This document shows, one piece after another, positions 1-64,000 of a stretch of DNA of 64,000 nt. The translations under genes and the position numbers were made by a program. The first letter of the stretch is position 1. Every line of letters begins with the position of its first letter. This DNA is from Akkermansia muciniphila (GTDB taxonomy: Bacteria; Verrucomicrobiota; Verrucomicrobiia; Opitutales; UBA953): assembly GCA_943331445.1 (NCBI GenBank), contig CALQLO010000010.1, positions 1 through 64,000 on the forward strand, written 5' to 3'. The notes under the pieces were generated by a model. It ran no database searches, was not told where the DNA came from, and saw nothing but the letters and a program-made list of their open reading frames with translations.

Positions 1-1620
1 GGCGACGTCACGAAGGGCCACATCCATTATCCGCAGGCCATCGAGCCGCTCCTCGCCAGCAGCGTGGTGCCCGACAACACGCCGACCCGGCTGAAGTTCC
101 GCGTCTGGCTCGAGGCCGGCCAGACCCCTCGCTTCATCTTCCCGAACGGCCCCTACGAATCGCGCGCCTCGGTGCTCACGATCAATCGACGCTACAAAGA
201 TGAGTTCAAAGGACCGATCGGGTCCTCGGGCGTCGGCCGGGATAATATCCTCAAGGAAGGCAAACTGCCGCACATTCGCATCAGCGAGATCGTCGTCCAG
301 GGGCCCGTCGCCGAGCCGGCGGGCGGCGCCGAAGAGGTCGCCGTCTTCGGCAGCGATGGCTTCCAGCCCGACCGTGCACTCGACCAGCTTTTCGCGTTTG
401 CGGCGAAAGCCTACCGACGTCCACTGCAGGACACCGACCGCGCGCCGATTCGCAACATGGTCGAGAAGCGGCTCGCCGAAAAAGCCAGCCCACGACAGGC
501 GGCGCTCGATGCCGTCAAACTCATCTTGTGCTCGCCTTCCTTCCTTTACTTGAGCGAGGTCACCCCGGAAAGCGAACGGCGCCTCAGGCCCCACGACCTC
601 GCCACGCGCCTCGCCTATGCCCTCTGGGCTGCACCGCCCGACGAGGCCCTATCCACCTCGGCGGTGTCAGGTAAACTCAGTAGCGACGCAGAACTAAAGA
701 AAGAGATCGACCGCCTGCTGTCCGATGAACGCGTCAACGGCTTCGTCAATGGCTTCCTCGACAGCTGGCTCAACCTGCGCGACCTCGGAGGCATGCCACC
801 GCCGCGCGAGACGAATCGTGCCTACTACGCCGAGGACCTACCGGCGTCGATGAAGACCGAGGTGCGCCTGTTCTTCCGCGACATGCTCAAGGAGAACCGG
901 CCGGTGAGCCAGTTCCTGCACGCGGACTATAGCTTCATCGACAAGAAGCTGGCTAAACTTTACGAGCTACCGGAGCAGAAGACCCTCCGGCTGGCTGACG
1001 GCTTCCAGAAGGTCAGCCTCAAGGGCGACCCTCACCGCGGCGGCCTGCTCGGCATGGCGGCCGTGCTGACGGTCAGCGCCAACGGCGTCGAGACCTCACC
1101 CGTCACCCGCGGCGCATGGGTCAGCGAGAACATCCTCGGCATCAAGCCGCCGCCTCCGCCGGACGTCGTGCCCGCCATCGAACCCGACGTCAGCGGCACG
1201 ACCACGATCCGCGAGCGCCTCGCCAAGCACAGCACCGACCGCGCCTGCGCCGAGTGCCATCGCAAGATCGACCCGTTCGGCTTCAGCCTGGAGTCCTTCG
1301 ACCCGGTCGGGCGCTGGCGCGTCACCTACCCGAAGCCGAAGAAAGGCGCGGCGCCGAAGATCGACACCACCGGCGAATTCGCCTCCGGCGAAAAGTACCA
1401 GGACTTCGCCGGCTTCCGCGACATCCTGCACGACAAGCGTGAAGAGATGTTCACCCGCCACCTGATCCGCTCCCTGCTCTCTTACAGCACCGGCCGCCTC
1501 ATGGAGCCGGCCGATGAATTCGCCGTCGACCGCATCCACGAGAAGGTGAAGCAGCAGGGCCTCGGCCTGCGCAGCCTCGTCGTCGAGTGTCTGACCAGCG
1601 ACCTCTTCCGCTCCCGCTAA
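1..1620 (+). CDS. DUF1592/DUF1588/DUF1585 planctomycete-type cytochrome protein, 5' partial
   Basis: The frame is open from base 1, so the true start and the N-terminal cytochrome and DUF1587 parts lie before the window; 539 residues are visible. In order I see a DUF1595-like helical stretch (about 115-185), DUF1592 (about 195-325, with LATRLAYALW), DUF1588 (about 340-390, RGGLLGMAAVL and SPVTRGAWV) and DUF1585 (about 400-535). The DUF1585 part carries a CxxCH heme-type motif, CAECH, at bases 1246-1260, followed by KIDPFGF. The family is exported and usually paired with a DUF1552 protein. Here no DUF1552 gene follows, so any partner must lie upstream. The biochemical role of these domains is not firmly established; a periplasmic redox function is inferred from the heme motifs. 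Confidence 0.93.
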   Translation, partial: GDVTKGHIHYPQAIEPLLASSVVPDNTPTRLKFRVWLEAGQTPRFIFPNGPYESRASVLTINRRYKDEFKGPIGSSGVGRDNILKEGKLPHIRISEIVVQGPVAEPAGGAEEVAVFGSDGFQPDRALDQLFAFAAKAYRRPLQDTDRAPIRNMVEKRLAEKASPRQAALDAVKLILCSPSFLYLSEVTPESERRLRPHDLATRLAYALWAAPPDEALSTSAVSGKLSSDAELKKEIDRLLSDERVNGFVNGFLDSWLNLRDLGGMPPPRETNRAYYAEDLPASMKTEVRLFFRDMLKENRPVSQFLHADYSFIDKKLAKLYELPEQKTLRLADGFQKVSLKGDPHRGGLLGMAAVLTVSANGVETSPVTRGAWVSENILGIKPPPPPDVVPAIEPDVSGTTTIRERLAKHSTDRACAECHRKIDPFGFSLESFDPVGRWRVTYPKPKKGAAPKIDTTGEFASGEKYQDFAGFRDILHDKREEMFTRHLIRSLLSYSTGRLMEPADEFAVDRIHEKVKQQGLGLRSLVVECLTSDLFRSR

Positions 1621-1680
1621 GCCGCGCAGGGGCAAACAAAGGGAGGTGGGGGCAAGGGCTACAAGCCGACGCAGGCCAAA

Positions 1681-1697
1681 GTGAGACAATAGTGCCA
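1681..1697 (+). promoter_or_regulatory. Conserved upstream element, copy 1 (GTGAGAYAATAGTGCCA)
   Basis: This 17-mer recurs with one mismatch at 7288-7304. Both copies lie 70-80 bases before the start of a PSCyt1-DUF1549-DUF1553 gene. The AAT-rich core could be a -10 element or an operator. Function is unproven. Confidence 0.4.
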
Positions 1698-1703
1698 TTC
1701 GTT

Positions 1704-1728
1704 GGAACAAGGGGCGTAGCAAGCCGTC
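1704..1728 (+). promoter_or_regulatory. ECF-sigma-like promoter, GGAAC-N17-GTC
   Basis: GGAAC at 1704-1708 is followed after 17 bases by GTC at 1726-1728, which resembles the -35/-10 arrangement of ECF sigma factor promoters. It sits 48 bases before the start of the 1777 cytochrome gene. The same arrangement precedes other operon-leading genes in this window. Confidence 0.45.
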
Positions 1729-1776
1729 AGAAAGAGAGTACAATACAACCACGCTGGCACCACACCCACCCTCTCC

Positions 1777-4698
1777 ATGCAACGCCTCAGCACCCTCGCC
1801 CTCCTGCTGCTCAACGCGGCCGTCCTGGGTGCGGCCGTCGACTTCGATAAAGAAATCCGTCCGCTCCTCCAGGAGCGCTGCGTGGAATGCCACGGGCCCA
1901 AGAAGGTTAAAGCCAACCTCCGGCTCGATGCGAAAGCTCGTGCCTTCAAAGGCGGTGAGTCAGGGCCAGCCATCATCGCCGGGCAGCCCGAAAAATCGCC
2001 CCTCCTCCAGCGGCTCACCACCACGGATGAAGATCAGAAGATGCCGCCCAAGGGTGCACCCCTGACGGCCGCACAGGTGGCCGCCGTCCGAAGCTGGATT
2101 GAAGCCGGTGCTATCTGGCCAGAGAATGAACTCGAACGAGCCGCCTCGCGGGACCCGCGCCTCGACCACTGGTCCGTCCAACCGTTGCGGACGGAGTTCG
2201 GTCAGGCCAAATCGATTGATGATTTCGTTGCCGCCAAGCTGAAGTCCGCCGGCCTCACCCTTTCGCCTGAGGCCGATCGGCGGACGCTCGTCCGGCGCCT
2301 CAGCTTCGACCTGCACGGCCTGCCCCCCGAACCCGAACGCGTTGAACGCTTCGTCCAAGATGCCGACCCGAAGGCCTACGAGAAACTCGTCGATGAGATG
2401 CTCGCCTCGCCTCGGTACGGTGAGCGCTGGGCACGGCACTGGCTCGATATCGCCCACTACGCGGACACCCACGGCTTCGAACGTGATCAACTCCGCCCGA
2501 ATGCTTGGCGCTACCGCGATTACGTCATCGATTCGCTAAATGCCGATAAGCCGTACAACCTCTTCATCAAGGAGCAAATTGCAGGTGACATCCTCGCACC
2601 AACAGCGCCGCCGTCCGTCATTGCCACGGGCTTTCTCGCGGCCGGTCCGTGGGACTTCGTCGGGCATGTCGAAACCCGCAGCGACGTCTTAAAGCGCGCC
2701 GCGCGGGCGGGTGACCTCGACGACATGGTGACTCAGGTGATGACCTCGACGATGGCCATCACGATGAACTGTGCGCGTTGCCACGACCATAAGCTCGATC
2801 CGATTTCCCAGAAGGAGTATTACGGACTTTGGGCCGTCTTTGCCGGGGTGAAGCGTGAAGACCGAACCATCGACGCAACTGAGCAGAGTCGCTACGCCGC
2901 CGACAAGAACCGCCTGGCCAAAACCCTGGCCGATTTAAATAGCCAGATTGCCCAACTCAGCGGGCAAGGCTTCGAGCTCGCTTCGCTTCTGCCCACCGAG
3001 AGCGGCATCGACTATCGCACCGGCAAGATCACCAAGGAAAAACAGGGCTACCACAGCGGCCTGCCGGTCAATACCCTGCAAAAGGTCGATCAAGTCCCCG
3101 GCGTCCTCGCCATCTTCGTCCCCGACGGCAAAGGCACCGTCATGGTCGCCGCCAATACTCCGGTCAAGGGCATCCCAGCGACCAACGGCCACACTTGGGA
3201 CGCCATCGCTAACCGTCCACTTAATGCGCAAGAAAGCACCAAACTGAACGGCACCGACTTCAAGACCAAGGGCCACACGATACTCGGCATGCACGCTAAC
3301 AGCGGCATCACCTTTGACCTGCCGAAACTGCGCGAGCTCAGCCACCAGCGCACCATGCGCCTTACTGGCCTCGTGGGCTTCGGCGCCGGGGCAGCCGCCG
3401 CAAATTCGCGCGCGGACTTCACCGTCTACGTCGACGCGGAACTTAAATTCCAGAAGCTCAAGATGCGGAAGAATGAGACGGCCGCCCTCGACATTGAAAT
3501 CCCTGACTCCGCTAAGACGCTCACCCTCGTCGCCACGGATGGCGGCGACGGCATCGGCAGCGACCTGCTTTTTATCGGTGACCCGAAACTGCAAATGAGC
3601 GGAGCGGAGACCAAGCTGACCCCCGCCGACTTGAAGCGCCTCACCGCCCTGCGCGCGGAGGCCAAGCTCGCCGAAGCCTCCCTCGCCAAGCTTACTGAGC
3701 CCGCCAAAGTCTACGCCGCCGTCCCGCAAGCCACCGTGGCCGTCATTAAAATCAACCGCCGCGGCAACCCCGAGGACACGGGAGCTGAGGCCGAGCCCAC
3801 CGCGTTCGCCTGGGCCAAGCACGCCCCGGTGGCCTTCGGCGGAAATGAACTACCCGAAGGCGACCGCCGCCTCGCTCTCGCCGAGTGGATCACCCACCCA
3901 GAGAACCCCCTAACACGCCGGGTTATCGTCAATCGCCTTTGGCACCACCACTTCGGCCAAGGCATCGTGACCACCCCGAGCGATTTCGGTCTGGGCGGCG
4001 ACCGTCCCAGCCACCCCGAGCTCCTCGACTGGCTGGCCACGGAATTCCAGCGCAACGGCTGGCGCCTCAAACCACTCCACCGACTGATCGTCACCAGCTC
4101 GACCTATCGCCAGTCCTCGCGGACGACCGACACCAAAGCCACAAACCTCGACTCCGCCAATCGCCTGCTCTGGCGCCAGAACCCGCGACGCCTCGACGCC
4201 GAATCTCTCCGCGACGCCGTCCTAGCCACCAGCGGAAAACTGGACCTCACTCAAGGCGGCCCGGGCTTTAAGGACTTCGACTACATCGAGGCCTACGCCC
4301 CAATCTATAATTACGTCTCACCCGATAAACCCGAGCTGTGGCGCCGCAGCATCTATCGTTTCATTGTCCGGACCACCCCGCACACCTTCCTGACCGCATT
4401 GGATTGTCCCGATCCAGCCAATCTCGCGCCCGCCCGCATGCGCACCACCACGGCAATCCAAGCCCTCGCCTTGTCCAACAACGAATTCATGCTTCGTCAG
4501 GCCACGCATCTGGCCGCCCGCGTTGAGAAAGAAGGCGGCAACCGGTCAGCCGCGATTCGCCGCGCCTTTGCGCTCACCTTCCAGCGGGAGCCGCTGCCGA
4601 CCGAGCTACAGGCTGCCGAGACATTGGTCGCGAAAGACGGCCTCTTCGCGCTCTGCCGCGCCCTGCTCAACGCGAACGAGTTCGCCTACCTCGACTGA
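1777..4698 (+). CDS. PSCyt1-DUF1549-DUF1553 cytochrome protein with NPCBM-like module
   Basis: The 973-residue protein has a Sec signal peptide (about 1-20) and a planctomycete cytochrome C domain (about 25-120) with heme motif CVECH at 35-39. DUF1549 follows (about 150-370) with a second motif, [12 protein letters not shown], near residue 331. A middle region (about 500-607) resembles an NPCBM carbohydrate-binding module: VGFGAGA, then FTVYVDAELKFQ and LTLVATDGGDG. DUF1553 is C-terminal (about 690-945, [13 protein letters not shown]). The start at 1777 is chosen because the signal peptide begins there; the leader is C-rich with no Shine-Dalgarno. The DUF1501 gene starts 8 bases after the stop, the usual pairing. 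A periplasmic oxidoreductase acting on glycans is inferred, not shown. Confidence 0.93.
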   Translation: MQRLSTLALLLLNAAVLGAAVDFDKEIRPLLQERCVECHGPKKVKANLRLDAKARAFKGGESGPAIIAGQPEKSPLLQRLTTTDEDQKMPPKGAPLTAAQVAAVRSWIEAGAIWPENELERAASRDPRLDHWSVQPLRTEFGQAKSIDDFVAAKLKSAGLTLSPEADRRTLVRRLSFDLHGLPPEPERVERFVQDADPKAYEKLVDEMLASPRYGERWARHWLDIAHYADTHGFERDQLRPNAWRYRDYVIDSLNADKPYNLFIKEQIAGDILAPTAPPSVIATGFLAAGPWDFVGHVETRSDVLKRAARAGDLDDMVTQVMTSTMAITMNCARCHDHKLDPISQKEYYGLWAVFAGVKREDRTIDATEQSRYAADKNRLAKTLADLNSQIAQLSGQGFELASLLPTESGIDYRTGKITKEKQGYHSGLPVNTLQKVDQVPGVLAIFVPDGKGTVMVAANTPVKGIPATNGHTWDAIANRPLNAQESTKLNGTDFKTKGHTILGMHANSGITFDLPKLRELSHQRTMRLTGLVGFGAGAAAANSRADFTVYVDAELKFQKLKMRKNETAALDIEIPDSAKTLTLVATDGGDGIGSDLLFIGDPKLQMSGAETKLTPADLKRLTALRAEAKLAEASLAKLTEPAKVYAAVPQATVAVIKINRRGNPEDTGAEAEPTAFAWAKHAPVAFGGNELPEGDRRLALAEWITHPENPLTRRVIVNRLWHHHFGQGIVTTPSDFGLGGDRPSHPELLDWLATEFQRNGWRLKPLHRLIVTSSTYRQSSRTTDTKATNLDSANRLLWRQNPRRLDAESLRDAVLATSGKLDLTQGGPGFKDFDYIEAYAPIYNYVSPDKPELWRRSIYRFIVRTTPHTFLTALDCPDPANLAPARMRTTTAIQALALSNNEFMLRQATHLAARVEKEGGNRSAAIRRAFALTFQREPLPTELQAAETLVAKDGLFALCRALLNANEFAYLD

Positions 4699-4706
4699 CC
4701 ACCACC

Positions 4707-6161
4707 ATGGACTCACCCTACTCCTGTAATCGTCGCCAGCGCATGGTCGGGCGTCGGGATTTCCTCTGGGAACTCGGTGGTGGTCTCGGCGGCGTCGCCC
4801 TCGCCGCGATGCTCAACGAGGCGCAAGCTGCGACCGGTCCAGCCAGCCGCAACGGCCTGCACCATGCCGCCAAGGCCAAGGCGGTCATCCAAATCTTTTG
4901 CCCGGGCGGACTCAGCCACGTGGACACTTGGGACTACAAGCCCGAGCTGACGAAGCGTCAGGGCAAGCCGTTTGATACCGACGGCAAAGTACAGTTCTTC
5001 GCCTCCAAGCCGGGCAACTGCCAGGGCAGCTACTGGCCGTTCCGTCAGCACGGCCAAAGCGGACGCTGGATGAGCGACCTCTTCCCGCAACTCGCCGGCA
5101 AGGTCGATGAGATGGCCTTCATCCATTCCATGCAGAGCAAGTCGGCGCTCCACGGTCCGGCAATGTTCATGGCTAACAGTGGGTTCATCCTGCCGGGCTT
5201 CCCGAGCATGGGCGCATGGGTCACCTACGGCCTCGGCAGCGAGTCCGCCGATCTACCCGCATTCGTCGTCCTCCCCGACCCACGCGGCCTCCCGCCCGGC
5301 GGCGTTATCAACTGGGGCGCCGGTTTCCTCCCCGCGATCCACCAAGGCACCACGCTAAACAGCGACCCCTTGCAACCGCCGCTCCAAGACCTCTTCCCGG
5401 CGAAGGAGTTTTCCCACCTCCGCGGTGACGCCGAGAAGTCCTCGCGCGATTTCCTCGGAGCCCTCAACCGCGCCCACGCCGAGACCCGGGGAGCCAATTC
5501 CGAACTCGAAGCCCGCATCGGCGCCTACGAACTCGCCGCCCGCCTGCAACTCAGCGCACCTGAAGCGACGGACCTCACCGGCGAAACCGAGGCGACCAAA
5601 AAACTCTACCGACTCGACCACGCGGACATCGGCACCTTCGGCCGCCAATGCCTGCTGGCCCGACGCTTGGTCGAACGCGGCGTCCGCTTCGTGCAGATCT
5701 ACTGCGGAGCCGAGAACACTGGCGCCAAAAAGATCCGCCCCAATTGGGATAGCCATGAAGACCTCGTGCGCGACCACGGCTACTGGGGTCCGATCCTCGA
5801 TAACGGAGCGGCCGCGCTACTGACAGACTTGAAATCCCGCGGGCTACTCGACAGCACGCTCGTCACCTGTACCAGCGAGTTCGGACGCCAACCCGCCGCC
5901 CAAGGTAAAGGACGAGATCATAACTCTGGCGCCTTCACCGCCTGGATGGCCGGTGGCGGCATCAAGGGCGGCAGCGCCTACGGCAGCACCGACGACCTCG
6001 GGGCCAAGGTCGCAGAGAACCCGGCCTATTGCTACGACCTGCACGCGACCGCCCTGCACCTACTCGGCGTCGACCACGAGAAGCTGACTTTCTACAACAA
6101 CGGCGCCAAACGACGTCTGACCGACGTCCATGGCCACGTCATTAAGCCGCTCCTCGCCTAA
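4707..6161 (+). CDS. DUF1501 domain protein, Tat-exported
   Basis: The 484-residue protein starts with an arginine-rich n-region and a twin-arginine motif (GRRDFLWELGGG, about 14-25) followed by an apolar stretch, so folded export by Tat is likely. The rest is a DUF1501 domain, a sulfatase/alkaline-phosphatase-like fold: CPGGLSHVDTWDYKPEL, CTSEFGRQP and a C-terminal [12 protein letters not shown] shared with the 10655 protein. A later start at 4743 (MVGRRDFL) is possible and keeps the Tat motif. It follows the 1777 cytochrome gene by 8 bases and very likely acts with it. Catalytic activity of DUF1501 proteins is not established. Confidence 0.92.
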   Translation: MDSPYSCNRRQRMVGRRDFLWELGGGLGGVALAAMLNEAQAATGPASRNGLHHAAKAKAVIQIFCPGGLSHVDTWDYKPELTKRQGKPFDTDGKVQFFASKPGNCQGSYWPFRQHGQSGRWMSDLFPQLAGKVDEMAFIHSMQSKSALHGPAMFMANSGFILPGFPSMGAWVTYGLGSESADLPAFVVLPDPRGLPPGGVINWGAGFLPAIHQGTTLNSDPLQPPLQDLFPAKEFSHLRGDAEKSSRDFLGALNRAHAETRGANSELEARIGAYELAARLQLSAPEATDLTGETEATKKLYRLDHADIGTFGRQCLLARRLVERGVRFVQIYCGAENTGAKKIRPNWDSHEDLVRDHGYWGPILDNGAAALLTDLKSRGLLDSTLVTCTSEFGRQPAAQGKGRDHNSGAFTAWMAGGGIKGGSAYGSTDDLGAKVAENPAYCYDLHATALHLLGVDHEKLTFYNNGAKRRLTDVHGHVIKPLLA

Positions 6162-6236
6162 CGCCCAGTTACCGGCGGGCTGCGTGAGGCACTAAATTGA
6201 GATGGAATGGTCGGAAGGAGAGGCTATGCCTTGAGC

Positions 6237-7220
6237 ATGCCCCTGCACCCCGCACGCCTCCTTGCCTTGGTGTCATTCAGCCTGCTCACCGCAGCCGAGC
6301 CACCGTCGCCCAAAGCCAAAGCGCCAGATCAAATCGCCTACCTGACCGCGGAGGCCGCCGGACCCGACTTCCTCCTGCAAGGTGAATTCGAAGTCAAAGG
6401 CACCGGTGCCGACATCATCGCGCTCGGGGGTGATCAATATCGGTTAGTAATCTTCAAAGGCGGCCTGCCCGGTGCGGGTTGGGACGGTTCACCGCGCCAA
6501 GAACTCGACGGCAAGCGCGAGGGCGCGGCCGTTCATTTCGCAGCCAAGACCGGCGGCTCCACCGCCTCCCTGAAAGACGGCACGCTCTTGGTCACGCTCG
6601 CTGGCGCCGAAGTCGCGCCCCTCCACCGCCTCGTCCGCCACAGCTCGACGGAAAACGCTCCCGCCCCTCAAGGGGCAAAGGTTTTGTTCGACGGTAAAAA
6701 CGCCGACGCCTGGAAAGGCGGCAAGATTGATGAACGCGGCTTCCTCCGTTGCGGGACCACGTCCAAGGACATGTTCAAGGACTACACGATGCACCTCGAG
6801 TTCTTCCTGCCCTTCAAACCCTACGCGCGCGGTCAGGGTCGGGCAAATAGCGGCGTTTACCACCAGGACCGCTACGAGGTGCAGGTACTCGATAGCTTCG
6901 GCCTCAAAGGAGAGAACAACGAATGCGGAGGCATCTACACCATCTCCGCACCAAAGACGAACATGTGCTACCCTCCCCTGCAGTGGCAGACCTACGACGT
7001 CGACTTCACCGCCGCCCGCTTCGACACCGAAGGCAAGCGCACCGCCGCCGCCCGAATCACTGTGCGCCAAAACGGCGTGCTCATCCAAGATAACGTCGAG
7101 CTTACGCACACCACCACGAGCAGCGGCATCAAGACCATCACAAACACCCCCGGACCCTTTCAACTCCAAGAACACGGCAACCCAGTCTACTACCGCAATA
7201 TCTGGGTCCTCGAAAAATAA
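6237..7220 (+). CDS. DUF1080 (3-keto-disaccharide hydrolase-like) secreted protein
   Basis: This 327-residue protein has a signal peptide (MPLHPARLLALVSFSLLTAA). Its C-terminal half (about 140-327) is a DUF1080 concanavalin-like jelly roll: VLFDGKNADAWKGG, then SGVYHQDRYEVQVLDSFG, and the end PVYYRNIWVLEK. Some DUF1080 members hydrolyse 3-keto-glycosides; others only bind glycans. The N-terminal part (about 20-130) is a PVC-type extension that I do not assign. The start is uncertain: ATG at 6237 gives the cleanest signal peptide, TTG at 6231 is better spaced from AAGGAG at 6215-6220, and ATG at 6207 is also in frame. It lies 75 bases after the DUF1501 gene and may belong to that operon. Confidence 0.88.
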   Translation: MPLHPARLLALVSFSLLTAAEPPSPKAKAPDQIAYLTAEAAGPDFLLQGEFEVKGTGADIIALGGDQYRLVIFKGGLPGAGWDGSPRQELDGKREGAAVHFAAKTGGSTASLKDGTLLVTLAGAEVAPLHRLVRHSSTENAPAPQGAKVLFDGKNADAWKGGKIDERGFLRCGTTSKDMFKDYTMHLEFFLPFKPYARGQGRANSGVYHQDRYEVQVLDSFGLKGENNECGGIYTISAPKTNMCYPPLQWQTYDVDFTAARFDTEGKRTAAARITVRQNGVLIQDNVELTHTTTSSGIKTITNTPGPFQLQEHGNPVYYRNIWVLEK

Positions 7221-7233
7221 GTCCTCAAGCGAA

Positions 7234-7259
7234 GGAACCACCGGGATTCCGGCGGGGTC
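7234..7259 (+). promoter_or_regulatory. ECF-sigma-like promoter, GGAAC-N18-GTC
   Basis: GGAAC at 7234-7238 and GTC at 7257-7259 are separated by 18 bases, exactly the spacing seen at 12134. It lies 117 bases before the start of the 7377 cytochrome gene, the longest leader among the sites of this type. Confidence 0.4.
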
Positions 7260-7287
7260 AAAATTCAATCCGTCACCCTTCGCCTTT

Positions 7288-7304
7288 GTGAGATAATAGT
7301 GCCA
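7288..7304 (+). promoter_or_regulatory. Conserved upstream element, copy 2 (GTGAGAYAATAGTGCCA)
   Basis: It matches 16 of 17 bases of the element at 1681-1697 and sits at nearly the same distance from a homologous gene (73 versus 80 bases). Flanking sequence differs, so this is not simply a carried-over duplicated region. Confidence 0.4.
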
Positions 7305-7376
7305 ACCCCGGAGACGGTGACGGTAGCCTTTTTGACTTTAGGTGTTAATATCAAACGACCCCCAAGCCTCGCCTCC

Positions 7377-10300
7377 ATGCGTGCCCTCCCCGCCACCCTC
7401 GCCGCTTGGCTGCTCACCGCAGCCAGCCTGAGTGCGGCTGTGGATTTTGACCGCGAGATTCGCCCGCTCCTCCAGGACCGTTGCGTGGAATGCCATGGAC
7501 CAAAAAAGAATAAGGCGGAGCTTCGTCTCGACGCCAAGTCGTTCGCCCTCAAAGGCGGCGAATCGGGTCCAGCCTTCGTCGCTGGCAATGCAGCCAAGTC
7601 TCTCATCTTCGAACGCATCACGACGCAAGACGATGACAAGAAGATGCCACCCAAGGGCGAGCCACTCACGGCAACCCAGACGGAAAAGATCCGACAGTGG
7701 ATTGCCGAGGGCGCGATTTGGCCCGAGAACGACGCCGACCTAGCGGCACGCCGCAACCCGCGCCTCGACCACTGGGCCTACCAACCCATCCGCCGACCTG
7801 CGAACGGCCGTTCGATCGACGACTTCATCGCATCAGGATTGAAGTCCAAGGGACTGACGATGTCTCAGCCAGCTGATCCGCGCATCCTCATCCGCCGGAC
7901 TTACTACGATATTACCGGCCTGCCGCCCACGCCTGAAGAAGTGGCCGCCTTCGTCGCCGACCACTCAGATCATGCTTATGCCGCGATGGTCAACCGCCTG
8001 CTGGCCTCTCCGCGCTTCGGCGAGAAATGGGCCCGCCACTGGCTCGATGTGGCGCGCTTCGCAGAATCTGATGGCTTCGAGACCAACCTGGCCCGCCCCA
8101 ACGCATGGCCCTACCGCGACTACGTTATCCAGGCACTGAACGCCGACCTACCCTACGATCAATTCATCCGCGAGCAGCTTGCCGGTGACCAGTTCGGTGC
8201 CGACGCCGCGACTGGCTTCCTCGTCGCGGGCCCCTTCGATAAGGTGAAATCGCCTGACCCCGTCCTCACCGCCAACCAACGGGCCGACGAGTTGCACGAC
8301 ATCATCGGCACCACGGCGTCCGCCTTCCTGGGCACGACCCTCGCCTGCGCGCGCTGCCACGACCACAAGTTCGACCCCATCCCAACGACCGACTACTACG
8401 GCTTTATGGCCATCTTGCAGGGCGTCCAGCATGGCGAACGAGAACTACGCACCGTCGAAACGAAGGAACGTGAGGCCAAGGCCGAGGCACTGCGCACCGA
8501 ACTCCGGCCGATCGAGCAAAGCCTACGTAGTTTCAAACCCAAGGCCTACCTCGGCCGTATCCAGCTGACCGACGAAGATGACGTGCGTTACGCACAACCA
8601 ATCGCACCGACCAAGCAGAGCCACCTCATCCCCTATGATAAGGGGACGGGTAAAGGGCTCGCCCAAGACCCAGGGGATTCCCAGCGCCTACCCAATCTAA
8701 GCGAGAGCTACCGCTGGTGGAATGCCGACAAACCGGGTGAAAACTTCCTGACCTGGAAACCCGCGCTGAGCGGAGAGGTGCGCATCTGGATTTCCTGGGG
8801 CACTTGGACAACCCATGCTGCGGACGCCCGCTATGTCCTAGATCTCGATGGCGACCTAAAGACCACTGCTGACCAAGTCGAGATCGCGCGGATTAATCAG
8901 CAGTATTTCGCCGACGGCTCCCCAGCTGTGCCGAATGAGCGCCGCTGGAGCGGATTGAAGTCGGCGGGAATGCACCGCATCACCCCGAAGAGCATCCTCA
9001 TCCTGCGCGCCGGCGATAAGGGCGGCCCCACCGCCGCGGACATCGCGGTCTTCGAGGAAGTCGTGCCAGGCACCGCACTCCCCTTACCACACCTCCGCGT
9101 CCCCGTGACGCAGCTCGCCAACGAAGAAGACTTCGCCCCGATTGACGCGAAGTTCGTTCGCTTCACCATCAACGCCTCTACCACCGAGGCGTGCATCGAC
9201 GAGCTCGAGGTCTTCGACCTTGCTGGTAAGAATATCGCCTTGGGTGCTAAAGTATCTGTCTCGGGGCTGTACGCCAACGGCAAGAGCATCCACCAGACCC
9301 GCTTCCTTAACGACGGCAAATATGGCAATGCCAGTAGTTGGATTTCCTCCGAGAAAGGGGCCGGCTGGGCGCAGCTGGAGTTCACCGAGCCGACCCAGGT
9401 CAGCCGCGTCGTTTGGAGCCGTAACCGTGACCCTGCTAACCCCACCCTCAAGGACCGGCTCGCCACCGGCTACCGCATCGAGACCTCACTCGATGGCGTG
9501 AAGTGGACGCGCGTCGCTTCCAGCAACGACCGCCTACCAAGCTCCTTTAAGGAACGCATCACCTCCCTGCCCAGCCTCGGCGAAGTCCCCGCAGACAAGG
9601 CAGCTGAAGTGGCCGCGCTTTCCCGTCGTCAGACCGAACTACAGGCCGAGCTCACGAAGTTCACCGGTAACTCTAAAGGCTATGTTGGCAGGCTCGTACA
9701 ACCAGGCCCGACCCTCCGCAAGCATCGCGGCGATCCGACCCAGCCACGCGAACCCGTGCCGCCTGGTGCGCTCTCACTCATTGGCACCAAGATGATCCTG
9801 CCAGCCGACGCACCCGAGTCGGATCGTCGCAAAGCCCTAGCCGACTGGATTGCCTCGAAGAATAATCCGCTGACCGCACGCGTCATCGTGAACCGCCTCT
9901 GGCACCATCACTTCGGTAGCGGCATCGTCGATACGCCGAGCGACCTCGGACTCAATGGCTCGAGGCCCACGCACCCGGAGCTCCTCGATTTTCTCGCTTC
10001 CGAACTCATGGACCACGGATGGTCACTGAAGCACGTGCATCGCCTCATCCTCAGCTCCCGCGCCTTCCGTCAGGATTCGAAACGCATCGAGCAGGCCGCC
10101 GCCCTCGACGCTTCCGCCCGGCTCCTCTGGCGTTACCCACCACGTCGCATCGAAGCCGAGATGCTGCGCGACTCCATGCTCGCGACCGCGGGACAGCTCG
10201 ACTTCACGATGGGCGGCCCTGGCTTCGACCTCTTCGAGCCCATGACCAACTATGTGAAGGTCTACGTCACCAAGCAGGAGTTCCTGCCTGGTGACTACCG

Positions 10301-10658
10301 CCGTATGGTCTACCAATCCAAGCCGCGCGCGATGCTCGATGATTTCTTTGGTGCGTTCGACTGCCCTGACGCCGGCCAACCTCAGCCCAAGCGCAACGCC
10401 TCAATTACGCCCCTTCAATCACTCAACCTGCTTAACGGAAGTTTCTCCCTGAAGCAGGCCACGGCCCTGTCCGACCGCTTGAAGCGGGAAGCCGGCGAAG
10501 ACCCAGCCAAGCAGGCCGCCCGCGCCTTCGAGCTGCTCTTCCAGCGCGTCGCCAGTGGCGATGAACTCGCGGATGCGAGCCGCTTGATCACCGCCCAAGG
10601 ACTGCCCGCCTTCTGTCGGGCGATGTACAACGCCAACGAATTCGTCCGCATCGAATGA
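7377..10658 (+). CDS. PSCyt1-DUF1549-DUF1553 cytochrome protein with discoidin-like module
   Basis: The protein is 1093 residues from the ATG at 7377, chosen because it opens a clean signal peptide ([20 protein letters not shown]); an upstream in-frame GTG at 7299 would give an implausible leader. The cytochrome C domain has CVECH at 36-40. DUF1549 (about 140-360) has [12 protein letters not shown] near residue 324. A middle segment (about 587-718) resembles an F5/8-type C (discoidin) domain: [20 protein letters not shown], then GWAQLEF and [15 protein letters not shown]1553 is C-terminal (about 825-1080). The next gene (DUF1501) overlaps the stop as ATGA, so the two are translationally coupled. 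A redox role on a glycan is inferred. Confidence 0.93.
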
Positions 10659-12103
10659 ACCATCTCCTCAACCGCCGCGGCTTCCTCAGCCGAACGCTCT
10701 CTGGCCTGAGCAGCATCGCCTTCGCCCACTTACTCACGCAAGACCGACTGCTCGCCGACTCGCCCCTGCGCCCGCCGATTGACCCAGCCAATCCTTACGC
10801 CCCGCGTCCGCCGCACAAGGAAGCCAAGGCCAAGCGCGTCCTCGTCATCTTCTGCTCCGGTGCGCTCAGCCACGTCGACACCTTTGATTACAAGCCCGAG
10901 CTCATCAAGCGGCACGACACACCGATGCCGGGAAGCGAGGGCTTGGTCACCTTCCAAGGCGCCAACGGCAATCTCGTCAAACCCATCGCTGAATTCAAGC
11001 CGCGCGGGCAATCTGGCAAGATGGTCAGCGACCTCCTGCCGAACCTCGCCGAGATGGCTGACGAGATGTGCTTCATTCATTCGATGACCGGGAAGTCGAA
11101 CACCCACGGCCCCGCCGAGAGCCAGATGGGCACGGGCTTCACGCTCGATGGCTTCCCGAGTATGGGCTCTTGGGTGACCTACGCCCTCGGGAGCGAGAAT
11201 CAGAATCTGCCCGCGTTTGTCGCCATCCCTGATCCGCGCGGCGTCCCCCAGAACGGCCCCCGTCACTGGAACAGCGCGTTTCTTCCCGCATCTTTCCAGG
11301 GCACGGCGTTTAGCGCCCAACGTGCGATCCCGAACCTCGCTCGCCCGGCCGAGATCACTCCCGAGGCCGATCGCGCAACGCGCGACTACCTCCGCCGGCT
11401 CAATGACCGACACCTCGAGAAGAACCCTGGCGACTCCGACCTGTCGGCCCGCATTTCATCTTATGAACTCGCGGCCCGCATGCAGCTCAACGCCGCCGAA
11501 CTTTCCGACCTCTCTGGCGAGTCCGCCGCGACTCGCGCCCTGTACGGCGCCGACGACAGCAACGTCAACAAGGCCGGGTTCGCTAAGAACTGCATCCTCG
11601 CCCGTCGCCTGCTCGAGAAGGGCGTGCGCTTCGTCCAGCTCTTCAACGGATCGTACGCCATGGGCGAAGGCGTCGGCAACTGGGACGGCCACAAAAGCAT
11701 TGTCAGCCAATACGCCGTCCACGCCCCCATCCTCGACCAGCCCGCCGCCGCCCTCCTCAAGGACCTCAAGGCCCGCGGCCTGCTCAAGGACACCTTGGTG
11801 GCTTTCGTGACCGAATTCGGTCGTATGCCCACCTTCCAAAAGGGTGCCAACGGCCGGGACCATAATCCCAAGGGGTTCACCATCTGGTTAGCCGGGGCCG
11901 GCGTGAAACGCGGGTACAGCCATGGAGAAACCGATGATTTCGGGCACATGGCGGTCAAAGACGTCACGACCATCTACGACCTGCATGCCACCATGCTGCA
12001 CCTGCTCGGCCTGGATCATGAACGCCTCAGCTTCTACAACAACGGGGTCGAACGCCGCCTCACCGACGTCCACGGCCACGTCATCAAGCCCATTCTGGCC
12101 TAA
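10655..12103 (+). CDS. DUF1501 domain protein, Tat-exported
   Basis: The 482-residue protein begins with a twin-arginine signal ([16 protein letters not shown]) and is DUF1501 throughout: [37 protein letters not shown] and the C-terminal [12 protein letters not shown]. Its ATG overlaps the TGA of the preceding cytochrome gene, the tightest of the three DUF1549/DUF1501 pairs here. It is most similar in layout to the 4707 protein and less so to the 32830 protein. A perfect palindrome lies six bases after its stop and may end the transcript. Confidence 0.92.
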
Positions 12104-12109
12104 GCGCCG

Positions 12110-12125
12110 CCCGCAATATTGCGGG
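12110..12125. terminator. Palindrome, possible terminator
   Basis: CCCGCAATATTGCGGG is a perfect 16-base palindrome six bases after the DUF1501 stop. It can fold as a 6-bp GC-rich stem with an ATAT loop and is followed by ATATTTT. The T-tract is short, so termination is likely but not certain. Confidence 0.4.
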
Positions 12126-12133
12126 ATATTTTG

Positions 12134-12159
12134 GGAACTTGCCCGCCGCCGCGAGGGTC
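12134..12159 (+). promoter_or_regulatory. ECF-sigma-like promoter, GGAAC-N18-GTC
   Basis: GGAAC at 12134-12138 and GTC at 12157-12159 are 18 bases apart. The site begins nine bases after the palindrome at 12110-12125 and ends 55 bases before the DUF1592 start, so terminator and promoter appear back to back. Confidence 0.45.
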
Positions 12160-12214
12160 ACATAAATACCTCGGCGACCACCCCCCTTCGCCCCTCCCTT
12201 TTTTGTCACCCAAA

Positions 12215-14677
12215 ATGTCTCTTCGCCGTCACCTTTCCCCGGCCTGCGTGCTCATTACCCTGAGCCTTGGCTTCACGACCGCCGTCCGTGCGGCGGAACC
12301 CTACGAAGCCTTCATTGAGAAGCACTGCGTCCGTTGCCACGGACAGGATAAACAGAAAGGCGACCTGCGTTTCGATAAGCTTTCGCGCGACTTCAAACTG
12401 GGCGCCGACACCCATCATTGGGCCGAGGCCATGGAAAACGTGAACAGCGGCGAGATGCCACCGAAGAAGGACAAGGAGCCCAAGCCGACCCAGGCCGAGA
12501 TCGCCGCCTTCGTCGCTAGCCTGGACGGAGCCCTAAAAGATGGCCGCGCTTCGCGCATGGCGGCGCGCCCTTCCGTCGCCCACTACCGCCTCAGCCGAAA
12601 GGAATACCAGAACACGGTCTACGATCTGCTCGGTGCTCGCTATAACCCAGCCATTCCGGGCGGCCTGAATGAAGACTCCCTCTGGCACGGCTACGATCGC
12701 ATCGGCTCCATGCTGTCGCTTTCGCCCTCGCACGTGGATCGCTATTATCGTGCCGCCGACACCGTCCTCGACCGCAGCTTCCCCACGAAATCGAGCGAAG
12801 CCCGCAAGGTTCGTAAGACGGCCGAGGAGATGGGTTACGGTGACAAGAATTCCATGAAGTCCATCCAGGAGTCGCTGGATAGATTCGGCATCAAGCGCCC
12901 ACTGCGTTACCTCCTCTACCCAGGTCGCGTCCCGACGGCCCTCTCCCCTCAGTGGTTCGGCAAAACTGGCCCGGAACACAGCGGGCTCTACCGCATGCGC
13001 ATCCAAGCTAGCGGCATTCGTCCACTGGGCGGCCAGCCTGCCCATTTGAGCATCGGCAAAGAGACCGGCGAAGAAACCGTGTCCGGCCTCATTGAATTCG
13101 ATATCAACGCACCGGAAGACAGCCCGAAAGTCTACGAGTTCGAGGTCTTCCTCGATATGCCTTCGAGCCTCAACTTCGCCGTCGTGGCCACGGAAGGCGT
13201 GGACCGCCGAGCCGGTGCCGCCTTCCGCAATGCCCTGACCAGCGGACCCGCCTATATCTTCACGCATAGCAGCGAAACGCGGACCCTGAACGCCAACGCC
13301 CCGCAGATGTTCGATGACAAAGGCCACAGCATTTTCTCTACGGTACTCGTCGATTGGATCGAATGGGAAGGCCCCCTGGAAACCAAAGCAGAAAAATCAC
13401 GTCGCGAGGGCTTAATGCCTCCGGACAACGCCACACCTGAAGTGGTAGCGCAGTACCTGCAGCGCTTTGCCGAACGGGCCTGGCGTCGTCCCGTTCAGAA
13501 CCATGAATTGGAAGAGTATCTTAAAACTTACCGTTCGGAACGCACCGCCGGCGAGAAGGTGGCCGAGGCCTACCGTGCCGCCCTGCAAGGCGTCCTCACC
13601 TCGCGCAATTTCATCTACCTCGTCGAAGGCGAGCCGAAAGCCCGAGAACAGCTCACCGATTACGAACTCGCCTCGCGCGTCTCGTATTTCCTCTGGAGCT
13701 CGATGCCGGATGACGGCCTCTTCACCGCCGCCAAAGGAAATACCCTCAAAGGCGAGGCACTGAAGAAGGAAATCGACCGCATGATTGCCGACCCCCGCAC
13801 CAGCCGCTTCGTCGATGACTTCTCCCGCCAGTGGCTCCAATTAAACCGCGTGGGCATGTTCCCGCCGGACAAGAAGCTCTTCCCTAATTACGACCCATGG
13901 CTAGAGACGAGCATGCGCGGGGAAGTCGTCGAATATTTCCGCGAGATGTTCGTGAAAAACCAACCCGTGGAAGGCTTCATCCATTCCGACTGGACCATGG
14001 CGAACTCTCGCCTCTGCGATTTCTACGGCCTACCCGAGCCCAAGACGGAAGGTTTCCAGCGCGTCTCGCTCAAACCTGAAGACCATCGGGGCGGCCTGCT
14101 CACCATGGGCGCCGTCCTCGGCCTCACCTCTGACGGCACCCGTCACCGCCCAATTCACCGCGGCGTCTGGCTGAGCGACGCAATCCTGGGCAAGACGCCC
14201 CCCTCGCCCCCAGCGAATGTCCCGGCGATTGAACCCAGCACGGCCCAAAACCCCAAGGCCTCCCTGCGCGACAAACTTGCGGTTCACTCCAAGAATCCGA
14301 ATTGCGCCGCCTGCCACGCCAAGATCGACCCCTTGGGCTTTGCCTGGGATAACTATGACGCCATCGGCCAGTGGCGTACCGTCGAGAAGGTCCCTGCAGG
14401 CCTCGGTGCTGACCCAGCCATCAATCCGGCTGGCACGATGCCCGATGGTCGTGCCTTCCAGGATTCCAACGCCTTCAAACAGTTGCTGATTGCCGACCGC
14501 GACGCCGTCGCCCGGGCCTTCATCGAACACCTCTGCACCTACGCCCTCCGCCGCGTGCTCACCTTTGACGACCGCGAAGACATCAAAGCTATCGCCGCCG
14601 AAGCGAAGAAGAACGATTATCGTATCAAGGATATCGTGAAAGCCGTAGCCACATCCGAACTCCTTCAGAAACGCTGA
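12215..14677 (+). CDS. DUF1587/DUF1592/DUF1588/DUF1585 cytochrome protein
   Basis: The 820-residue protein starts at the ATG in CCAAAATGTCT, which opens a signal peptide (about 1-27); an in-frame TTG at 12119 gives an implausible leader. An N-terminal cytochrome motif CVRCH is at 38-42, followed by a PSCyt3-like region with [13 protein letters not shown]1587 (about 120-190, [17 protein letters not shown]) is followed by a beta-rich insert (about 250-390), then DUF1595/DUF1592 (about 420-610, [18 protein letters not shown]), DUF1588 (about 620-680, [12 protein letters not shown]) and DUF1585 with [13 protein letters not shown] near 695-707. It is paired with the DUF1552 gene at 14821 and leads the operon that contains the five-paralog block. 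Confidence 0.92.
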
Positions 14678-14682
14678 GTTAT

Positions 14683-14779
14683 GTTCCTCGTTCATTGTTC
14701 ATAGTTCATAGTTCCACGTCCCCGGCCAAAGAACCAAGCACCAAGCACGAAGAACGAAGAACTAAGAACCAAGAACTTT
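14683..14779. repeat. Heptanucleotide inverted-repeat array, intergenic copy
   Basis: Five in-phase units of GTTCNNN (14683-14717) are followed by a 13-base centre and seven units starting GAAC or GCAC (14731-14779). The right arm is largely the reverse complement of the left, so the array can fold into a large imperfect hairpin. It fills most of the gap between the DUF1592 and DUF1552 genes. The same unit type occurs inside four genes downstream. Confidence 0.85.
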
Positions 14780-14820
14780 ATTTAACTAAGACCCCCCTTT
14801 AACCAAAAACCAAAACAAAC

Positions 14821-16179
14821 ATGTCCAACTACCTATCCCAGTCCTGGTTGATCAATCGGCGCCATGCCCTTCAGGCCATGGGCACACTCGTCTCCCTCCC
14901 CCTACTGGAGTGCATGATTCCGCTCCGGGCGAAGGAGAGCGCCACCGCCACCCCCAAGCGCAGTGCGTTCATCTACCTCGCCAACGGCGTCCACTCGCTC
15001 AACTACCAGATCACGAAGCCGGGTGCGGATTATCAATTCTCCCGCTCCCTCTCCCCGCTGGAGAAGCACCGTCAGGTCATCACCCCGATCAGCGGCTTGC
15101 ACCACCCGGGCAATCTCGGCTGGCACCACAATTGCATCAGCACCTGGTTGACGGGTGGCAAACTCGGCCCCACGGACCGCAACACAATCTCCGTGGACCA
15201 AAAGATGGCCGAAATCACGGCGCAGCATACGCGCATCAGTTCACTGGAGGTCGCGCTTACCGATGTCTCCCTGGCCTGGACCGCCGACGGCGTCCGCCTC
15301 CCCGCCATGCGCCGTTGCAGTGAAATCTTCGCCTCCATGTTTGAAGAGCCGAAGAACGGTAAGACGGCCCAACGCCGCGAACTCCGCCGCAAGGGCAGCG
15401 TCCTCGACGCCAACCTCGAAGAAGTCCGCCAACTCGAGAAGAAAATGGGCACCGAAGACAAAGGCCGCATGGATCAATACCTCACCTCCGTCCGCGAAGC
15501 GGAAATCCGCACCCGCCGTGCCGATGCCTGGCTCGACACGCCGCTGCCTTCCGTCTCGGAATCCGACCGCAAGCGCACCAATCGCGACATCGCCGACACC
15601 AAGGCCGGTGACTATTTCCGCACGGTCTACGACATCATGGTGCTCGCCTTCCAGACGGACGTGACGCGCGTCGCTACCTTCAGCATGGGTGGCGAAGGGA
15701 ATGCCTTCGCCATTCCGGAAATCGGCATCACCGAATCCCGCCACCAACTCAGCCACCACGGAGGCGACCCCGGCTACATGGAGAAGCTCACGAAATACGA
15801 CACCTTCGCCATCGAGCAATTCAGCTACTTCCTCACCCGCCTCGCCGAAACTAAAGACTTCAGCGGCAAGCCCCTACTCGGCTCGACGATGTCCCTCTTC
15901 GGCAGCGGCATGTCCTACGGCCACAGCCACGGCAATGCCAACCTCCCGCTGGTGCTCGCCGGCGGCTCCGATCTCGGCCTGAAGCACGGCACCCACCTCG
16001 ACTACAATCAAGGACACTTCTCGGGCTACCAGCTCGATAAGCCCTCCCAGCATTACGGCCTCTGCAGCCGCCCCGCAAACACCGACGCCCACATGAGCAA
16101 CTTGTTGCTCCTGATGGCCCAGCGCATGGGCGTGGAAATCGACCGTTTCGGCGACAGCAACAAGGTCGTCTCGCTCTAA
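14821..16179 (+). CDS. DUF1552 domain protein
   Basis: The 452-residue protein begins with a twin-arginine-like leader ([19 protein letters not shown]); the motif is degenerate, so Tat export is probable rather than certain. The remainder is DUF1552: [27 protein letters not shown], a long charged helical region (about 170-240), [16 protein letters not shown] and a C-terminal [11 protein letters not shown]. It follows the DUF1592 gene across the heptad-repeat spacer, the pairing also seen at 44888/47584 and 56712/60758. Its TAA overlaps the next ATG (TAATG), coupling it to the five-paralog block. Function beyond this association is unknown. Confidence 0.92.
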
Positions 16180-17471
16180 TGATGTTCTTGGTTCGTTGTT
16201 CGTTGTTCGTTGTTCTTGGTTTGTTGGGCGTTCGCGCCAACGCCGCCAACGAAGAACCAAGAACGAAGAACCAAGAACAAGTGGCGGTTCCGTTTCGACC
16301 CGAATCGGCAAAATTCCCTCCCTTGGAAAAGTCGGTGTCCTATCGGGGGGAACTCATCTTCGTGGACCATGCGAATCGACGAGGCTGTATCCGCGTAGAG
16401 GGCACGGGCCAGTTCCGACGGAACGACCCCCACCCCTTCGCCATGCTGCCCTACGGCATCATCCGCTATCACGGTGCGCCGGCTGACCTCCGGGATATCC
16501 CGCTCGGCACAGTCATGCGCGTACGCGCCTACCTCCCACCGGACCCCAAGACCTCTTCGGTGCCCGTACTCCCGATCAATAATAAAGAAAAGGATGCGAA
16601 TGGCTATCGAGGCACGGGGGTCTTCCCGGCCGAGAATCACGCCATCCTGCTCGAAGATGACGCCAGCTACTGCCTCCGGGAGGGTAAAGTCTGGAAACTT
16701 AAAGAAGTAGACCTCCAACTCAACCAAGGGATCGTCCTCGCCACCCTCGAACCGAAAGCAGGCGGCGACACTCAGGCCGCCGAACAGAAACTCACCCTCG
16801 ATACCGCCACCCGCTTCTGGCGAGGTCGCGAATGCCTTCGACTCGCCGACCTCATCGCCGATGGCACTTGGCCCGCCAGCGGCAAGAAATCCCTCGGCGG
16901 CCAGTCCGTCCTCCTCGGCCTCGTTTGGAAGCCTTGCCCAGATGGCATCTTCGTCCGTTTTCATATTTCTGACGTCTGGCTGGACGATGTTGCGACGCAA
17001 CGTGCCGCCCAGAGTCAGGCCGAAGTGCACAAGACTTTCATCCGTAGCCGCTGGATGCCGGCCTGGGTAGACGCTGTTGAGTATGGCAAGTTTGGCCGCG
17101 CCACCGTGACCGCGACGCTGTTCGGCGGCATGGATCCCTCCCTCTACGCGGACTTCCAGAAAGGGAGTTCGGCCATGATGAATGGGGCCGAGAACACCTT
17201 GAAACATACTGACGCCTCTTATGGCCCAGGGCACATGGCCTCCCGCGGCTCCATCCTAGATGTCACAAAGGCAGCGGGAGAAATCCCCCTTGGGAGCAGT
17301 GGCATCCAAGTCCGCTTCGAGACGGATCTCATCATCGAAGGCATTCGTCCTGGAAAAGTCGTCCGAGTCCGCCCGGCTGCCTGGCCAGTCGTCGAACTAC
17401 CCCGCGAAGAACACCTCGGCTCCTTCCGGCACGAGGAACGCTTTCCGACCCCGGCCATCTTTCAAAAATAA
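16179..17471 (+). CDS. Secreted protein of unrecognised family, paralog 1 of 5
   Basis: I do not recognise this 430-residue family. Residues 1-22 form a signal peptide ([20 protein letters not shown]) encoded by the left arm of a heptad array; residues 23-35 ([11 protein letters not shown]) come from the right arm. The mature part starts with [20 protein letters not shown] and carries family blocks [31 protein letters not shown], a WKLKEVDLQ segment, [48 protein letters not shown] and a C-terminal RFPTPAIF. It looks beta-rich and soluble. Start ATG overlaps the DUF1552 stop. Co-transcription with DUF1592/DUF1552 suggests a partner role, which is inference. Confidence 0.85.
16184..16278. repeat. 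Heptanucleotide inverted-repeat array inside paralog 1
   Basis: Six units GTTCTTG/GTTCGTT/GTTTGTT (16184-16225) form the left arm. The centre carries GGCGTT...AACGCC. Four exact units GAAGAAC/CAAGAAC (16251-16278) form the right arm. The arms are mutually complementary over most of their length. The array starts five bases inside the gene and encodes the hydrophobic core of the signal peptide and the first mature residues. Confidence 0.85.
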
Positions 17472-18703
17472 TGCGTCTCTGCCTTTCCTGTTTCTCCTTG
17501 GCCCTGTGCCTCGGGGCTTCCCTCCTTGCCGTCGCTGCGGAGGAACCGTTCCGACCCGAACAGGGCAAGTTCCCTCCGCTCGACAAATCGGTAGCTTACC
17601 GGGGTGAGTTAGTGTTCGTGGATCACGCCACCCGGCGCGGCAGCCTCCGCGTAGAATTTAAGAGTGAGTTCTTCCGGAGCCCACCGACCCCGTTCGCCAT
17701 GCTCCCCTACGGCATGGTTCGCTATCACGGCGCCCCCGCGGACCTTCGAGATATCCCGCTTGGGACGATTATGAATATTCGGGCCTTCCTTCCGCCCGAC
17801 CCGAAGAACTCCTCAGTGGTGACCACGCCAAACCATTGGTACCCCCTGCCCCTCGAGAATCACGCCATCCTCATCGAGGACGAACCTAGCCTCTGCCTGC
17901 GCGAAGGAAAAACCTGGAAGCTCAAAGAGATTGATCTTCAGAATAACCAAGGGGTGGTCCTCGCCACCCGCGCCTCCCAGGACGCTGCGGCCGCCAAGGA
18001 CCCCGAAGAAAAGCTGACCATCGATTCGACTACCCGCTTCTGGCGCGGCCGCGAAAGCCTCAGCCTCGCGGACCTAGTCGCCGAAGGCACTTGGCCCGCC
18101 AGCGGTAAAAAATCCCTCGGCGGCCAGTCCGTCCTCCTCGGCCTCATCTGGAAGCCGTGCCCGGATGGTATCTTCGTCCGCTACCACATCTCGGACGTCT
18201 GGCTGGACGACAAGGCGACGCAACGCGCTATCCAGAGCCAAACCGAAGTGCATATGAGCTTAATCCGTAGCCGCTGGATGCCCGCCTTTGTGGACAAAGT
18301 GGAATACGGAAAATTCGGTCGGGCCACGGTCACCGTTACACTGTTCGGAGGCATGGATCCATCCCTCTACGCCGACTTCAAGAAAGATGGCACGGGAGCC
18401 ATCAACGGGGCGGAAAACACTTTGAAGCATGCCGGCGGCTCCTATGGCCCTGCGCACATGGCATCGAAGGGCACCATCCAGGAAGTCATCAAGACCCCTG
18501 GCGTAGCCCCGATGGGCAGCAGCGGCATCCAAGTTCGCTTTGAGACCGATCTGATCATCGAAGGCATTCGCCCCGGGCGAGTCGTCCGTATCCGCCCCTC
18601 AGGCTGGCCGAACGTCTACATTCCGCGCGAAGAGTTTTTAGGCGAAGGCTCGAAGATAGAAGACCGCTTCCCGAGACCTGACATCTTTCCTATATACCGA
18701 TGA
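17471..18703 (+). CDS. Secreted protein of unrecognised family, paralog 2 of 5 (no heptad array)
   Basis: This 410-residue member has an ordinary signal peptide ([20 protein letters not shown]) and passes straight from VAAEEP to the family start FRPEQGKFPPLDKSVAYRGE. It therefore lacks the 13-16 residue hydrophilic segment that the other four carry, and its DNA has no 7-base periodicity there. The shared blocks are all present: [67 protein letters not shown] and [17 protein letters not shown]. Its ATG overlaps the stop of paralog 1 (TAATG) and its TGA overlaps the ATG of paralog 3. It serves as the likely array-free reference for the family. Confidence 0.85.
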   Translation: MRLCLSCFSLALCLGASLLAVAAEEPFRPEQGKFPPLDKSVAYRGELVFVDHATRRGSLRVEFKSEFFRSPPTPFAMLPYGMVRYHGAPADLRDIPLGTIMNIRAFLPPDPKNSSVVTTPNHWYPLPLENHAILIEDEPSLCLREGKTWKLKEIDLQNNQGVVLATRASQDAAAAKDPEEKLTIDSTTRFWRGRESLSLADLVAEGTWPASGKKSLGGQSVLLGLIWKPCPDGIFVRYHISDVWLDDKATQRAIQSQTEVHMSLIRSRWMPAFVDKVEYGKFGRATVTVTLFGGMDPSLYADFKKDGTGAINGAENTLKHAGGSYGPAHMASKGTIQEVIKTPGVAPMGSSGIQVRFETDLIIEGIRPGRVVRIRPSGWPNVYIPREEFLGEGSKIEDRFPRPDIFPIYR

Positions 18704-20037
18704 AAATATTCTTGGTTCTTCGTTCTTCGTTCGTGGCACAACGTTCATGGTTCTTAGTTCTTTGTTCTTCGTTGATGGTTGCTAGCGCTTTTGCCGCCAA
18801 CGAAGCACCAGGAACCAAGAACAAGGAACAGGTAGCGGAAATCTACCGCCCGCAGGCGGGGAAGTTTCCGGACCTTGAAAAAGCCCACGCCTACCGGGGC
18901 GAACTCATCTTCGTAGACCACGCCAACCGTCGAGGAAGCATCCGCGTAGCAGGCGAAGGCATGTTCCGTCGCAATGATCCGCACCCCTTCGCGATGCTGC
19001 CCTACGGCATAATTCGCTATCACGGCGCGCCGGCTGACCTCCGGGACATCCCGCTCGGGACCATGATGCACGTGCTCGCCTACCTCCCACCCGACCCGAG
19101 GATTTCCGCCGTACCGGTCTTGCCTGAAAATAACAAGGAGAAGGACGCTGGCCACTATCGTGGTGCGGGCGTGTTTCCCGCCGAGAACCATGTTCTCCTC
19201 ATCGAAGACGAAGCCAGTTACTGCCTGCGCGAGGGCAAAGCCTGGAAACTCAAAGAAGTGGAGCTGCAGTCGAGCAACCAAGGCATGATCCTAGCCACCC
19301 TTGAAGCAAAGCAAAGCGGCGACGGCAAAGCGACCGAACAAAAGCTGACCTTCGACGGCGCGCTCCGCATCTGGCGCGGCCGCGAATGCCTGACCATCGC
19401 CGAGTTGATCGCCGAAGGCGCTTGGCCAGCCAGCGGCAAGAAATCCCTGAACGCCCAATCCGTCCTCCTCGGGCTGACGTGGAAGCCAACCCCGGATGGC
19501 ATCTTCCAGCGCTTCCACATTTCGGATATCTGGCTAGACGATGCCTCCATCCAACGTGCCGCCAAAAACCAGACCGAGACCCACACGGCTTTAATTCGCG
19601 GCCGCTGGATGCCCGCGTTTGTAGATACCGTGGAATACGGAAAATTCGGTCGCGCGACCGTGACCGTGACCTTGTTCGGCGGGATGGACCCTTCCCTTTA
19701 CGCGGATTTTAATAAGGACAGCCCCGTCCTCATCAACGGGGCCGAGAATACGCTGAAGCACGACGGGGGGCACTATGGCCCTGGCCACCTAGCCTCTCGC
19801 GGCACCATCCTAGGCGTCGTCAAGACTCCCGGGACCGCGCCGATGGGCAGCAGTGGCATCCAAGTGCGCTTTGAGACCGATCTGATCATCGAAGGTATTC
19901 GTCCCGGACGAGTCGTTCGCATCCATCCCAAGGGATGGCCGGATGTCGTGCTCCCTCGCGAAGAATATTTGGGCGACGGCCCCCGGCAAGAAGACCGCTT
20001 CCCGAGCCCAGCGATCTTCCCGAAATATAATCTATGA
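18700..20037 (+). CDS. Secreted protein of unrecognised family, paralog 3 of 5
   Basis: At 445 residues this is the longest member, because its heptad-encoded leader is the longest in frame: about 35 residues of signal peptide ending ASAFA, then [11 protein letters not shown] from the right arm. A GTG at 18733 aligns with the starts of paralogs 4 and 5, so a shorter product is possible. The mature region follows the family pattern ([80 protein letters not shown]). Long stretches are close to paralogs 1 and 4 at DNA level, suggesting recent duplication or gene conversion. The ATG overlaps the preceding TGA (ATGA). Confidence 0.84.
   Translation: MKIFLVLRSSFVAQRSWFLVLCSSLMVASAFAANEAPGTKNKEQVAEIYRPQAGKFPDLEKAHAYRGELIFVDHANRRGSIRVAGEGMFRRNDPHPFAMLPYGIIRYHGAPADLRDIPLGTMMHVLAYLPPDPRISAVPVLPENNKEKDAGHYRGAGVFPAENHVLLIEDEASYCLREGKAWKLKEVELQSSNQGMILATLEAKQSGDGKATEQKLTFDGALRIWRGRECLTIAELIAEGAWPASGKKSLNAQSVLLGLTWKPTPDGIFQRFHISDIWLDDASIQRAAKNQTETHTALIRGRWMPAFVDTVEYGKFGRATVTVTLFGGMDPSLYADFNKDSPVLINGAENTLKHDGGHYGPGHLASRGTILGVVKTPGTAPMGSSGIQVRFETDLIIEGIRPGRVVRIHPKGWPDVVLPREEYLGDGPRQEDRFPSPAIFPKYNL
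18708..18831. repeat. Heptanucleotide inverted-repeat array inside paralog 3
   Basis: Eleven in-phase 7-base units from 18708 to 18784, mostly GTTCTTN, GTTCATG and GTTGATG, form the left arm. The right arm (about 18798-18831) carries diverged CGAAGCA/CCAGGAA/CCAAGAA/CAAGGAA units. The array begins eight bases after the A of the start codon and ends where the conserved mature protein begins. Confidence 0.83.
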
Positions 20038-20048
20038 AGACGGTCTTC

Positions 20049-20191
20049 ATTCTTTGTTCTTAGTGCCTAGTTCTTTGTTCATCGTTCATCGCTCATGGCA
20101 TACCGTTCATCGTTCTTGATTCTTTGCTCTTCGTTGATGCTTGTTTGTGTCTTTGCCGCCAACGAAGCACCAGGAACCAAGAACCAAGAAC
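20049..20191. repeat. Heptanucleotide inverted-repeat array at the start of paralog 4
   Basis: Fourteen in-phase 7-base units run from 20049 to 20146 and four right-arm units (GAAGCAC, CAGGAAC, CAAGAAC, CAAGAAC) from 20164 to 20191. This is the longest array in the window. Its first part lies upstream of the usable start codon and contains an in-frame stop for the coupled ATG at 20034. Confidence 0.85.
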
Positions 20192-21369
20192 TTGCTTCAG
20201 TTGTTTTTCGCCCAGAAGCGGGGAAGTTCCCGGACCTTGAGAAGGCGCACACCTACCAAGGCGAACTCGTGTTCGTGGATCATGCCAACCGCCGCGGCAG
20301 CATTCGGGTGCGGGCTGGCAGCGATGTACTTTACCGGAACGCTCCGCACCCCTTTGCCATGCTCCCCTACGGCGTGGTGCGTTATCACGGTGCCACGGCC
20401 GACCTCCGCGATATCCCCCTCGGCACCATGCTCCACGTCAGTGCCTTCCTCCCGCCGGACCCTAAGATCTCGGCGGTGCCGATTGTCCAGAATCCCTCAG
20501 TCGAGCATCCCGCCGAGAACCACGTCCTCCTGCTTGAGGACGAAGCCAGCTACTGCCTGCGTAAAAGCAAAGTCTGGAAACTTAAAGAAGTGGAACTGCA
20601 GAAGAACCATGGAATGGTCATTGCCACCCTCGAACCCAAGGATGGCGGCGACGGCACGGCAGCCGAACAAAAGATGACGATCGACACCGCCACCCGCATC
20701 TGGCGCGGTCGCGAATGCCTCGGAATCGCCGACCTCATCGCCGAGGGCACCTGGACAGCCGCTGGCAAGAAATCCCTTGGCGGCCAAGCCGTCCGGCTGG
20801 GACTGACTTGGTTACCCGCAGGCACCTGGGAAAATCGCGTGGAGAATCAATTTCACATCACGGATATCTGGCTCGAGGACACCGCGCTGCAGCGCTCCGC
20901 CCAACAACAAACGGGCGTGCACCAAGCCCTCATCCGCACCCGCTGGATGGCCGCGTGGGTGGATGCCGTCGAGTATGGCAAGTTCGGCCGCGCTACGGTG
21001 ACCGCGACCTTGTTCGGCGATTACGACGCTACGCTCTTCGCCGACCTCGCCGCGGGTAGCAAGATGATGATGAACGGGGCGGAGAATACACTGAAGCATG
21101 CCGGCGGCGCCTATGGCCCTGCCCACATGGCCGCGAAAGGCTCTATTCTTGAAGTCACGCGAGTACCAGGAGTGGCACCCATGGGCAGTAGCGGCGTCCA
21201 GGTTCGCTTTGAGACGGACCTTATCATTGAAGGCATTCGACCTGGCCGGGTGGTCCACGTCCGCCCGTCAAGCTGGACGAATGTCGCCGTACCGCGGGAA
21301 GAATACCTCGGCGACGGGAGCAAGTTGGAAGACCGTTTTCCCAGCCCTGCCATCTTCCCGAAATACTAA
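20095..21369 (+). CDS. Secreted protein of unrecognised family, paralog 4 of 5
   Basis: The 424-residue product starts at the ATG in GCTCATGGCATACC, inside the heptad array: [20 protein letters not shown] is the signal peptide, followed by [13 protein letters not shown]. An ATG at 20034 overlaps the previous stop, as in its sisters, but reads only MKTVFILCS before TAG, so it cannot make the protein. The mature part shows the family blocks with its own variations: [29 protein letters not shown], a longer [21 protein letters not shown] segment and [13 protein letters not shown] instead of [13 protein letters not shown]. This is the most divergent mature region of the five. No Shine-Dalgarno is evident. 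Confidence 0.83.
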
Positions 21370-21378
21370 TGTCGCCGC

Positions 21379-21500
21379 GTTCTTGGTTCGTAGTTCTTTG
21401 TTCATGGCACATCGTTCATCATTCCTAGTTCTTTGTTCTTCGTTGATGTTTGTTTGCGCCTTTGCCGCCAACGAAGAACCAAAAACTAAGAACCAAGCAC
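21379..21500. repeat. Heptanucleotide inverted-repeat array at the start of paralog 5
   Basis: Eleven in-phase 7-base units run from 21379 to 21455 (GTTCTTG, GTTCGTA, GTTCTTT, GTTCATG and so on). The right arm has GAAGAAC, CAAAAAC, TAAGAAC, CAAGCAC at 21473-21500. The usable start codon of paralog 5 is part of the GTTCATG unit at 21400-21406. Confidence 0.85.
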
Positions 21501-22702
21501 AAGTCGCCGTTCCCTTCCGCCCAGAAGCGGGGAAGTTCCCGGCACTTGAAAATGCTCACTCCTATCGGGGAGAACTTGTCTTCGTAGACCATGCCAACCG
21601 TCGCGGCAGCCTCCGCATCCAAGGAGTGGGCAGCTTTCGCCGCAACGAACCGCACCCCTTCGCACTACTGCCCTATGGCATGGTCCGTTATCACGGCGCC
21701 CCGGCGGATCTCCGGGACATACCGCTCGGGACGATGATGCACGTGCTCGCTTACCTTCCGCCCGATCCTAAAAACTCCGCGGTCCCCGTGCTGCCGATCA
21801 ATAATAAGGAAAATACGGCAGGCTTTCGCGATCGCGGTACCGCACCGGCCGAAAACCATATTCTCCTGCTCGAAGACGAGCCCAGCTACGACCTCCGCAC
21901 AGGCAAGGCCTGGAAACTTGGGGAAGTGGTGCTCCAGAACCACGCTGGCCTCATGGTCGCCACACGCGAACCAACCCAAGGCAGCCCGGGTCAGACCACC
22001 GACGAAACCATGACCTTCGATGCCTCCACCCGCGTCTGGCGGGGGCGCGAATGCCTCGGGATCGAGGACCTAATCGCCGAGGGCACGTGGCCCGCCGAAG
22101 GTAAAAAAAGCCTTAGCCCCCAGGTCGTCCAATTAGGCCTCACGTGGAAACCCACCGCTGGCAGCGTCTTCAACCGCTTCCACATCGCTGATATCTGGAT
22201 TGATGATGCCGCCATGCAACGCGCCACCCAGCGCCAGACCAAGGCGTACGAGGCCTTTATCCGTAGTCGCTGGATGCCCGCTTGGATTGACGCCGTGGAG
22301 TATGGCAAGTTTGGCCGGGCCACCGTGACCGTGACCCTATTCGGGGGCATGCCTCCAGCTCTCTACGCCGATTTTAAAAAGGGCATCCCGGCGATGATGA
22401 ATGGCGTCGAGCAAACCTTAAAGCATACCGAGGGCGGTACCGCCGGCCCCTCCCAAATGTCCGCACGTGGCGTCATCCTTGATGTCGCGAAAGTGCATGG
22501 AGAAGCACCGATCGGCAGCAGCGGTATCCAGATTCGCTTTGAGACGGACCTCATCACCGAAGGCCTCCGGCCCACGCGCGTCGTGCGACTGCGTCCCGCG
22601 GACTGGCCCGATGTCCATGTGCCACGCGAAGAATACATCAACGGCGGGTCCGCCCGCATGGATGAGCGCTTCCCCACTCCGGCCATTTTCCCCAAATACT
22701 GA
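21404..22702 (+). CDS. Secreted protein of unrecognised family, paralog 5 of 5
   Basis: The 432-residue protein starts at the ATG inside the GTTCATG repeat unit, giving [20 protein letters not shown] as signal peptide and [13 protein letters not shown] before [20 protein letters not shown]. The ATG at 21369, overlapping the previous TAA, reads [19 protein letters not shown] and then stops, so the coupled start is out of frame, as in paralog 4. Upstream in-frame starts inside paralog 4 are rejected. The mature domain is slightly diverged ([22 protein letters not shown] region, [19 protein letters not shown]) and ends [11 protein letters not shown]. It closes the tandem block; 92 bases without an evident gene separate it from the next one. 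Confidence 0.83.
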
Positions 22703-22794
22703 CCCGCTGGGGCCGCCCACACCCTACCTCGAGGGGTAAACAACCGAAAGGGGTGGAACTGACTGTCTGAGCGGGTTACCTAGTGGGCTACCCC

Positions 22795-25434
22795 ATGTAC
22801 CGCCGTACCCCCATCGGCTTGGCCTGCCTGCTCCTGGCCACCCTAACAGCCCTCTCCGCGGCCGACCTGACGTTGATGCAAAAGGGCCAGAGCCCCTATC
22901 AAATCGTCTTGCCCGACGAGGCACCCTCTCCCCGCATCAAGGAAGCCCTTCAGCAAACGGCCCGTCTCATGCAGACCGCCTTCGCCGCTAATGGATGCGA
23001 AATCAAGGTCGTCGAAGAAAGCAAAAGGGAAGCCGCCAAGCCGGCCCTCTTTCTCGGCAACACCCAGTTCGCCCGGCAGCACGACTTCGTCGCCGCCTCT
23101 CTCCGCGACTGGAGTTACGTGCACCGTGCGGTCGGTGAGAATATTATTATCGCCGGGAATGATGCCCCGGCTGCCGTCGCCGCCAGCAAGGGCCGCCCCG
23201 GATGGGATCGCATGGGCACCGCCAAGGCCACCGTGGATTTCGTCCGTGAATTCATGGGCGTGCGCTTTCTTTACCCCGACCTCGACCCGTTCAACGGCGT
23301 CCAAGCGGCCGCCAAGATCGACCTTCGCACCTGCCCAGGCATTGAATATTTACCACGCAAGACTTTCGTCATCCCCGCCGACCTAAACCAGACCAAGGTG
23401 CCAGTCATCCGCTCCAACACGGGCTTCCCCGAGTGCGGCGGCTTCTATGATCTTGCGAATAATCGCTTCCCGCCCGTCGACGAAACCTTTGGTGGGCACA
23501 CCTGGGAACGCGCCGTGCCCGTGGAGAAATATACGACCACCCACCCCGAATACTTCGCACTCGTCAATAAAGTGCGCCTCACGAATGAACCAGGTCGAGC
23601 CCAATACTGCCTCTCAAATCCCGATGTTCAGGAGCTCATTTACCAGGATGCCGTGGCCGAGATCAAACGAGGCTACGCTACCGTTGGCCTCGGGCAACCG
23701 GACGGATTCCGCGCATGCCAATGTGAGGAGTGCGAGAAATTTCTAGGCACCGGCAAGGACTGGTCCGAAAAAATCTGGATCTTCCATCGCAATGTCGCCG
23801 AGCGGCTCCAGCACGCGCACCCCGACCGAAAAGTGACGATCATGTCGTATATCCAAACGGCACCCCCTCCGAAGGCTTTTAAAGCCTTCCCCGCTAACAC
23901 GACCATCATGCTAACGGGGACCAACGAAGAAGACATCGCCGTATGGCGCGGCATCGAAGTACCCCACGGCTTCACCGGCTATATTTATAATTGGTGTCCG
24001 AATCTAGGCACGCGCTACACCCCCATGCGGACGCCAGGCTACGTGGAGGCACAAGTCCGACGACTCGCCGTCAATCGTATCCAGTCGATTTATCGCGACG
24101 GGCCTGGCCAGTTGTACGGGCTCGAAGGACCGGTCTTCTACACCATGGGCCGGATGTTCGATGACCCCGAGCACAATGCCGCCAAGACCCTCGTGCCGGA
24201 ATTCGTGGAAGCCGCCTTCGGCCCGAACGCGACCGGTGCGGCCATGCGCTCATTCTACGACCAACTCTATCAAGGAATTTCGCTGTATTCCGATCACATC
24301 GGCACCCGCGATGACCTGTGGCGCAGCCAGAGCTACGATGGCCGAGCCTTCAAGACCGTCACCGACCCCTTTCAATTCATCGCTTTCATCTATCACCCCA
24401 ATCTCCTTGCGGCGCTGGAAAGCGACCTAGCGCAAGCCGAGAAGACCGCCCTCTCAGTTAAGACCAAACTCCGCCTCGCCCTAGTCCGCCGCGAGTTCGA
24501 TTACATCCGCCACCTCGCCCGGGTCGTGCATCTCTACCAAGCGTTCCAGATCCAGCCCGACGTAGGTGCGCGCGATCGACTGCTGGATGCCATCGATGCC
24601 CGTAACACATTCATCGCTTCGCTCTATGACGCCAAAGGCCGTAACCTGACCATTCCTGGATGGGAGCGCACCCTCTTCCCCATCGGCGGTCACAATCAGA
24701 ATCACCTTCGACTGAGCCAAGACGGCTACCAAGAACCCTACGCCAACACCTGCTTCAACTGGGACACCAAGGCGATGCGCCAAGCCCCGATGGCTGGCCC
24801 AAAACAGTTAAAGGTCACCCGGGTAGCCGAGCCCATGAAATTAGACGACACCCGCTGGCAGAACATTGCCGCGACGGAACTCACCCATTGCCTCCCCCTG
24901 GGTGGCTTACCCCGCAGCACCCGCCTCCAACTCAGTTACGACGGCACCGCGCTCTACGTGCGCACCGAGAGCACCCTCGAGGCCGACTCGCCCGTCGACC
25001 TGACGAAACTGCCCCGCGACTCCGCCGTCACGAAACGAGAATCCATCGAAGTCTACTTACAGCCAGTGAAGTCAAAAGACATCTTCTATCACTTGGCGGT
25101 CGGTGCGAACGCCGATTCGAAATATGACGCCGCCACCGGCTTCATCACTGACTTGATGGACCCACGGCACGGCAAAGGTGACCCGACTTGGAATGGCGAC
25201 TGGTGGGCCGAAACTCGCGTCGACGAAAAAACCAAGCTCCTACACACCCTCTTCATCATCCCGTTCAAAACCCTGGGCGCCGAACCGCCCACCGTTGGAA
25301 CTCCCTGGGGTGCAAATTTCGGGCGCAATCATCCCGGCGCCCGGAACCGCATTGACCGCTCAACATGGTCGTCGTCCTTCAGCAGCAACGCCGTCACCGA
25401 CCCTGGCGTCATCGGACAGATCAGCTTCGAGTAA
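22795..25434 (+). CDS. DUF4838 domain secreted protein, candidate glycan-active enzyme
   Basis: From ATG 22795 the protein is 879 residues with a signal peptide (MYRRTPIGLACLLLATLTAL). An N-terminal alpha/beta region (about 25-190; NGCEIKVVEE, GAATVDFVREFMGVRFLYPD-like) resembles the auxiliary domain of GH67/GH20-type enzymes. The DUF4838 core (about 190-560) contains GLGQPDGFRACQCEECEKF and IMLTGTNEEDIAVWRG. The C-terminal 200 residues (about 670-879) look like a CBM9-type beta sandwich (DDTRWQNIAATELTHCLPL, ESIEVYLQP). DUF4838 proteins are found in PVC and Bacteroidota polysaccharide loci, but the substrate is unknown. An in-frame GTG at 22783 is a weaker start. Confidence 0.85.
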   Translation: MYRRTPIGLACLLLATLTALSAADLTLMQKGQSPYQIVLPDEAPSPRIKEALQQTARLMQTAFAANGCEIKVVEESKREAAKPALFLGNTQFARQHDFVAASLRDWSYVHRAVGENIIIAGNDAPAAVAASKGRPGWDRMGTAKATVDFVREFMGVRFLYPDLDPFNGVQAAAKIDLRTCPGIEYLPRKTFVIPADLNQTKVPVIRSNTGFPECGGFYDLANNRFPPVDETFGGHTWERAVPVEKYTTTHPEYFALVNKVRLTNEPGRAQYCLSNPDVQELIYQDAVAEIKRGYATVGLGQPDGFRACQCEECEKFLGTGKDWSEKIWIFHRNVAERLQHAHPDRKVTIMSYIQTAPPPKAFKAFPANTTIMLTGTNEEDIAVWRGIEVPHGFTGYIYNWCPNLGTRYTPMRTPGYVEAQVRRLAVNRIQSIYRDGPGQLYGLEGPVFYTMGRMFDDPEHNAAKTLVPEFVEAAFGPNATGAAMRSFYDQLYQGISLYSDHIGTRDDLWRSQSYDGRAFKTVTDPFQFIAFIYHPNLLAALESDLAQAEKTALSVKTKLRLALVRREFDYIRHLARVVHLYQAFQIQPDVGARDRLLDAIDARNTFIASLYDAKGRNLTIPGWERTLFPIGGHNQNHLRLSQDGYQEPYANTCFNWDTKAMRQAPMAGPKQLKVTRVAEPMKLDDTRWQNIAATELTHCLPLGGLPRSTRLQLSYDGTALYVRTESTLEADSPVDLTKLPRDSAVTKRESIEVYLQPVKSKDIFYHLAVGANADSKYDAATGFITDLMDPRHGKGDPTWNGDWWAETRVDEKTKLLHTLFIIPFKTLGAEPPTVGTPWGANFGRNHPGARNRIDRSTWSSSFSSNAVTDPGVIGQISFE

Positions 25435-25448
25435 CCAGACTGGCCACC

Positions 25449-26123
25449 ATGAATCTCATCACGCCAGCTATGGGCTGCCTTGTCATCCTATTAGCGGGCT
25501 GCGCGACCCCTGAAACCTTCACCGTCCGCGAGGATTTCGGCGCATCCTTCGACCCGAAGAAGTTCATCACGGTGATTCCGAATAAGAATACCACTATCCG
25601 CGATGGCGTGATGTGGACGCACGGATCTAGCGGTGGCAAGTATCCGCCGATGGTCTACCTAGCGCTCGCCGGCAAAGACCTGACGATGTCCTTCCGGTAC
25701 CGTCACCTCGAGAAAGGTGGCATGCTCTGGCTGTTCGTCGACGGCGACGACGGCTACGGCGGCACCGACCACATGCTCCGCGTTCGCCTTAATCGCGAAT
25801 CCATCGTCCTGGAAGTCGACGGACACACCTACGACAAGAACCACCCGCTCCTGCAGAAGAATTTCCCGCCCCTGGCCGTCAGCGGCTCGTTGCGCACCAA
25901 CGAATATTTCCCGAGCGAGAAGGTCGACCTGTCCGCCAACGATTGGCGCACCGTTAAACTCGTCTTCAAGGGCGATACGGCGGACATTTCCGTCGACGGA
26001 AAATGGCAGCACACCCTGAAGCGTCCAAACTTCGATGCGACCAAGCGCAAACTGCTCTGGATGCAGAACGGCGGCGAGAAAGGCATCGAGATTGACGACG
26101 TCGTCATCACCCCGACCCCCTGA
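25449..26123 (+). CDS. Lipoprotein with LamG/DUF1080-like jelly roll
   Basis: The 224-residue product starts at the ATG in GGCCACCATGAATC, which gives a lipoprotein signal with lipobox LAGC (Cys18). The body is a concanavalin-like beta sandwich of the DUF1080/laminin-G type: SFRYRHLEKGGMLWLFVDGD, DHMLRVRLNRESIVLEVDG, WRTVKLVFKGDTADISVDGKW and ending GIEIDDVVITPTP. The family call is from fold-like pattern only. It starts 14 bases after the DUF4838 stop and is probably co-transcribed with it. A glycan-binding or 3-keto-glycoside hydrolase role is possible; I cannot name catalytic residues. Confidence 0.78.
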   Translation: MNLITPAMGCLVILLAGCATPETFTVREDFGASFDPKKFITVIPNKNTTIRDGVMWTHGSSGGKYPPMVYLALAGKDLTMSFRYRHLEKGGMLWLFVDGDDGYGGTDHMLRVRLNRESIVLEVDGHTYDKNHPLLQKNFPPLAVSGSLRTNEYFPSEKVDLSANDWRTVKLVFKGDTADISVDGKWQHTLKRPNFDATKRKLLWMQNGGEKGIEIDDVVITPTP

Positions 26124-26137
26124 CCCTCACTTCCCCC

Positions 26138-26170
26138 TATACTCAATACTCCATACTCTATACTCCATAC
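26138..26170 (+). repeat. Tandem heptanucleotide repeat NATACTC
   Basis: Four exact in-phase units TATACTC, AATACTC, CATACTC, TATACTC (26138-26165) and a partial CATAC fill the leader just before the ATG at 26173. The unit differs from the GTTCTTN arrays near 14.7-21.5 kb, but the 7-base period is the same. There is no inverted arm here. Confidence 0.85.
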
Positions 26171-26172
26171 CC

Positions 26173-26781
26173 ATGCGCCTCTCCCTCCTCGCCCTCGCCC
26201 TGACCTCCGTCGCTTATGGGGCCGACAGTAAGCCGCTCCTAAACGACAAGCCCCTGCCTTCGCTTGCGGCCCCCTCTTTCAAAGAACCGCTCGATGCCAC
26301 CTGGTCGCAGGCCAAGGGCAAATGGACGCCCGACAATGGCGTGCTCCATATGGTCGAAATCACCGAAGAAAAACACGTCCCTGTGCTCTGGCATAAAGTC
26401 GGCCTGTCCGCCGCCGTCATCGAACTTGATTTCAAGCAAGACGCCGCCGGCGTTTTCTATGTTGGCTGCGATGCCGACAAACACGTGGGCCGGGTCGTCG
26501 TCCTCGGCGGCACCGTCGTCATTCAGGAAGATACCGCCAAGGCCTCCCACACCATCGCCACGCAGAAATACGCCGCCAAGGCAGGCGAATGGCATCACCT
26601 GCGCGTCGAATGGAAAGACGACAGCTTCGCTTTCAAAATCGACGATCAGGCACCCATTACCGCCCAGCATCCTTACTTTGCCACCGCCAAGAAGCGTAGC
26701 TGGATTGCCGGCTCCAAGACAGCCGACGTGAAGAACCTCACGATCAACGGCACGGTGAGCGTCGCCGAAGCCAAAAAATAA
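26173..26781 (+). CDS. Small secreted LamG/DUF1080-like protein
   Basis: The 202-residue protein has a signal peptide (MRLSLLALALTSVAYGA) and a jelly-roll pattern: SKPLLNDKPLPSL, EPLDATWSQAKGKWTPDNGV, AAVIELDFKQDAAGVFYVG, EWHHLRVEWKDDSFAFKIDD and VKNLTINGTV. It is close in type to the 25449 and 48889 proteins and to short DUF1080 members. The start is the first ATG after the heptad repeat; earlier starts would overlap the previous gene and lack a signal peptide. No catalytic residues are identifiable, so a glycan-binding role is as likely as hydrolysis. Confidence 0.78.
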   Translation: MRLSLLALALTSVAYGADSKPLLNDKPLPSLAAPSFKEPLDATWSQAKGKWTPDNGVLHMVEITEEKHVPVLWHKVGLSAAVIELDFKQDAAGVFYVGCDADKHVGRVVVLGGTVVIQEDTAKASHTIATQKYAAKAGEWHHLRVEWKDDSFAFKIDDQAPITAQHPYFATAKKRSWIAGSKTADVKNLTINGTVSVAEAKK

Positions 26782-26799
26782 TCTTCCGTCTCCCCGCCG

Positions 26800-28080
26800 A
26801 TGAGCCCTCTCTACCGCCGGGTCAGCCTGCGCATCCTCCCAATTCTGTTCTCGTGCTACTTGGTCAACTACATCGACCGAGTAAACGTCAGTTTCGCCAA
26901 GCATGACCTCAGTGCCGCGCTCAAGTTGACCGATACGGCCTACGGGCTCGGCGCCGGCCTTTTCTTCATCGGTTATTTCGCCTTCCAGGTGCCGAGCAAC
27001 TTAATGCTCAATCGCATCGGAGCACGGCGAGCCATCGCCCTCATCATCCTACTCTGGGGCATGATTTCAGCCCTAGGGGCGTGCGTGCACACCGAGAATC
27101 AATTCTACCTGCAACGCCTTCTACTTGGCGCCTCCGAAGCCGGCTTCTTCCCCGGGGTAATTCTCTACCTCACCACGTGGTACCCCTCCGCGATTCGTGC
27201 CCGCGTCTTTGCGCTCTTCCTCACGGCCATTCCCGTCGCGGGACTCATCGGTGGACCGCTTTCTGGCTTCATCCTCCAGCATCCGCCCAGCGAGGGCCTC
27301 CAGAACTGGCAGTGGCTCTTCATCCTCGAAGGCATCCCCTGCCTCTTACTGGCCCTCTGGGTCTTCCGTAGCCTGCCAGATCGCCCGTCGGATGCGCCTT
27401 GGCTGAGCGACGATGAGCAACAGACGCTGACCACGGATCTCCAAAGTGAGAACCCCATGCCGGCAGTCGGAGCCGAAACAGCCAACTCAGCACTTAAAGC
27501 CTTTCTTCAGCCGCTCGTCTGGAAACTCTGTCTGCTCTATTTTTGCACGATGATGGGTCTCTACGCGTTATCATTCTGGATTCCCGCAATCATCAAAGGA
27601 CTCGGCTGGAGTGGCGACCTGCAGGTCGGCCTTATCAGCGCTATCCCCTGGGCTATCGCCGTCATCTTCATGCTTTGGCTAGGCGGCCGATCAGATCGGC
27701 AAGGCGAACGGCGCCTGCATGCCAGCGCCGCGGCGGTCCTGTCTGCCATCGGTTTCGCCTGCTGTGGCTTCGCCCATAACGGCCTACTGGGGATCGTGGG
27801 CATCTCCCTCGCCGCCGCGGGCGTCATGGGCATGATGGCCGTTCAGTGGTCGATGCCAGGTGCGCTCCTGCGCGGCACGGCGGCCGCCGCGGGCATCGCG
27901 CTGGTCAATTCGTGCGGCAATCTCGGCGGCTTCGTCAGCCCCTCCCTCATCGGCAAACTTAATGAGGCGACAAAATCACCAGCGAGCGGACTATACCTGA
28001 CCGGCGGGTTTCTCTTGTTCGCCGCCGTTATTCTTTATCTCAGCCCCGCCCTTGAACCTCGCTCGAAAAACTATGCTTAA
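26800..28080 (+). CDS. MFS transporter, anion:cation symporter (ACS)-like
   Basis: The 426-residue protein has about twelve hydrophobic segments and the MFS signatures of the ACS branch, which includes hexuronate, tartrate and other organic-acid carriers: NYIDRVNVSFAKHDL in TM1, NRIGARRAIAL in loop 2-3 and LYLTTWYPSAIRARVFALF near TM4-5. It is an inner-membrane proton- or sodium-coupled importer; the substrate cannot be read from sequence. It is the only sugar- or acid-type carrier in the window and lies between glycan-active genes. Its last eight bases overlap the sulfatase gene, so it may import the monomer (perhaps a uronate) released by this cluster. That link is inference. Confidence 0.9.
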   Translation: MSPLYRRVSLRILPILFSCYLVNYIDRVNVSFAKHDLSAALKLTDTAYGLGAGLFFIGYFAFQVPSNLMLNRIGARRAIALIILLWGMISALGACVHTENQFYLQRLLLGASEAGFFPGVILYLTTWYPSAIRARVFALFLTAIPVAGLIGGPLSGFILQHPPSEGLQNWQWLFILEGIPCLLLALWVFRSLPDRPSDAPWLSDDEQQTLTTDLQSENPMPAVGAETANSALKAFLQPLVWKLCLLYFCTMMGLYALSFWIPAIIKGLGWSGDLQVGLISAIPWAIAVIFMLWLGGRSDRQGERRLHASAAAVLSAIGFACCGFAHNGLLGIVGISLAAAGVMGMMAVQWSMPGALLRGTAAAAGIALVNSCGNLGGFVSPSLIGKLNEATKSPASGLYLTGGFLLFAAVILYLSPALEPRSKNYA

Positions 28081-29473
28081 GTCCCTCTTATTCGCCCTTC
28101 TGCTGACCTGCCTCTCGGCCTTGGCGGCCGACAAGCCCAACATCCTGATCATCTTCGCCGATGACCTTGGTTACGGCGACATCGGCGTGCATGGCGGCAA
28201 AATCATCCCCACCCCCAACATCGATGCGCTCGCAGCCAGTGGCGTGCGCTGCACGTCGGGCTACGTCACCTGTCCGTATTGCAGCCCATCACGCGCAGGC
28301 ATGCTCACCGGCCGAGCTCAAACGCGCTTTGGCCATGAGTTCAACCCACACGTCGGCAAGGAAGCCGAACTCGGCCTACCGCTCGATCAACGGACGATTG
28401 CGAACGAACTGCACGACGTTGGCTACGCGACTTCCTTGATTGGCAAGTGGCACCAAGGCTTCGACAAGCCGCACCACCCCAACTCCCGCGGCTTCGACGA
28501 GTTCTTCGGCTTCCTCGTCGGCGGACACAACTACGCCCAGCACCCGGACGCCGACCCCGAATTCGGCTCGGGTCACTCGCACAACATGATCTACCGCGGC
28601 GACAAGTTGCAAAAGCTGGACGGCTTCCTCACCGACATCTTCACCGACGAAGCCATCAGCTTCGTGGACCGCAACAAGCAGAAGCCCTGGATGCTCTACC
28701 TGGCTTATAACGCCGTCCACACGCCGCTGGAAATCTCACCGTCCATCGCCTCCCGCATCCCAGCCGGAGTGACCGATCCCAATCGCCGCGGCTACCTCGG
28801 ACTCCTCCTCGGCCTCGATGACGCCATCGGGCGCCTCACCGCCCACCTCAAGGCAACCGGGGCCGACAAGAACACCCTTGTCCTGTTCGTCAGCGATAAC
28901 GGCGGTGCTGGACGCAAACCTTACCTCGCCTACAACACCGGCGTAAACACTCCGCTCCGCGGCGACAAAGGCCAGACCCTGGAGGGCGGTATCCGCGTTC
29001 CGTTCTTCGCCTCATGGCCCGGCAAACTACCAGCCGGCACCACCTACGACCGCCCCGTCTCAACCCTGGACTTCCTCCCCACCGCTTGTGAGCTCGCCGG
29101 CGCAAAACAAGCGGACGGAGTCGAAGGCGTGAATCTGCTGCCTTACCTGTCGGGCGCAAACAAGTCGGCCCCACATGCAACCCTCTCTTGGCGCTTCGGT
29201 CCGCAGAAGGCGATTCGCCAAGGCGACTGGAAACTCACCGACGCGCGCGACTTTGACACGAAGACCCAGAGCGGCTGGCGGCTTTACGACCTCTCGAAAG
29301 ATATCGGCGAAGCCCATGACCTCTCCGCCCAGTTTCCCGACAAGAAGGCCGAGCTCATCAAACTTTGGGAGGAATGGGACAGCCATAACATCGCCCCCAA
29401 GTGGCACGGCAGCATCACCGAGGACCCCACGGCTCCGGGACCAAAACCCGCCGTAAAGAAGAAGTCTAAGTAA
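28073..29473 (+). CDS. Secreted type I sulfatase (arylsulfatase-like)
   Basis: From ATG 28073 the product is 466 residues with a signal peptide (MLKSLLFALLLTCLSALA). The formylglycine motif CSPSR is at residues 70-74 (Cys70 would be oxidised), preceded by the metal-site FADDLGYGD and followed by GKWHQGF and SDNGGAGRKPYL. It is a full-length S1-family enzyme that hydrolyses sulfate esters, probably on a polysaccharide in the periplasm or at the surface. The start inside the MFS gene is preferred because it gives the signal peptide and an eight-base overlap. No sulfatase-maturation gene is in the window. Inverted repeats follow the stop. Confidence 0.94.
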   Translation: MLKSLLFALLLTCLSALAADKPNILIIFADDLGYGDIGVHGGKIIPTPNIDALAASGVRCTSGYVTCPYCSPSRAGMLTGRAQTRFGHEFNPHVGKEAELGLPLDQRTIANELHDVGYATSLIGKWHQGFDKPHHPNSRGFDEFFGFLVGGHNYAQHPDADPEFGSGHSHNMIYRGDKLQKLDGFLTDIFTDEAISFVDRNKQKPWMLYLAYNAVHTPLEISPSIASRIPAGVTDPNRRGYLGLLLGLDDAIGRLTAHLKATGADKNTLVLFVSDNGGAGRKPYLAYNTGVNTPLRGDKGQTLEGGIRVPFFASWPGKLPAGTTYDRPVSTLDFLPTACELAGAKQADGVEGVNLLPYLSGANKSAPHATLSWRFGPQKAIRQGDWKLTDARDFDTKTQSGWRLYDLSKDIGEAHDLSAQFPDKKAELIKLWEEWDSHNIAPKWHGSITEDPTAPGPKPAVKKKSK

Positions 29474-29483
29474 AGGGCGGGCT

Positions 29484-29506
29484 AAATACGGCCGGCCGTA
29501 GTATTT
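29484..29506. repeat. Inverted repeat, possible terminator
   Basis: AAATAC-GGCCGGCC-GTAGTATTT contains the perfect palindrome TACGGCCGGCCGTA at 29487-29500 with AAAT/ATTT flanks. It lies 11 bases after the sulfatase stop. There is no long T-tract, so it may be a terminator or a protein-binding site. Confidence 0.4.
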
Positions 29507-29572
29507 ATACGACCAGCCTTGCCATTTCTGTGCTAATTCTAGTGCACACGTCTCGGTATTAATACCCAGACG

Positions 29573-29598
29573 GGAACAAGCCACGGGTTCAGCCTATC
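29573..29598 (+). promoter_or_regulatory. ECF-sigma-like promoter, GGAAC-N18-ATC
   Basis: GGAAC at 29573-29577 and ATC at 29596-29598 are 18 bases apart, the same layout as at 44849. The site lies 72 bases before the 29671 cytochrome gene. The palindrome GGTATTAATACC occurs just upstream (about 29554-29565). Confidence 0.4.
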
Positions 29599-29613
29599 TA
29601 AACCCAGATAGGC
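29592..29613. repeat. Hairpin in leader of the 29671 gene
   Basis: GCCTATCT (29592-29599) and AGATAGGC (29606-29613) form a perfect 8-bp stem with a 6-base loop. It overlaps the proposed -10 of the ECF-like site and would lie near the 5' end of the leader RNA. Confidence 0.5.
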
Positions 29614-29670
29614 CTTAATTCGACTTCACATCCCCGAAAGCACAGTTTTATTACAGCCCACCCCTTCCCC

Positions 29671-32600
29671 ATGCGAAAGCCCCTCTTGGCGCTCCTGCCC
29701 TTCCTCGTATCCGCCTCCTTCGCGGCATCCGATCAAGTTCAATTCAACCGCGATATCCGCCCGATTATCGCCGACAACTGTTTCCACTGCCACGGCCCAG
29801 ACCCTGGCTCACGTAAAGCCGGCCTCCGCCTCGACACCGAAGCCGGCTTTTTCGCCGCGCGCATGAACAAGGACGGCAAAGAAGAACCCGCGACCATCAT
29901 CAAGGGAAACCCAGCCAAGAGCAGCCTCTTTGCCCGCATCTCTTCGACCGATCAAGATGAGATCATGCCTCCGCCCAAGGAGCATAAGACCCTCAAGCCC
30001 GACCAGATCGCCTTAATCAAACACTGGATCGAACAAGGCGCCCCGTGGCAGCCGCACTGGTCACTCATCGCCCCGACCCAACCTGCCCTTCCGCAAGTCG
30101 CCGATGCTGCCTGGTCTAAAAATCCTATCGACCGTTTCATCGGAAGCAAACTCGCCGCCGCCGGCCTGAAGCCCGCCCCTGAAGCTGATGCGCACGCCCT
30201 CATCCGCCGCATCTCGCTCGATGTCACCGGCCTCCCTCCCTCGCCGGCGATTCTCGCCAAGTACCTGCCGAAGAATGGCGATCACCTCATCGACCCCCAA
30301 ATTGGCCAGCTCATTGATGAATTGATGGCCCAACCTGTTTACGGCGAACACCGCGCCCGCTACTGGCTCGATGCCGCCCGCTACTCCGACACCCACGGAC
30401 TGCACTTCGATGCCTACCGTGAAATGTGGGCCTACCGCGACTGGGTCGTGAAAGCCTATAACCGCAATCAGCCCTTCGACCAGTTCACTGTCGAGCAACT
30501 CGCGGGCGACCTCCTCCCCAAACCGACCGACGAGCAACTCATCGCCACTGGCCTCCAGCGTTGCAACATTACCACCAACGAAGGGGGCACCATCGCCGAG
30601 GAAAATCTCGCGAACTATGCCGCCGACCGCGTGCAGACCATGGGCTGGGTTTTCCTCGGCTTGACCACCAATTGCGCCCAGTGCCACGACCATAAATTCG
30701 ACCCTTTCACGCAAAAGGATTATTACTCGATGGCAGCGTTCTTCCGCAACACCACCCAAGGAGCCCTCGATGGCAACGTGAAGGACGGCAACGGTCCAGT
30801 ACTCGTCATGCCCGCAGATGCTGATCGTGCTCGCTGGGTCGGCCTGCCGGACGAAATCGCCGGAGCTAAAACCAAAGTCCAAGCAAGCCGCACCGCGGCT
30901 CGCCCCGAATTCACGACGTGGATCGCCAAGGTTAAGCCGCAGGACCTCAATGCTGACTTCCCCGCCAAAGATCTCATCGCACGCCTCGCACTCAACGAAG
31001 GTAAAGGCGTGCCGGCGGGCACCACCGTTAATGGCGAACCAGTCACCTGGAAGGCCGACGGCAAACTCGGCCCGGCTCCCTCCTTCAAGAAAGGTTCGAA
31101 CCTTGTCATCGGCGACGCTGGCAATTTCGACACCAAGAAGCCTTTCAGCGTCGGCGCATGGATTCGCCCCACGAAGGTTGAAGGCAACGGCGCCATCGTG
31201 GCCCGCATGGACGACCCGAAGTTCGCGCAAGGCTGGGATTTCTTCCAGGCTGGCAAGAATCTCTCCGTCTACATCATCAGCAAGTGGCCAGATGACGCCC
31301 TCCAGGTCACCACCACCCGCAACCCGCTCAAAGCAGGCACCTGGCAGAACGTCTTCGTGACTTACGATGGCAGCGGAAAGGCCGCCGGCGTGAAATTCTA
31401 CGTTGATGGCGTCCTCGCCGAATCCAAAGGCACCATCGACAAACTGAAGACGGCCTCTCAGTCCACGACCCCGACGCGTATCGGCCAGCGCAGTCAAAGT
31501 GAATTCTTTGAAGGCGATATCCAAGACGTCCTGCTCTACGGCCGCATGCTGAGCGTCACTGATGTCATAACCATCTCGAAGGTCGGGCCGATGCAGCTCC
31601 TCTTGGCCTCCGCCAAACTCGACCAGAAGCAGAAGGACCTAGCCTTTGAGTACTACCTCAACTCTCGCCACGAGGGCTTCAAGCTCTCCACGGTTTCCCT
31701 GGCCAAACTCGAGGGTGAACTGACCGCCATCAAGACCCGCAGCCCAGTCACGCACATCCAGAAAGAGAAAATGGATTCGAAGGCCATGGCCAACATCCTG
31801 ATGCGCGGGGCCTACGATAAGCCCGGCGCTCAAGTCGAAGCCGAAATCCCCGCTGTCCTCGGCAAGCTCCCCGCCGACGCTCCACGCAATCGCCTCGGCC
31901 TCGCCCGCTGGCTCATCAGCGATGCCAACACCCTCACCGCCCGCGTGACCGTGAATCGCATGTGGCAGGAAATCTTCGGCACGGGCCTCGTAAAAACGTC
32001 GGAAGACTTCGGCATTATGGGTAGCCCGCCCACGCACCCCGAGTTGCTCGACTGGCTCGCGCTCGACTTCCGCGCCCATGGCTGGGACATGAAGCGCTTT
32101 TACAAGCAGCTCCTGACCTCCGCCGCCTACCGTCAGGCCGCCGTCATTACGCCCGAAAAGCTCGAGAAGGATCGAGACAATGCGCTCCTTAGCCGTGGAC
32201 CTCGCTTCCGCATGGATGCCGAAATGATCCGCGATTACGCCCTCGCCGCGAGCGGCACGCTCTCGCCCCGCATGGGCGGACCGGGCACCTACCCTTACCA
32301 GCCAGAGAACATCTGGGAAGTGGTGGGCATGCACAACATGTCCTACAAGCAGGACACCGGCGAGAACCTGTATCGCCGGACGATTTACAACTTCTGGAAG
32401 CGCATGGCCGCTCCAGCCAGCCTCGACATCTTCAACGCCCCCTCACGCGAGGCCAGCTGCGTCCGCCGCGATCGCACCAACACCCCGCTCCAAGCGCTCG
32501 TGACGATGAACGACCCGCAGTACGTCGAGGCCTCTCGCCTGCTCGCCCAGCACACCCTGCAGGTTGAAGGCGATGATAACTCCCGCCTCAATGCCGCCGC

Positions 32601-32823
32601 GACCCGCCTGCTCTGCCGCCCACTCAAGGCCAACGAACTCCCCATCCTGACCGCCAGCCTCGCCCAACTGCGTAAGCACTACGGCGCCAATGCCGCGGAC
32701 GCCGACGCCTTACTCAAAGTGGGCGATTCGAAGTCGGACCTAAAACTCCCCAAGACTGAACTGGCCGCCTGGACGATGGTCTGCAGCCAGCTCATGAATC
32801 TCGACGAAGTCCTTAACAAATAA
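29671..32823 (+). CDS. PSCyt1-DUF1549-DUF1553 cytochrome protein with LamG module
   Basis: The 1050-residue protein has a signal peptide (about 1-19) and a cytochrome C domain with CFHCH at 37-41. DUF1549 (about 145-370) includes [13 protein letters not shown] LamG/concanavalin-like domain (about 434-634) shows FSVGAWIRPTKVEGNGAIVA, TWQNVFVTYDGSG and RIGQRSQSEFFEGDIQDVLL. DUF1553 (about 740-1000) carries TARVTVNRMWQEIFGTG and [15 protein letters not shown]. It is the third cytochrome protein of this layout, with a different middle module from those at 1777 and 7377. The DUF1501 partner starts six bases after the stop. The redox role is inferred from family context. Confidence 0.93.
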   Translation: MRKPLLALLPFLVSASFAASDQVQFNRDIRPIIADNCFHCHGPDPGSRKAGLRLDTEAGFFAARMNKDGKEEPATIIKGNPAKSSLFARISSTDQDEIMPPPKEHKTLKPDQIALIKHWIEQGAPWQPHWSLIAPTQPALPQVADAAWSKNPIDRFIGSKLAAAGLKPAPEADAHALIRRISLDVTGLPPSPAILAKYLPKNGDHLIDPQIGQLIDELMAQPVYGEHRARYWLDAARYSDTHGLHFDAYREMWAYRDWVVKAYNRNQPFDQFTVEQLAGDLLPKPTDEQLIATGLQRCNITTNEGGTIAEENLANYAADRVQTMGWVFLGLTTNCAQCHDHKFDPFTQKDYYSMAAFFRNTTQGALDGNVKDGNGPVLVMPADADRARWVGLPDEIAGAKTKVQASRTAARPEFTTWIAKVKPQDLNADFPAKDLIARLALNEGKGVPAGTTVNGEPVTWKADGKLGPAPSFKKGSNLVIGDAGNFDTKKPFSVGAWIRPTKVEGNGAIVARMDDPKFAQGWDFFQAGKNLSVYIISKWPDDALQVTTTRNPLKAGTWQNVFVTYDGSGKAAGVKFYVDGVLAESKGTIDKLKTASQSTTPTRIGQRSQSEFFEGDIQDVLLYGRMLSVTDVITISKVGPMQLLLASAKLDQKQKDLAFEYYLNSRHEGFKLSTVSLAKLEGELTAIKTRSPVTHIQKEKMDSKAMANILMRGAYDKPGAQVEAEIPAVLGKLPADAPRNRLGLARWLISDANTLTARVTVNRMWQEIFGTGLVKTSEDFGIMGSPPTHPELLDWLALDFRAHGWDMKRFYKQLLTSAAYRQAAVITPEKLEKDRDNALLSRGPRFRMDAEMIRDYALAASGTLSPRMGGPGTYPYQPENIWEVVGMHNMSYKQDTGENLYRRTIYNFWKRMAAPASLDIFNAPSREASCVRRDRTNTPLQALVTMNDPQYVEASRLLAQHTLQVEGDDNSRLNAAATRLLCRPLKANELPILTASLAQLRKHYGANAADADALLKVGDSKSDLKLPKTELAAWTMVCSQLMNLDEVLNK

Positions 32824-32829
32824 AATACC

Positions 32830-34275
<1,446 letters not shown>

Positions 34276-34284
34276 CAGAGGTAG

Positions 34285-34305
34285 GGACAGCACCACGTGC
34301 TGTCC
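34285..34305. repeat. Perfect hairpin after DUF1501 gene
   Basis: GGACAGCAC and GTGCTGTCC form a 9-bp perfect stem with a 3-base loop, nine bases after the stop. There is no T-tract. It may stabilise the mRNA 3' end or be a dispersed palindromic repeat; no second copy was seen in this window. Confidence 0.6.
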
Positions 34306-34328
34306 TATGTGCAAAGGTGTAAAAGTAA

Positions 34329-34354
34329 GGGCTAGGCTAACCCCTAGCCCTTTT
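34329..34354 (+). terminator. Intrinsic terminator
   Basis: GGGCTAGG (34329-34336) pairs with CCTAGCCC (34343-34350) around a 6-base loop, followed directly by TTTTCATTT. It is the clearest terminator in the window and ends the cytochrome/DUF1501 operon of 29671-34275. Confidence 0.8.
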
Positions 34355-34453
34355 CATTTCTCAGTGTTCCTCCCCCTACCCCAACCCCCACTTGCATCCA
34401 CCTTTGTCGCCTCTTGCCACCCCCTGCCCCAACCCTACACCTTATCATCCCCG

Positions 34454-35626
34454 ATGGCTAAACTCCGTCTCCTCATCGTCCTACTCGTCCTGACGGGCAT
34501 CGCCCATGCCGCTGATACGGATTGGACCGCGCAAGCCACCTTAGACGCCAAGCAGGACCGCAAGAGCACGCCCTACGACGGCTTCACGCCGAACCGCATG
34601 GTCTGCGACACGACCCTACGCCAACTACCCGATAAGTCCTGGATTCTCTTCATGCTCGCTGGGGGCGACACCGAGCCTTCGCCGCTCAACTACACGGGTG
34701 TCACCCGCAGTACCGACGAGGGTAAGACCTGGTCACCGCTGGCCCCCTTCGATGTCGGTTTCCCGCGCGAAGGCCAGACCATCGGCCAAGGTCCGACCGA
34801 AGTCCTCAACCGCGAGGGGCGTGCCACCCTCTTCTTCTCCACGCATTCCAAGCACTGGGCCAACGACTGGCGCTCCTGGTATCTGACCAGCGATGACTCG
34901 TTCAAAACTTGGAGTAAGCCGGTCGAACTGCCCGGACGCCTTAAGGAGCGCACCTTCATTCGGCCCTCGATGACCACGCGCGACGGACGCATCCTGTTGC
35001 CCTTCCAGCATTACATCGGCCCCGACTCCGAGAAGAACAAAGCTCCGCTGGATCGTGCCTTCACCAATCCGCGTAACGGCATCCTGATGAGCCGCGACGG
35101 CGGTAAGACTTGGTCGGAATTCGGCAATGTCCGCCTCACGACCGACGATCGTTATTTCGGCTGGGCCGAACCCACCATCGCCGAACGCACCGACGGCAGC
35201 ATCGTGATGTTCATCCGCGCCGACAAACTCGGCGGCGTACTCTATCAAGCGACCTCGCCCGACGGAGGCCGCACCTGGCCTGAGTTCGCCGTCAAGACGG
35301 ACATCCCAAACCCCGGCAGCAAGGCCACCCTGTTCCCCCTCGGGGGCGATGCCGTCGCCCTGCTCCACAATCCGAACCCGAAGCGTCGTGCCCCGCTCGC
35401 CCTTTGGATCAGCTTCGACGGCATGAAGACCTGGCCCTACCAGCGCGTGCTCGTCGAGGAAGCTGGCCCCGACCCGCAATACCCAGGCAAGCTCATGAAG
35501 GGTTCGCTGAATTATCCGGACGGGTTCGTCAGTGCGGACAAGCAGTGGTTGCACTTCGCCTTCGATGATGCCCGCCACCGGGCCGTTCATTATAGTGCGA
35601 AACTGCCGCCGCTTCCTGCTAAATAG
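34454..35626 (+). CDS. Secreted sialidase-family (BNR/Asp-box) protein
   Basis: From ATG 34454 (signal peptide MAKLRLLIVLLVLTGIAHA) the protein has 390 residues. It carries Asp-box repeats of the beta-propeller sialidase fold: STDEGKTW, SRDGGKTW, SPDGGRTW and the weaker SFDGMKTW. This matches the exo-alpha-sialidase-like family (PF13088-type) of PVC bacteria. Many members are not proven sialidases, so the exact glycosidic target is open. Earlier in-frame starts have no signal peptide and run through the terminator. The gene stands alone between that terminator and the convergent deacetylase gene, whose stop lies 20 bases away. Confidence 0.85.
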   Translation: MAKLRLLIVLLVLTGIAHAADTDWTAQATLDAKQDRKSTPYDGFTPNRMVCDTTLRQLPDKSWILFMLAGGDTEPSPLNYTGVTRSTDEGKTWSPLAPFDVGFPREGQTIGQGPTEVLNREGRATLFFSTHSKHWANDWRSWYLTSDDSFKTWSKPVELPGRLKERTFIRPSMTTRDGRILLPFQHYIGPDSEKNKAPLDRAFTNPRNGILMSRDGGKTWSEFGNVRLTTDDRYFGWAEPTIAERTDGSIVMFIRADKLGGVLYQATSPDGGRTWPEFAVKTDIPNPGSKATLFPLGGDAVALLHNPNPKRRAPLALWISFDGMKTWPYQRVLVEEAGPDPQYPGKLMKGSLNYPDGFVSADKQWLHFAFDDARHRAVHYSAKLPPLPAK

Positions 35627-35646
35627 TCCGCCGAAAGCGCCAACGG

Positions 35647-36408
35647 TTACTTCGTCGGCGACGGGAGATAGCGGGCGAGATCACGCATCGCAATCACCGT
35701 ACAGCCCGCGGCCTTGAGCTCCGCCATATACGCTTCGAACTTCGCTGGCTCCGTGTTGACCCACGGGTGACGAATGTCGGGCACACCATGGAAAGTCATG
35801 ATGGCAATCTTGCCGTTACGGGCGCCGGCCAACGCTGCCTTGAATTGTTCAAGGGTGCTGGCGGGCTTACTGTCGAAGGCTTGCGGCAAAGTCAGCGGAT
35901 CATCCTTAGCGGGGTCATAGACCCGCGCCCCTCCGGCCCGGGCAAAACGATAGCCGCGCGCGCGCAACACCTCAGCCGCCACGGGACTCGTCGCGTAACC
36001 CGGATAGGAAAATGTCGTGGGCACGGGGATGCCATTTTCGGTACAGCGCTTCTCGATGTGTTCCAAGTCAGCGGCAATCTCCGCCGACTTCTGCGTACTC
36101 ACGCTCTTATGCGCGCGCGTGTGATTACCAATTTCAAACCCATCTGCATTCAACTTCTTGATCTGCTCCCAGGTTAAATAGTGCTCTTTGTCCTGAATAA
36201 ACTCGAAACCCTCGGTGATATAAAAAGTCGCCCCAAAACCATACTTCTTTAGCAGGGGAGCCACCAAGGTGGCGTGGCTGGCAACCGAGTCGTCAAAACT
36301 CAACACGACGACGCCGTCCGGAATCTTCGGCACCGAGGGGGCATCAGCCGCCATCAGGCTAACCAGCATGAGAACACTTGGAAGGATTAGGCGAAGGAAG
36401 AGAGCCAT
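35647..36408 (-). CDS. Secreted polysaccharide deacetylase (NodB-type)
   Basis: This is the only minus-strand gene. The start at 36408 gives a 253-residue product with a signal peptide (MALFLRLILPSVLMLVSLMA). NodB motifs are visible: VVLSFDDS with Asp39/Asp40, and the zinc-ligand motif HTRAH (His96, His100); further on are TFSYPGYATSP and IMTFHGVPDI. It is a carbohydrate esterase family 4-type protein that would remove N- or O-acetyl groups from a polysaccharide or peptidoglycan. The usual TFDDG is SFDDS here, a mild variation. It faces the 34454 gene (convergent) and is divergent from the 36522 lipoprotein gene. Confidence 0.88.
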   Translation of the reverse strand: MALFLRLILPSVLMLVSLMAADAPSVPKIPDGVVVLSFDDSVASHATLVAPLLKKYGFGATFYITEGFEFIQDKEHYLTWEQIKKLNADGFEIGNHTRAHKSVSTQKSAEIAADLEHIEKRCTENGIPVPTTFSYPGYATSPVAAEVLRARGYRFARAGGARVYDPAKDDPLTLPQAFDSKPASTLEQFKAALAGARNGKIAIMTFHGVPDIRHPWVNTEPAKFEAYMAELKAAGCTVIAMRDLARYLPSPTK

Positions 36409-36521
36409 GGGGGTAGTCCGCCCATTGAGCCCTGAACTTGCGCGGGGACAATCCGAATGCATTTGCGAACCCGGCATGAATATTAAGCCTTGGGACACGC
36501 GACCAACCTCCGGTCCTCCCC

Positions 36522-37727
36522 ATGAATTACCGCATCCTTCTCTGCCTCGCCTTTTTACTCGTGGGCTGCTCCACGTCCAAAGAATCGCCCACCCAAGTAA
36601 CGGTGGCTAAGGTTCTGCCTGCCGGCTGGGACGCCAAGGCCGAAGCCGACCGCGTCATGACTGACCTAATCAAGGTCACCACCCCGCAGGTCAAAGGCGC
36701 GCACGACTCCCACCTGGCCATCGTCGGCAACCGTGCCTTCGTCATTTCTGAAGTCAACGACCGCCAAGCCGGTGAAGCCGCAGGTTGGGCTTTCATCTAT
36801 GTCTCCCTTTCCATCGTCGACCTCCGCACGCTCCTCGTGCTCGACACGATGACCGTCGCGCGCTCCGAACAAGCCTTCACCAACGAGACCCTGCCCGTCG
36901 GCGCCTGCTTCGTCCCACGCGTCAAGCAGGTCGGCCCCCAGACGTTGCGCTGCTACTTCGCCAGCGAGCAACCCGGCCGACGGCAGTCGCAGACTTATTA
37001 CCGCGACCTCGATCTGCGCACACTGGTCTTTGAAAATGAAATCCATCGCCTGAAGCTCCAGACCGCCGAAGGGGTCTTCGACCTCCAACCACAACACCTG
37101 TATGCCGAGGCCACCAAACAAGGCTTTAAGCGCAAGCCCGTCGACGCCGGCCTCTACCTTTTCGATAATTTCAAGCAGTTCGATGGGCAGACTTACATCG
37201 CCATCAACAACTACCTCGGGGCGCAGCAGGCCCTCTGCACCATCAACGCCGCCGCGGATACCCTGACAATCGTTGGCCATTTCAACGGCCCTGGTGAGCC
37301 CGCCCTGACTGAGCCTGCGGTCAATCGACTCCCCGATGGTTCCTGGCTCGCAATCTCGCGCAAAGAAAACGGCGACCAAAATTACTGGTTCTCCGAGAGC
37401 AAAGACGGCAAGGCCTGGACCACCGGCGGCGAGAAGGACTTCGTGAAGAAAGGAGCCGCTTCTAAGCCGACCTTTGATAAATTCAAAGGGCTCTATTACC
37501 TCGGCTGGCAGGAACGCGCCACCATCGACAAAGTCGGGCGCAGTATCTTTAATATTGATGTCTCCGCTGACGGTAAGCACTGGGAGCGGAAATACCGCTT
37601 CGAGTCCACGAAGTCCTTCCAAGACCCCACCTTCGTCGAAGCCAACGGGCAGATTTGGTTCAGCGTGACCCAAGGGGACTCCGATCCCAGCCGCAAGGAA
37701 CGTATCATGCTCGGCCGACTGGAGTAA
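36522..37727 (+). CDS. Lipoprotein with sialidase-like beta-propeller
   Basis: The 401-residue protein has a lipoprotein signal with lipobox LVGC (Cys16). It looks like a beta-propeller: SHLAIVGNRAFVISEVND, PAVNRLPDGSWLAISRKENG, FSESKDGKAWTTGG and DVSADGKHWERKY. The last two resemble degenerate Asp boxes. Annotation pipelines would probably call it sialidase-like or hypothetical; I cannot see a sialidase active site. It lies 113 bases from the divergent deacetylase gene, so the two could share a control region. An outer-membrane glycan-binding or glycosidase role is a guess. Confidence 0.72.
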   Translation: MNYRILLCLAFLLVGCSTSKESPTQVTVAKVLPAGWDAKAEADRVMTDLIKVTTPQVKGAHDSHLAIVGNRAFVISEVNDRQAGEAAGWAFIYVSLSIVDLRTLLVLDTMTVARSEQAFTNETLPVGACFVPRVKQVGPQTLRCYFASEQPGRRQSQTYYRDLDLRTLVFENEIHRLKLQTAEGVFDLQPQHLYAEATKQGFKRKPVDAGLYLFDNFKQFDGQTYIAINNYLGAQQALCTINAAADTLTIVGHFNGPGEPALTEPAVNRLPDGSWLAISRKENGDQNYWFSESKDGKAWTTGGEKDFVKKGAASKPTFDKFKGLYYLGWQERATIDKVGRSIFNIDVSADGKHWERKYRFESTKSFQDPTFVEANGQIWFSVTQGDSDPSRKERIMLGRLE

Positions 37728-37751
37728 GGGCCGCTAAGGCAAATTCTCCTC

Positions 37752-37776
37752 GCAACCAAGGGGCCTGCGACCTGTC
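37752..37776 (+). promoter_or_regulatory. ECF-sigma-like promoter, GCAAC-N17-GTC
   Basis: GCAAC (37752-37756) and GTC (37774-37776) are 17 bases apart, within a block of about 39 bases (37738-37776) that is strongly similar to 40068-40106. The GTC lies 25 bases before the 37802 start. Confidence 0.45.
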
Positions 37777-37801
37777 CTAAGGACTATCGGCTACCCCGCC
37801 G

Positions 37802-40045
37802 ATGCCCATGCTTCGCCTCCCCCTCCTCGCCACCACGCTTTTAGCGTGTGCCCTCACCTTCGCCGCCCCCACTTCGGGCGATTGGCTGAACGTCCGGGAA
37901 CATGGTGTCTCTGGATCTGACTTCGCCACAACCGCAGCCACGACCGCCGGCTCGAAGCAGATTACAGTGACGAATGTCGGCGACTTTCAGGTCGGCCAGG
38001 CGGTGATGGTGTCCAAGGCCAACGTGCGCTATACCCCGACCTTCCTCTGGGGTACGGGCGAGCGCTATAAGAACATGAAGCCTCTCAATGGTTCGGTCGA
38101 AGTCCGGGGTTACGACGGCACCGCCGGGAGCTGGGTGACCTACCTCCTGGATATCAAACCCTCCGCTCAACCCAGCTTCCGGTGGAGCGATGACCTCGGC
38201 CGCACTTGGCAGCCCGAGCAACTGATCACCCACGACTGGCAGAAACTGAACGGCGGCCTTGAAGTGAAACTCAACGAACGAGACTGGCAGGCCGGCTACG
38301 TCATCGCCTTTGGCGGACGCGATCAACTCATCAGCCGCATCACCAAGATCGATGGTAACGTCCTCACGCTCGAAGACGCCGCCAATCGCACCATCTCCGA
38401 TGGCAAAGTCCGCCATAACGACACGCGCGCCCTGCAGGCCGCCATCAATAAGGCGCAGAAAGAGAAACTGAAAATCTACATCCCCTCGGGTCATTATCGC
38501 CTCTCCGCCGGGCTGGAGATCCGTAATCCAGGCTCGGTCACCATCGAAGGCGCCAACCCGATCGACACCATCATCGACATCAGCGAAGGCGAAGGCGCGT
38601 GCTTCATGACGTCGGGCGGGACGGAATTCAATCTACGTAATCTCAGCATGGTGGGCTTCATGGGCTTCGATGAACGCGATAAAGCCGGCGAACTCCGCAC
38701 CTTCGGATCAACGGCCGTCTGGGGCTTCTTCCTGAAGCCCTGCAACGCCCTTGAAATCCGCAACACCCGCCGGGTCTTCGTCGAGAACTGCCATGGCTCC
38801 AAGATGTCCCGCGAATGTTTCGTGGCTACTAGTCGCAGCCGCACCGGACAGAAGGCCGGCCCAGAAGCTGGCTTCAGCAATCAGGGCGTGAAAGCCGAAA
38901 GCGAAGGCGACGCGCCCGACACGGGTAATTGCGAGCAGGTCACCTACTTGCGTTGCTCCGTCACGAACTCCGCCCGTAACGCCTTTAACGACGTCATGTG
39001 CGGCTCAGAGAATACCTCCGTCCTACAGTGCCGGATCGTCGACGTCGGCGGCTGCACCTGGGAAGGCGCCTCCCGCTATGTGAAATTCATCGGCAACTAT
39101 GTGCGCAATGCCGGCGTTGTCGGCATGGGCAACCTCGGACCAGCCAACCGCGACAGCTCCTTCCCCACCCTGGGCTCCGGGCAGCACATCATCGCCGACA
39201 ACGTCTTCGAAGATATCGCGTGTTACGGAGCCGCGGCCATCCGGACGAGCCGCGGAGCCACGCAGGTCATCATCCGCAATAATCTGTTTATCAACTTCCG
39301 CTCCCATGCAATCGACAGCGGCGGTGGCTTCGTGCCCAACGAATATCAATCCGCCAACACCCTCATCACCGGCAATATCATCGACCTGACCTCACCCGAC
39401 GGCACCGCGAAAGCACGGACGGCCATCACAGTGGACGGCGATGACACCACGGTGACGGATAATCAGATCTACGTGCGCGGCAAAACTGACCCTCTGGTCA
39501 CCGCCATCCACGTCCGCGAACCCTCCCGCCACGTGCTCATCCATGGCAACCTCATCCGTGATTGCGGCACCGGCATGCAGGTCAGTTCCGGCTTCGCCCC
39601 GGTCAACGTCGTGCTCAACCCGACTTCTTTCACGCCGCGCTACGGCCGCGTACCGATGGGCGGATGGCAACTCCGTGACAAGCAATACCACGGCTGGCAG
39701 TTGAATTGGCTCAAGGCCGGCAAGCCCGTTGGCTCAGCAACCATCGAGAACTATGATTTCACGACCCTGACGTTTACGCTGACCGCACCCGCCGACTTCA
39801 AGCCAGGAGATCTTTTTGAAATCCACCCGCCCCAACTCAACTGGAACATTCGGGCGAACACCCTCAGCGGCTGCCTCAACCCGATCGTCATCGATGCCAT
39901 CGGCAGCGAGACCTCCTTGATTCACGATAACCTCATCAGCCGCGGCGACGCGCCACCCTCGACCACGGCCATCCGACTGACCCGCGGCCAATTCGAGCTC
40001 ACGGGTAACCGGCTCAGCGGTTTCGGCCCGGCTCCTACTCGTTAA
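37802..40045 (+). CDS. Secreted right-handed beta-helix protein (pectate lyase-like)
   Basis: The 747-residue protein has a signal peptide (about 1-22; a second ATG at 37808 is equally possible). After an N-terminal beta region (DWLNVREHGVSGSDFATTAA is typical of the pectate-lyase superfamily) a parallel beta-helix runs from about 200 to 610: VTIEGANPIDTIIDI, LEIRNTRRVFVENCHGSKM, TYLRCSVTNSARNAFNDV, HIIADNVFEDIACYGAAAI and VIIRNNLFINFRSHAID. The C-terminal part has a second set of turns (NTLSGCLNPIVIDAIG, SLIHDNLISRGD). It could be a lyase, hydrolase or epimerase on a uronate-rich polymer. Catalytic residues cannot be fixed by eye. Confidence 0.82.
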   Translation: MPMLRLPLLATTLLACALTFAAPTSGDWLNVREHGVSGSDFATTAATTAGSKQITVTNVGDFQVGQAVMVSKANVRYTPTFLWGTGERYKNMKPLNGSVEVRGYDGTAGSWVTYLLDIKPSAQPSFRWSDDLGRTWQPEQLITHDWQKLNGGLEVKLNERDWQAGYVIAFGGRDQLISRITKIDGNVLTLEDAANRTISDGKVRHNDTRALQAAINKAQKEKLKIYIPSGHYRLSAGLEIRNPGSVTIEGANPIDTIIDISEGEGACFMTSGGTEFNLRNLSMVGFMGFDERDKAGELRTFGSTAVWGFFLKPCNALEIRNTRRVFVENCHGSKMSRECFVATSRSRTGQKAGPEAGFSNQGVKAESEGDAPDTGNCEQVTYLRCSVTNSARNAFNDVMCGSENTSVLQCRIVDVGGCTWEGASRYVKFIGNYVRNAGVVGMGNLGPANRDSSFPTLGSGQHIIADNVFEDIACYGAAAIRTSRGATQVIIRNNLFINFRSHAIDSGGGFVPNEYQSANTLITGNIIDLTSPDGTAKARTAITVDGDDTTVTDNQIYVRGKTDPLVTAIHVREPSRHVLIHGNLIRDCGTGMQVSSGFAPVNVVLNPTSFTPRYGRVPMGGWQLRDKQYHGWQLNWLKAGKPVGSATIENYDFTTLTFTLTAPADFKPGDLFEIHPPQLNWNIRANTLSGCLNPIVIDAIGSETSLIHDNLISRGDAPPSTTAIRLTRGQFELTGNRLSGFGPAPTR

Positions 40046-40081
40046 GCCCATAAAAGGCCTACACCCGGGCAATTTCTCCTC

Positions 40082-40106
40082 GCAACCAAAGGGGGTGCGG
40101 GTTGTC
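40082..40106 (+). promoter_or_regulatory. ECF-sigma-like promoter, GCAAC-N17-GTC
   Basis: GCAAC (40082-40086) and GTC (40104-40106) are 17 bases apart, in the second copy of the conserved block beginning GGCAAWTTCTCCTCGCAACC. The GTC lies 72 bases before the start at 40179. Confidence 0.45.
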
Positions 40107-40178
40107 TCAATCCTGTCCCCAGACACTGGCGCGAGGCCCCCCTCGCCGCCCTTGGCCCCCTTCCCCCGCTTTCATCCC

Positions 40179-41411
40179 ATGCGCCCCCTCCTCGCCCTCA
40201 CCCTGGCCTCGCTCTTTGCGAGCGCCACCGCCGCCGAGGTCAGCTTCTCGAAGCAGACCCTGACTAAGGACTTCGTCGCCGAAGGCGTCGCAGTCGCGGA
40301 CTTCAATCATGATGGCCACATGGATGTCGCGGCCGGCGGCACCATCTGGTTCGGACCTGACTTCAAAAAGAAAGAATCCCACACCCCGCCCCCCGCGAAG
40401 CCTTATGACGGCGCCAAGGGCTACTCCGACTACTTCGTCTCCTACGCCCATGACTTCAATGGCGACGGCTGGGCCGACATCCTCGTCTATGGCTTCCCGG
40501 GTGCCCCTGCCTGGCTCTACATCAACCCGCAGGGAAAAGGCGGCGAATGGGCTAAGCATAATATCTTCGACGTGGCGGACGGTGAATCGCCGGCCCTCGC
40601 GGACATGAACGGCGACGGCAAGCCCGAGCTCCTCATTCACTCCAGCGACCTCAAGAAGGATCCGAAAGCCAAGGGCGGCAAGAGCGGCGGCCAGTTCGGC
40701 TACGCGGAAATCGATTGGGCTAATCCGACGGGTAAAGCCAAGTTCCACCCCATCACTGAAAAGTCTCCGGCCAACGATCAGAAGATCTTCAAATACACCC
40801 ACGGCTACGGCGCTGGCGACGTCAATGGCGACGGGCGCGTCGACCTGCTTGAAAAAGATGGCTGGTACGAACAGCCCAAGGATCTCTCCAAGGGCGAGCC
40901 CTGGACGTTCCACCCGGTAAAGTTTGCCGGCCATGGTGGTGCCCAGATGTATGTCTACGACGTCAACGGCGACGGACGCCCCGACGTCATCACGAGCGAC
41001 CATGCCCACGGCTACGGCCTCTCTTGGTTCGAACAGAACAAAGACGGCACCTTCACCGAACATAAGCTCATGGGCACCACCAAGGCCGACGCGCCGCTCG
41101 GCGTGAACTTCAGCCAAATCCATGCCATCGAACTCATCGACGTCAATGGCGACGGCCTCAAAGACATCGTCTGCGGTAAGCGCCGCTGGGCCCACGGCCC
41201 CAAGGGCGATGCTGACCCCAGCGACGACCCGGTGCTCTACTGGTTCGAACTTAAGCGCGACGGCAAGGGCGGCGCGACCTACATCCCTCACTTGATCGAC
41301 AACGACAGCGGCGTCGGCACCCAGTTCTGGGCTGGCGACATCAACAAGGACGGCAAGACCGACGTAGTCGTGGCCAATAAGCACGGCGTCTTCGTGTTCA
41401 CCCAGAAATAA
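40179..41411 (+). CDS. Secreted FG-GAP/VCBS repeat protein
   Basis: From ATG 40179 (signal peptide MRPLLALTLASLFASATA) the protein has 410 residues. It carries about seven FG-GAP-type repeats with calcium-binding DxNxDGxxD loops: DFNHDGHMD, DFNGDGWAD, DMNGDGKPE, DVNGDGRVD, DVNGDGRPD, DVNGDGLKD and DINKDGKTD. Such repeats build an integrin-like beta-propeller that binds ligands or glycans outside the cell. No enzymatic motif is visible. It is flanked by a promoter-like site and a strong terminator, so it is likely a single-gene unit. Confidence 0.88.
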   Translation: MRPLLALTLASLFASATAAEVSFSKQTLTKDFVAEGVAVADFNHDGHMDVAAGGTIWFGPDFKKKESHTPPPAKPYDGAKGYSDYFVSYAHDFNGDGWADILVYGFPGAPAWLYINPQGKGGEWAKHNIFDVADGESPALADMNGDGKPELLIHSSDLKKDPKAKGGKSGGQFGYAEIDWANPTGKAKFHPITEKSPANDQKIFKYTHGYGAGDVNGDGRVDLLEKDGWYEQPKDLSKGEPWTFHPVKFAGHGGAQMYVYDVNGDGRPDVITSDHAHGYGLSWFEQNKDGTFTEHKLMGTTKADAPLGVNFSQIHAIELIDVNGDGLKDIVCGKRRWAHGPKGDADPSDDPVLYWFELKRDGKGGATYIPHLIDNDSGVGTQFWAGDINKDGKTDVVVANKHGVFVFTQK

Positions 41412-41432
41412 TCTGCCGTTATCCCTCTACGG

Positions 41433-41470
41433 CCCGTTGCTTGCTTCACTGACGGCAACGGGTCTTTTAT
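41433..41470 (+). terminator. Intrinsic terminator
   Basis: CCCGTTGC (41433-41440) pairs perfectly with GCAACGGG (41455-41462) around a 14-base loop, followed by TCTTTTATTTT. It ends only a few bases before the next ATG at 41477, so the serine hydrolase gene needs a promoter within or upstream of the stem, or read-through. Confidence 0.8.
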
Positions 41471-41476
41471 TTTACC

Positions 41477-42712
41477 ATGCGTTCCGCGATTCCCCTTCTC
41501 GTTCTCCTCGCCTCGTTACCGCTCGCGGCAGCCGACCGAGGCCCGCTGGCCCCGGCGATGCAACCGTTCGTCGACAAACAAATCATTGCCGGAGCAGTGA
41601 TGATCGTAGCCGACAAGGATAAGGTGCTGGATGTCGAGACGGTCGGCTTCGCCAGCCTCGACGAGAAAAAACCAATGGTGGCGAACAACCTTTTCTGGCT
41701 AGCCTCCATCAGCAAGACGTTCGCCGGCACAGCCATCATGATGCTGGCCGATGAAGGCAAGCTACGCCTCGACGACCCGGTCGAGAAATACGTTCCGGAA
41801 TTCAAAGGCCAGCAAGTCGCCGACGAAAAAGATCCGACGAAGCTCCACCCCCCGGCCCATCTCCTGACAATCAAGGAACTGCTCAACCACACCAGCGGCA
41901 TCGTGACCCCGCAGGATAAGCGCCTAAAGCGGACCGATGACTTACTCAAAGATGAGGTCGCGCAATACGGCACCCTGCCGCTCATCCGCGAACCTGGCAC
42001 GAAGTTCGAATACAATAACTGCGGCATCAACACCGCCGGTCGCATCGTCGAGGTCGTCAGTAGCCTAGCCTACGCGGACTTCCTTCAGCAACGCCTACTG
42101 ACGCCACTGAAGATGACCGACACCAGCTTCTGGCCCAGCGAGGAACAAGTCTCCCGTCACGCGCGCACGTCGAAGTGGAACGAGGCCCACACAGAATTCA
42201 CCGACCTGCCCTTCAAGCCCGACGCCAATCAACTTAAGAAAGCGCCCGCCGGACCCAAGGTACCCCTGCGTCTGCTGACGGAACAAGGCAGCGCCTTCAT
42301 CGGCTACTACGCGCATCATTACGCCATGCCCGCGGGCGGCCTCTTCTCCACAGCCCAAGACATGGCACGCTACGGTCAGATGTTCCTCAACGAAGGTGAC
42401 CTTGACGGGCATCACTACCTCTCCGCCCAGGCCATTCGCACCATGACAAGCGATCAGACGAAGGAAATTAAAGTCAGCCCGAATGAGTCCCGCGGGCTTG
42501 GCTGGTTCGTCAAAATGCGCGATACCGATGGCCCAGCCACCGGCAGCTACGGGCACCGCGGCGCCCGCGCCCCGGCCTTCTGGGTCGACCCCAAGAACGG
42601 CCTCACGATGGTCATCCTCATCGAAAGCTGGGACCTTAAAGGCAAGGATCACGAGAACGTCTACGCGGCCTTCTTCAAAACTGCGGTCGCGAAATATGGC
42701 AAAAGCCACTGA
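41477..42712 (+). CDS. Secreted serine hydrolase (class C beta-lactamase/esterase-like)
   Basis: The 411-residue protein has a signal peptide (MRSAIPLLVLLASLPLAAA) and a beta-lactamase-type transpeptidase fold. SxxK is SISK (Ser77, Lys80); the YxN-type motif is in FEYNNCGINTAG (about 175-187); the third motif is GHRG near residue 359 in place of KTG. This suits the esterase/D-aminopeptidase branch often found in PVC polysaccharide clusters, so it is not a call for antibiotic resistance. It is the first of three closely packed genes (41477, 42720, 43931). Confidence 0.88.
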   Translation: MRSAIPLLVLLASLPLAAADRGPLAPAMQPFVDKQIIAGAVMIVADKDKVLDVETVGFASLDEKKPMVANNLFWLASISKTFAGTAIMMLADEGKLRLDDPVEKYVPEFKGQQVADEKDPTKLHPPAHLLTIKELLNHTSGIVTPQDKRLKRTDDLLKDEVAQYGTLPLIREPGTKFEYNNCGINTAGRIVEVVSSLAYADFLQQRLLTPLKMTDTSFWPSEEQVSRHARTSKWNEAHTEFTDLPFKPDANQLKKAPAGPKVPLRLLTEQGSAFIGYYAHHYAMPAGGLFSTAQDMARYGQMFLNEGDLDGHHYLSAQAIRTMTSDQTKEIKVSPNESRGLGWFVKMRDTDGPATGSYGHRGARAPAFWVDPKNGLTMVILIESWDLKGKDHENVYAAFFKTAVAKYGKSH

Positions 42713-42719
42713 GCCCATC

Positions 42720-43934
42720 ATGAGACTTTCGCTCATCATCGCAGCCGCCTGCGCACCCCTCGTTGGCTTCACGGCCGACTACGCGATTGATCGCGCCGAA
42801 GTCTTAAAGCTCGCCGAACTCTGCAACCACGCCCCAGCCATACACGCTGCCGAAGGCTTCAAGACCGACGGCGACGTCCATGCAATTTTCTACGACGCTT
42901 TGCCTTGGAACGGAAAACCCACGCGCGCGTTCGCCTGGATCGGTCTGCCGGCCAAGCGCGAAGGCAAGGTCCCTGGCATGGTGCTCATCCATGGCGGCGG
43001 CGGCACGGCTTATAAGGAATGGGTCCAGAAATGGAACGACCAAGGCTTCGCAGCCATCAGCATCGCGGTCGAGGGCCAGACCGACGCCACCGAAAAGAAG
43101 GACGCCAAGGCTAGGCCGACCTGGGTACGTCATGCCTTCGGCGGCCCGGCCCGCGATGGCACGTTCGCCGATACGAAGTTACCGCTGAGGGAACAGTGGA
43201 TGTATCACGCCCTCGCCGATACGATGCTGGCGAATTCTCTTCTACGCTCACTCCCCGAAGTCGACGCCAAGAAGATTGGCGTGATGGGTATCTCTTGGGG
43301 TGGCGTCATCACGAGCACGGTCATCGGTCTCGATGAACGCTTCGCCTTCGGCATCCCGACCTACGGCTGCGGCCATCTCTTCGACGCGGAGAACGGGTGG
43401 GGCAAAGCCCTGCATGACAACGAAGGGTATAAGCAGGTCTGGGATGGCATGAACTACGCCGAGCGCGTGAAGATGCCCGTGCTCTGGCTCTCCTGGCCGC
43501 AGGACGCGCACTTCCCGCTCGACTGTCAGGCCGAGAACTACCGCAAGGCGCCAGGCCGTCGCATGGTCTCGCTCATCTCCAAGATGGGCCATAGCCACCC
43601 CGCCGGCTGGAACCCGCCCGACAGCTACGCCTTCGCCAAGAGCGTCGTCGAGACCGGCATGCCATGGGGCAGCTCGCCTTCAGCCAAGACCGAGTCCGAC
43701 ACGGCCATCGCCGTATTCCATTCCACGAAGCCGCTCATCCGCGCCGTGCTCGTCTCGACGACCGACAAGGGTTTTACCGGTACACGCAAGTGGGTCGAGA
43801 CGCCGGCCATGGCTGCCAGCGGTGGCGGCGGCACGACGGCTTCCGCCCCCCTGCCCGCCGGCACGACGGCCTGGTATATCAACGCCTACGCCGATAGCCT
43901 CACGCTCACCTCTGACTACCAAGAAATCAAATGA
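42720..43934 (+). CDS. Secreted alpha/beta hydrolase (acetyl-xylan esterase-like)
   Basis: From ATG 42720 the protein is 404 residues with a signal peptide (MRLSLIIAAACAPLVGFTA). The oxyanion-hole motif HGGGG is at 91-95, the nucleophile elbow GISWG at 190-194 (Ser192), a likely acid at SWPQDAHF and the base in KMGHSHPAGW. It resembles PVC acetyl-xylan-esterase/dienelactone-hydrolase-type proteins that deacylate polysaccharides, though peptidase S9-like activity cannot be excluded. It starts seven bases after the serine hydrolase stop and overlaps the next gene by ATGA, so the three form an operon. Confidence 0.86.
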   Translation: MRLSLIIAAACAPLVGFTADYAIDRAEVLKLAELCNHAPAIHAAEGFKTDGDVHAIFYDALPWNGKPTRAFAWIGLPAKREGKVPGMVLIHGGGGTAYKEWVQKWNDQGFAAISIAVEGQTDATEKKDAKARPTWVRHAFGGPARDGTFADTKLPLREQWMYHALADTMLANSLLRSLPEVDAKKIGVMGISWGGVITSTVIGLDERFAFGIPTYGCGHLFDAENGWGKALHDNEGYKQVWDGMNYAERVKMPVLWLSWPQDAHFPLDCQAENYRKAPGRRMVSLISKMGHSHPAGWNPPDSYAFAKSVVETGMPWGSSPSAKTESDTAIAVFHSTKPLIRAVLVSTTDKGFTGTRKWVETPAMAASGGGGTTASAPLPAGTTAWYINAYADSLTLTSDYQEIK

Positions 43935-44827
43935 TCCGCGCCCTTCTCTGCCTGCTCCTCGCGAGCCTGACCCTCACCGCCGCCGACCAGCCGGCCGGTC
44001 GCTCCTTCTTGATGCTCGGCGGCCTCACCCAAATCATCGACGCCTCAGGCAAGGCCACCTGGAAGTATCCCGCCGCCACACGCGATGGTTATATCCTACC
44101 GAACGGCAACCTGCTGCTCACGCTCTCGAAGACCAAGGCCTATCCCGGCGGCGCCGTCGTCGAAGTGACGCGCGACCAGAAGGTCGTCTGGGAATACAAG
44201 GGCATGCAGTCGGAAGTGAACACGGCCATCCTGCTGGAAAACGGCAACGTGATGCTAACCGAAGCCGGTGATAAGCCGCGCCTCCTCGAGGTTGCCCGCG
44301 ACGGTTCGATTAAGGTCGAGATTCCACTGGGCTGCCAGATCACCAACCACCACATGCAGAGCCGCATGGCCCGCAAGCTTCCCAATGGCCACGACCTCGT
44401 GCCGCAGGACAAGACCGTCCGCGAATACGATGCCTCCGGCAAGGTCGTCTGGGAATGCAAGAGCCCGGAGTCGACCTTGGACAACCGCTCCTTCTGCTGC
44501 CTGCGCAACGCCGCCGGCCACACGCTCATCAGCCTCACCGTCGGCAGTAACCTCATCGAAGTCGACGCGGCCGGTAAGGTCGTCTGGGAACTCCGGGATG
44601 GCGACCTCGCGGGCGTGCGGGTGAATCGCACCACAGCCGTCTCCTGGCTGCCCAACGGTAACATCGTCTTCAGCAACTATATGGCCCGCGCCCCGCAGGC
44701 CAAGGTGGTCGAGATCACCCGCGAGAAGAAAGTCGTCTGGACCTACACGGATGTCTCCAATCAAGGCGTGCACGAACTCCAGTTACTGGATGCCGACGGC
44801 AAGCCCCTGCCGGGCATCCTGCGCTGA
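43931..44827 (+). CDS. Secreted beta-propeller protein with PQQ-like repeats
   Basis: The 298-residue protein has a signal peptide (MIRALLCLLLASLTLTAA) and six or so repeats with the pattern G-K-V-V-W-E: GKATWKYP, DQKVVWEYKG, GKVVWECKSP, GKVVWELRDG and KKVVWTYTD, alternating with LPNGNLLLTLS-type strands. This is a PQQ-like or arylsulfotransferase-like propeller. No PQQ-binding residues can be confirmed, so the call is structural. Its ATG overlaps the TGA of the alpha/beta hydrolase (ATGA), so it is coupled to that enzyme and may bind the same substrate. Confidence 0.78.
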   Translation: MIRALLCLLLASLTLTAADQPAGRSFLMLGGLTQIIDASGKATWKYPAATRDGYILPNGNLLLTLSKTKAYPGGAVVEVTRDQKVVWEYKGMQSEVNTAILLENGNVMLTEAGDKPRLLEVARDGSIKVEIPLGCQITNHHMQSRMARKLPNGHDLVPQDKTVREYDASGKVVWECKSPESTLDNRSFCCLRNAAGHTLISLTVGSNLIEVDAAGKVVWELRDGDLAGVRVNRTTAVSWLPNGNIVFSNYMARAPQAKVVEITREKKVVWTYTDVSNQGVHELQLLDADGKPLPGILR

Positions 44828-44848
44828 TAGACAGTTCACCCTATTTAA

Positions 44849-44874
44849 GGAACAAACCCCCTCGGTCGCACATC
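44849..44874 (+). promoter_or_regulatory. ECF-sigma-like promoter, GGAAC-N18-ATC
   Basis: GGAAC (44849-44853) and ATC (44872-44874) are 18 bases apart, as at 29573. The ATC is only 13 bases before the 44888 start, so the leader would be very short. It lies in the only gap between the 43931 gene and the DUF1592 gene. Confidence 0.38.
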
Positions 44875-44887
44875 CTTCTCATACCCC

Positions 44888-47572
44888 ATGAAACTTTCGG
44901 TCGCCCTTCTCTTCACCACCCTAGCCTTCGCCGCCGAGGAAGCCCCGGAAGTGCGGCTGGATGCCAAGCACCAGCAGCTCTTCAAGGAGACCTGCGTCTC
45001 CTGCCATGGTCCCGACAAGCAGAAGGGTAAGTTCCGCATCGACCAACTCTCCCTCAAGGTCGACACCGTCGAGACCGCCGAGCGCTGGCAGAAGGTACTC
45101 AATCAGATCAACTCGGGCGAGATGCCACCCGAGGATAAGAAGCAACCCTCCGCCGCCGCCAAGACGGAGCTGCTCGACGACCTTTCCAACATGATGGTGG
45201 CCGCCCGCAAGAAACTGGGCGACCAGAACGGCGTCATCACCATGCGCCGACTCAACCGACGCGAATACCGCAACAGCCTCCGCGAACTCCTCGGCGTCGA
45301 GATCAACGTCAGCGAACTGCCACCCGATGGCGGCTCGAGCGGCTTTGATACCGTCGGTGCCAACCTCTTCATTTCCGCGAACCAGATCGACCAATACCAA
45401 CAGCTAGGCCGCGAGGCCCTGGAAGAAGGCTTCGCCTGGCAGCTCTCCGCCCCCGTGCAGAAGAAACTGCACTACGAAGGCGAGACCATCACGCCGACAG
45501 TTCGTGCCTTCATCAAATATCAGATCGATGCTCAAGAGCGGGCGATAAAATGGAAAGCCGCCGTCGAGGCTGCCATCGCCAAACCTGAAAACGCCACCAT
45601 CGTCGCCCTGCTAAAGAAAGAAACGAATAACAACGCCAGCCGACTCCGCCGCGAATGGGCTCGTATCCCAGGCGCCCCCAATCCGCGCGACTTCGGCTTC
45701 GATAAGAAAGGTGAGAACGACGCCGACCTCGCGAACGATTCACTCAGCGCAGGCTGGCTTAAGTATCACCAGTATTATGCCGGCATGCCGGACGTGGAAC
45801 GCGGCGCCTACCTCGGCACCCAGACTCGTCACCCCGCCGAGCTCAACCTCAACTATATCGAGATCCTGGTGCCGTACGACTGGCCGGTTGGCGAATATAT
45901 CGTCCGCGTCCGCACCGCCGCCGTGAAGGACGCCCCCAAGGAACGCCGCTTCCTCGATTTCGGCATCCACGCCCGGACCGCCAAGGTCATGGCCACCCGC
46001 GAGATCTCCGGCACGATCGAGAACCCACAGGTAGTCGAGTTCCCCCTCACCCTTACCCGCGGCAACGCCACCTCCCGTGACAACCGACTCGTCTATCTGC
46101 GGGAGAAAGGCAGCTGGGATGATAACGACGAAGGCGGTCGCAAGCGCAGCGAGGCCGTGAAGCGCAACGGCGTCGGACCCGAGCTGGCGCTCTGGGTCGA
46201 CTGGGTCGAAATCGAACGCATCCCCAACTCCGCGAAGCCCAAGCCACCTGGCTTCATCGCCCTCAATCTCCCGCTTGACGACAAGGCGCCCGCGCCGACC
46301 ACGCCGGAACTTCGCTCGGCACTGGAACGCTTCGCCACCGAAGCCTTCCGTGGCACCAAGCCGCCAGCGACCTACCTCGACCGCCTGCTGGCCTTCTATG
46401 ACGTCCGCCGCAAGGCCGGTGACAAGCCGACGGCGGCCCTAAAGGAGACGCTCGCGCTCGTCTTGTCCTCGCCGATGTTCATCTACCTTGCCGAGCCGGC
46501 TCCCGATAACAAGAAACGCACCCTCAACGACCAGGAACTCGCCGTCCGACTTTCCTATTTCCTCTGGTCCGCTCCACCCGATGCCACCCTTCGCGAACTA
46601 GCCCAGAAGGGCGAACTCTCGAAGCCTGACGTCCTCGCGGCCCAGACTGAACGCCTCCTAGCCGACCCGCGTTCCAAAGGCTTCCTCCAGCCCTTCACCA
46701 ACCAGTGGCTCGGCATGGACCGCTTCGACTTCTTTGAAGTAAACCGCGCCCTCTACCCGCGCTTCGACACTGGCACTAAGGTCGCCGCCAAGGGCGAAGT
46801 GCACGAGACCATCGCCCACGTGATGCGCACCAACGCCAGCCTGCGCGATCTGCTCAAATCTGATTACGTGGTAATCAACCGCATCCTCGCCCACTACTAC
46901 GGTATCGAGGGCGTCAAGAGCGACGACTACGAGAAAATCAAACTGCCCGAAGGCTCGCCCCGCGGCGGCCTCCTCGGCATGGCCGCCATTCACTTCATGG
47001 GCGGCAATGGCGAACGCACCAGCCCCGTCGAACGCGGCGCTTGGGTCCTCCGCAAACTCCTGCACGACGCGCCGCCGCCCGCTCCCGCCAACATCCCTGC
47101 ACTCACCCGCCTTGCCGGCAAGGCCCTCCAGACCAAGGAACGCCTGCGTGCCCACCAAGAGGACCCGCAGTGCGCCAATTGCCACCGCAAGATCGATCCC
47201 ATCGGCTTCGGGCTCGAGAACTTCGATGCTGCCGGCCAATGGCGCACCACGGATAGCATCATGGCGCTCGATGCCGCCGGCAAACCTGACAAGAAAAGCC
47301 TCAAGACCTGGACCATCGATTCCGCGGCCGCACTCTACAAAGGCCCTGCCTTCAAGGATTACTATGGTTTACGGGACATCGTGGCCTCAAAGTCCGACGC
47401 CTTTGCCCGTGGCTTCAGCGAAGCCCTCATTGAATACGCCCTTGGACGCCCCATCGGCTTCCGCGACCAGCCCCTAATCGACACAATGGTCAGCCAAGGC
47501 GCCCGCAAGGATCTGGCTTTCCGCGAGTTCATTCACTCCCTCATTGCGAGCCCTGAATTCCATACTAAATAA
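44888..47572 (+). CDS. DUF1587/DUF1592/DUF1588/DUF1585 cytochrome protein
   Basis: The 894-residue protein has a short signal peptide (MKLSVALLFTTLAFA), an N-terminal heme motif CVSCH at 36-40, and NSGEMPPED near 75. DUF1587 follows (about 118-165, MRRLNRREYRNSLRELLGVE). A beta-sandwich module (about 195-455: WARIPGAPNPRDFGF, YIVRVRTAAVKDAPKERRF, LWVDWVEIER) is homologous to the triplicated module of the 56712 protein. Then come DUF1595/DUF1592 (about 470-660, LAVRLSYFLWSAPPDATL), DUF1588 (GGLLGMAAIHFMGGNGERTSP) and DUF1585 with CANCHRKIDPIGFG. Its DUF1552 partner starts 11 bases downstream. A periplasmic redox role is inferred. Confidence 0.93.
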   Translation: MKLSVALLFTTLAFAAEEAPEVRLDAKHQQLFKETCVSCHGPDKQKGKFRIDQLSLKVDTVETAERWQKVLNQINSGEMPPEDKKQPSAAAKTELLDDLSNMMVAARKKLGDQNGVITMRRLNRREYRNSLRELLGVEINVSELPPDGGSSGFDTVGANLFISANQIDQYQQLGREALEEGFAWQLSAPVQKKLHYEGETITPTVRAFIKYQIDAQERAIKWKAAVEAAIAKPENATIVALLKKETNNNASRLRREWARIPGAPNPRDFGFDKKGENDADLANDSLSAGWLKYHQYYAGMPDVERGAYLGTQTRHPAELNLNYIEILVPYDWPVGEYIVRVRTAAVKDAPKERRFLDFGIHARTAKVMATREISGTIENPQVVEFPLTLTRGNATSRDNRLVYLREKGSWDDNDEGGRKRSEAVKRNGVGPELALWVDWVEIERIPNSAKPKPPGFIALNLPLDDKAPAPTTPELRSALERFATEAFRGTKPPATYLDRLLAFYDVRRKAGDKPTAALKETLALVLSSPMFIYLAEPAPDNKKRTLNDQELAVRLSYFLWSAPPDATLRELAQKGELSKPDVLAAQTERLLADPRSKGFLQPFTNQWLGMDRFDFFEVNRALYPRFDTGTKVAAKGEVHETIAHVMRTNASLRDLLKSDYVVINRILAHYYGIEGVKSDDYEKIKLPEGSPRGGLLGMAAIHFMGGNGERTSPVERGAWVLRKLLHDAPPPAPANIPALTRLAGKALQTKERLRAHQEDPQCANCHRKIDPIGFGLENFDAAGQWRTTDSIMALDAAGKPDKKSLKTWTIDSAAALYKGPAFKDYYGLRDIVASKSDAFARGFSEALIEYALGRPIGFRDQPLIDTMVSQGARKDLAFREFIHSLIASPEFHTK

Positions 47573-47583
47573 CCCTTACCCCC

Positions 47584-48879
47584 ATGAGCCTCCCCCAGAC
47601 CCGCAGGCACTTCCTGCGCTCCAGTAGCGCCCTTGTAGCCCTGCCCGTACTCGCCTCCTTGGGCTTCCAGCGCTTTGCCTCCGCCGCCCCGGTACCCACG
47701 CCGCCCAAGCGCCTCATCTTCCTCGGCTTTGGCTGGGGCATCACCACCGAGAGTTGGTTCCCTGACGTGAAGCAACCCGGCAAGGATTACACCATCCCGG
47801 CCGGCCTCGCCCCTCTCGCCCGCCACAAGGCCGACTTCTCCGTCATCCAAGGCCTCTGGAACAAATACTCCAACGACGGCCACTGGGGCAGCACCATGTG
47901 GCTGTCTGGCGCCAACCGTTTCGCCGAAGCCGGCCAGACTTTCCATAACAGCATCTCCGCGGACCAAGTCGCCGCCGAGCAGCTCGGACTCTCCACCCGA
48001 TTCACCTCACTGCAGCTGAACGGCGCCGAGAACGGAGAGGCCTCCGGCCACGGCCCGGGTCTCTCGATGGCGTGGAACGCTTCCGGCAAGCCCATCGCCG
48101 GCGAGAACGGCCCAGTCGCCGCCTACCATCGACTCTTCGCCAAGGACAATACGCCCATCGCCGAACAGAAGGCCATGCTCGCCCAGCGACGCAGTGTGCT
48201 CGACACGTTCGTCGAGAATGCCCGCGACCTGCGCCGGAACCTCTCCAAGAACGACACCCAAAAACTTGACGAATATTTCCAAGGCATCCGCGAAATCGAA
48301 GTCCGCCTAAGCAAGGACGAGCAGTGGCTCGGCGTCCCTCAGCCCAAGACTGACCTCCCCGAGCCTCCGCCCGGCCTGGCCGGCCGCGAAGAGATTAAGA
48401 TTATGTACGACATCATGATCGCCGCGATGCGCACCGACAGCACCCGCGTCATGACCTACCGTCAGCCAGTCAGCACCCTCCTCACCAGTATTGGCGTAAA
48501 AGTCGCGCCGCACGACATGAGCCACTACCACTCCACGATGGGTGAAAAGCTCGAGGCCTCGCAACGTCGCGACCTCGCCCAAAGCGAACTCCTCGCCGGC
48601 TTCATCGATAAGCTGAAGTCCACCAAGGAGTCCGATGGTAGCTGCCTCTTCGACCACGTCGCCTTGGCCTACGGCAGCAACATCCGCACCGAGCATAACC
48701 TCGACAACTGCCCCACCCTCGTGACCGGGCGTGCCGCTGGCCTCAAGCTTGGGCACAATATCATCGCCCCGAAAGATACCCCGCTTTGTAACGCTTGGCT
48801 GGCCATGCTCCGCGGCGTCGGCGTGAAGGCCGAACGCCATGGCGACAGCTCAGGCGAGCTGACCCAGATGGTGGCTTGA
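47584..48879 (+). CDS. DUF1552 domain protein, Tat-exported
   Basis: The 431-residue protein has a clear twin-arginine signal (QTRRHFLRSSSALVALPVLA). DUF1552 features follow: FLGFGWGITTESWFPD, GLWNKYSNDGHWGSTMWLSG, KNDTQKLDEYFQGIREIEVR, TDSTRVMTYRQPVSTLLTS and GDSSGELTQMV. It is closely related to the 60758 protein over its whole length and less so to the 14821 protein, matching the relations of their DUF1592 partners. That co-variation supports a physical or functional pairing. Confidence 0.92.
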   Translation: MSLPQTRRHFLRSSSALVALPVLASLGFQRFASAAPVPTPPKRLIFLGFGWGITTESWFPDVKQPGKDYTIPAGLAPLARHKADFSVIQGLWNKYSNDGHWGSTMWLSGANRFAEAGQTFHNSISADQVAAEQLGLSTRFTSLQLNGAENGEASGHGPGLSMAWNASGKPIAGENGPVAAYHRLFAKDNTPIAEQKAMLAQRRSVLDTFVENARDLRRNLSKNDTQKLDEYFQGIREIEVRLSKDEQWLGVPQPKTDLPEPPPGLAGREEIKIMYDIMIAAMRTDSTRVMTYRQPVSTLLTSIGVKVAPHDMSHYHSTMGEKLEASQRRDLAQSELLAGFIDKLKSTKESDGSCLFDHVALAYGSNIRTEHNLDNCPTLVTGRAAGLKLGHNIIAPKDTPLCNAWLAMLRGVGVKAERHGDSSGELTQMVA

Positions 48880-48888
48880 TTGGCTTGT

Positions 48889-49602
48889 ATGATAAAGTTC
48901 GTTGTCGCCGCCCTCCTGCTCGCCCCATTCGCCGCACTCGTCGCGGCCGATCAGCCGAGTGCGGTCCAATTCACGGAGAACTTCTCTGATGCGGCGGCGG
49001 TCAAACGGGACTGGCGTGGTCTCGATAAGACACTGACGGACGGCGATCCGACCAAGCGCTTCTGGAGTATTGATGACGGCGCGCTCCGCGGACAAGCCTT
49101 CGGCGATATCCACCCCTCTGGCATCTTCCACAAGATCAGCGGCAAGGACGTCCGCCTGAGCCTACGCTTCAAGATGCAAGTGGGCACGCTCGTCGCCATT
49201 TGTTTCAACGGCGACAATCCGGTCATCGAGATTAAAAACTTCCACCTCGCGGGCTTCCACATCCTGACCGACAAGATCGTGGCTTGGGACGAAACAAACC
49301 TTTTCCCGAAAGGCTCACCGGAGGCCGCCGAACTGAAGAAAAAAGGCGAATCCAACCGCAAGTTCATCTGGGCCAAGCGCGAGAAAATCGCCCTCACCCC
49401 CGACGTCTGGCATGACCTCGTCGCGGAGATGCACGGCAAGGAGATCATCGGCTTCATCGACGGCAAGCAGGTGATCACCTATACGACCAACGCCGGCGAT
49501 GAACCCAAACTGACCGTGCAACTTTCCATCGGCGGCCAAAAAGGCAAAGACCTGGCCGGCTGGTTCGATGACGTAAAGATCGAGACCTTGGCCGCGAAGT
49601 AA
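48889..49602 (+). CDS. Secreted LamG/DUF1080-like protein
   Basis: The 237-residue protein starts at ATG 48889 (signal peptide MIKFVVAALLLAPFAALVAA); a TTG at 48880 adds three residues. It shows the jelly-roll pattern FTENFSDAAAVKRDWRGLD, FWSIDDGALRGQAFGDIHP, SLRFKMQVGTLVAICFNG, VWHDLVAEMHGKEIIGFIDG and GWFDDVKIETL. It is another DUF1080-like or concanavalin-like glycan protein, close to the 25449 and 26173 types. It follows the DUF1552 stop by nine bases, so it is probably in that operon. Catalysis is unproven. Confidence 0.78.
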   Translation: MIKFVVAALLLAPFAALVAADQPSAVQFTENFSDAAAVKRDWRGLDKTLTDGDPTKRFWSIDDGALRGQAFGDIHPSGIFHKISGKDVRLSLRFKMQVGTLVAICFNGDNPVIEIKNFHLAGFHILTDKIVAWDETNLFPKGSPEAAELKKKGESNRKFIWAKREKIALTPDVWHDLVAEMHGKEIIGFIDGKQVITYTTNAGDEPKLTVQLSIGGQKGKDLAGWFDDVKIETLAAK

Positions 49603-49651
49603 GCCCCTCTCTCAACCTCACATAACTTTAAAATCTTTTACCTAAATAACC

Positions 49652-52600
49652 ATGCGATACTCCCTGTGCCTCCTCAGCACCCTCCTCACCCTGCAAACCG
49701 AAGTCCGCGCGCAAGTGCCGGACACCTACGGGCTTGATAAAGCCCAGGCCGGCGTCGCCAAGCTGACCGTGGCCGAAGGCCTCACGGTTTCGCTCTTCGC
49801 GGCTGAACCGATGGTCCAGAACCCCACGAACATGGACATCGACGCTCGCGGGCGCGTCTGGATCACCGAGGCCGCCAATTATCGTAAATGGGCCAATCCG
49901 CCCATCCGCCCTGAAGGCGACCGCATTATGGTGCTCGAAGACACCCTCGGTAAAGGCGTCGCCGATAAGGCCACCGTCTACTACCAGGATCCGAGCATCA
50001 ATTCCGCCCTAGGCATCGCCGTACTCGGTAATGACGTCATCGTCTCTGTCTCCCCGTACGTCTTCCTGCTCCGCGACACGGTCGGCGACGGTGTGGCCCA
50101 CAAGCGCTTCATTCTCCTCACTGGCACCGGTGGCAAACAGCATGACCACTCGACGCACGCCTTCGTCCACGGCACTGACGGTAAACTTTACTTCAACTTC
50201 GGCAACGCCAGTACGGAACTGAACCAGCCCATGGGCGGCATGGTGGAAGTGCCGCTGCACGGCGACAACCTCGACTCCTACGTCCGCGATCGTACGACGC
50301 ACGTCAAAGACCTCGCCGGCAACACTATCAACGCCCAGCGCAAGCCCTACCAACAGGGGATGGCCTTCCGGGCCGATTACGCCGACGGCAAGCTGAGTAA
50401 CTTCGAAGTGCTCGGGAATAATTTCCGTAACAACTACGAAGTGGTCTCCGATTCGCTGGGTAACATCTTCCAGAGCGACAACGACGACGACGGCAACCGC
50501 GGCGTACGCATCAACTTCATGATGGAGCACGGCAACTACGGTTACGCCGATGAAATGACCGGCTCGGGCTGGCAGACTAAGCGCGTGAATATCGAGTCCG
50601 AAATCCCTCGCCGCCATTGGCACCAGAACGACCCCGGCGTCGTCCCCAACCTGATCGTCACCGGGGCCGGCTCCCCGACGGGCATCCTCGTCAACGAAGG
50701 CACGGGCCTCGGCGCTCAGTTTCAGAATCAAATCATCCATTGCGACGCCGGCCCCGGTGTCGTGCGCGCCTACCCGCTGACCAAGGACGGCGCTGGCTTC
50801 CGCGCAAGTATCACCAACGTCCTAACCTCCAAGGATCCTTGGTTCCGCCCTTCCGACGTAGCGGTCCACCCGGATGGCTCCCTGTTTGTCGCCGATTGGT
50901 ATGACGCCGGCGTCGGCGGTCACGCGATGGCCGATCATGACGTGAACTATCTCCGCGGACGTATTTACCGCGTCGCCAACAAGGGTGCCACCCTAGTCGC
51001 CCCGAAGGTCAGCGAGCTCACGCTGGAGACTGCCCTAGCGGCCCTCCAGTCCCCCAACAAGGCCACACAGTATAATGCCTACACCCATCTCGTGAAACTG
51101 GGCGATAGCGCCGTCCCTGCCCTGCAGGCCCTCGCTGCCAAAGGCGATAACCGCATGCGTGCCCGCGCGCTGGCCATCTTGGTCCGCAACCCTGCCGCCG
51201 CCGTCCCCGCCCTCCGTGCCGCGCTGACCGACAAGGACCCCGAACTCATCATCGCCGCCCTCCGCCTCGCCGCGATGCGTGGCGCCGCCCATCAGCTCGA
51301 AACCTCGCCCCTCGCGAATGAGCCCGGCTTGGTCAATAGCCTCATCAACCACGCCGACCCGCAGGTTCGACGTCAGTTGGCCATCTCGCTCTACCACTCC
51401 TCCCAAGGCACCGAAATCTGGGCCAAGCTCGCCGCTCAGCATGACGGCGTCGATCGCTGGAACCTCGAAGCCCTCGGCATCGGCGCCATCGGCAATGATG
51501 ATAAGTGCTTTGATGCCTGGATGTCCGAAGTGAAGGGTAATTGGAACACCGCTGGCGGACGCGATATCGTCTGGCGCCTCCGCACCCCGAAGATCGCCCC
51601 GCTCCTCGCCCAACTGCTCATCGCCGATCCGAGCCAGCTTCGTTATCTGCGTTCGTTCGATTTCCTTCCTGATTCGCCTGAGCGCGACGCCGCCCTGCTC
51701 CAACTGGCCAAAGCCAATCCATCGCTCACCGTCCTCACGGAGTCGCTCCAACGTCTCACCCGCACGGCGGCCAAGAACACTCCGGAGTTCAAAGCCATCG
51801 TCGAGGAGACCCTCGCCCGCTCGCAGGGTAAGCCCGCCTTCGTCGACCTGATCGGCGCCATGGGCGTCGGCAAGCATGCCGACGAACTCCTCCAGACGGC
51901 TTTTGCGCTGGGCTCCGCCCCCGAAGCACTGGATGCGATCAACCTCTTGCTCCGCGACAAGGGTACCACCGATAAAGTACGCGACGTACTCCGCAAGGGT
52001 AAGCCCAGCGAAGCCAGTATGCTCATTGCGATGCTGGGTAACCTTGGCCAAACCTCAGCCAAGGAGATTCTCCGCGATGAAATCCTCCACGCCAAGACGC
52101 CCGAACGGAAGAGCGAAGCCATCCGTGCGCTCGCCAAGACCCAAGCCGGTGCCAGCCAACTCCTGACGCTCGCCAAGGAAGGCCACTTCCCGTCCGAACT
52201 ACGCGGGGTCGCCGCCTCGGCTCTGACCCAGGTCCAATACGCTGCGCTGAAAAATGATATCGCCCGCGAATTCCCAACTCCAGGAAGCTTGGGCGGCAAT
52301 CGCCTGCCCTCGATCCCCGAGTTGAGCAAGTTGCGGGGCGACGCCGCCCAAGGGAAAGTCGTCTTTGAACGGCCCGCAAGTTCCTGCACGCTTTGCCACC
52401 GCATCGGCAACCTCGGGGTGGATTTCGGCCCGGCGTTAAGTGGCATCGGTGCCAAGCTCCCCAAGGAAGCCATCTTCGACTCCATCATTAACCCCAATGC
52501 GGGCATTTCGATGGGCTTCGAGACCACAGAGCTCAGCCTCCGCGGCAACAGCACCGCCATGGGCATCCTACGCAGCGAAACCGCCCAGGAAGTCGTCCTC

Positions 52601-52762
52601 GCCCTGCCCGGCGGCGCCCTGCAGAAATTCAGCACCGCCGACATCCAGCGACGCAGCAAGCAAACGACCTCGATGATGCCTAGCGGCCTTAACCAGGCGT
52701 TGACGCAGCAGGACTTGGTGGACTTGGTCGAATACCTCTCGACGCAGAAGGCCGTTAAATAA
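49652..52762 (+). CDS. PVC-type heme-binding protein (TIGR02604 + HEAT + TIGR02603)
   Basis: The 1036-residue protein has a signal peptide (about 1-20). An N-terminal beta-propeller of the TIGR02604 'membrane-bound dehydrogenase' type (about 35-450) shows VSLFAAEPMVQNPTNMDID, GRVWITEAANYR, QHDHSTHAFVHGTDGKLYF and PSDVAVHPDGSLFVADWYD. Helical HEAT-like repeats follow (about 465-880). The C-terminal TIGR02603 heme domain (about 895-1036) has CTLCH near residue 912 and VDFGPALSGIGAKL. Such proteins are characteristic of Planctomycetota/Verrucomicrobiota; a quinoprotein-like sugar oxidation has been proposed but not demonstrated. The next gene starts 18 bases downstream. Confidence 0.93.
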   Translation: MRYSLCLLSTLLTLQTEVRAQVPDTYGLDKAQAGVAKLTVAEGLTVSLFAAEPMVQNPTNMDIDARGRVWITEAANYRKWANPPIRPEGDRIMVLEDTLGKGVADKATVYYQDPSINSALGIAVLGNDVIVSVSPYVFLLRDTVGDGVAHKRFILLTGTGGKQHDHSTHAFVHGTDGKLYFNFGNASTELNQPMGGMVEVPLHGDNLDSYVRDRTTHVKDLAGNTINAQRKPYQQGMAFRADYADGKLSNFEVLGNNFRNNYEVVSDSLGNIFQSDNDDDGNRGVRINFMMEHGNYGYADEMTGSGWQTKRVNIESEIPRRHWHQNDPGVVPNLIVTGAGSPTGILVNEGTGLGAQFQNQIIHCDAGPGVVRAYPLTKDGAGFRASITNVLTSKDPWFRPSDVAVHPDGSLFVADWYDAGVGGHAMADHDVNYLRGRIYRVANKGATLVAPKVSELTLETALAALQSPNKATQYNAYTHLVKLGDSAVPALQALAAKGDNRMRARALAILVRNPAAAVPALRAALTDKDPELIIAALRLAAMRGAAHQLETSPLANEPGLVNSLINHADPQVRRQLAISLYHSSQGTEIWAKLAAQHDGVDRWNLEALGIGAIGNDDKCFDAWMSEVKGNWNTAGGRDIVWRLRTPKIAPLLAQLLIADPSQLRYLRSFDFLPDSPERDAALLQLAKANPSLTVLTESLQRLTRTAAKNTPEFKAIVEETLARSQGKPAFVDLIGAMGVGKHADELLQTAFALGSAPEALDAINLLLRDKGTTDKVRDVLRKGKPSEASMLIAMLGNLGQTSAKEILRDEILHAKTPERKSEAIRALAKTQAGASQLLTLAKEGHFPSELRGVAASALTQVQYAALKNDIAREFPTPGSLGGNRLPSIPELSKLRGDAAQGKVVFERPASSCTLCHRIGNLGVDFGPALSGIGAKLPKEAIFDSIINPNAGISMGFETTELSLRGNSTAMGILRSETAQEVVLALPGGALQKFSTADIQRRSKQTTSMMPSGLNQALTQQDLVDLVEYLSTQKAVK

Positions 52763-52780
52763 TCTGACCTCCGTCGTCTC

Positions 52781-54115
52781 ATGAAACCACGTCTCTTCGC
52801 GTTACTGCTGTGCCTACCGCTCGCCGTACTCGCCGCGGAACCCGCCGTCGCTGAACACTTCGCCCTCCCGGCGGTATCGGCAGAAAGCTCGCTCCCCGGC
52901 GAAGGAGCGCTCCGTCGTTACGATGGTTACGTGAAGCGGTGGAACACAATCCGCCCGCAGTGGGCGAAAGATGCGGCCAAAGATCAGGGGGCCATTGTCT
53001 TCTTTGGCGACTCCATCACTCAGGGCTGGGGCGTGGATTTTAAGAAATCCTTCGACGACCTTAAGCTAGCGAATCGTGGTATCGGGGGCGACACCACCCG
53101 CGGCATGCTTCTCCGCCTACAGGAAGACGTCCTCGCGGTGAACCCCAAAGCCGTGGTACTCCTCATGGGCACCAACGACATCGAAGTGGAAGTCCCCGTC
53201 GAAGCTATCGGCCGCAACTTCCAGAAGATTATCGCTGCCCTCAAGGCCCATGATCCGAAGATGCCCGTCATCGTCTGCCGCATCTTCCCAAGCTCGGCCA
53301 CGAAGAAGCGTCCGAAAGAAACCATCGCAGCCGTGAATGCCCTCTTCGACGCCGCGGTGAAGAACGACCCCCAGTTCACGGTCCTAGATACCTACGCGTT
53401 ATTCGCGAACCCCGAAGGCGACGCCCTCCCCGCCCTCTTCCCCGACTTACTTCACCTCAACGGTGCCGGCTATGCCAAGTGGGCCTCGGCGCTACGCCCG
53501 ATCTTCGCGACGCTGGGATACCTCGACACCCAGGCCGAGGAATTCAAGCCCGACGCGGGCTTCGTGAGCCTCTTTAACGGCAAGGACCTCACCGGCTGGG
53601 GCTTCCGCCCCACCCCACCCCGCAAACCCGCCAAGAACCCGAAGCCGAACGCTCCGCTTTTCGTGGAAGTCAAAGCTGCGGAAAGCTTCGACGGGAAGAC
53701 CGCTAGCTCCGACGGACGGTATCGGGCGATTAATGGCCGACTCGTGGTCACCACCCCCGCCGAAGGACGCCGCATCCAGGAATTGGATACCCTCCGCGAC
53801 TTTCCGGAAGACTTCGTGCTCAAACTTGAATTTCGCGCCACGCCCAACGCCGACAGCGGCGTCTACCTGCGCAAACCCCAGCTGCAGTGCCGCGACTACC
53901 TCGTCGCGGGGCCGTATAAAGACCTTAAGAAATACAAGGCCCAGGATTGGAACGAACTCATCGTCACCGTGAAAGACGGCATCGCCCACGCCGAATGCAA
54001 TGGCGAGGTCCTCGAGGATGCGTTGAAAGTGCCCGCGACTGGCCCGATCGGCCTCGAAGGCGACCGCGGCCAGATGGAATACCGCCGCCTGCAGATTAAG
54101 ACGCTCGCCCGCTAA
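52781..54115 (+). CDS. SGNH/GDSL esterase fused to a DUF1080 domain
   Basis: The 444-residue protein has a signal peptide (MKPRLFALLLCLPLAVLA). Residues about 45-250 are an SGNH hydrolase: FFGDSITQGWG (Ser78), NRGIGGDTTRGML, VVLLMGTNDIEVE and DLLHLNGAGY (catalytic Asp/His). Residues about 262-444 are DUF1080: FVSLFNGKDLTGWGFRP, DFPEDFVLKLEFRATPNADS and DRGQMEYRRLQIK. The fusion would combine carbohydrate deacylation with 3-keto-glycoside hydrolysis or glycan binding. It is 18 bases after the heme protein gene and likely co-transcribed. The two halves are each close to standard family length. Confidence 0.9.
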   Translation: MKPRLFALLLCLPLAVLAAEPAVAEHFALPAVSAESSLPGEGALRRYDGYVKRWNTIRPQWAKDAAKDQGAIVFFGDSITQGWGVDFKKSFDDLKLANRGIGGDTTRGMLLRLQEDVLAVNPKAVVLLMGTNDIEVEVPVEAIGRNFQKIIAALKAHDPKMPVIVCRIFPSSATKKRPKETIAAVNALFDAAVKNDPQFTVLDTYALFANPEGDALPALFPDLLHLNGAGYAKWASALRPIFATLGYLDTQAEEFKPDAGFVSLFNGKDLTGWGFRPTPPRKPAKNPKPNAPLFVEVKAAESFDGKTASSDGRYRAINGRLVVTTPAEGRRIQELDTLRDFPEDFVLKLEFRATPNADSGVYLRKPQLQCRDYLVAGPYKDLKKYKAQDWNELIVTVKDGIAHAECNGEVLEDALKVPATGPIGLEGDRGQMEYRRLQIKTLAR

Positions 54116-54140
54116 GTCTGAATCCGACTCACTGCGGCGG

Positions 54141-54911
54141 ATGACTGACTGGATTCACAGCCATACCCTGCTCCCGGACGACGGCTGGATGTTGCTCTTG
54201 GCGCTCTTCGGAGCGCTCTGCATCGGCCTTTCAAAATCCGGCCTCGCAGGCACGGCGACGCTCAACGTCGTGATCATGGCCAAGATTTTTGGTGCCAAGC
54301 CCTCCGTGGGGATCGTCCTGCCTATGTTAATCGTGGCCGACTTCATGGGCTTCCTGATCAACCGTAAGGGCGGCAGCTGGAAGCAGATCCTCCCGATGAT
54401 CCCGGCGGCAGTCGTCGGCGTCATCATCGGCTGGTTCATGCTCGACCACGTCGACAACTCCACCGCTCGCATCGTCATCGGCTGGCTGATCCTGAGCCTA
54501 CTCGCCTTCAACGTCGTGCTGAATCGACGCCGCGAGCAATTATTAGAACTCACCCGCCATCGCACCTTTACCTGGGGCATGGGCTTCGTCTCCGGGGTCT
54601 CCACGATGCTGGCCAACGCCGCCGGGCCGGTGATGACGGTCTACCTCCTCGCCCAACGACTCGAAAAGAAAGAGCACCTCGGCGTGTTTTGCCGCTTCTT
54701 CCTTTTCATTAACCTCTTCAAACTCCCCTTCAGCGGCAGCCTCGGACTTGTCACCGGACCGTCACTGATGACCAACGTGGTGCTGCTACCTGGGGTCATC
54801 GCCGGCATCCTCCTCGGCTGGCAGATTTTGAAGCGCATTCAGCAGAACGCCTTTGAGAACGTGCTGGCCTGGCTGACGGCCTTCGCGGCGGTCTGGCTCA
54901 TTAAAGGCTGA
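54141..54911 (+). CDS. TauE/SafE-family sulfite/anion exporter
   Basis: The 256-residue protein has seven to eight hydrophobic segments and TauE/SafE features: ALCIGLSKSGLAGTATL near the N-terminus, then NRKGGSWKQILPMIPAAVVG and a central GFVSGVSTMLANAAGPVMTVYLL. The family exports sulfite, sulfoacetate or related anions across the inner membrane. In a region with two sulfatases, handling of released sulfur anions is a reasonable inference, but the real substrate is unknown. It is the only other obvious membrane transporter here besides the MFS protein. Confidence 0.9.
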   Translation: MTDWIHSHTLLPDDGWMLLLALFGALCIGLSKSGLAGTATLNVVIMAKIFGAKPSVGIVLPMLIVADFMGFLINRKGGSWKQILPMIPAAVVGVIIGWFMLDHVDNSTARIVIGWLILSLLAFNVVLNRRREQLLELTRHRTFTWGMGFVSGVSTMLANAAGPVMTVYLLAQRLEKKEHLGVFCRFFLFINLFKLPFSGSLGLVTGPSLMTNVVLLPGVIAGILLGWQILKRIQQNAFENVLAWLTAFAAVWLIKG

Positions 54912-54915
54912 CCGC

Positions 54916-54944
54916 TTGACACCGCCCCACGCCGAAGTGGAAAT
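54916..54944 (+). promoter_or_regulatory. Candidate sigma70-type promoter
   Basis: TTGACA at 54916-54921 is followed at 17-18 bases by GGAAATA, before AAGGG and the ATG at 54954. The -35 is perfect, the -10 is poor. It is the only exact TTGACA I noticed in an intergenic region here. Confidence 0.35.
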
Positions 54945-54953
54945 AAGGGTCTT

Positions 54954-55856
54954 ATGAAGACCCCTCTTCTCCTCCTCGCCGCCGCCCTCGCCCTGACCGG
55001 CTGCCAGACCACCCCCGCGCCGCGCAAGCTGGCCGTCGGCGCCAACCCCGAGAGCGTGACCCGTGGCTTCGATGGCGACCTTTTCGTAAGCATCATGGGC
55101 GCGAGCCGCAAAGCCGGCGATGGCGACGGCAAGATCGTCCGCGTGCACGGCGAAACCGTTACCGATTTCACCACGGGCCTCAATGACCCCAAGGGCACCG
55201 TCTTCGCCGGCGGCTTCATCATCACGGCGGATTTCGATACGGTCTGGAAAATCGACGCCCAGGGGCACAAGAGCGTCCTCGCCGGTCCGAAGGATTTCCC
55301 GCTGGTTCCCGCCTTCCTCAATGATGTCGAAGTGGAACCCTCCGGCCAAAGCATCCTCGTGACCGACATGGGTGCCGTGACCAAGATGCGCGACGCCAAC
55401 GGCAAGCTCTGGCCGATCAACAGTGCCGAGCACAAGGCCATCCCCGTCATCGCCCGCGTCTACCGCGTCACGCTCGACGGCAAGGTCACCGAAGTCATCG
55501 CCCCCACCGCCCGCATGCTCAACCCCAACGGTGTCGACGTCCTGAAGGACGGCCGCATCCGCATCGCCGAGTTCTTCACGGGCGACGTCCTCGAGTACAA
55601 TAACGGCAAGTGGAAGACCATCGCCAAGGGTCACCGCTCGGGTGATGGCATCGTCCACGACTCCCAAGGACGCTTCTACATTTCGGAAGTCATGTTCGGT
55701 CGCGTCACCCGCTACGACGCTGGCTCCAAGAATCCGAAGCTCCTTTCCGAAGGGCTCGGCCTGCAGTCGGCCGCCGATATCTATGTCGACGAAGCCCATG
55801 GCCAGCTGATCATCCCGGACAGCAAGGCCGGCCAGCTTGTCTTCATCGGGCTGTAA
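54954..55856 (+). CDS. SMP-30/gluconolactonase-like lipoprotein
   Basis: The 300-residue protein has a lipoprotein signal with lipobox LTGC (Cys17). The body is a six-bladed beta-propeller of the SMP-30/LRE type: ESVTRGFDGDLFVSIMG, GKIVRVHGETVTDF, LNPNGVDVLKDGRIRIAEF, GDGIVHDSQGRFYISEV and AADIYVDEAHGQLIIPD. Members are lactonases for sugar acids or uncharacterised propellers. Metal-binding Glu/Asn/Asp residues cannot be fixed by eye. Outer-membrane anchoring next to sugar-acting enzymes fits lactone hydrolysis after sugar oxidation, which is inference. Confidence 0.82.
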   Translation: MKTPLLLLAAALALTGCQTTPAPRKLAVGANPESVTRGFDGDLFVSIMGASRKAGDGDGKIVRVHGETVTDFTTGLNDPKGTVFAGGFIITADFDTVWKIDAQGHKSVLAGPKDFPLVPAFLNDVEVEPSGQSILVTDMGAVTKMRDANGKLWPINSAEHKAIPVIARVYRVTLDGKVTEVIAPTARMLNPNGVDVLKDGRIRIAEFFTGDVLEYNNGKWKTIAKGHRSGDGIVHDSQGRFYISEVMFGRVTRYDAGSKNPKLLSEGLGLQSAADIYVDEAHGQLIIPDSKAGQLVFIGL

Positions 55857-55952
55857 TGGCCTTAAGGGTGGGGGCAGGGGTAGGAATCTCATCCTGATAT
55901 TTTCCTTTTCCGCTGCCTAACTCGCATAAACCTACCCCGCCACATCTTTACC

Positions 55953-56633
55953 ATGCGTAAACACCTTACCCTCTTCCTCCTCGCCCTCGCCGTCGACGCG
56001 CGGGCGGTCGACGCTATCCCGGCTTTTAGTCAGGATTCTCGGATTCTCTTCCAAGGTGATTCCATCACGGATGGTAATCGCGGCCGCTCGCTCGACCCGA
56101 ACCACATCCTCGGCCACGGCTACGCGTTCATTACCGCTGCCCGCCATGGCGCCGCCTTTCCGGAACGGAAGCTCGACTTCTTTAATCGCGGCGTGAGCGG
56201 CAATACCGTGCTCGACCTCGATAAGCGCTGGGCCAAGGACACGCTCGCCCTGAAGCCCGACCTGCTTTCCGTGATGATCGGGGTGAATGATAACGGCAAA
56301 GGCGTCCCGCTCGAAACCTACGAGGCGACCTACGATAAGATCCTCACCGACGCCCGGGCCCAGAACCCGAAGCTCAAACTTGTGCTCATGGAACCCTTTG
56401 TGCGCCACCCAGGTAAGCCCGTGCCGGAAGGCATCGTCGCCCGTCAGGCCATCGTGGCCAAGCTCGCCCAGAAACATGGCGCTGCCCTCGTTCAGCTCCA
56501 GAAACTCTTCGATGACGCTGCGACCAAGACTGCCGATGACTACTGGGTCTGGGATAGCGTCCACCCCACCTACCGCGGCCACCAACTCATGGCCGATGAG
56601 TGGGAGCGCGTGGTCCGGGCGACCTGGAAATAA
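55953..56633 (+). CDS. Secreted SGNH/GDSL hydrolase
   Basis: The 226-residue protein has a signal peptide (MRKHLTLFLLALAVDARA). Catalytic blocks are all visible: LFQGDSITDGNRGR (Ser37), FFNRGVSGNTVLDLD, VMIGVNDNGKG and DSVHPTYRGHQ (Asp, His). It is the right length for a stand-alone SGNH esterase, the type that removes acetyl or other acyl groups from polysaccharides. It is related to, but not a copy of, the SGNH half of the 52781 fusion. It stands between the lipoprotein gene and the large DUF1592 gene with gaps of 96 and 78 bases, so it may be its own unit. Confidence 0.9.
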   Translation: MRKHLTLFLLALAVDARAVDAIPAFSQDSRILFQGDSITDGNRGRSLDPNHILGHGYAFITAARHGAAFPERKLDFFNRGVSGNTVLDLDKRWAKDTLALKPDLLSVMIGVNDNGKGVPLETYEATYDKILTDARAQNPKLKLVLMEPFVRHPGKPVPEGIVARQAIVAKLAQKHGAALVQLQKLFDDAATKTADDYWVWDSVHPTYRGHQLMADEWERVVRATWK

Positions 56634-56700
56634 ACGAACGTTTTTGATGCCCCCAGCCGCAAGGACGGGCTGGCTTCCGCCCAGTCAGGTCTCAACCTAC

Positions 56701-56706
56701 GGAGGT
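56701..56706 (+). promoter_or_regulatory. Strong Shine-Dalgarno site (unusual here)
   Basis: GGAGGT ends five bases before the ATG at 56712. It is the only textbook Shine-Dalgarno I found before an operon-leading gene in this window; most other genes have C-rich leaders without one. It fixes the start of the giant DUF1592 gene. Confidence 0.75.
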
Positions 56707-56711
56707 CCGAT

Positions 56712-59700
56712 ATGCCCCTGCGTCGCCTCACCCTCCTACCCTTTCTCGCCACGCTGGCTTTTGGCGCTGCGCCCGAAGCACGTATCGACGAGAAGCACCG
56801 TGCATTCTTCAAAGAATACTGCGTCGAGTGCCATAATGCGGATAAGCAAAAAGGGAAACTCCGGCTGGACGATATCGCCCTGAATCTGAACACCGTCCAG
56901 CTCGCGGACCGCTGGCAGAAGATTCTCAATCAGGTCAACTCCGGCGAGATGCCGCCCGAGGACTCCAAGCAGCCTGCCCCGATCGCGAAAGCCGATTTCC
57001 TCGAGATGCTTTCGGGCACGCTCGTCACCGCCCGTAAGACCATCGGTGACGCCCACGGTCAGGTGACCATGCGTCGACTGAATCGCCGAGAATATAAAAA
57101 TACCCTGCGCGACCTCCTCGGGGTGGACATGGGGGTCAACGAGCTCCCCGCCGATGGGGGCGCCGGGGCTTTCGACACCGTGGGAGCTTCCCTTTTCATG
57201 TCATCGGATCAGTTCGAGCAATACCTCGCACTGGGTCGCCAAGCCATCGATGAGCACGTGATTCGCTTCGGCCAGAAGACCGCGCCTTTAAAAATTCACC
57301 TTGAGGCCGAAAGTTACTCCACACCTCGGATCGCCAAAGTCTATGCCGAACGCGCCGAGCGCCATAAACTTTATGTCGCCTGGACTAAGGCCGTCGATGC
57401 CGCCGCTGCCCTGCCAGAGAACGCGAAGATTATTGCAACTATCGAAGAGGAAAAAAAGGGTAGCGCGACGTACCGCTATTATCAGTGGCAGCGCATCCCA
57501 GGAGCACCCCACCCCAATCATTTTGGCTTCATCGACGTTCAGCACGCCGATCAACACGGCCGGAGCGACTGGGTTTTAAACGCCCCACAGCAAAGAGCCT
57601 ACCTCGCACACCCAGCCACCAAGACTGGCGCGTTTCTCACCTACGCAGATGCCTCCGGAAACCCCTACCAACCATTCGACATCCCTGGCGGTTGGCCGGT
57701 AGGTAAATATACGATTCGCTTGCGGATCGCGGCGACGGCCGACACGCCCAAGTCGCGGCACTTCGTCGAATTCGGTCCAGGAGGAGGAGCCGTGGTCAGC
57801 ACACATCAGGTCACTGGCACGATGGATAAGCCACAGGTCCTGGAAATCCCGGTGACGATCACCACCGGCGGCAGCCGCAACTTCATTCTACGTGAACGCG
57901 GGTCTTTTGATTCGAATGAGCGTGCTAATCAGATTTTTTTTGAAGCCTACCGCCGCAACAGTATCGGGCCGGAATTCGCCCTGTGGATCGACTGGATCGA
58001 GATCGTGAACGACGAGTCGGCGCCCATGAAGACGCCCGAACTGAAGGTGCGATTCGAAGCAGAAGCCTACGCGAACCCGCGCATCACTAAATCCTACGCC
58101 GATCGCATCGATTGCCATGAACGTTATGACGCGTGGACCAAAGCGGTCGATGCCGTCGCCGTCCTTCCCGCGAACGCGGCGATTGTCGCGGCCATCCAAG
58201 CGGAAAAGAAAGGCAACGTGACCTACCGGTATTATCAGTGGCAGCGCATCCCGGGAGCACCCAGCCCTGAGAAGTTCGGCTACACCGATGCCATCCACGC
58301 CGACGAGCAAGGCCGACGCAACTGGGTGCACTCCGCCCCCCAGCAACGCGCCTACCTGGCGAACCCTGCGACGAAGACGGGCGCCTTCCTCACTTATGCG
58401 GATGTCTTCGCCAACCCGTACCAGCCGTTCAGCATCCCCAGCGGTTGGCCAGCGGGAAAATATACCGTACGCGTGCGGATTGCCGCGACGGCCGACACAC
58501 CTAAATCGCGACACTTCGTCGAATTCGGTCCGCTCCAGGGTGCGGTGGCCAGCACCCACGAAGTGACGGGCACGATGGAGGCCCCCCAACTCCTCGACAT
58601 CCCTGTCGAGATCACCACCGGCGGAAGCCGTGGCTTCTTCCTCCGCGAGCGCGGGTCTTTCGATTCCAACGAGCGGGCGCTGCAGATCTTCGGCGAAGCC
58701 CTCAAGCGCAACGGCATCGGACCGGAGTTCGCCCTCTGGATCGACTGGATTGAAATCATGAACGGCGGGCCGGCGCCCGTGACCTTCGATCACCGCGAAA
58801 CTGAAATCTTGGCTAATCAGGTCGTGGGTGGAACCTACAAGGACTATTACCTCGGAGGTTATACCGTCGCCAAAGCCTACCTCGACTCCGACCGCTCGAA
58901 GCCGCCCACCGCTTTCGGCAAAGGCATCCCTGACGAACAGGAAGCCAAGTTCCGCGTCCAAGTCTACAACGAGCACGGCCCAAGTTTCCGGCGCTACCTC
59001 GAGGACCCCCTCAACAAGACGGGCGCCACGCTGAACATCTACGACACCCATAAAGAGGAAGTCATCGCACTGCCGCCGGACACCTCGTCCGATCGCGATA
59101 AAACCAAGCGCGACCCCGTCCCTCCAGGAGAATACATGTTGCGACTCCGCGTCGGCGCCATCGCCGGGAGCGCCCACACAAGGCACTTCCTCGAAATGGG
59201 CAGCCGGACGAAAGACGTCCCTTTCGCCTTCATCCAGACATTCCAAATCACTGGCACCACGGACGCACCCCAGACCATCGAGGTTCCGGTATCAATCACG
59301 GCGACCGGCCCGCGCTCTTTTGTTTTCCGCGAAAAGCGAGACATCAAAAACGATTTTGAGGACTATCAGGCCGCCCGCAAAGCCACCGGCGTCGGCCCGC
59401 CCGCCGCCCTCTGGGTCGACTGGGTCGAATGGGAAGCCGTCGATGCCCGCCGCAATGGGATGGTCAAGGTGGAATCAGCAATCCCACCGCCTCCAGAGGG
59501 CGTCAGCGAAAAAGATTACGCCCAGACCGTCATCACCCGCTTCGCCACCCGGGCTTTCCGCGGCAAGATCCCCGATGCGGGCTACGTCAACAAACTCGTC
59601 GCCCTCTTTGCCGTCCGCCGTAAAGCGGGTGACTCACTTGAGGTCGCCCTGAAGCAACCATTGAGTGTCGTCATGGCCTCCCCGGGCTTCCTCTACCTAC

Positions 59701-60761
59701 AGGAACCCAGCGATGAAAAACAGCGCCGACGCCTGAGCGACATCGAACTCGCGGCCCGACTTTCCTATTTCATCTGGAGCGCCCCACCCGACGCCGAACT
59801 CCTCCGCCTCGCGGAACAAAATACCCTACACGAGCCCGCGATTCTGGGCGCCCAGGTCGATCGGCTCATCGCCGACCCGAAGTCGTCCGCCTTCGTGACC
59901 GGGTTCACGCATCAGTGGCTCGGACTACACCGCTTGGACTTCTTCCAGTTCGACACCAAGCTGCACAAAGATTTCGACGACAGCACCAAGGCTGCCGCTC
60001 GTCATGAAGTCTACCAGACCATCGACCACATCCTGCGCCAAGGCGACAGCCTCCGCCGCTTACTCAAGAGCGATTACGTCGTAATCAACGGACTGCTCGC
60101 CGACTACTACGGCTTGAGCGATGTGCGTGGTGATGCCTTCCGCAAGGTGCCCCTCCCCAAGGATTCCCCTCGAGGCGGACTACTCGGCATGGCCGCGACG
60201 CTCGCCATGGGTAGCAACGGACGCGACTCCAGCCCCGTTGAACGCGGCGCCTGGATCCTCCGCAAGATCCTGCACGAACCCCCGCCCCCCGCGCCACCCA
60301 ACGTACCGCAGCTCAATCGCCTCGAAGACAAGATTCTCTCCACGCGCGAACGCCTCGCCGCACACCAAGAGCAACCCCAGTGCGCCCAGTGCCACCGGAA
60401 GATCGACCCCATCGGCTTCGGACTGGAGAATTTCAACGCCACGGGAAAATGGCGGACCACGGAGACTTATGAAAAGAAGGGGGTCGGCAGCAAAACCTGG
60501 CCCATCAGCCCCTCCGGCGCCTTCTACAAAGGCGCCAGTTTTAAGGATTATTTCGAACTTCGTGACCTGATTGCCGCTCGACCAGAGAAATTCGCTCGAG
60601 GCTTCACCGAAGCCCTTATTGAATATGGCATGGGTCGCCCCTTTGGCTTCCTCGACGACCCCCTCGCCGCGGACATCCTCAAGCAAGCCCAGTCTCAGGA
60701 TTACCAGATGGCCACTTTCCTTCGCACCCTCGTCCTCTCCGAAACTTTCCAAACTAAATGA
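56712..60761 (+). CDS. Giant DUF1592 cytochrome protein with triplicated beta module
   Basis: At 1349 residues this is about 450-500 longer than its relatives at 12215 and 44888. Signal peptide (about 1-18), heme motif CVECH (37-41), NSGEMPPED and DUF1587 (about 118-165, MRRLNRREYKNTLRDLLG) come first. Then a module of about 240 residues occurs twice in near-identical form (about 196-440 and 447-690; offset exactly 251 codons) and a third time diverged (about 691-915). The normal DUF1595/DUF1592 (LAARLSYFIWSAPPDAEL), DUF1588 (GGLLGMAATLAMGSNGRDSSP) and DUF1585 (CAQCHRKIDPIGFG) follow. The relative at 44888 has one copy. The DUF1552 partner overlaps by ATGA. Confidence 0.93.
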   Translation: MPLRRLTLLPFLATLAFGAAPEARIDEKHRAFFKEYCVECHNADKQKGKLRLDDIALNLNTVQLADRWQKILNQVNSGEMPPEDSKQPAPIAKADFLEMLSGTLVTARKTIGDAHGQVTMRRLNRREYKNTLRDLLGVDMGVNELPADGGAGAFDTVGASLFMSSDQFEQYLALGRQAIDEHVIRFGQKTAPLKIHLEAESYSTPRIAKVYAERAERHKLYVAWTKAVDAAAALPENAKIIATIEEEKKGSATYRYYQWQRIPGAPHPNHFGFIDVQHADQHGRSDWVLNAPQQRAYLAHPATKTGAFLTYADASGNPYQPFDIPGGWPVGKYTIRLRIAATADTPKSRHFVEFGPGGGAVVSTHQVTGTMDKPQVLEIPVTITTGGSRNFILRERGSFDSNERANQIFFEAYRRNSIGPEFALWIDWIEIVNDESAPMKTPELKVRFEAEAYANPRITKSYADRIDCHERYDAWTKAVDAVAVLPANAAIVAAIQAEKKGNVTYRYYQWQRIPGAPSPEKFGYTDAIHADEQGRRNWVHSAPQQRAYLANPATKTGAFLTYADVFANPYQPFSIPSGWPAGKYTVRVRIAATADTPKSRHFVEFGPLQGAVASTHEVTGTMEAPQLLDIPVEITTGGSRGFFLRERGSFDSNERALQIFGEALKRNGIGPEFALWIDWIEIMNGGPAPVTFDHRETEILANQVVGGTYKDYYLGGYTVAKAYLDSDRSKPPTAFGKGIPDEQEAKFRVQVYNEHGPSFRRYLEDPLNKTGATLNIYDTHKEEVIALPPDTSSDRDKTKRDPVPPGEYMLRLRVGAIAGSAHTRHFLEMGSRTKDVPFAFIQTFQITGTTDAPQTIEVPVSITATGPRSFVFREKRDIKNDFEDYQAARKATGVGPPAALWVDWVEWEAVDARRNGMVKVESAIPPPPEGVSEKDYAQTVITRFATRAFRGKIPDAGYVNKLVALFAVRRKAGDSLEVALKQPLSVVMASPGFLYLQEPSDEKQRRRLSDIELAARLSYFIWSAPPDAELLRLAEQNTLHEPAILGAQVDRLIADPKSSAFVTGFTHQWLGLHRLDFFQFDTKLHKDFDDSTKAAARHEVYQTIDHILRQGDSLRRLLKSDYVVINGLLADYYGLSDVRGDAFRKVPLPKDSPRGGLLGMAATLAMGSNGRDSSPVERGAWILRKILHEPPPPAPPNVPQLNRLEDKILSTRERLAAHQEQPQCAQCHRKIDPIGFGLENFNATGKWRTTETYEKKGVGSKTWPISPSGAFYKGASFKDYFELRDLIAARPEKFARGFTEALIEYGMGRPFGFLDDPLAADILKQAQSQDYQMATFLRTLVLSETFQTK
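57297..58022 (+). repeat. Intragenic duplicated module, copy 1
   Basis: Encodes EAESYSTPRIAKVYAERAE through LWIDWIEIVND of the 56712 protein. It aligns to copy 2 at a constant offset of 753 bases, for example TATTATCAGTGGCAGCGCAT at 57477 versus 58230. No frame break occurs. Confidence 0.9.
58050..58775 (+). repeat. Intragenic duplicated module, copy 2
   Basis: Encodes EAEAYANPRITKSYADRID through LWIDWIEIMNG. DNA is still clearly similar to copy 1 with mostly synonymous differences. A third, much more diverged unit follows at about 58783-59452 (TGATLNIYDTHKEEV, ARHFLE-type HTRHFLEMG, LWVDWVEWEA). Confidence 0.9.
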
Positions 60762-62044
60762 GCCAACCCGACCTTAGCCGCCGTCACTTCCTCCGCGCCG
60801 CCGGCACCCTCGTCGCTCTCCCGGCGCTAAGCTCACTCGGCTTCAAGGCCTTCGCCGCCGAGAAACCCTCGACGCAGCCGAAGCGCATGGTCTTCCTCGG
60901 CTTCGGCTATGGCGTGACTAACGAGACTTGGTTCCCCGCACTCAAGGATACTGGTGCGGATTACGCCCTGCCCGTCGGGCTCGCCCCGCTCGCCGAACAC
61001 AAGAAGGATTTCACGCTCGTCCAAGGGCTTTCCAATAAGTTCAGCGATGAAGCCCACTGGGGCAGTACCTTCTGGCTGACGGGTGCCAATCGCTACGCCG
61101 AGCCAGGCCAGAGTTTCCATAATGGCATTTCGGCGGACCAAGTCGCCGCGATGCGCCTCGGCATGAATACGCGCTACGGATCCATCCGCCTCGATTGCGC
61201 CAATGCAGGCGACTCCGGCCACGGCCCCGGCTCGATGGCCTGGGATGCGCGCGGCAAGCCATTGATCGGCCACGAGAACCCCGTCGCCGCCTACCACCGG
61301 CTGTTCTCCGACGAGACCATGCCGCTCGCCCAACGCCAGGCCATGCTCGCCGAGCAACGCAGCGTCCTTGATGTGGTTCTCGAAGATGCCGCCCGCGTGC
61401 GCCGCGGCCTCTCGCGCAGCGACACCGACAAACTCGACGAATACTTCCAGAGCATCCGCGACATCGAACTCCGCCTGTCCAAGGACGAACAGTGGCTCGA
61501 CCGCCCCAAAGCCAAGGCGCCCTTCCCTGAACCCAAGCCCGGCCTCGCCGGCAAAGATGAAATCAAAGTCATGTATGACCTGATTGTCGCTGCCCTGCAG
61601 ACCGACAGCACACGCGTACTCACCTATCGCCAACCCGTCAGCACCCTGCTCACCAGTCTCAACATCAAAGTGGCCTCGCATGACATGAGCCACTACGCCC
61701 CCGGCGAACGGCGCGAAGCTTCGCAGAAGCGCGACCTCCAACAAAGCACCCTGCTCGCGGGACTCCTGACGAAGCTCAAGGCCACCAAGGAAGCGGACGG
61801 CTCCAGCCTCTTCGACCACACGACGGTCGCCTACGGTAGCAATATTCGCACCGTGCACTACTTGGACAACTGCCCGACCCTGATCGCGGGTGGCGGCTCT
61901 GGCATCCGCCTCGGCCAGCACATCGCCCTCCAAGGCAAGAGCACCCCACTGTGTAACCTCTGGCTCACCCTCCTGCAAGGCAGCGGCGTGAAAGTCGATA
62001 GCCACGGCGACAGCAACGGTATCGTCAAAGAACTGAAAGCCTAA
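60758..62044 (+). CDS. DUF1552 domain protein, Tat-exported
   Basis: The 428-residue protein has a strong twin-arginine signal (LSRRHFLRAAGTLVALPALS). DUF1552 features: FLGFGYGVTNETWFPAL, GLSNKFSDEAHWGSTFWLTG, SDTDKLDEYFQSIRDIELR, TDSTRVLTYRQPVSTLLTS and GDSNGIVKELKA. Its ATG overlaps the TGA of the giant DUF1592 gene, so translation is coupled. It is a close paralog of the 47584 protein. Hairpin-forming repeats follow the stop. Confidence 0.92.
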   Translation: MSQPDLSRRHFLRAAGTLVALPALSSLGFKAFAAEKPSTQPKRMVFLGFGYGVTNETWFPALKDTGADYALPVGLAPLAEHKKDFTLVQGLSNKFSDEAHWGSTFWLTGANRYAEPGQSFHNGISADQVAAMRLGMNTRYGSIRLDCANAGDSGHGPGSMAWDARGKPLIGHENPVAAYHRLFSDETMPLAQRQAMLAEQRSVLDVVLEDAARVRRGLSRSDTDKLDEYFQSIRDIELRLSKDEQWLDRPKAKAPFPEPKPGLAGKDEIKVMYDLIVAALQTDSTRVLTYRQPVSTLLTSLNIKVASHDMSHYAPGERREASQKRDLQQSTLLAGLLTKLKATKEADGSSLFDHTTVAYGSNIRTVHYLDNCPTLIAGGGSGIRLGQHIALQGKSTPLCNLWLTLLQGSGVKVDSHGDSNGIVKELKA

Positions 62045-62061
62045 GCGGCCGGGGCCCGAAT

Positions 62062-62103
62062 AATGGGGTCAGACCCTCTTAATGGGGACTGACCCCATTT
62101 TCC
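62062..62103 (+). terminator. Direct/inverted repeat, likely terminator
   Basis: AATGGGGTCAG (62062-62072) is inverted as CTGACCCCATT (62089-62099), and AATGGGG (62081-62087) also pairs with CCCCATT (62093-62099) around a 5-base loop, followed by TTCC. The two hairpins are mutually exclusive. It sits 18 bases after the DUF1552 stop. The TGGGGTCAGACC type of sequence recalls REP-like elements. Confidence 0.5.
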
Positions 62104-62149
62104 GCCTTTGCACTGCGGGGCCCTCACCGTGTATTTTGAGCACACCCCC

Positions 62150-63760
<1,611 letters not shown>

Positions 63761-63808
63761 GTCTGCTCGCACGCCCAGCCCTCCCGACGACACGCGCAGA
63801 GTACCTAG

Positions 63809-64000
63809 ATGAGAACTTATCGGTTAATCGCCTTCGTCGCGGGAGTGACATGCACCCTGACAGGACTCGTCGCGGAGAGCGCCCCGGCGGTCCTGAAGCC
63901 CGATGCGCTGCGTAGCTATGTTGCCACCTTCAACGGGCAGCGACCGGACGATACGGTCGTAGACTTGCCCAGCGATGGCTCGATCACCGCCATCCGCAAC
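63809..64000 (+). CDS. Exported protein, 3' partial (possible MGH1-like glycoside hydrolase)
   Basis: The frame opens at ATG 63809 and runs to the window edge (64 residues seen). A signal peptide (MRTYRLIAFVAGVTCTLTGL) is followed by AVLKPDALRSYVATFNGQRP and DDTVVDLPSDGSITAIRN. The LKPDALRSYVATFN block recalls the N-terminus of MGH1-like secreted glycoside hydrolases of PVC bacteria, but too little is visible to name it. It starts 48 bases after the sulfatase stop. Confidence 0.55.
   Translation, partial: MRTYRLIAFVAGVTCTLTGLVAESAPAVLKPDALRSYVATFNGQRPDDTVVDLPSDGSITAIRN

Follow-up and report, generated by a model that had tools for sequence, protein, structure and literature searches.

Judging from the sequence, an inverted repeat with a seven-nucleotide period has probably been incorporated into the N-terminal coding region of one family of tandemly arranged secreted-protein genes, where it would supply both the signal peptide and the linker that follows. 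The family is represented in the window, by which we mean the whole 64,000-nucleotide stretch of DNA analyzed, by five tandem paralogs of about 410–445 amino acids, all on the + strand and 3′ of a DUF1552 gene (14821–16179, +). No Pfam family was assigned to any of the five, and a structural prediction for the mature part (mean pLDDT of 74) returned no convincing match in the PDB. Paralog 1 (16179–17471) begins with an ATG that overlaps the stop codon of the DUF1552 gene (TAATG); paralog 2 (17471–18703) has an ordinary 23-residue signal peptide and no array; and the ATG of paralog 3 (18700–20037) overlaps the TGA of paralog 2 (ATGA). Paralog 4 (20095–21369) and paralog 5 (21404–22702, within a frame listed from 21098) complete the cluster, and these two, like paralogs 1 and 3, have N-termini encoded by an array. 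Such start–stop overlaps are found in 43 of the 69 array-bearing family members with enough upstream sequence, as compared with 19 of 45 members with ordinary signal peptides.

The preliminary description of this DNA reported five arrays of 7-base period, four of them at or around paralog starts, and both observations hold. Each array is 95–143 nt long, with GTTCNTN-like units making up the left arm and their complement the right arm. Lag-7 identity is 0.73, 0.64, 0.60, 0.60, and 0.59 in the five arrays, taken 5′ to 3′, and secondary peaks appear at lags of 14 and 21. The window as a whole averages 0.254 (sd 0.050), and its highest lag-7 stretches are almost all these same arrays. Array 1 (14683–14779, +) is non-coding and lies between the stop codon of a gene ending at 14677 and the DUF1552 gene. 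Array 2 (16184–16278, +) starts 5 nt past the ATG of paralog 1 and encodes a stretch of 22 and a stretch of 12 residues of that protein, while array 3 (18708–18831, +) starts 8 nt past the ATG of paralog 3 and encodes its predicted signal peptide and linker. The start–stop overlaps at these two genes place the start of translation before the arrays. Arrays 4 (20049–20191, +) and 5 (21379–21500, +) straddle the ATG codons of their paralogs, at 20095 and 21404, respectively. The portion of array 4 that lies 5′ of 20095 contains an in-frame stop and is thus untranslated in the frame of paralog 4; the ATG of paralog 5 falls inside a GTTCATG unit, and a TTG at 21382 is a possible earlier start. A further 7-nt array, made of TACTCCA-like units, occupies 26139–26174 of the window, just 5′ of where the next secreted protein appears to start (MRLSLLALALTS).

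The heptamer encodes the same kind of peptide in whichever frame it is read, as the preliminary description had proposed. All three frames of an array of GTTCTTN units yield the hydrophobic peptide VLxSxFx, and the complement yields xExRTKN; (GTTCTTG)n, for example, gives VLGSWFL in every frame and its complement gives QEPRTKN in every frame. Among six units tried, only GTTCTTA introduced stops on the left-arm strand. Because unit and complement keep these readings in all frames, an inverted pair encodes a hydrophobic stretch and then a hydrophilic one in any frame and from either end. The translations in the window agree with the hydrophobic left arm and hydrophilic right arm originally described, with right arms of the form NE(A/E)P(G/R/K)TKN(K/Q)E. 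A period of 7, prime to 3, in combination with the inverted arrangement means that frame and orientation matter little, which would make the element unusually easy to recruit.

Members of the family with both arms show the sequence features of Sec-type signal peptides (positively charged n-region, hydrophobic core, small residues at −3 and −1), and they closely resemble members with ordinary signal peptides: core Kyte–Doolittle hydrophobicity is 2.67 versus 2.66, a net positive n-region is present in 84% versus 87%, and a small-x-Ala cleavage motif in 96% versus 98%. We propose that a mostly intergenic heptamer repeat of Verrucomicrobiota (GTTCNTN and its complement) would have entered the 5′ end of tandem secreted-protein genes, whose start codons often overlap the preceding stop, so as to lie in frame between the start and the conserved mature part. 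The left arm, which repeats a hydrophobic heptapeptide in whatever frame it is read, would then form the n- and h-regions of a Sec-type signal peptide, with the cleavage region (AFA, ANA) provided by the loop and a hydrophilic linker of ~12 residues at the mature N-terminus added by the right arm. The segment would turn over rapidly, through recombination or rewriting of units, and trade places with ordinary signal peptides without loss of frame or hydrophobicity. The sequences themselves show that the element is a repeat, that its frame is retained, that it is interchangeable with ordinary signal peptides, and that its arms are separable; Sec export, cleavage, and the way in which arrays move are inferred. 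The earlier assignment of the signal-peptide core to the left arm is not supported in that form: in many relatives, part or even much of the core comes from a non-repeat loop.

Homologs were sampled across records of Verrucomicrobiota and Planctomycetota; the spread over these two phyla rests on several independent records, the titles of single MAG records being unreliable. Of six patterns with which homologs were retrieved, one (KNKEQVAE) was itself derived from an array, which biases array frequency upward in this set; whole-genome searches used the full protein, array-coded N-terminus included, and some sequences, coming from fragmented MAGs, may be misassembled. The mature domain is common to members with and without arrays, and at the sequence level the segments that precede it are interchangeable. 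In members such as G004, G005, and G068, the mature domain is directly preceded by an ordinary signal peptide of unrelated sequence, and array members have ~12 more residues between signal peptide and mature domain than ordinary members do. The preliminary description would have been undermined by relatives that retained the same signal-peptide residues without the periodicity or inverted arm; in the array-less members, the signal peptide is instead unrelated and borders directly on the mature domain. Paralog 2 of the source genome (G000), with its ordinary signal peptide, and a gene of G002 with an array signal peptide differ by only 1.4% in the DNA of their mature domains. A tree built from 147 mature domains (quick search, SH-aLRT support only; array labels set by count thresholds, 20 members left unlabelled) requires at least 35 changes between array and ordinary states, close to the 41.2 (sd 2.6) obtained with shuffled labels. 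Other family members reach the same N-terminal place with a second type of repeat, in which 8-nt ACTCCANC units encode the n-region LHHSTTPS; nine loci carry arrays of this kind.

As RNA, the imperfect hairpins of the preliminary description are clearly stable in most but not all of the arrays. Compared with dinucleotide shuffles, the arrays starting at 14683, 16184, 18708, and 21379 fold far more stably (z of −3.8, −6.0, −4.2, and −3.4), whereas that at 20049 folds weakly (z −1.5; 12 of 200 shuffles equally good). No Rfam covariance model matched within 12000–24000 of the window. Stable folding in four of five arrays is what would be expected of an RNA element acting as an intercistronic stabilizer, an attenuator, or an occluder of start sites, with the encoded peptide merely tolerated. 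Hairpins located in intergenic sequence right after stop codons elsewhere are consistent with such a role, as are the arms of a G024 array, which remain matched in a variant unit as well (GGTGCTT/AAGCACC), and a hairpin array in G433 (locus L254, ~1501, − strand) that constitutes a 27-codon frame separating two paralogs, with an ATGA overlap on each side. The paralog downstream of this 27-codon frame has an ordinary signal peptide.

Nevertheless, we consider an RNA element with an incidental peptide unlikely. Eighteen members retain only a left arm and five only a right arm, so the arms are separable and their pairing is not required; in G019, a left-arm signal peptide persists although the right arm has decayed. 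Between G000 and G002, the left arm of paralog 5 differs at 19 of 84 sites, without gaps, while the right arm differs at 0 of 48 and the body of the gene at 2 of 900. We found no perfect donor for the rewritten left arm, the nearest sequence being paralog 3 at 86%. A left arm rewritten opposite an unchanged right arm, like the single-arm members, argues against the hairpin as such being the feature that is kept; on this point the earlier reading is not supported. Moreover, removal of the array-coded residues would leave the protein with no signal peptide, in a family that otherwise has one.

Retention of the coding frame favors instead a repeat that is read as protein. Within the 105 nt before the mature domain, stops occur in the coding frame of 2 of 73 array members, as compared with 40 and 35 of 73 in the other two frames (2/73 versus 75/146; Fisher p about 1e-14). 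The same data bear on the idea of a contingency locus, in which slippage of 7-nt units would toggle the downstream frame and the signal peptide would be incidental. Such loci usually carry short tandem units where the coding region begins, and the non-coding array that precedes the DUF1552 gene does vary by whole units between close genomes, by 7 nt relative to G002 and by 35 nt relative to G066, neither divisible by 3. The coding arrays of the close genomes compared, however, differ by substitutions or by 6 nt and never by single 7-nt units; their heterogeneous units would hinder slippage, and with the coding frame open in 71 of 73 members we regard frame toggling as very improbable. That signal peptides rich in Leu, Val, Phe, and Ser might appear periodic simply through codon use, with no DNA repeat recruited, is scarcely credible, since ordinary signal peptides of the family lack the lag-7 signal (0.276 versus 0.460 in the array set) and since neither the complementarity of the right arm nor the existence of matching arrays between genes can be explained without a repeat at the DNA level.

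Recruitment of repeat DNA as the coding sequence of a signal peptide thus remains our preferred reading, and it gains context from arrays elsewhere. The source assembly (2.4 Mb, 83 contigs), whose nearest named relatives are Opitutae MAGs, contains 31 matches to the strict three-unit pattern GTTCTTNGTTCNTNGTTC versus 1 for the reversed control. Arrays were counted by pattern search of the genome together with reading of contig stretches, and those examined outside the cluster are mostly intergenic, usually consist of a single arm, and often lie directly 3′ of a stop codon. Hairpins of the same units also occur in unrelated families of the phylum, where the reversed-pattern control returned 0. 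A search for other arrays, as the preliminary description suggested, therefore recovers many, mostly intergenic, but left-arm starts are confined to the paralog family: across 388 genomes, an ATG followed by a left arm opens a long frame at 3 of ~16 distinct places, all in this family. A test for wider recruitment, in which the left arm would serve other proteins as a signal-peptide core, found no example outside the family in those 388 genomes; use of the left arm in this way appears to be family-specific. The proposal that a DNA repeat was recruited as an export signal stands insofar as the repeat is dispersed, mostly intergenic, and, in this family, in frame, open, and hydrophobic, while export itself is a prediction from sequence.

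Several other arrangements of these units were observed. The hydrophilic arm opens some prepilin-like frames (four loci; for example, MNEERRTKNEEQAALHAAFTLIELLIV) and, on contig C49, a further frame (L017). Many copies occur of a longer composite repeat, AGGCAGCGCTAGGCGTGTTCTTCGTTCTTGG...GCGGTTGGCGGTTAGCGGTTGGG (L016–L022; G000 contigs C38, C49, C54, C67, and C72), which contains a short heptamer array as well as AACCGCT-type units.

We give roughly even weight to a broader interpretation, namely that a hairpin indifferent to frame and orientation acts as a ready-made cassette of signal peptide plus linker, repeatedly gained, lost, and exchanged in one secreted family across two phyla, and that sequence divergence of its signals can proceed about a hundredfold faster than that of the attached protein. 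The family would offer a concrete natural case, repeatedly sampled, in which non-coding repeat DNA gave rise to a functional protein segment, and in which near-identical proteins show the states before and after side by side. A period of 7, which leaves the hydrophobic strand readable in every frame, would explain the ease of recruitment, and the de novo origin of signal peptides would become testable in the laboratory.

To our knowledge, the palindromic elements of Rickettsia are not 7-nt tandem repeats. These elements and their Wolbachia relatives, as cited in PMC2996958 and PMC2759123, resemble the present arrays in being palindromes that lie in frame within protein genes, but they occupy assorted positions in housekeeping proteins. 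PARCEL repeats are likewise dyad-symmetric coding repeats spread among bacteria, though they are 75 nt long, encode 25 residues, and are a multiple of 3 (PMC2996958). GTAG/CGTC REP sequences share with the window arrays an occurrence as intergenic palindromes in Verrucomicrobia, mostly downstream of genes; they differ in being 20–40 bp long, tagged by GTAG/CGTC, linked to RAYT tyrosine transposases, and free of 7-nt arrays (PMC3733652). Read by eye, the window arrays have neither GTAG nor CGTC as a defining end.

Two systems come closer. The enterobacterial, ERIC-like RU-1/RU-2 elements within ORFs provide a precedent for a repeat that contributes to a predicted signal peptide (Delihas, 2007; PMC2759123), although the element there, 168 bp long, occupies a single locus and has a fixed reading frame, without a 7-nt period or recurrence across a protein family (PMC2759123). 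The heptameric arrays of Xanthomonas (GGGANTN) and Nostoc (GGGGA(T/C)T) have heterogeneous units, variable at positions 5 and 7, and lie close to the end of the upstream gene, with 7–11% overlapping genes at least partly (PMC4692102). Like the window arrays, they are heterogeneous 7-nt units, often in inverted pairs and mostly intergenic; unlike them, they are G-rich and proposed to form G-quadruplexes (PMC4692102), whereas the GTTCNTN units of the window contain no G-tracts. We found no role in signal peptides described for them in PMC4692102. The open-access literature searched contained no description of heptanucleotide repeats in Verrucomicrobia or Planctomycetes, nor of a frame-independent inverted heptamer serving as a signal peptide or recurrently exchanged with one. 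Within that literature, a repeat-derived signal peptide and inverted heptameric arrays each have precedents, and their combination in a single family of secreted proteins is new.
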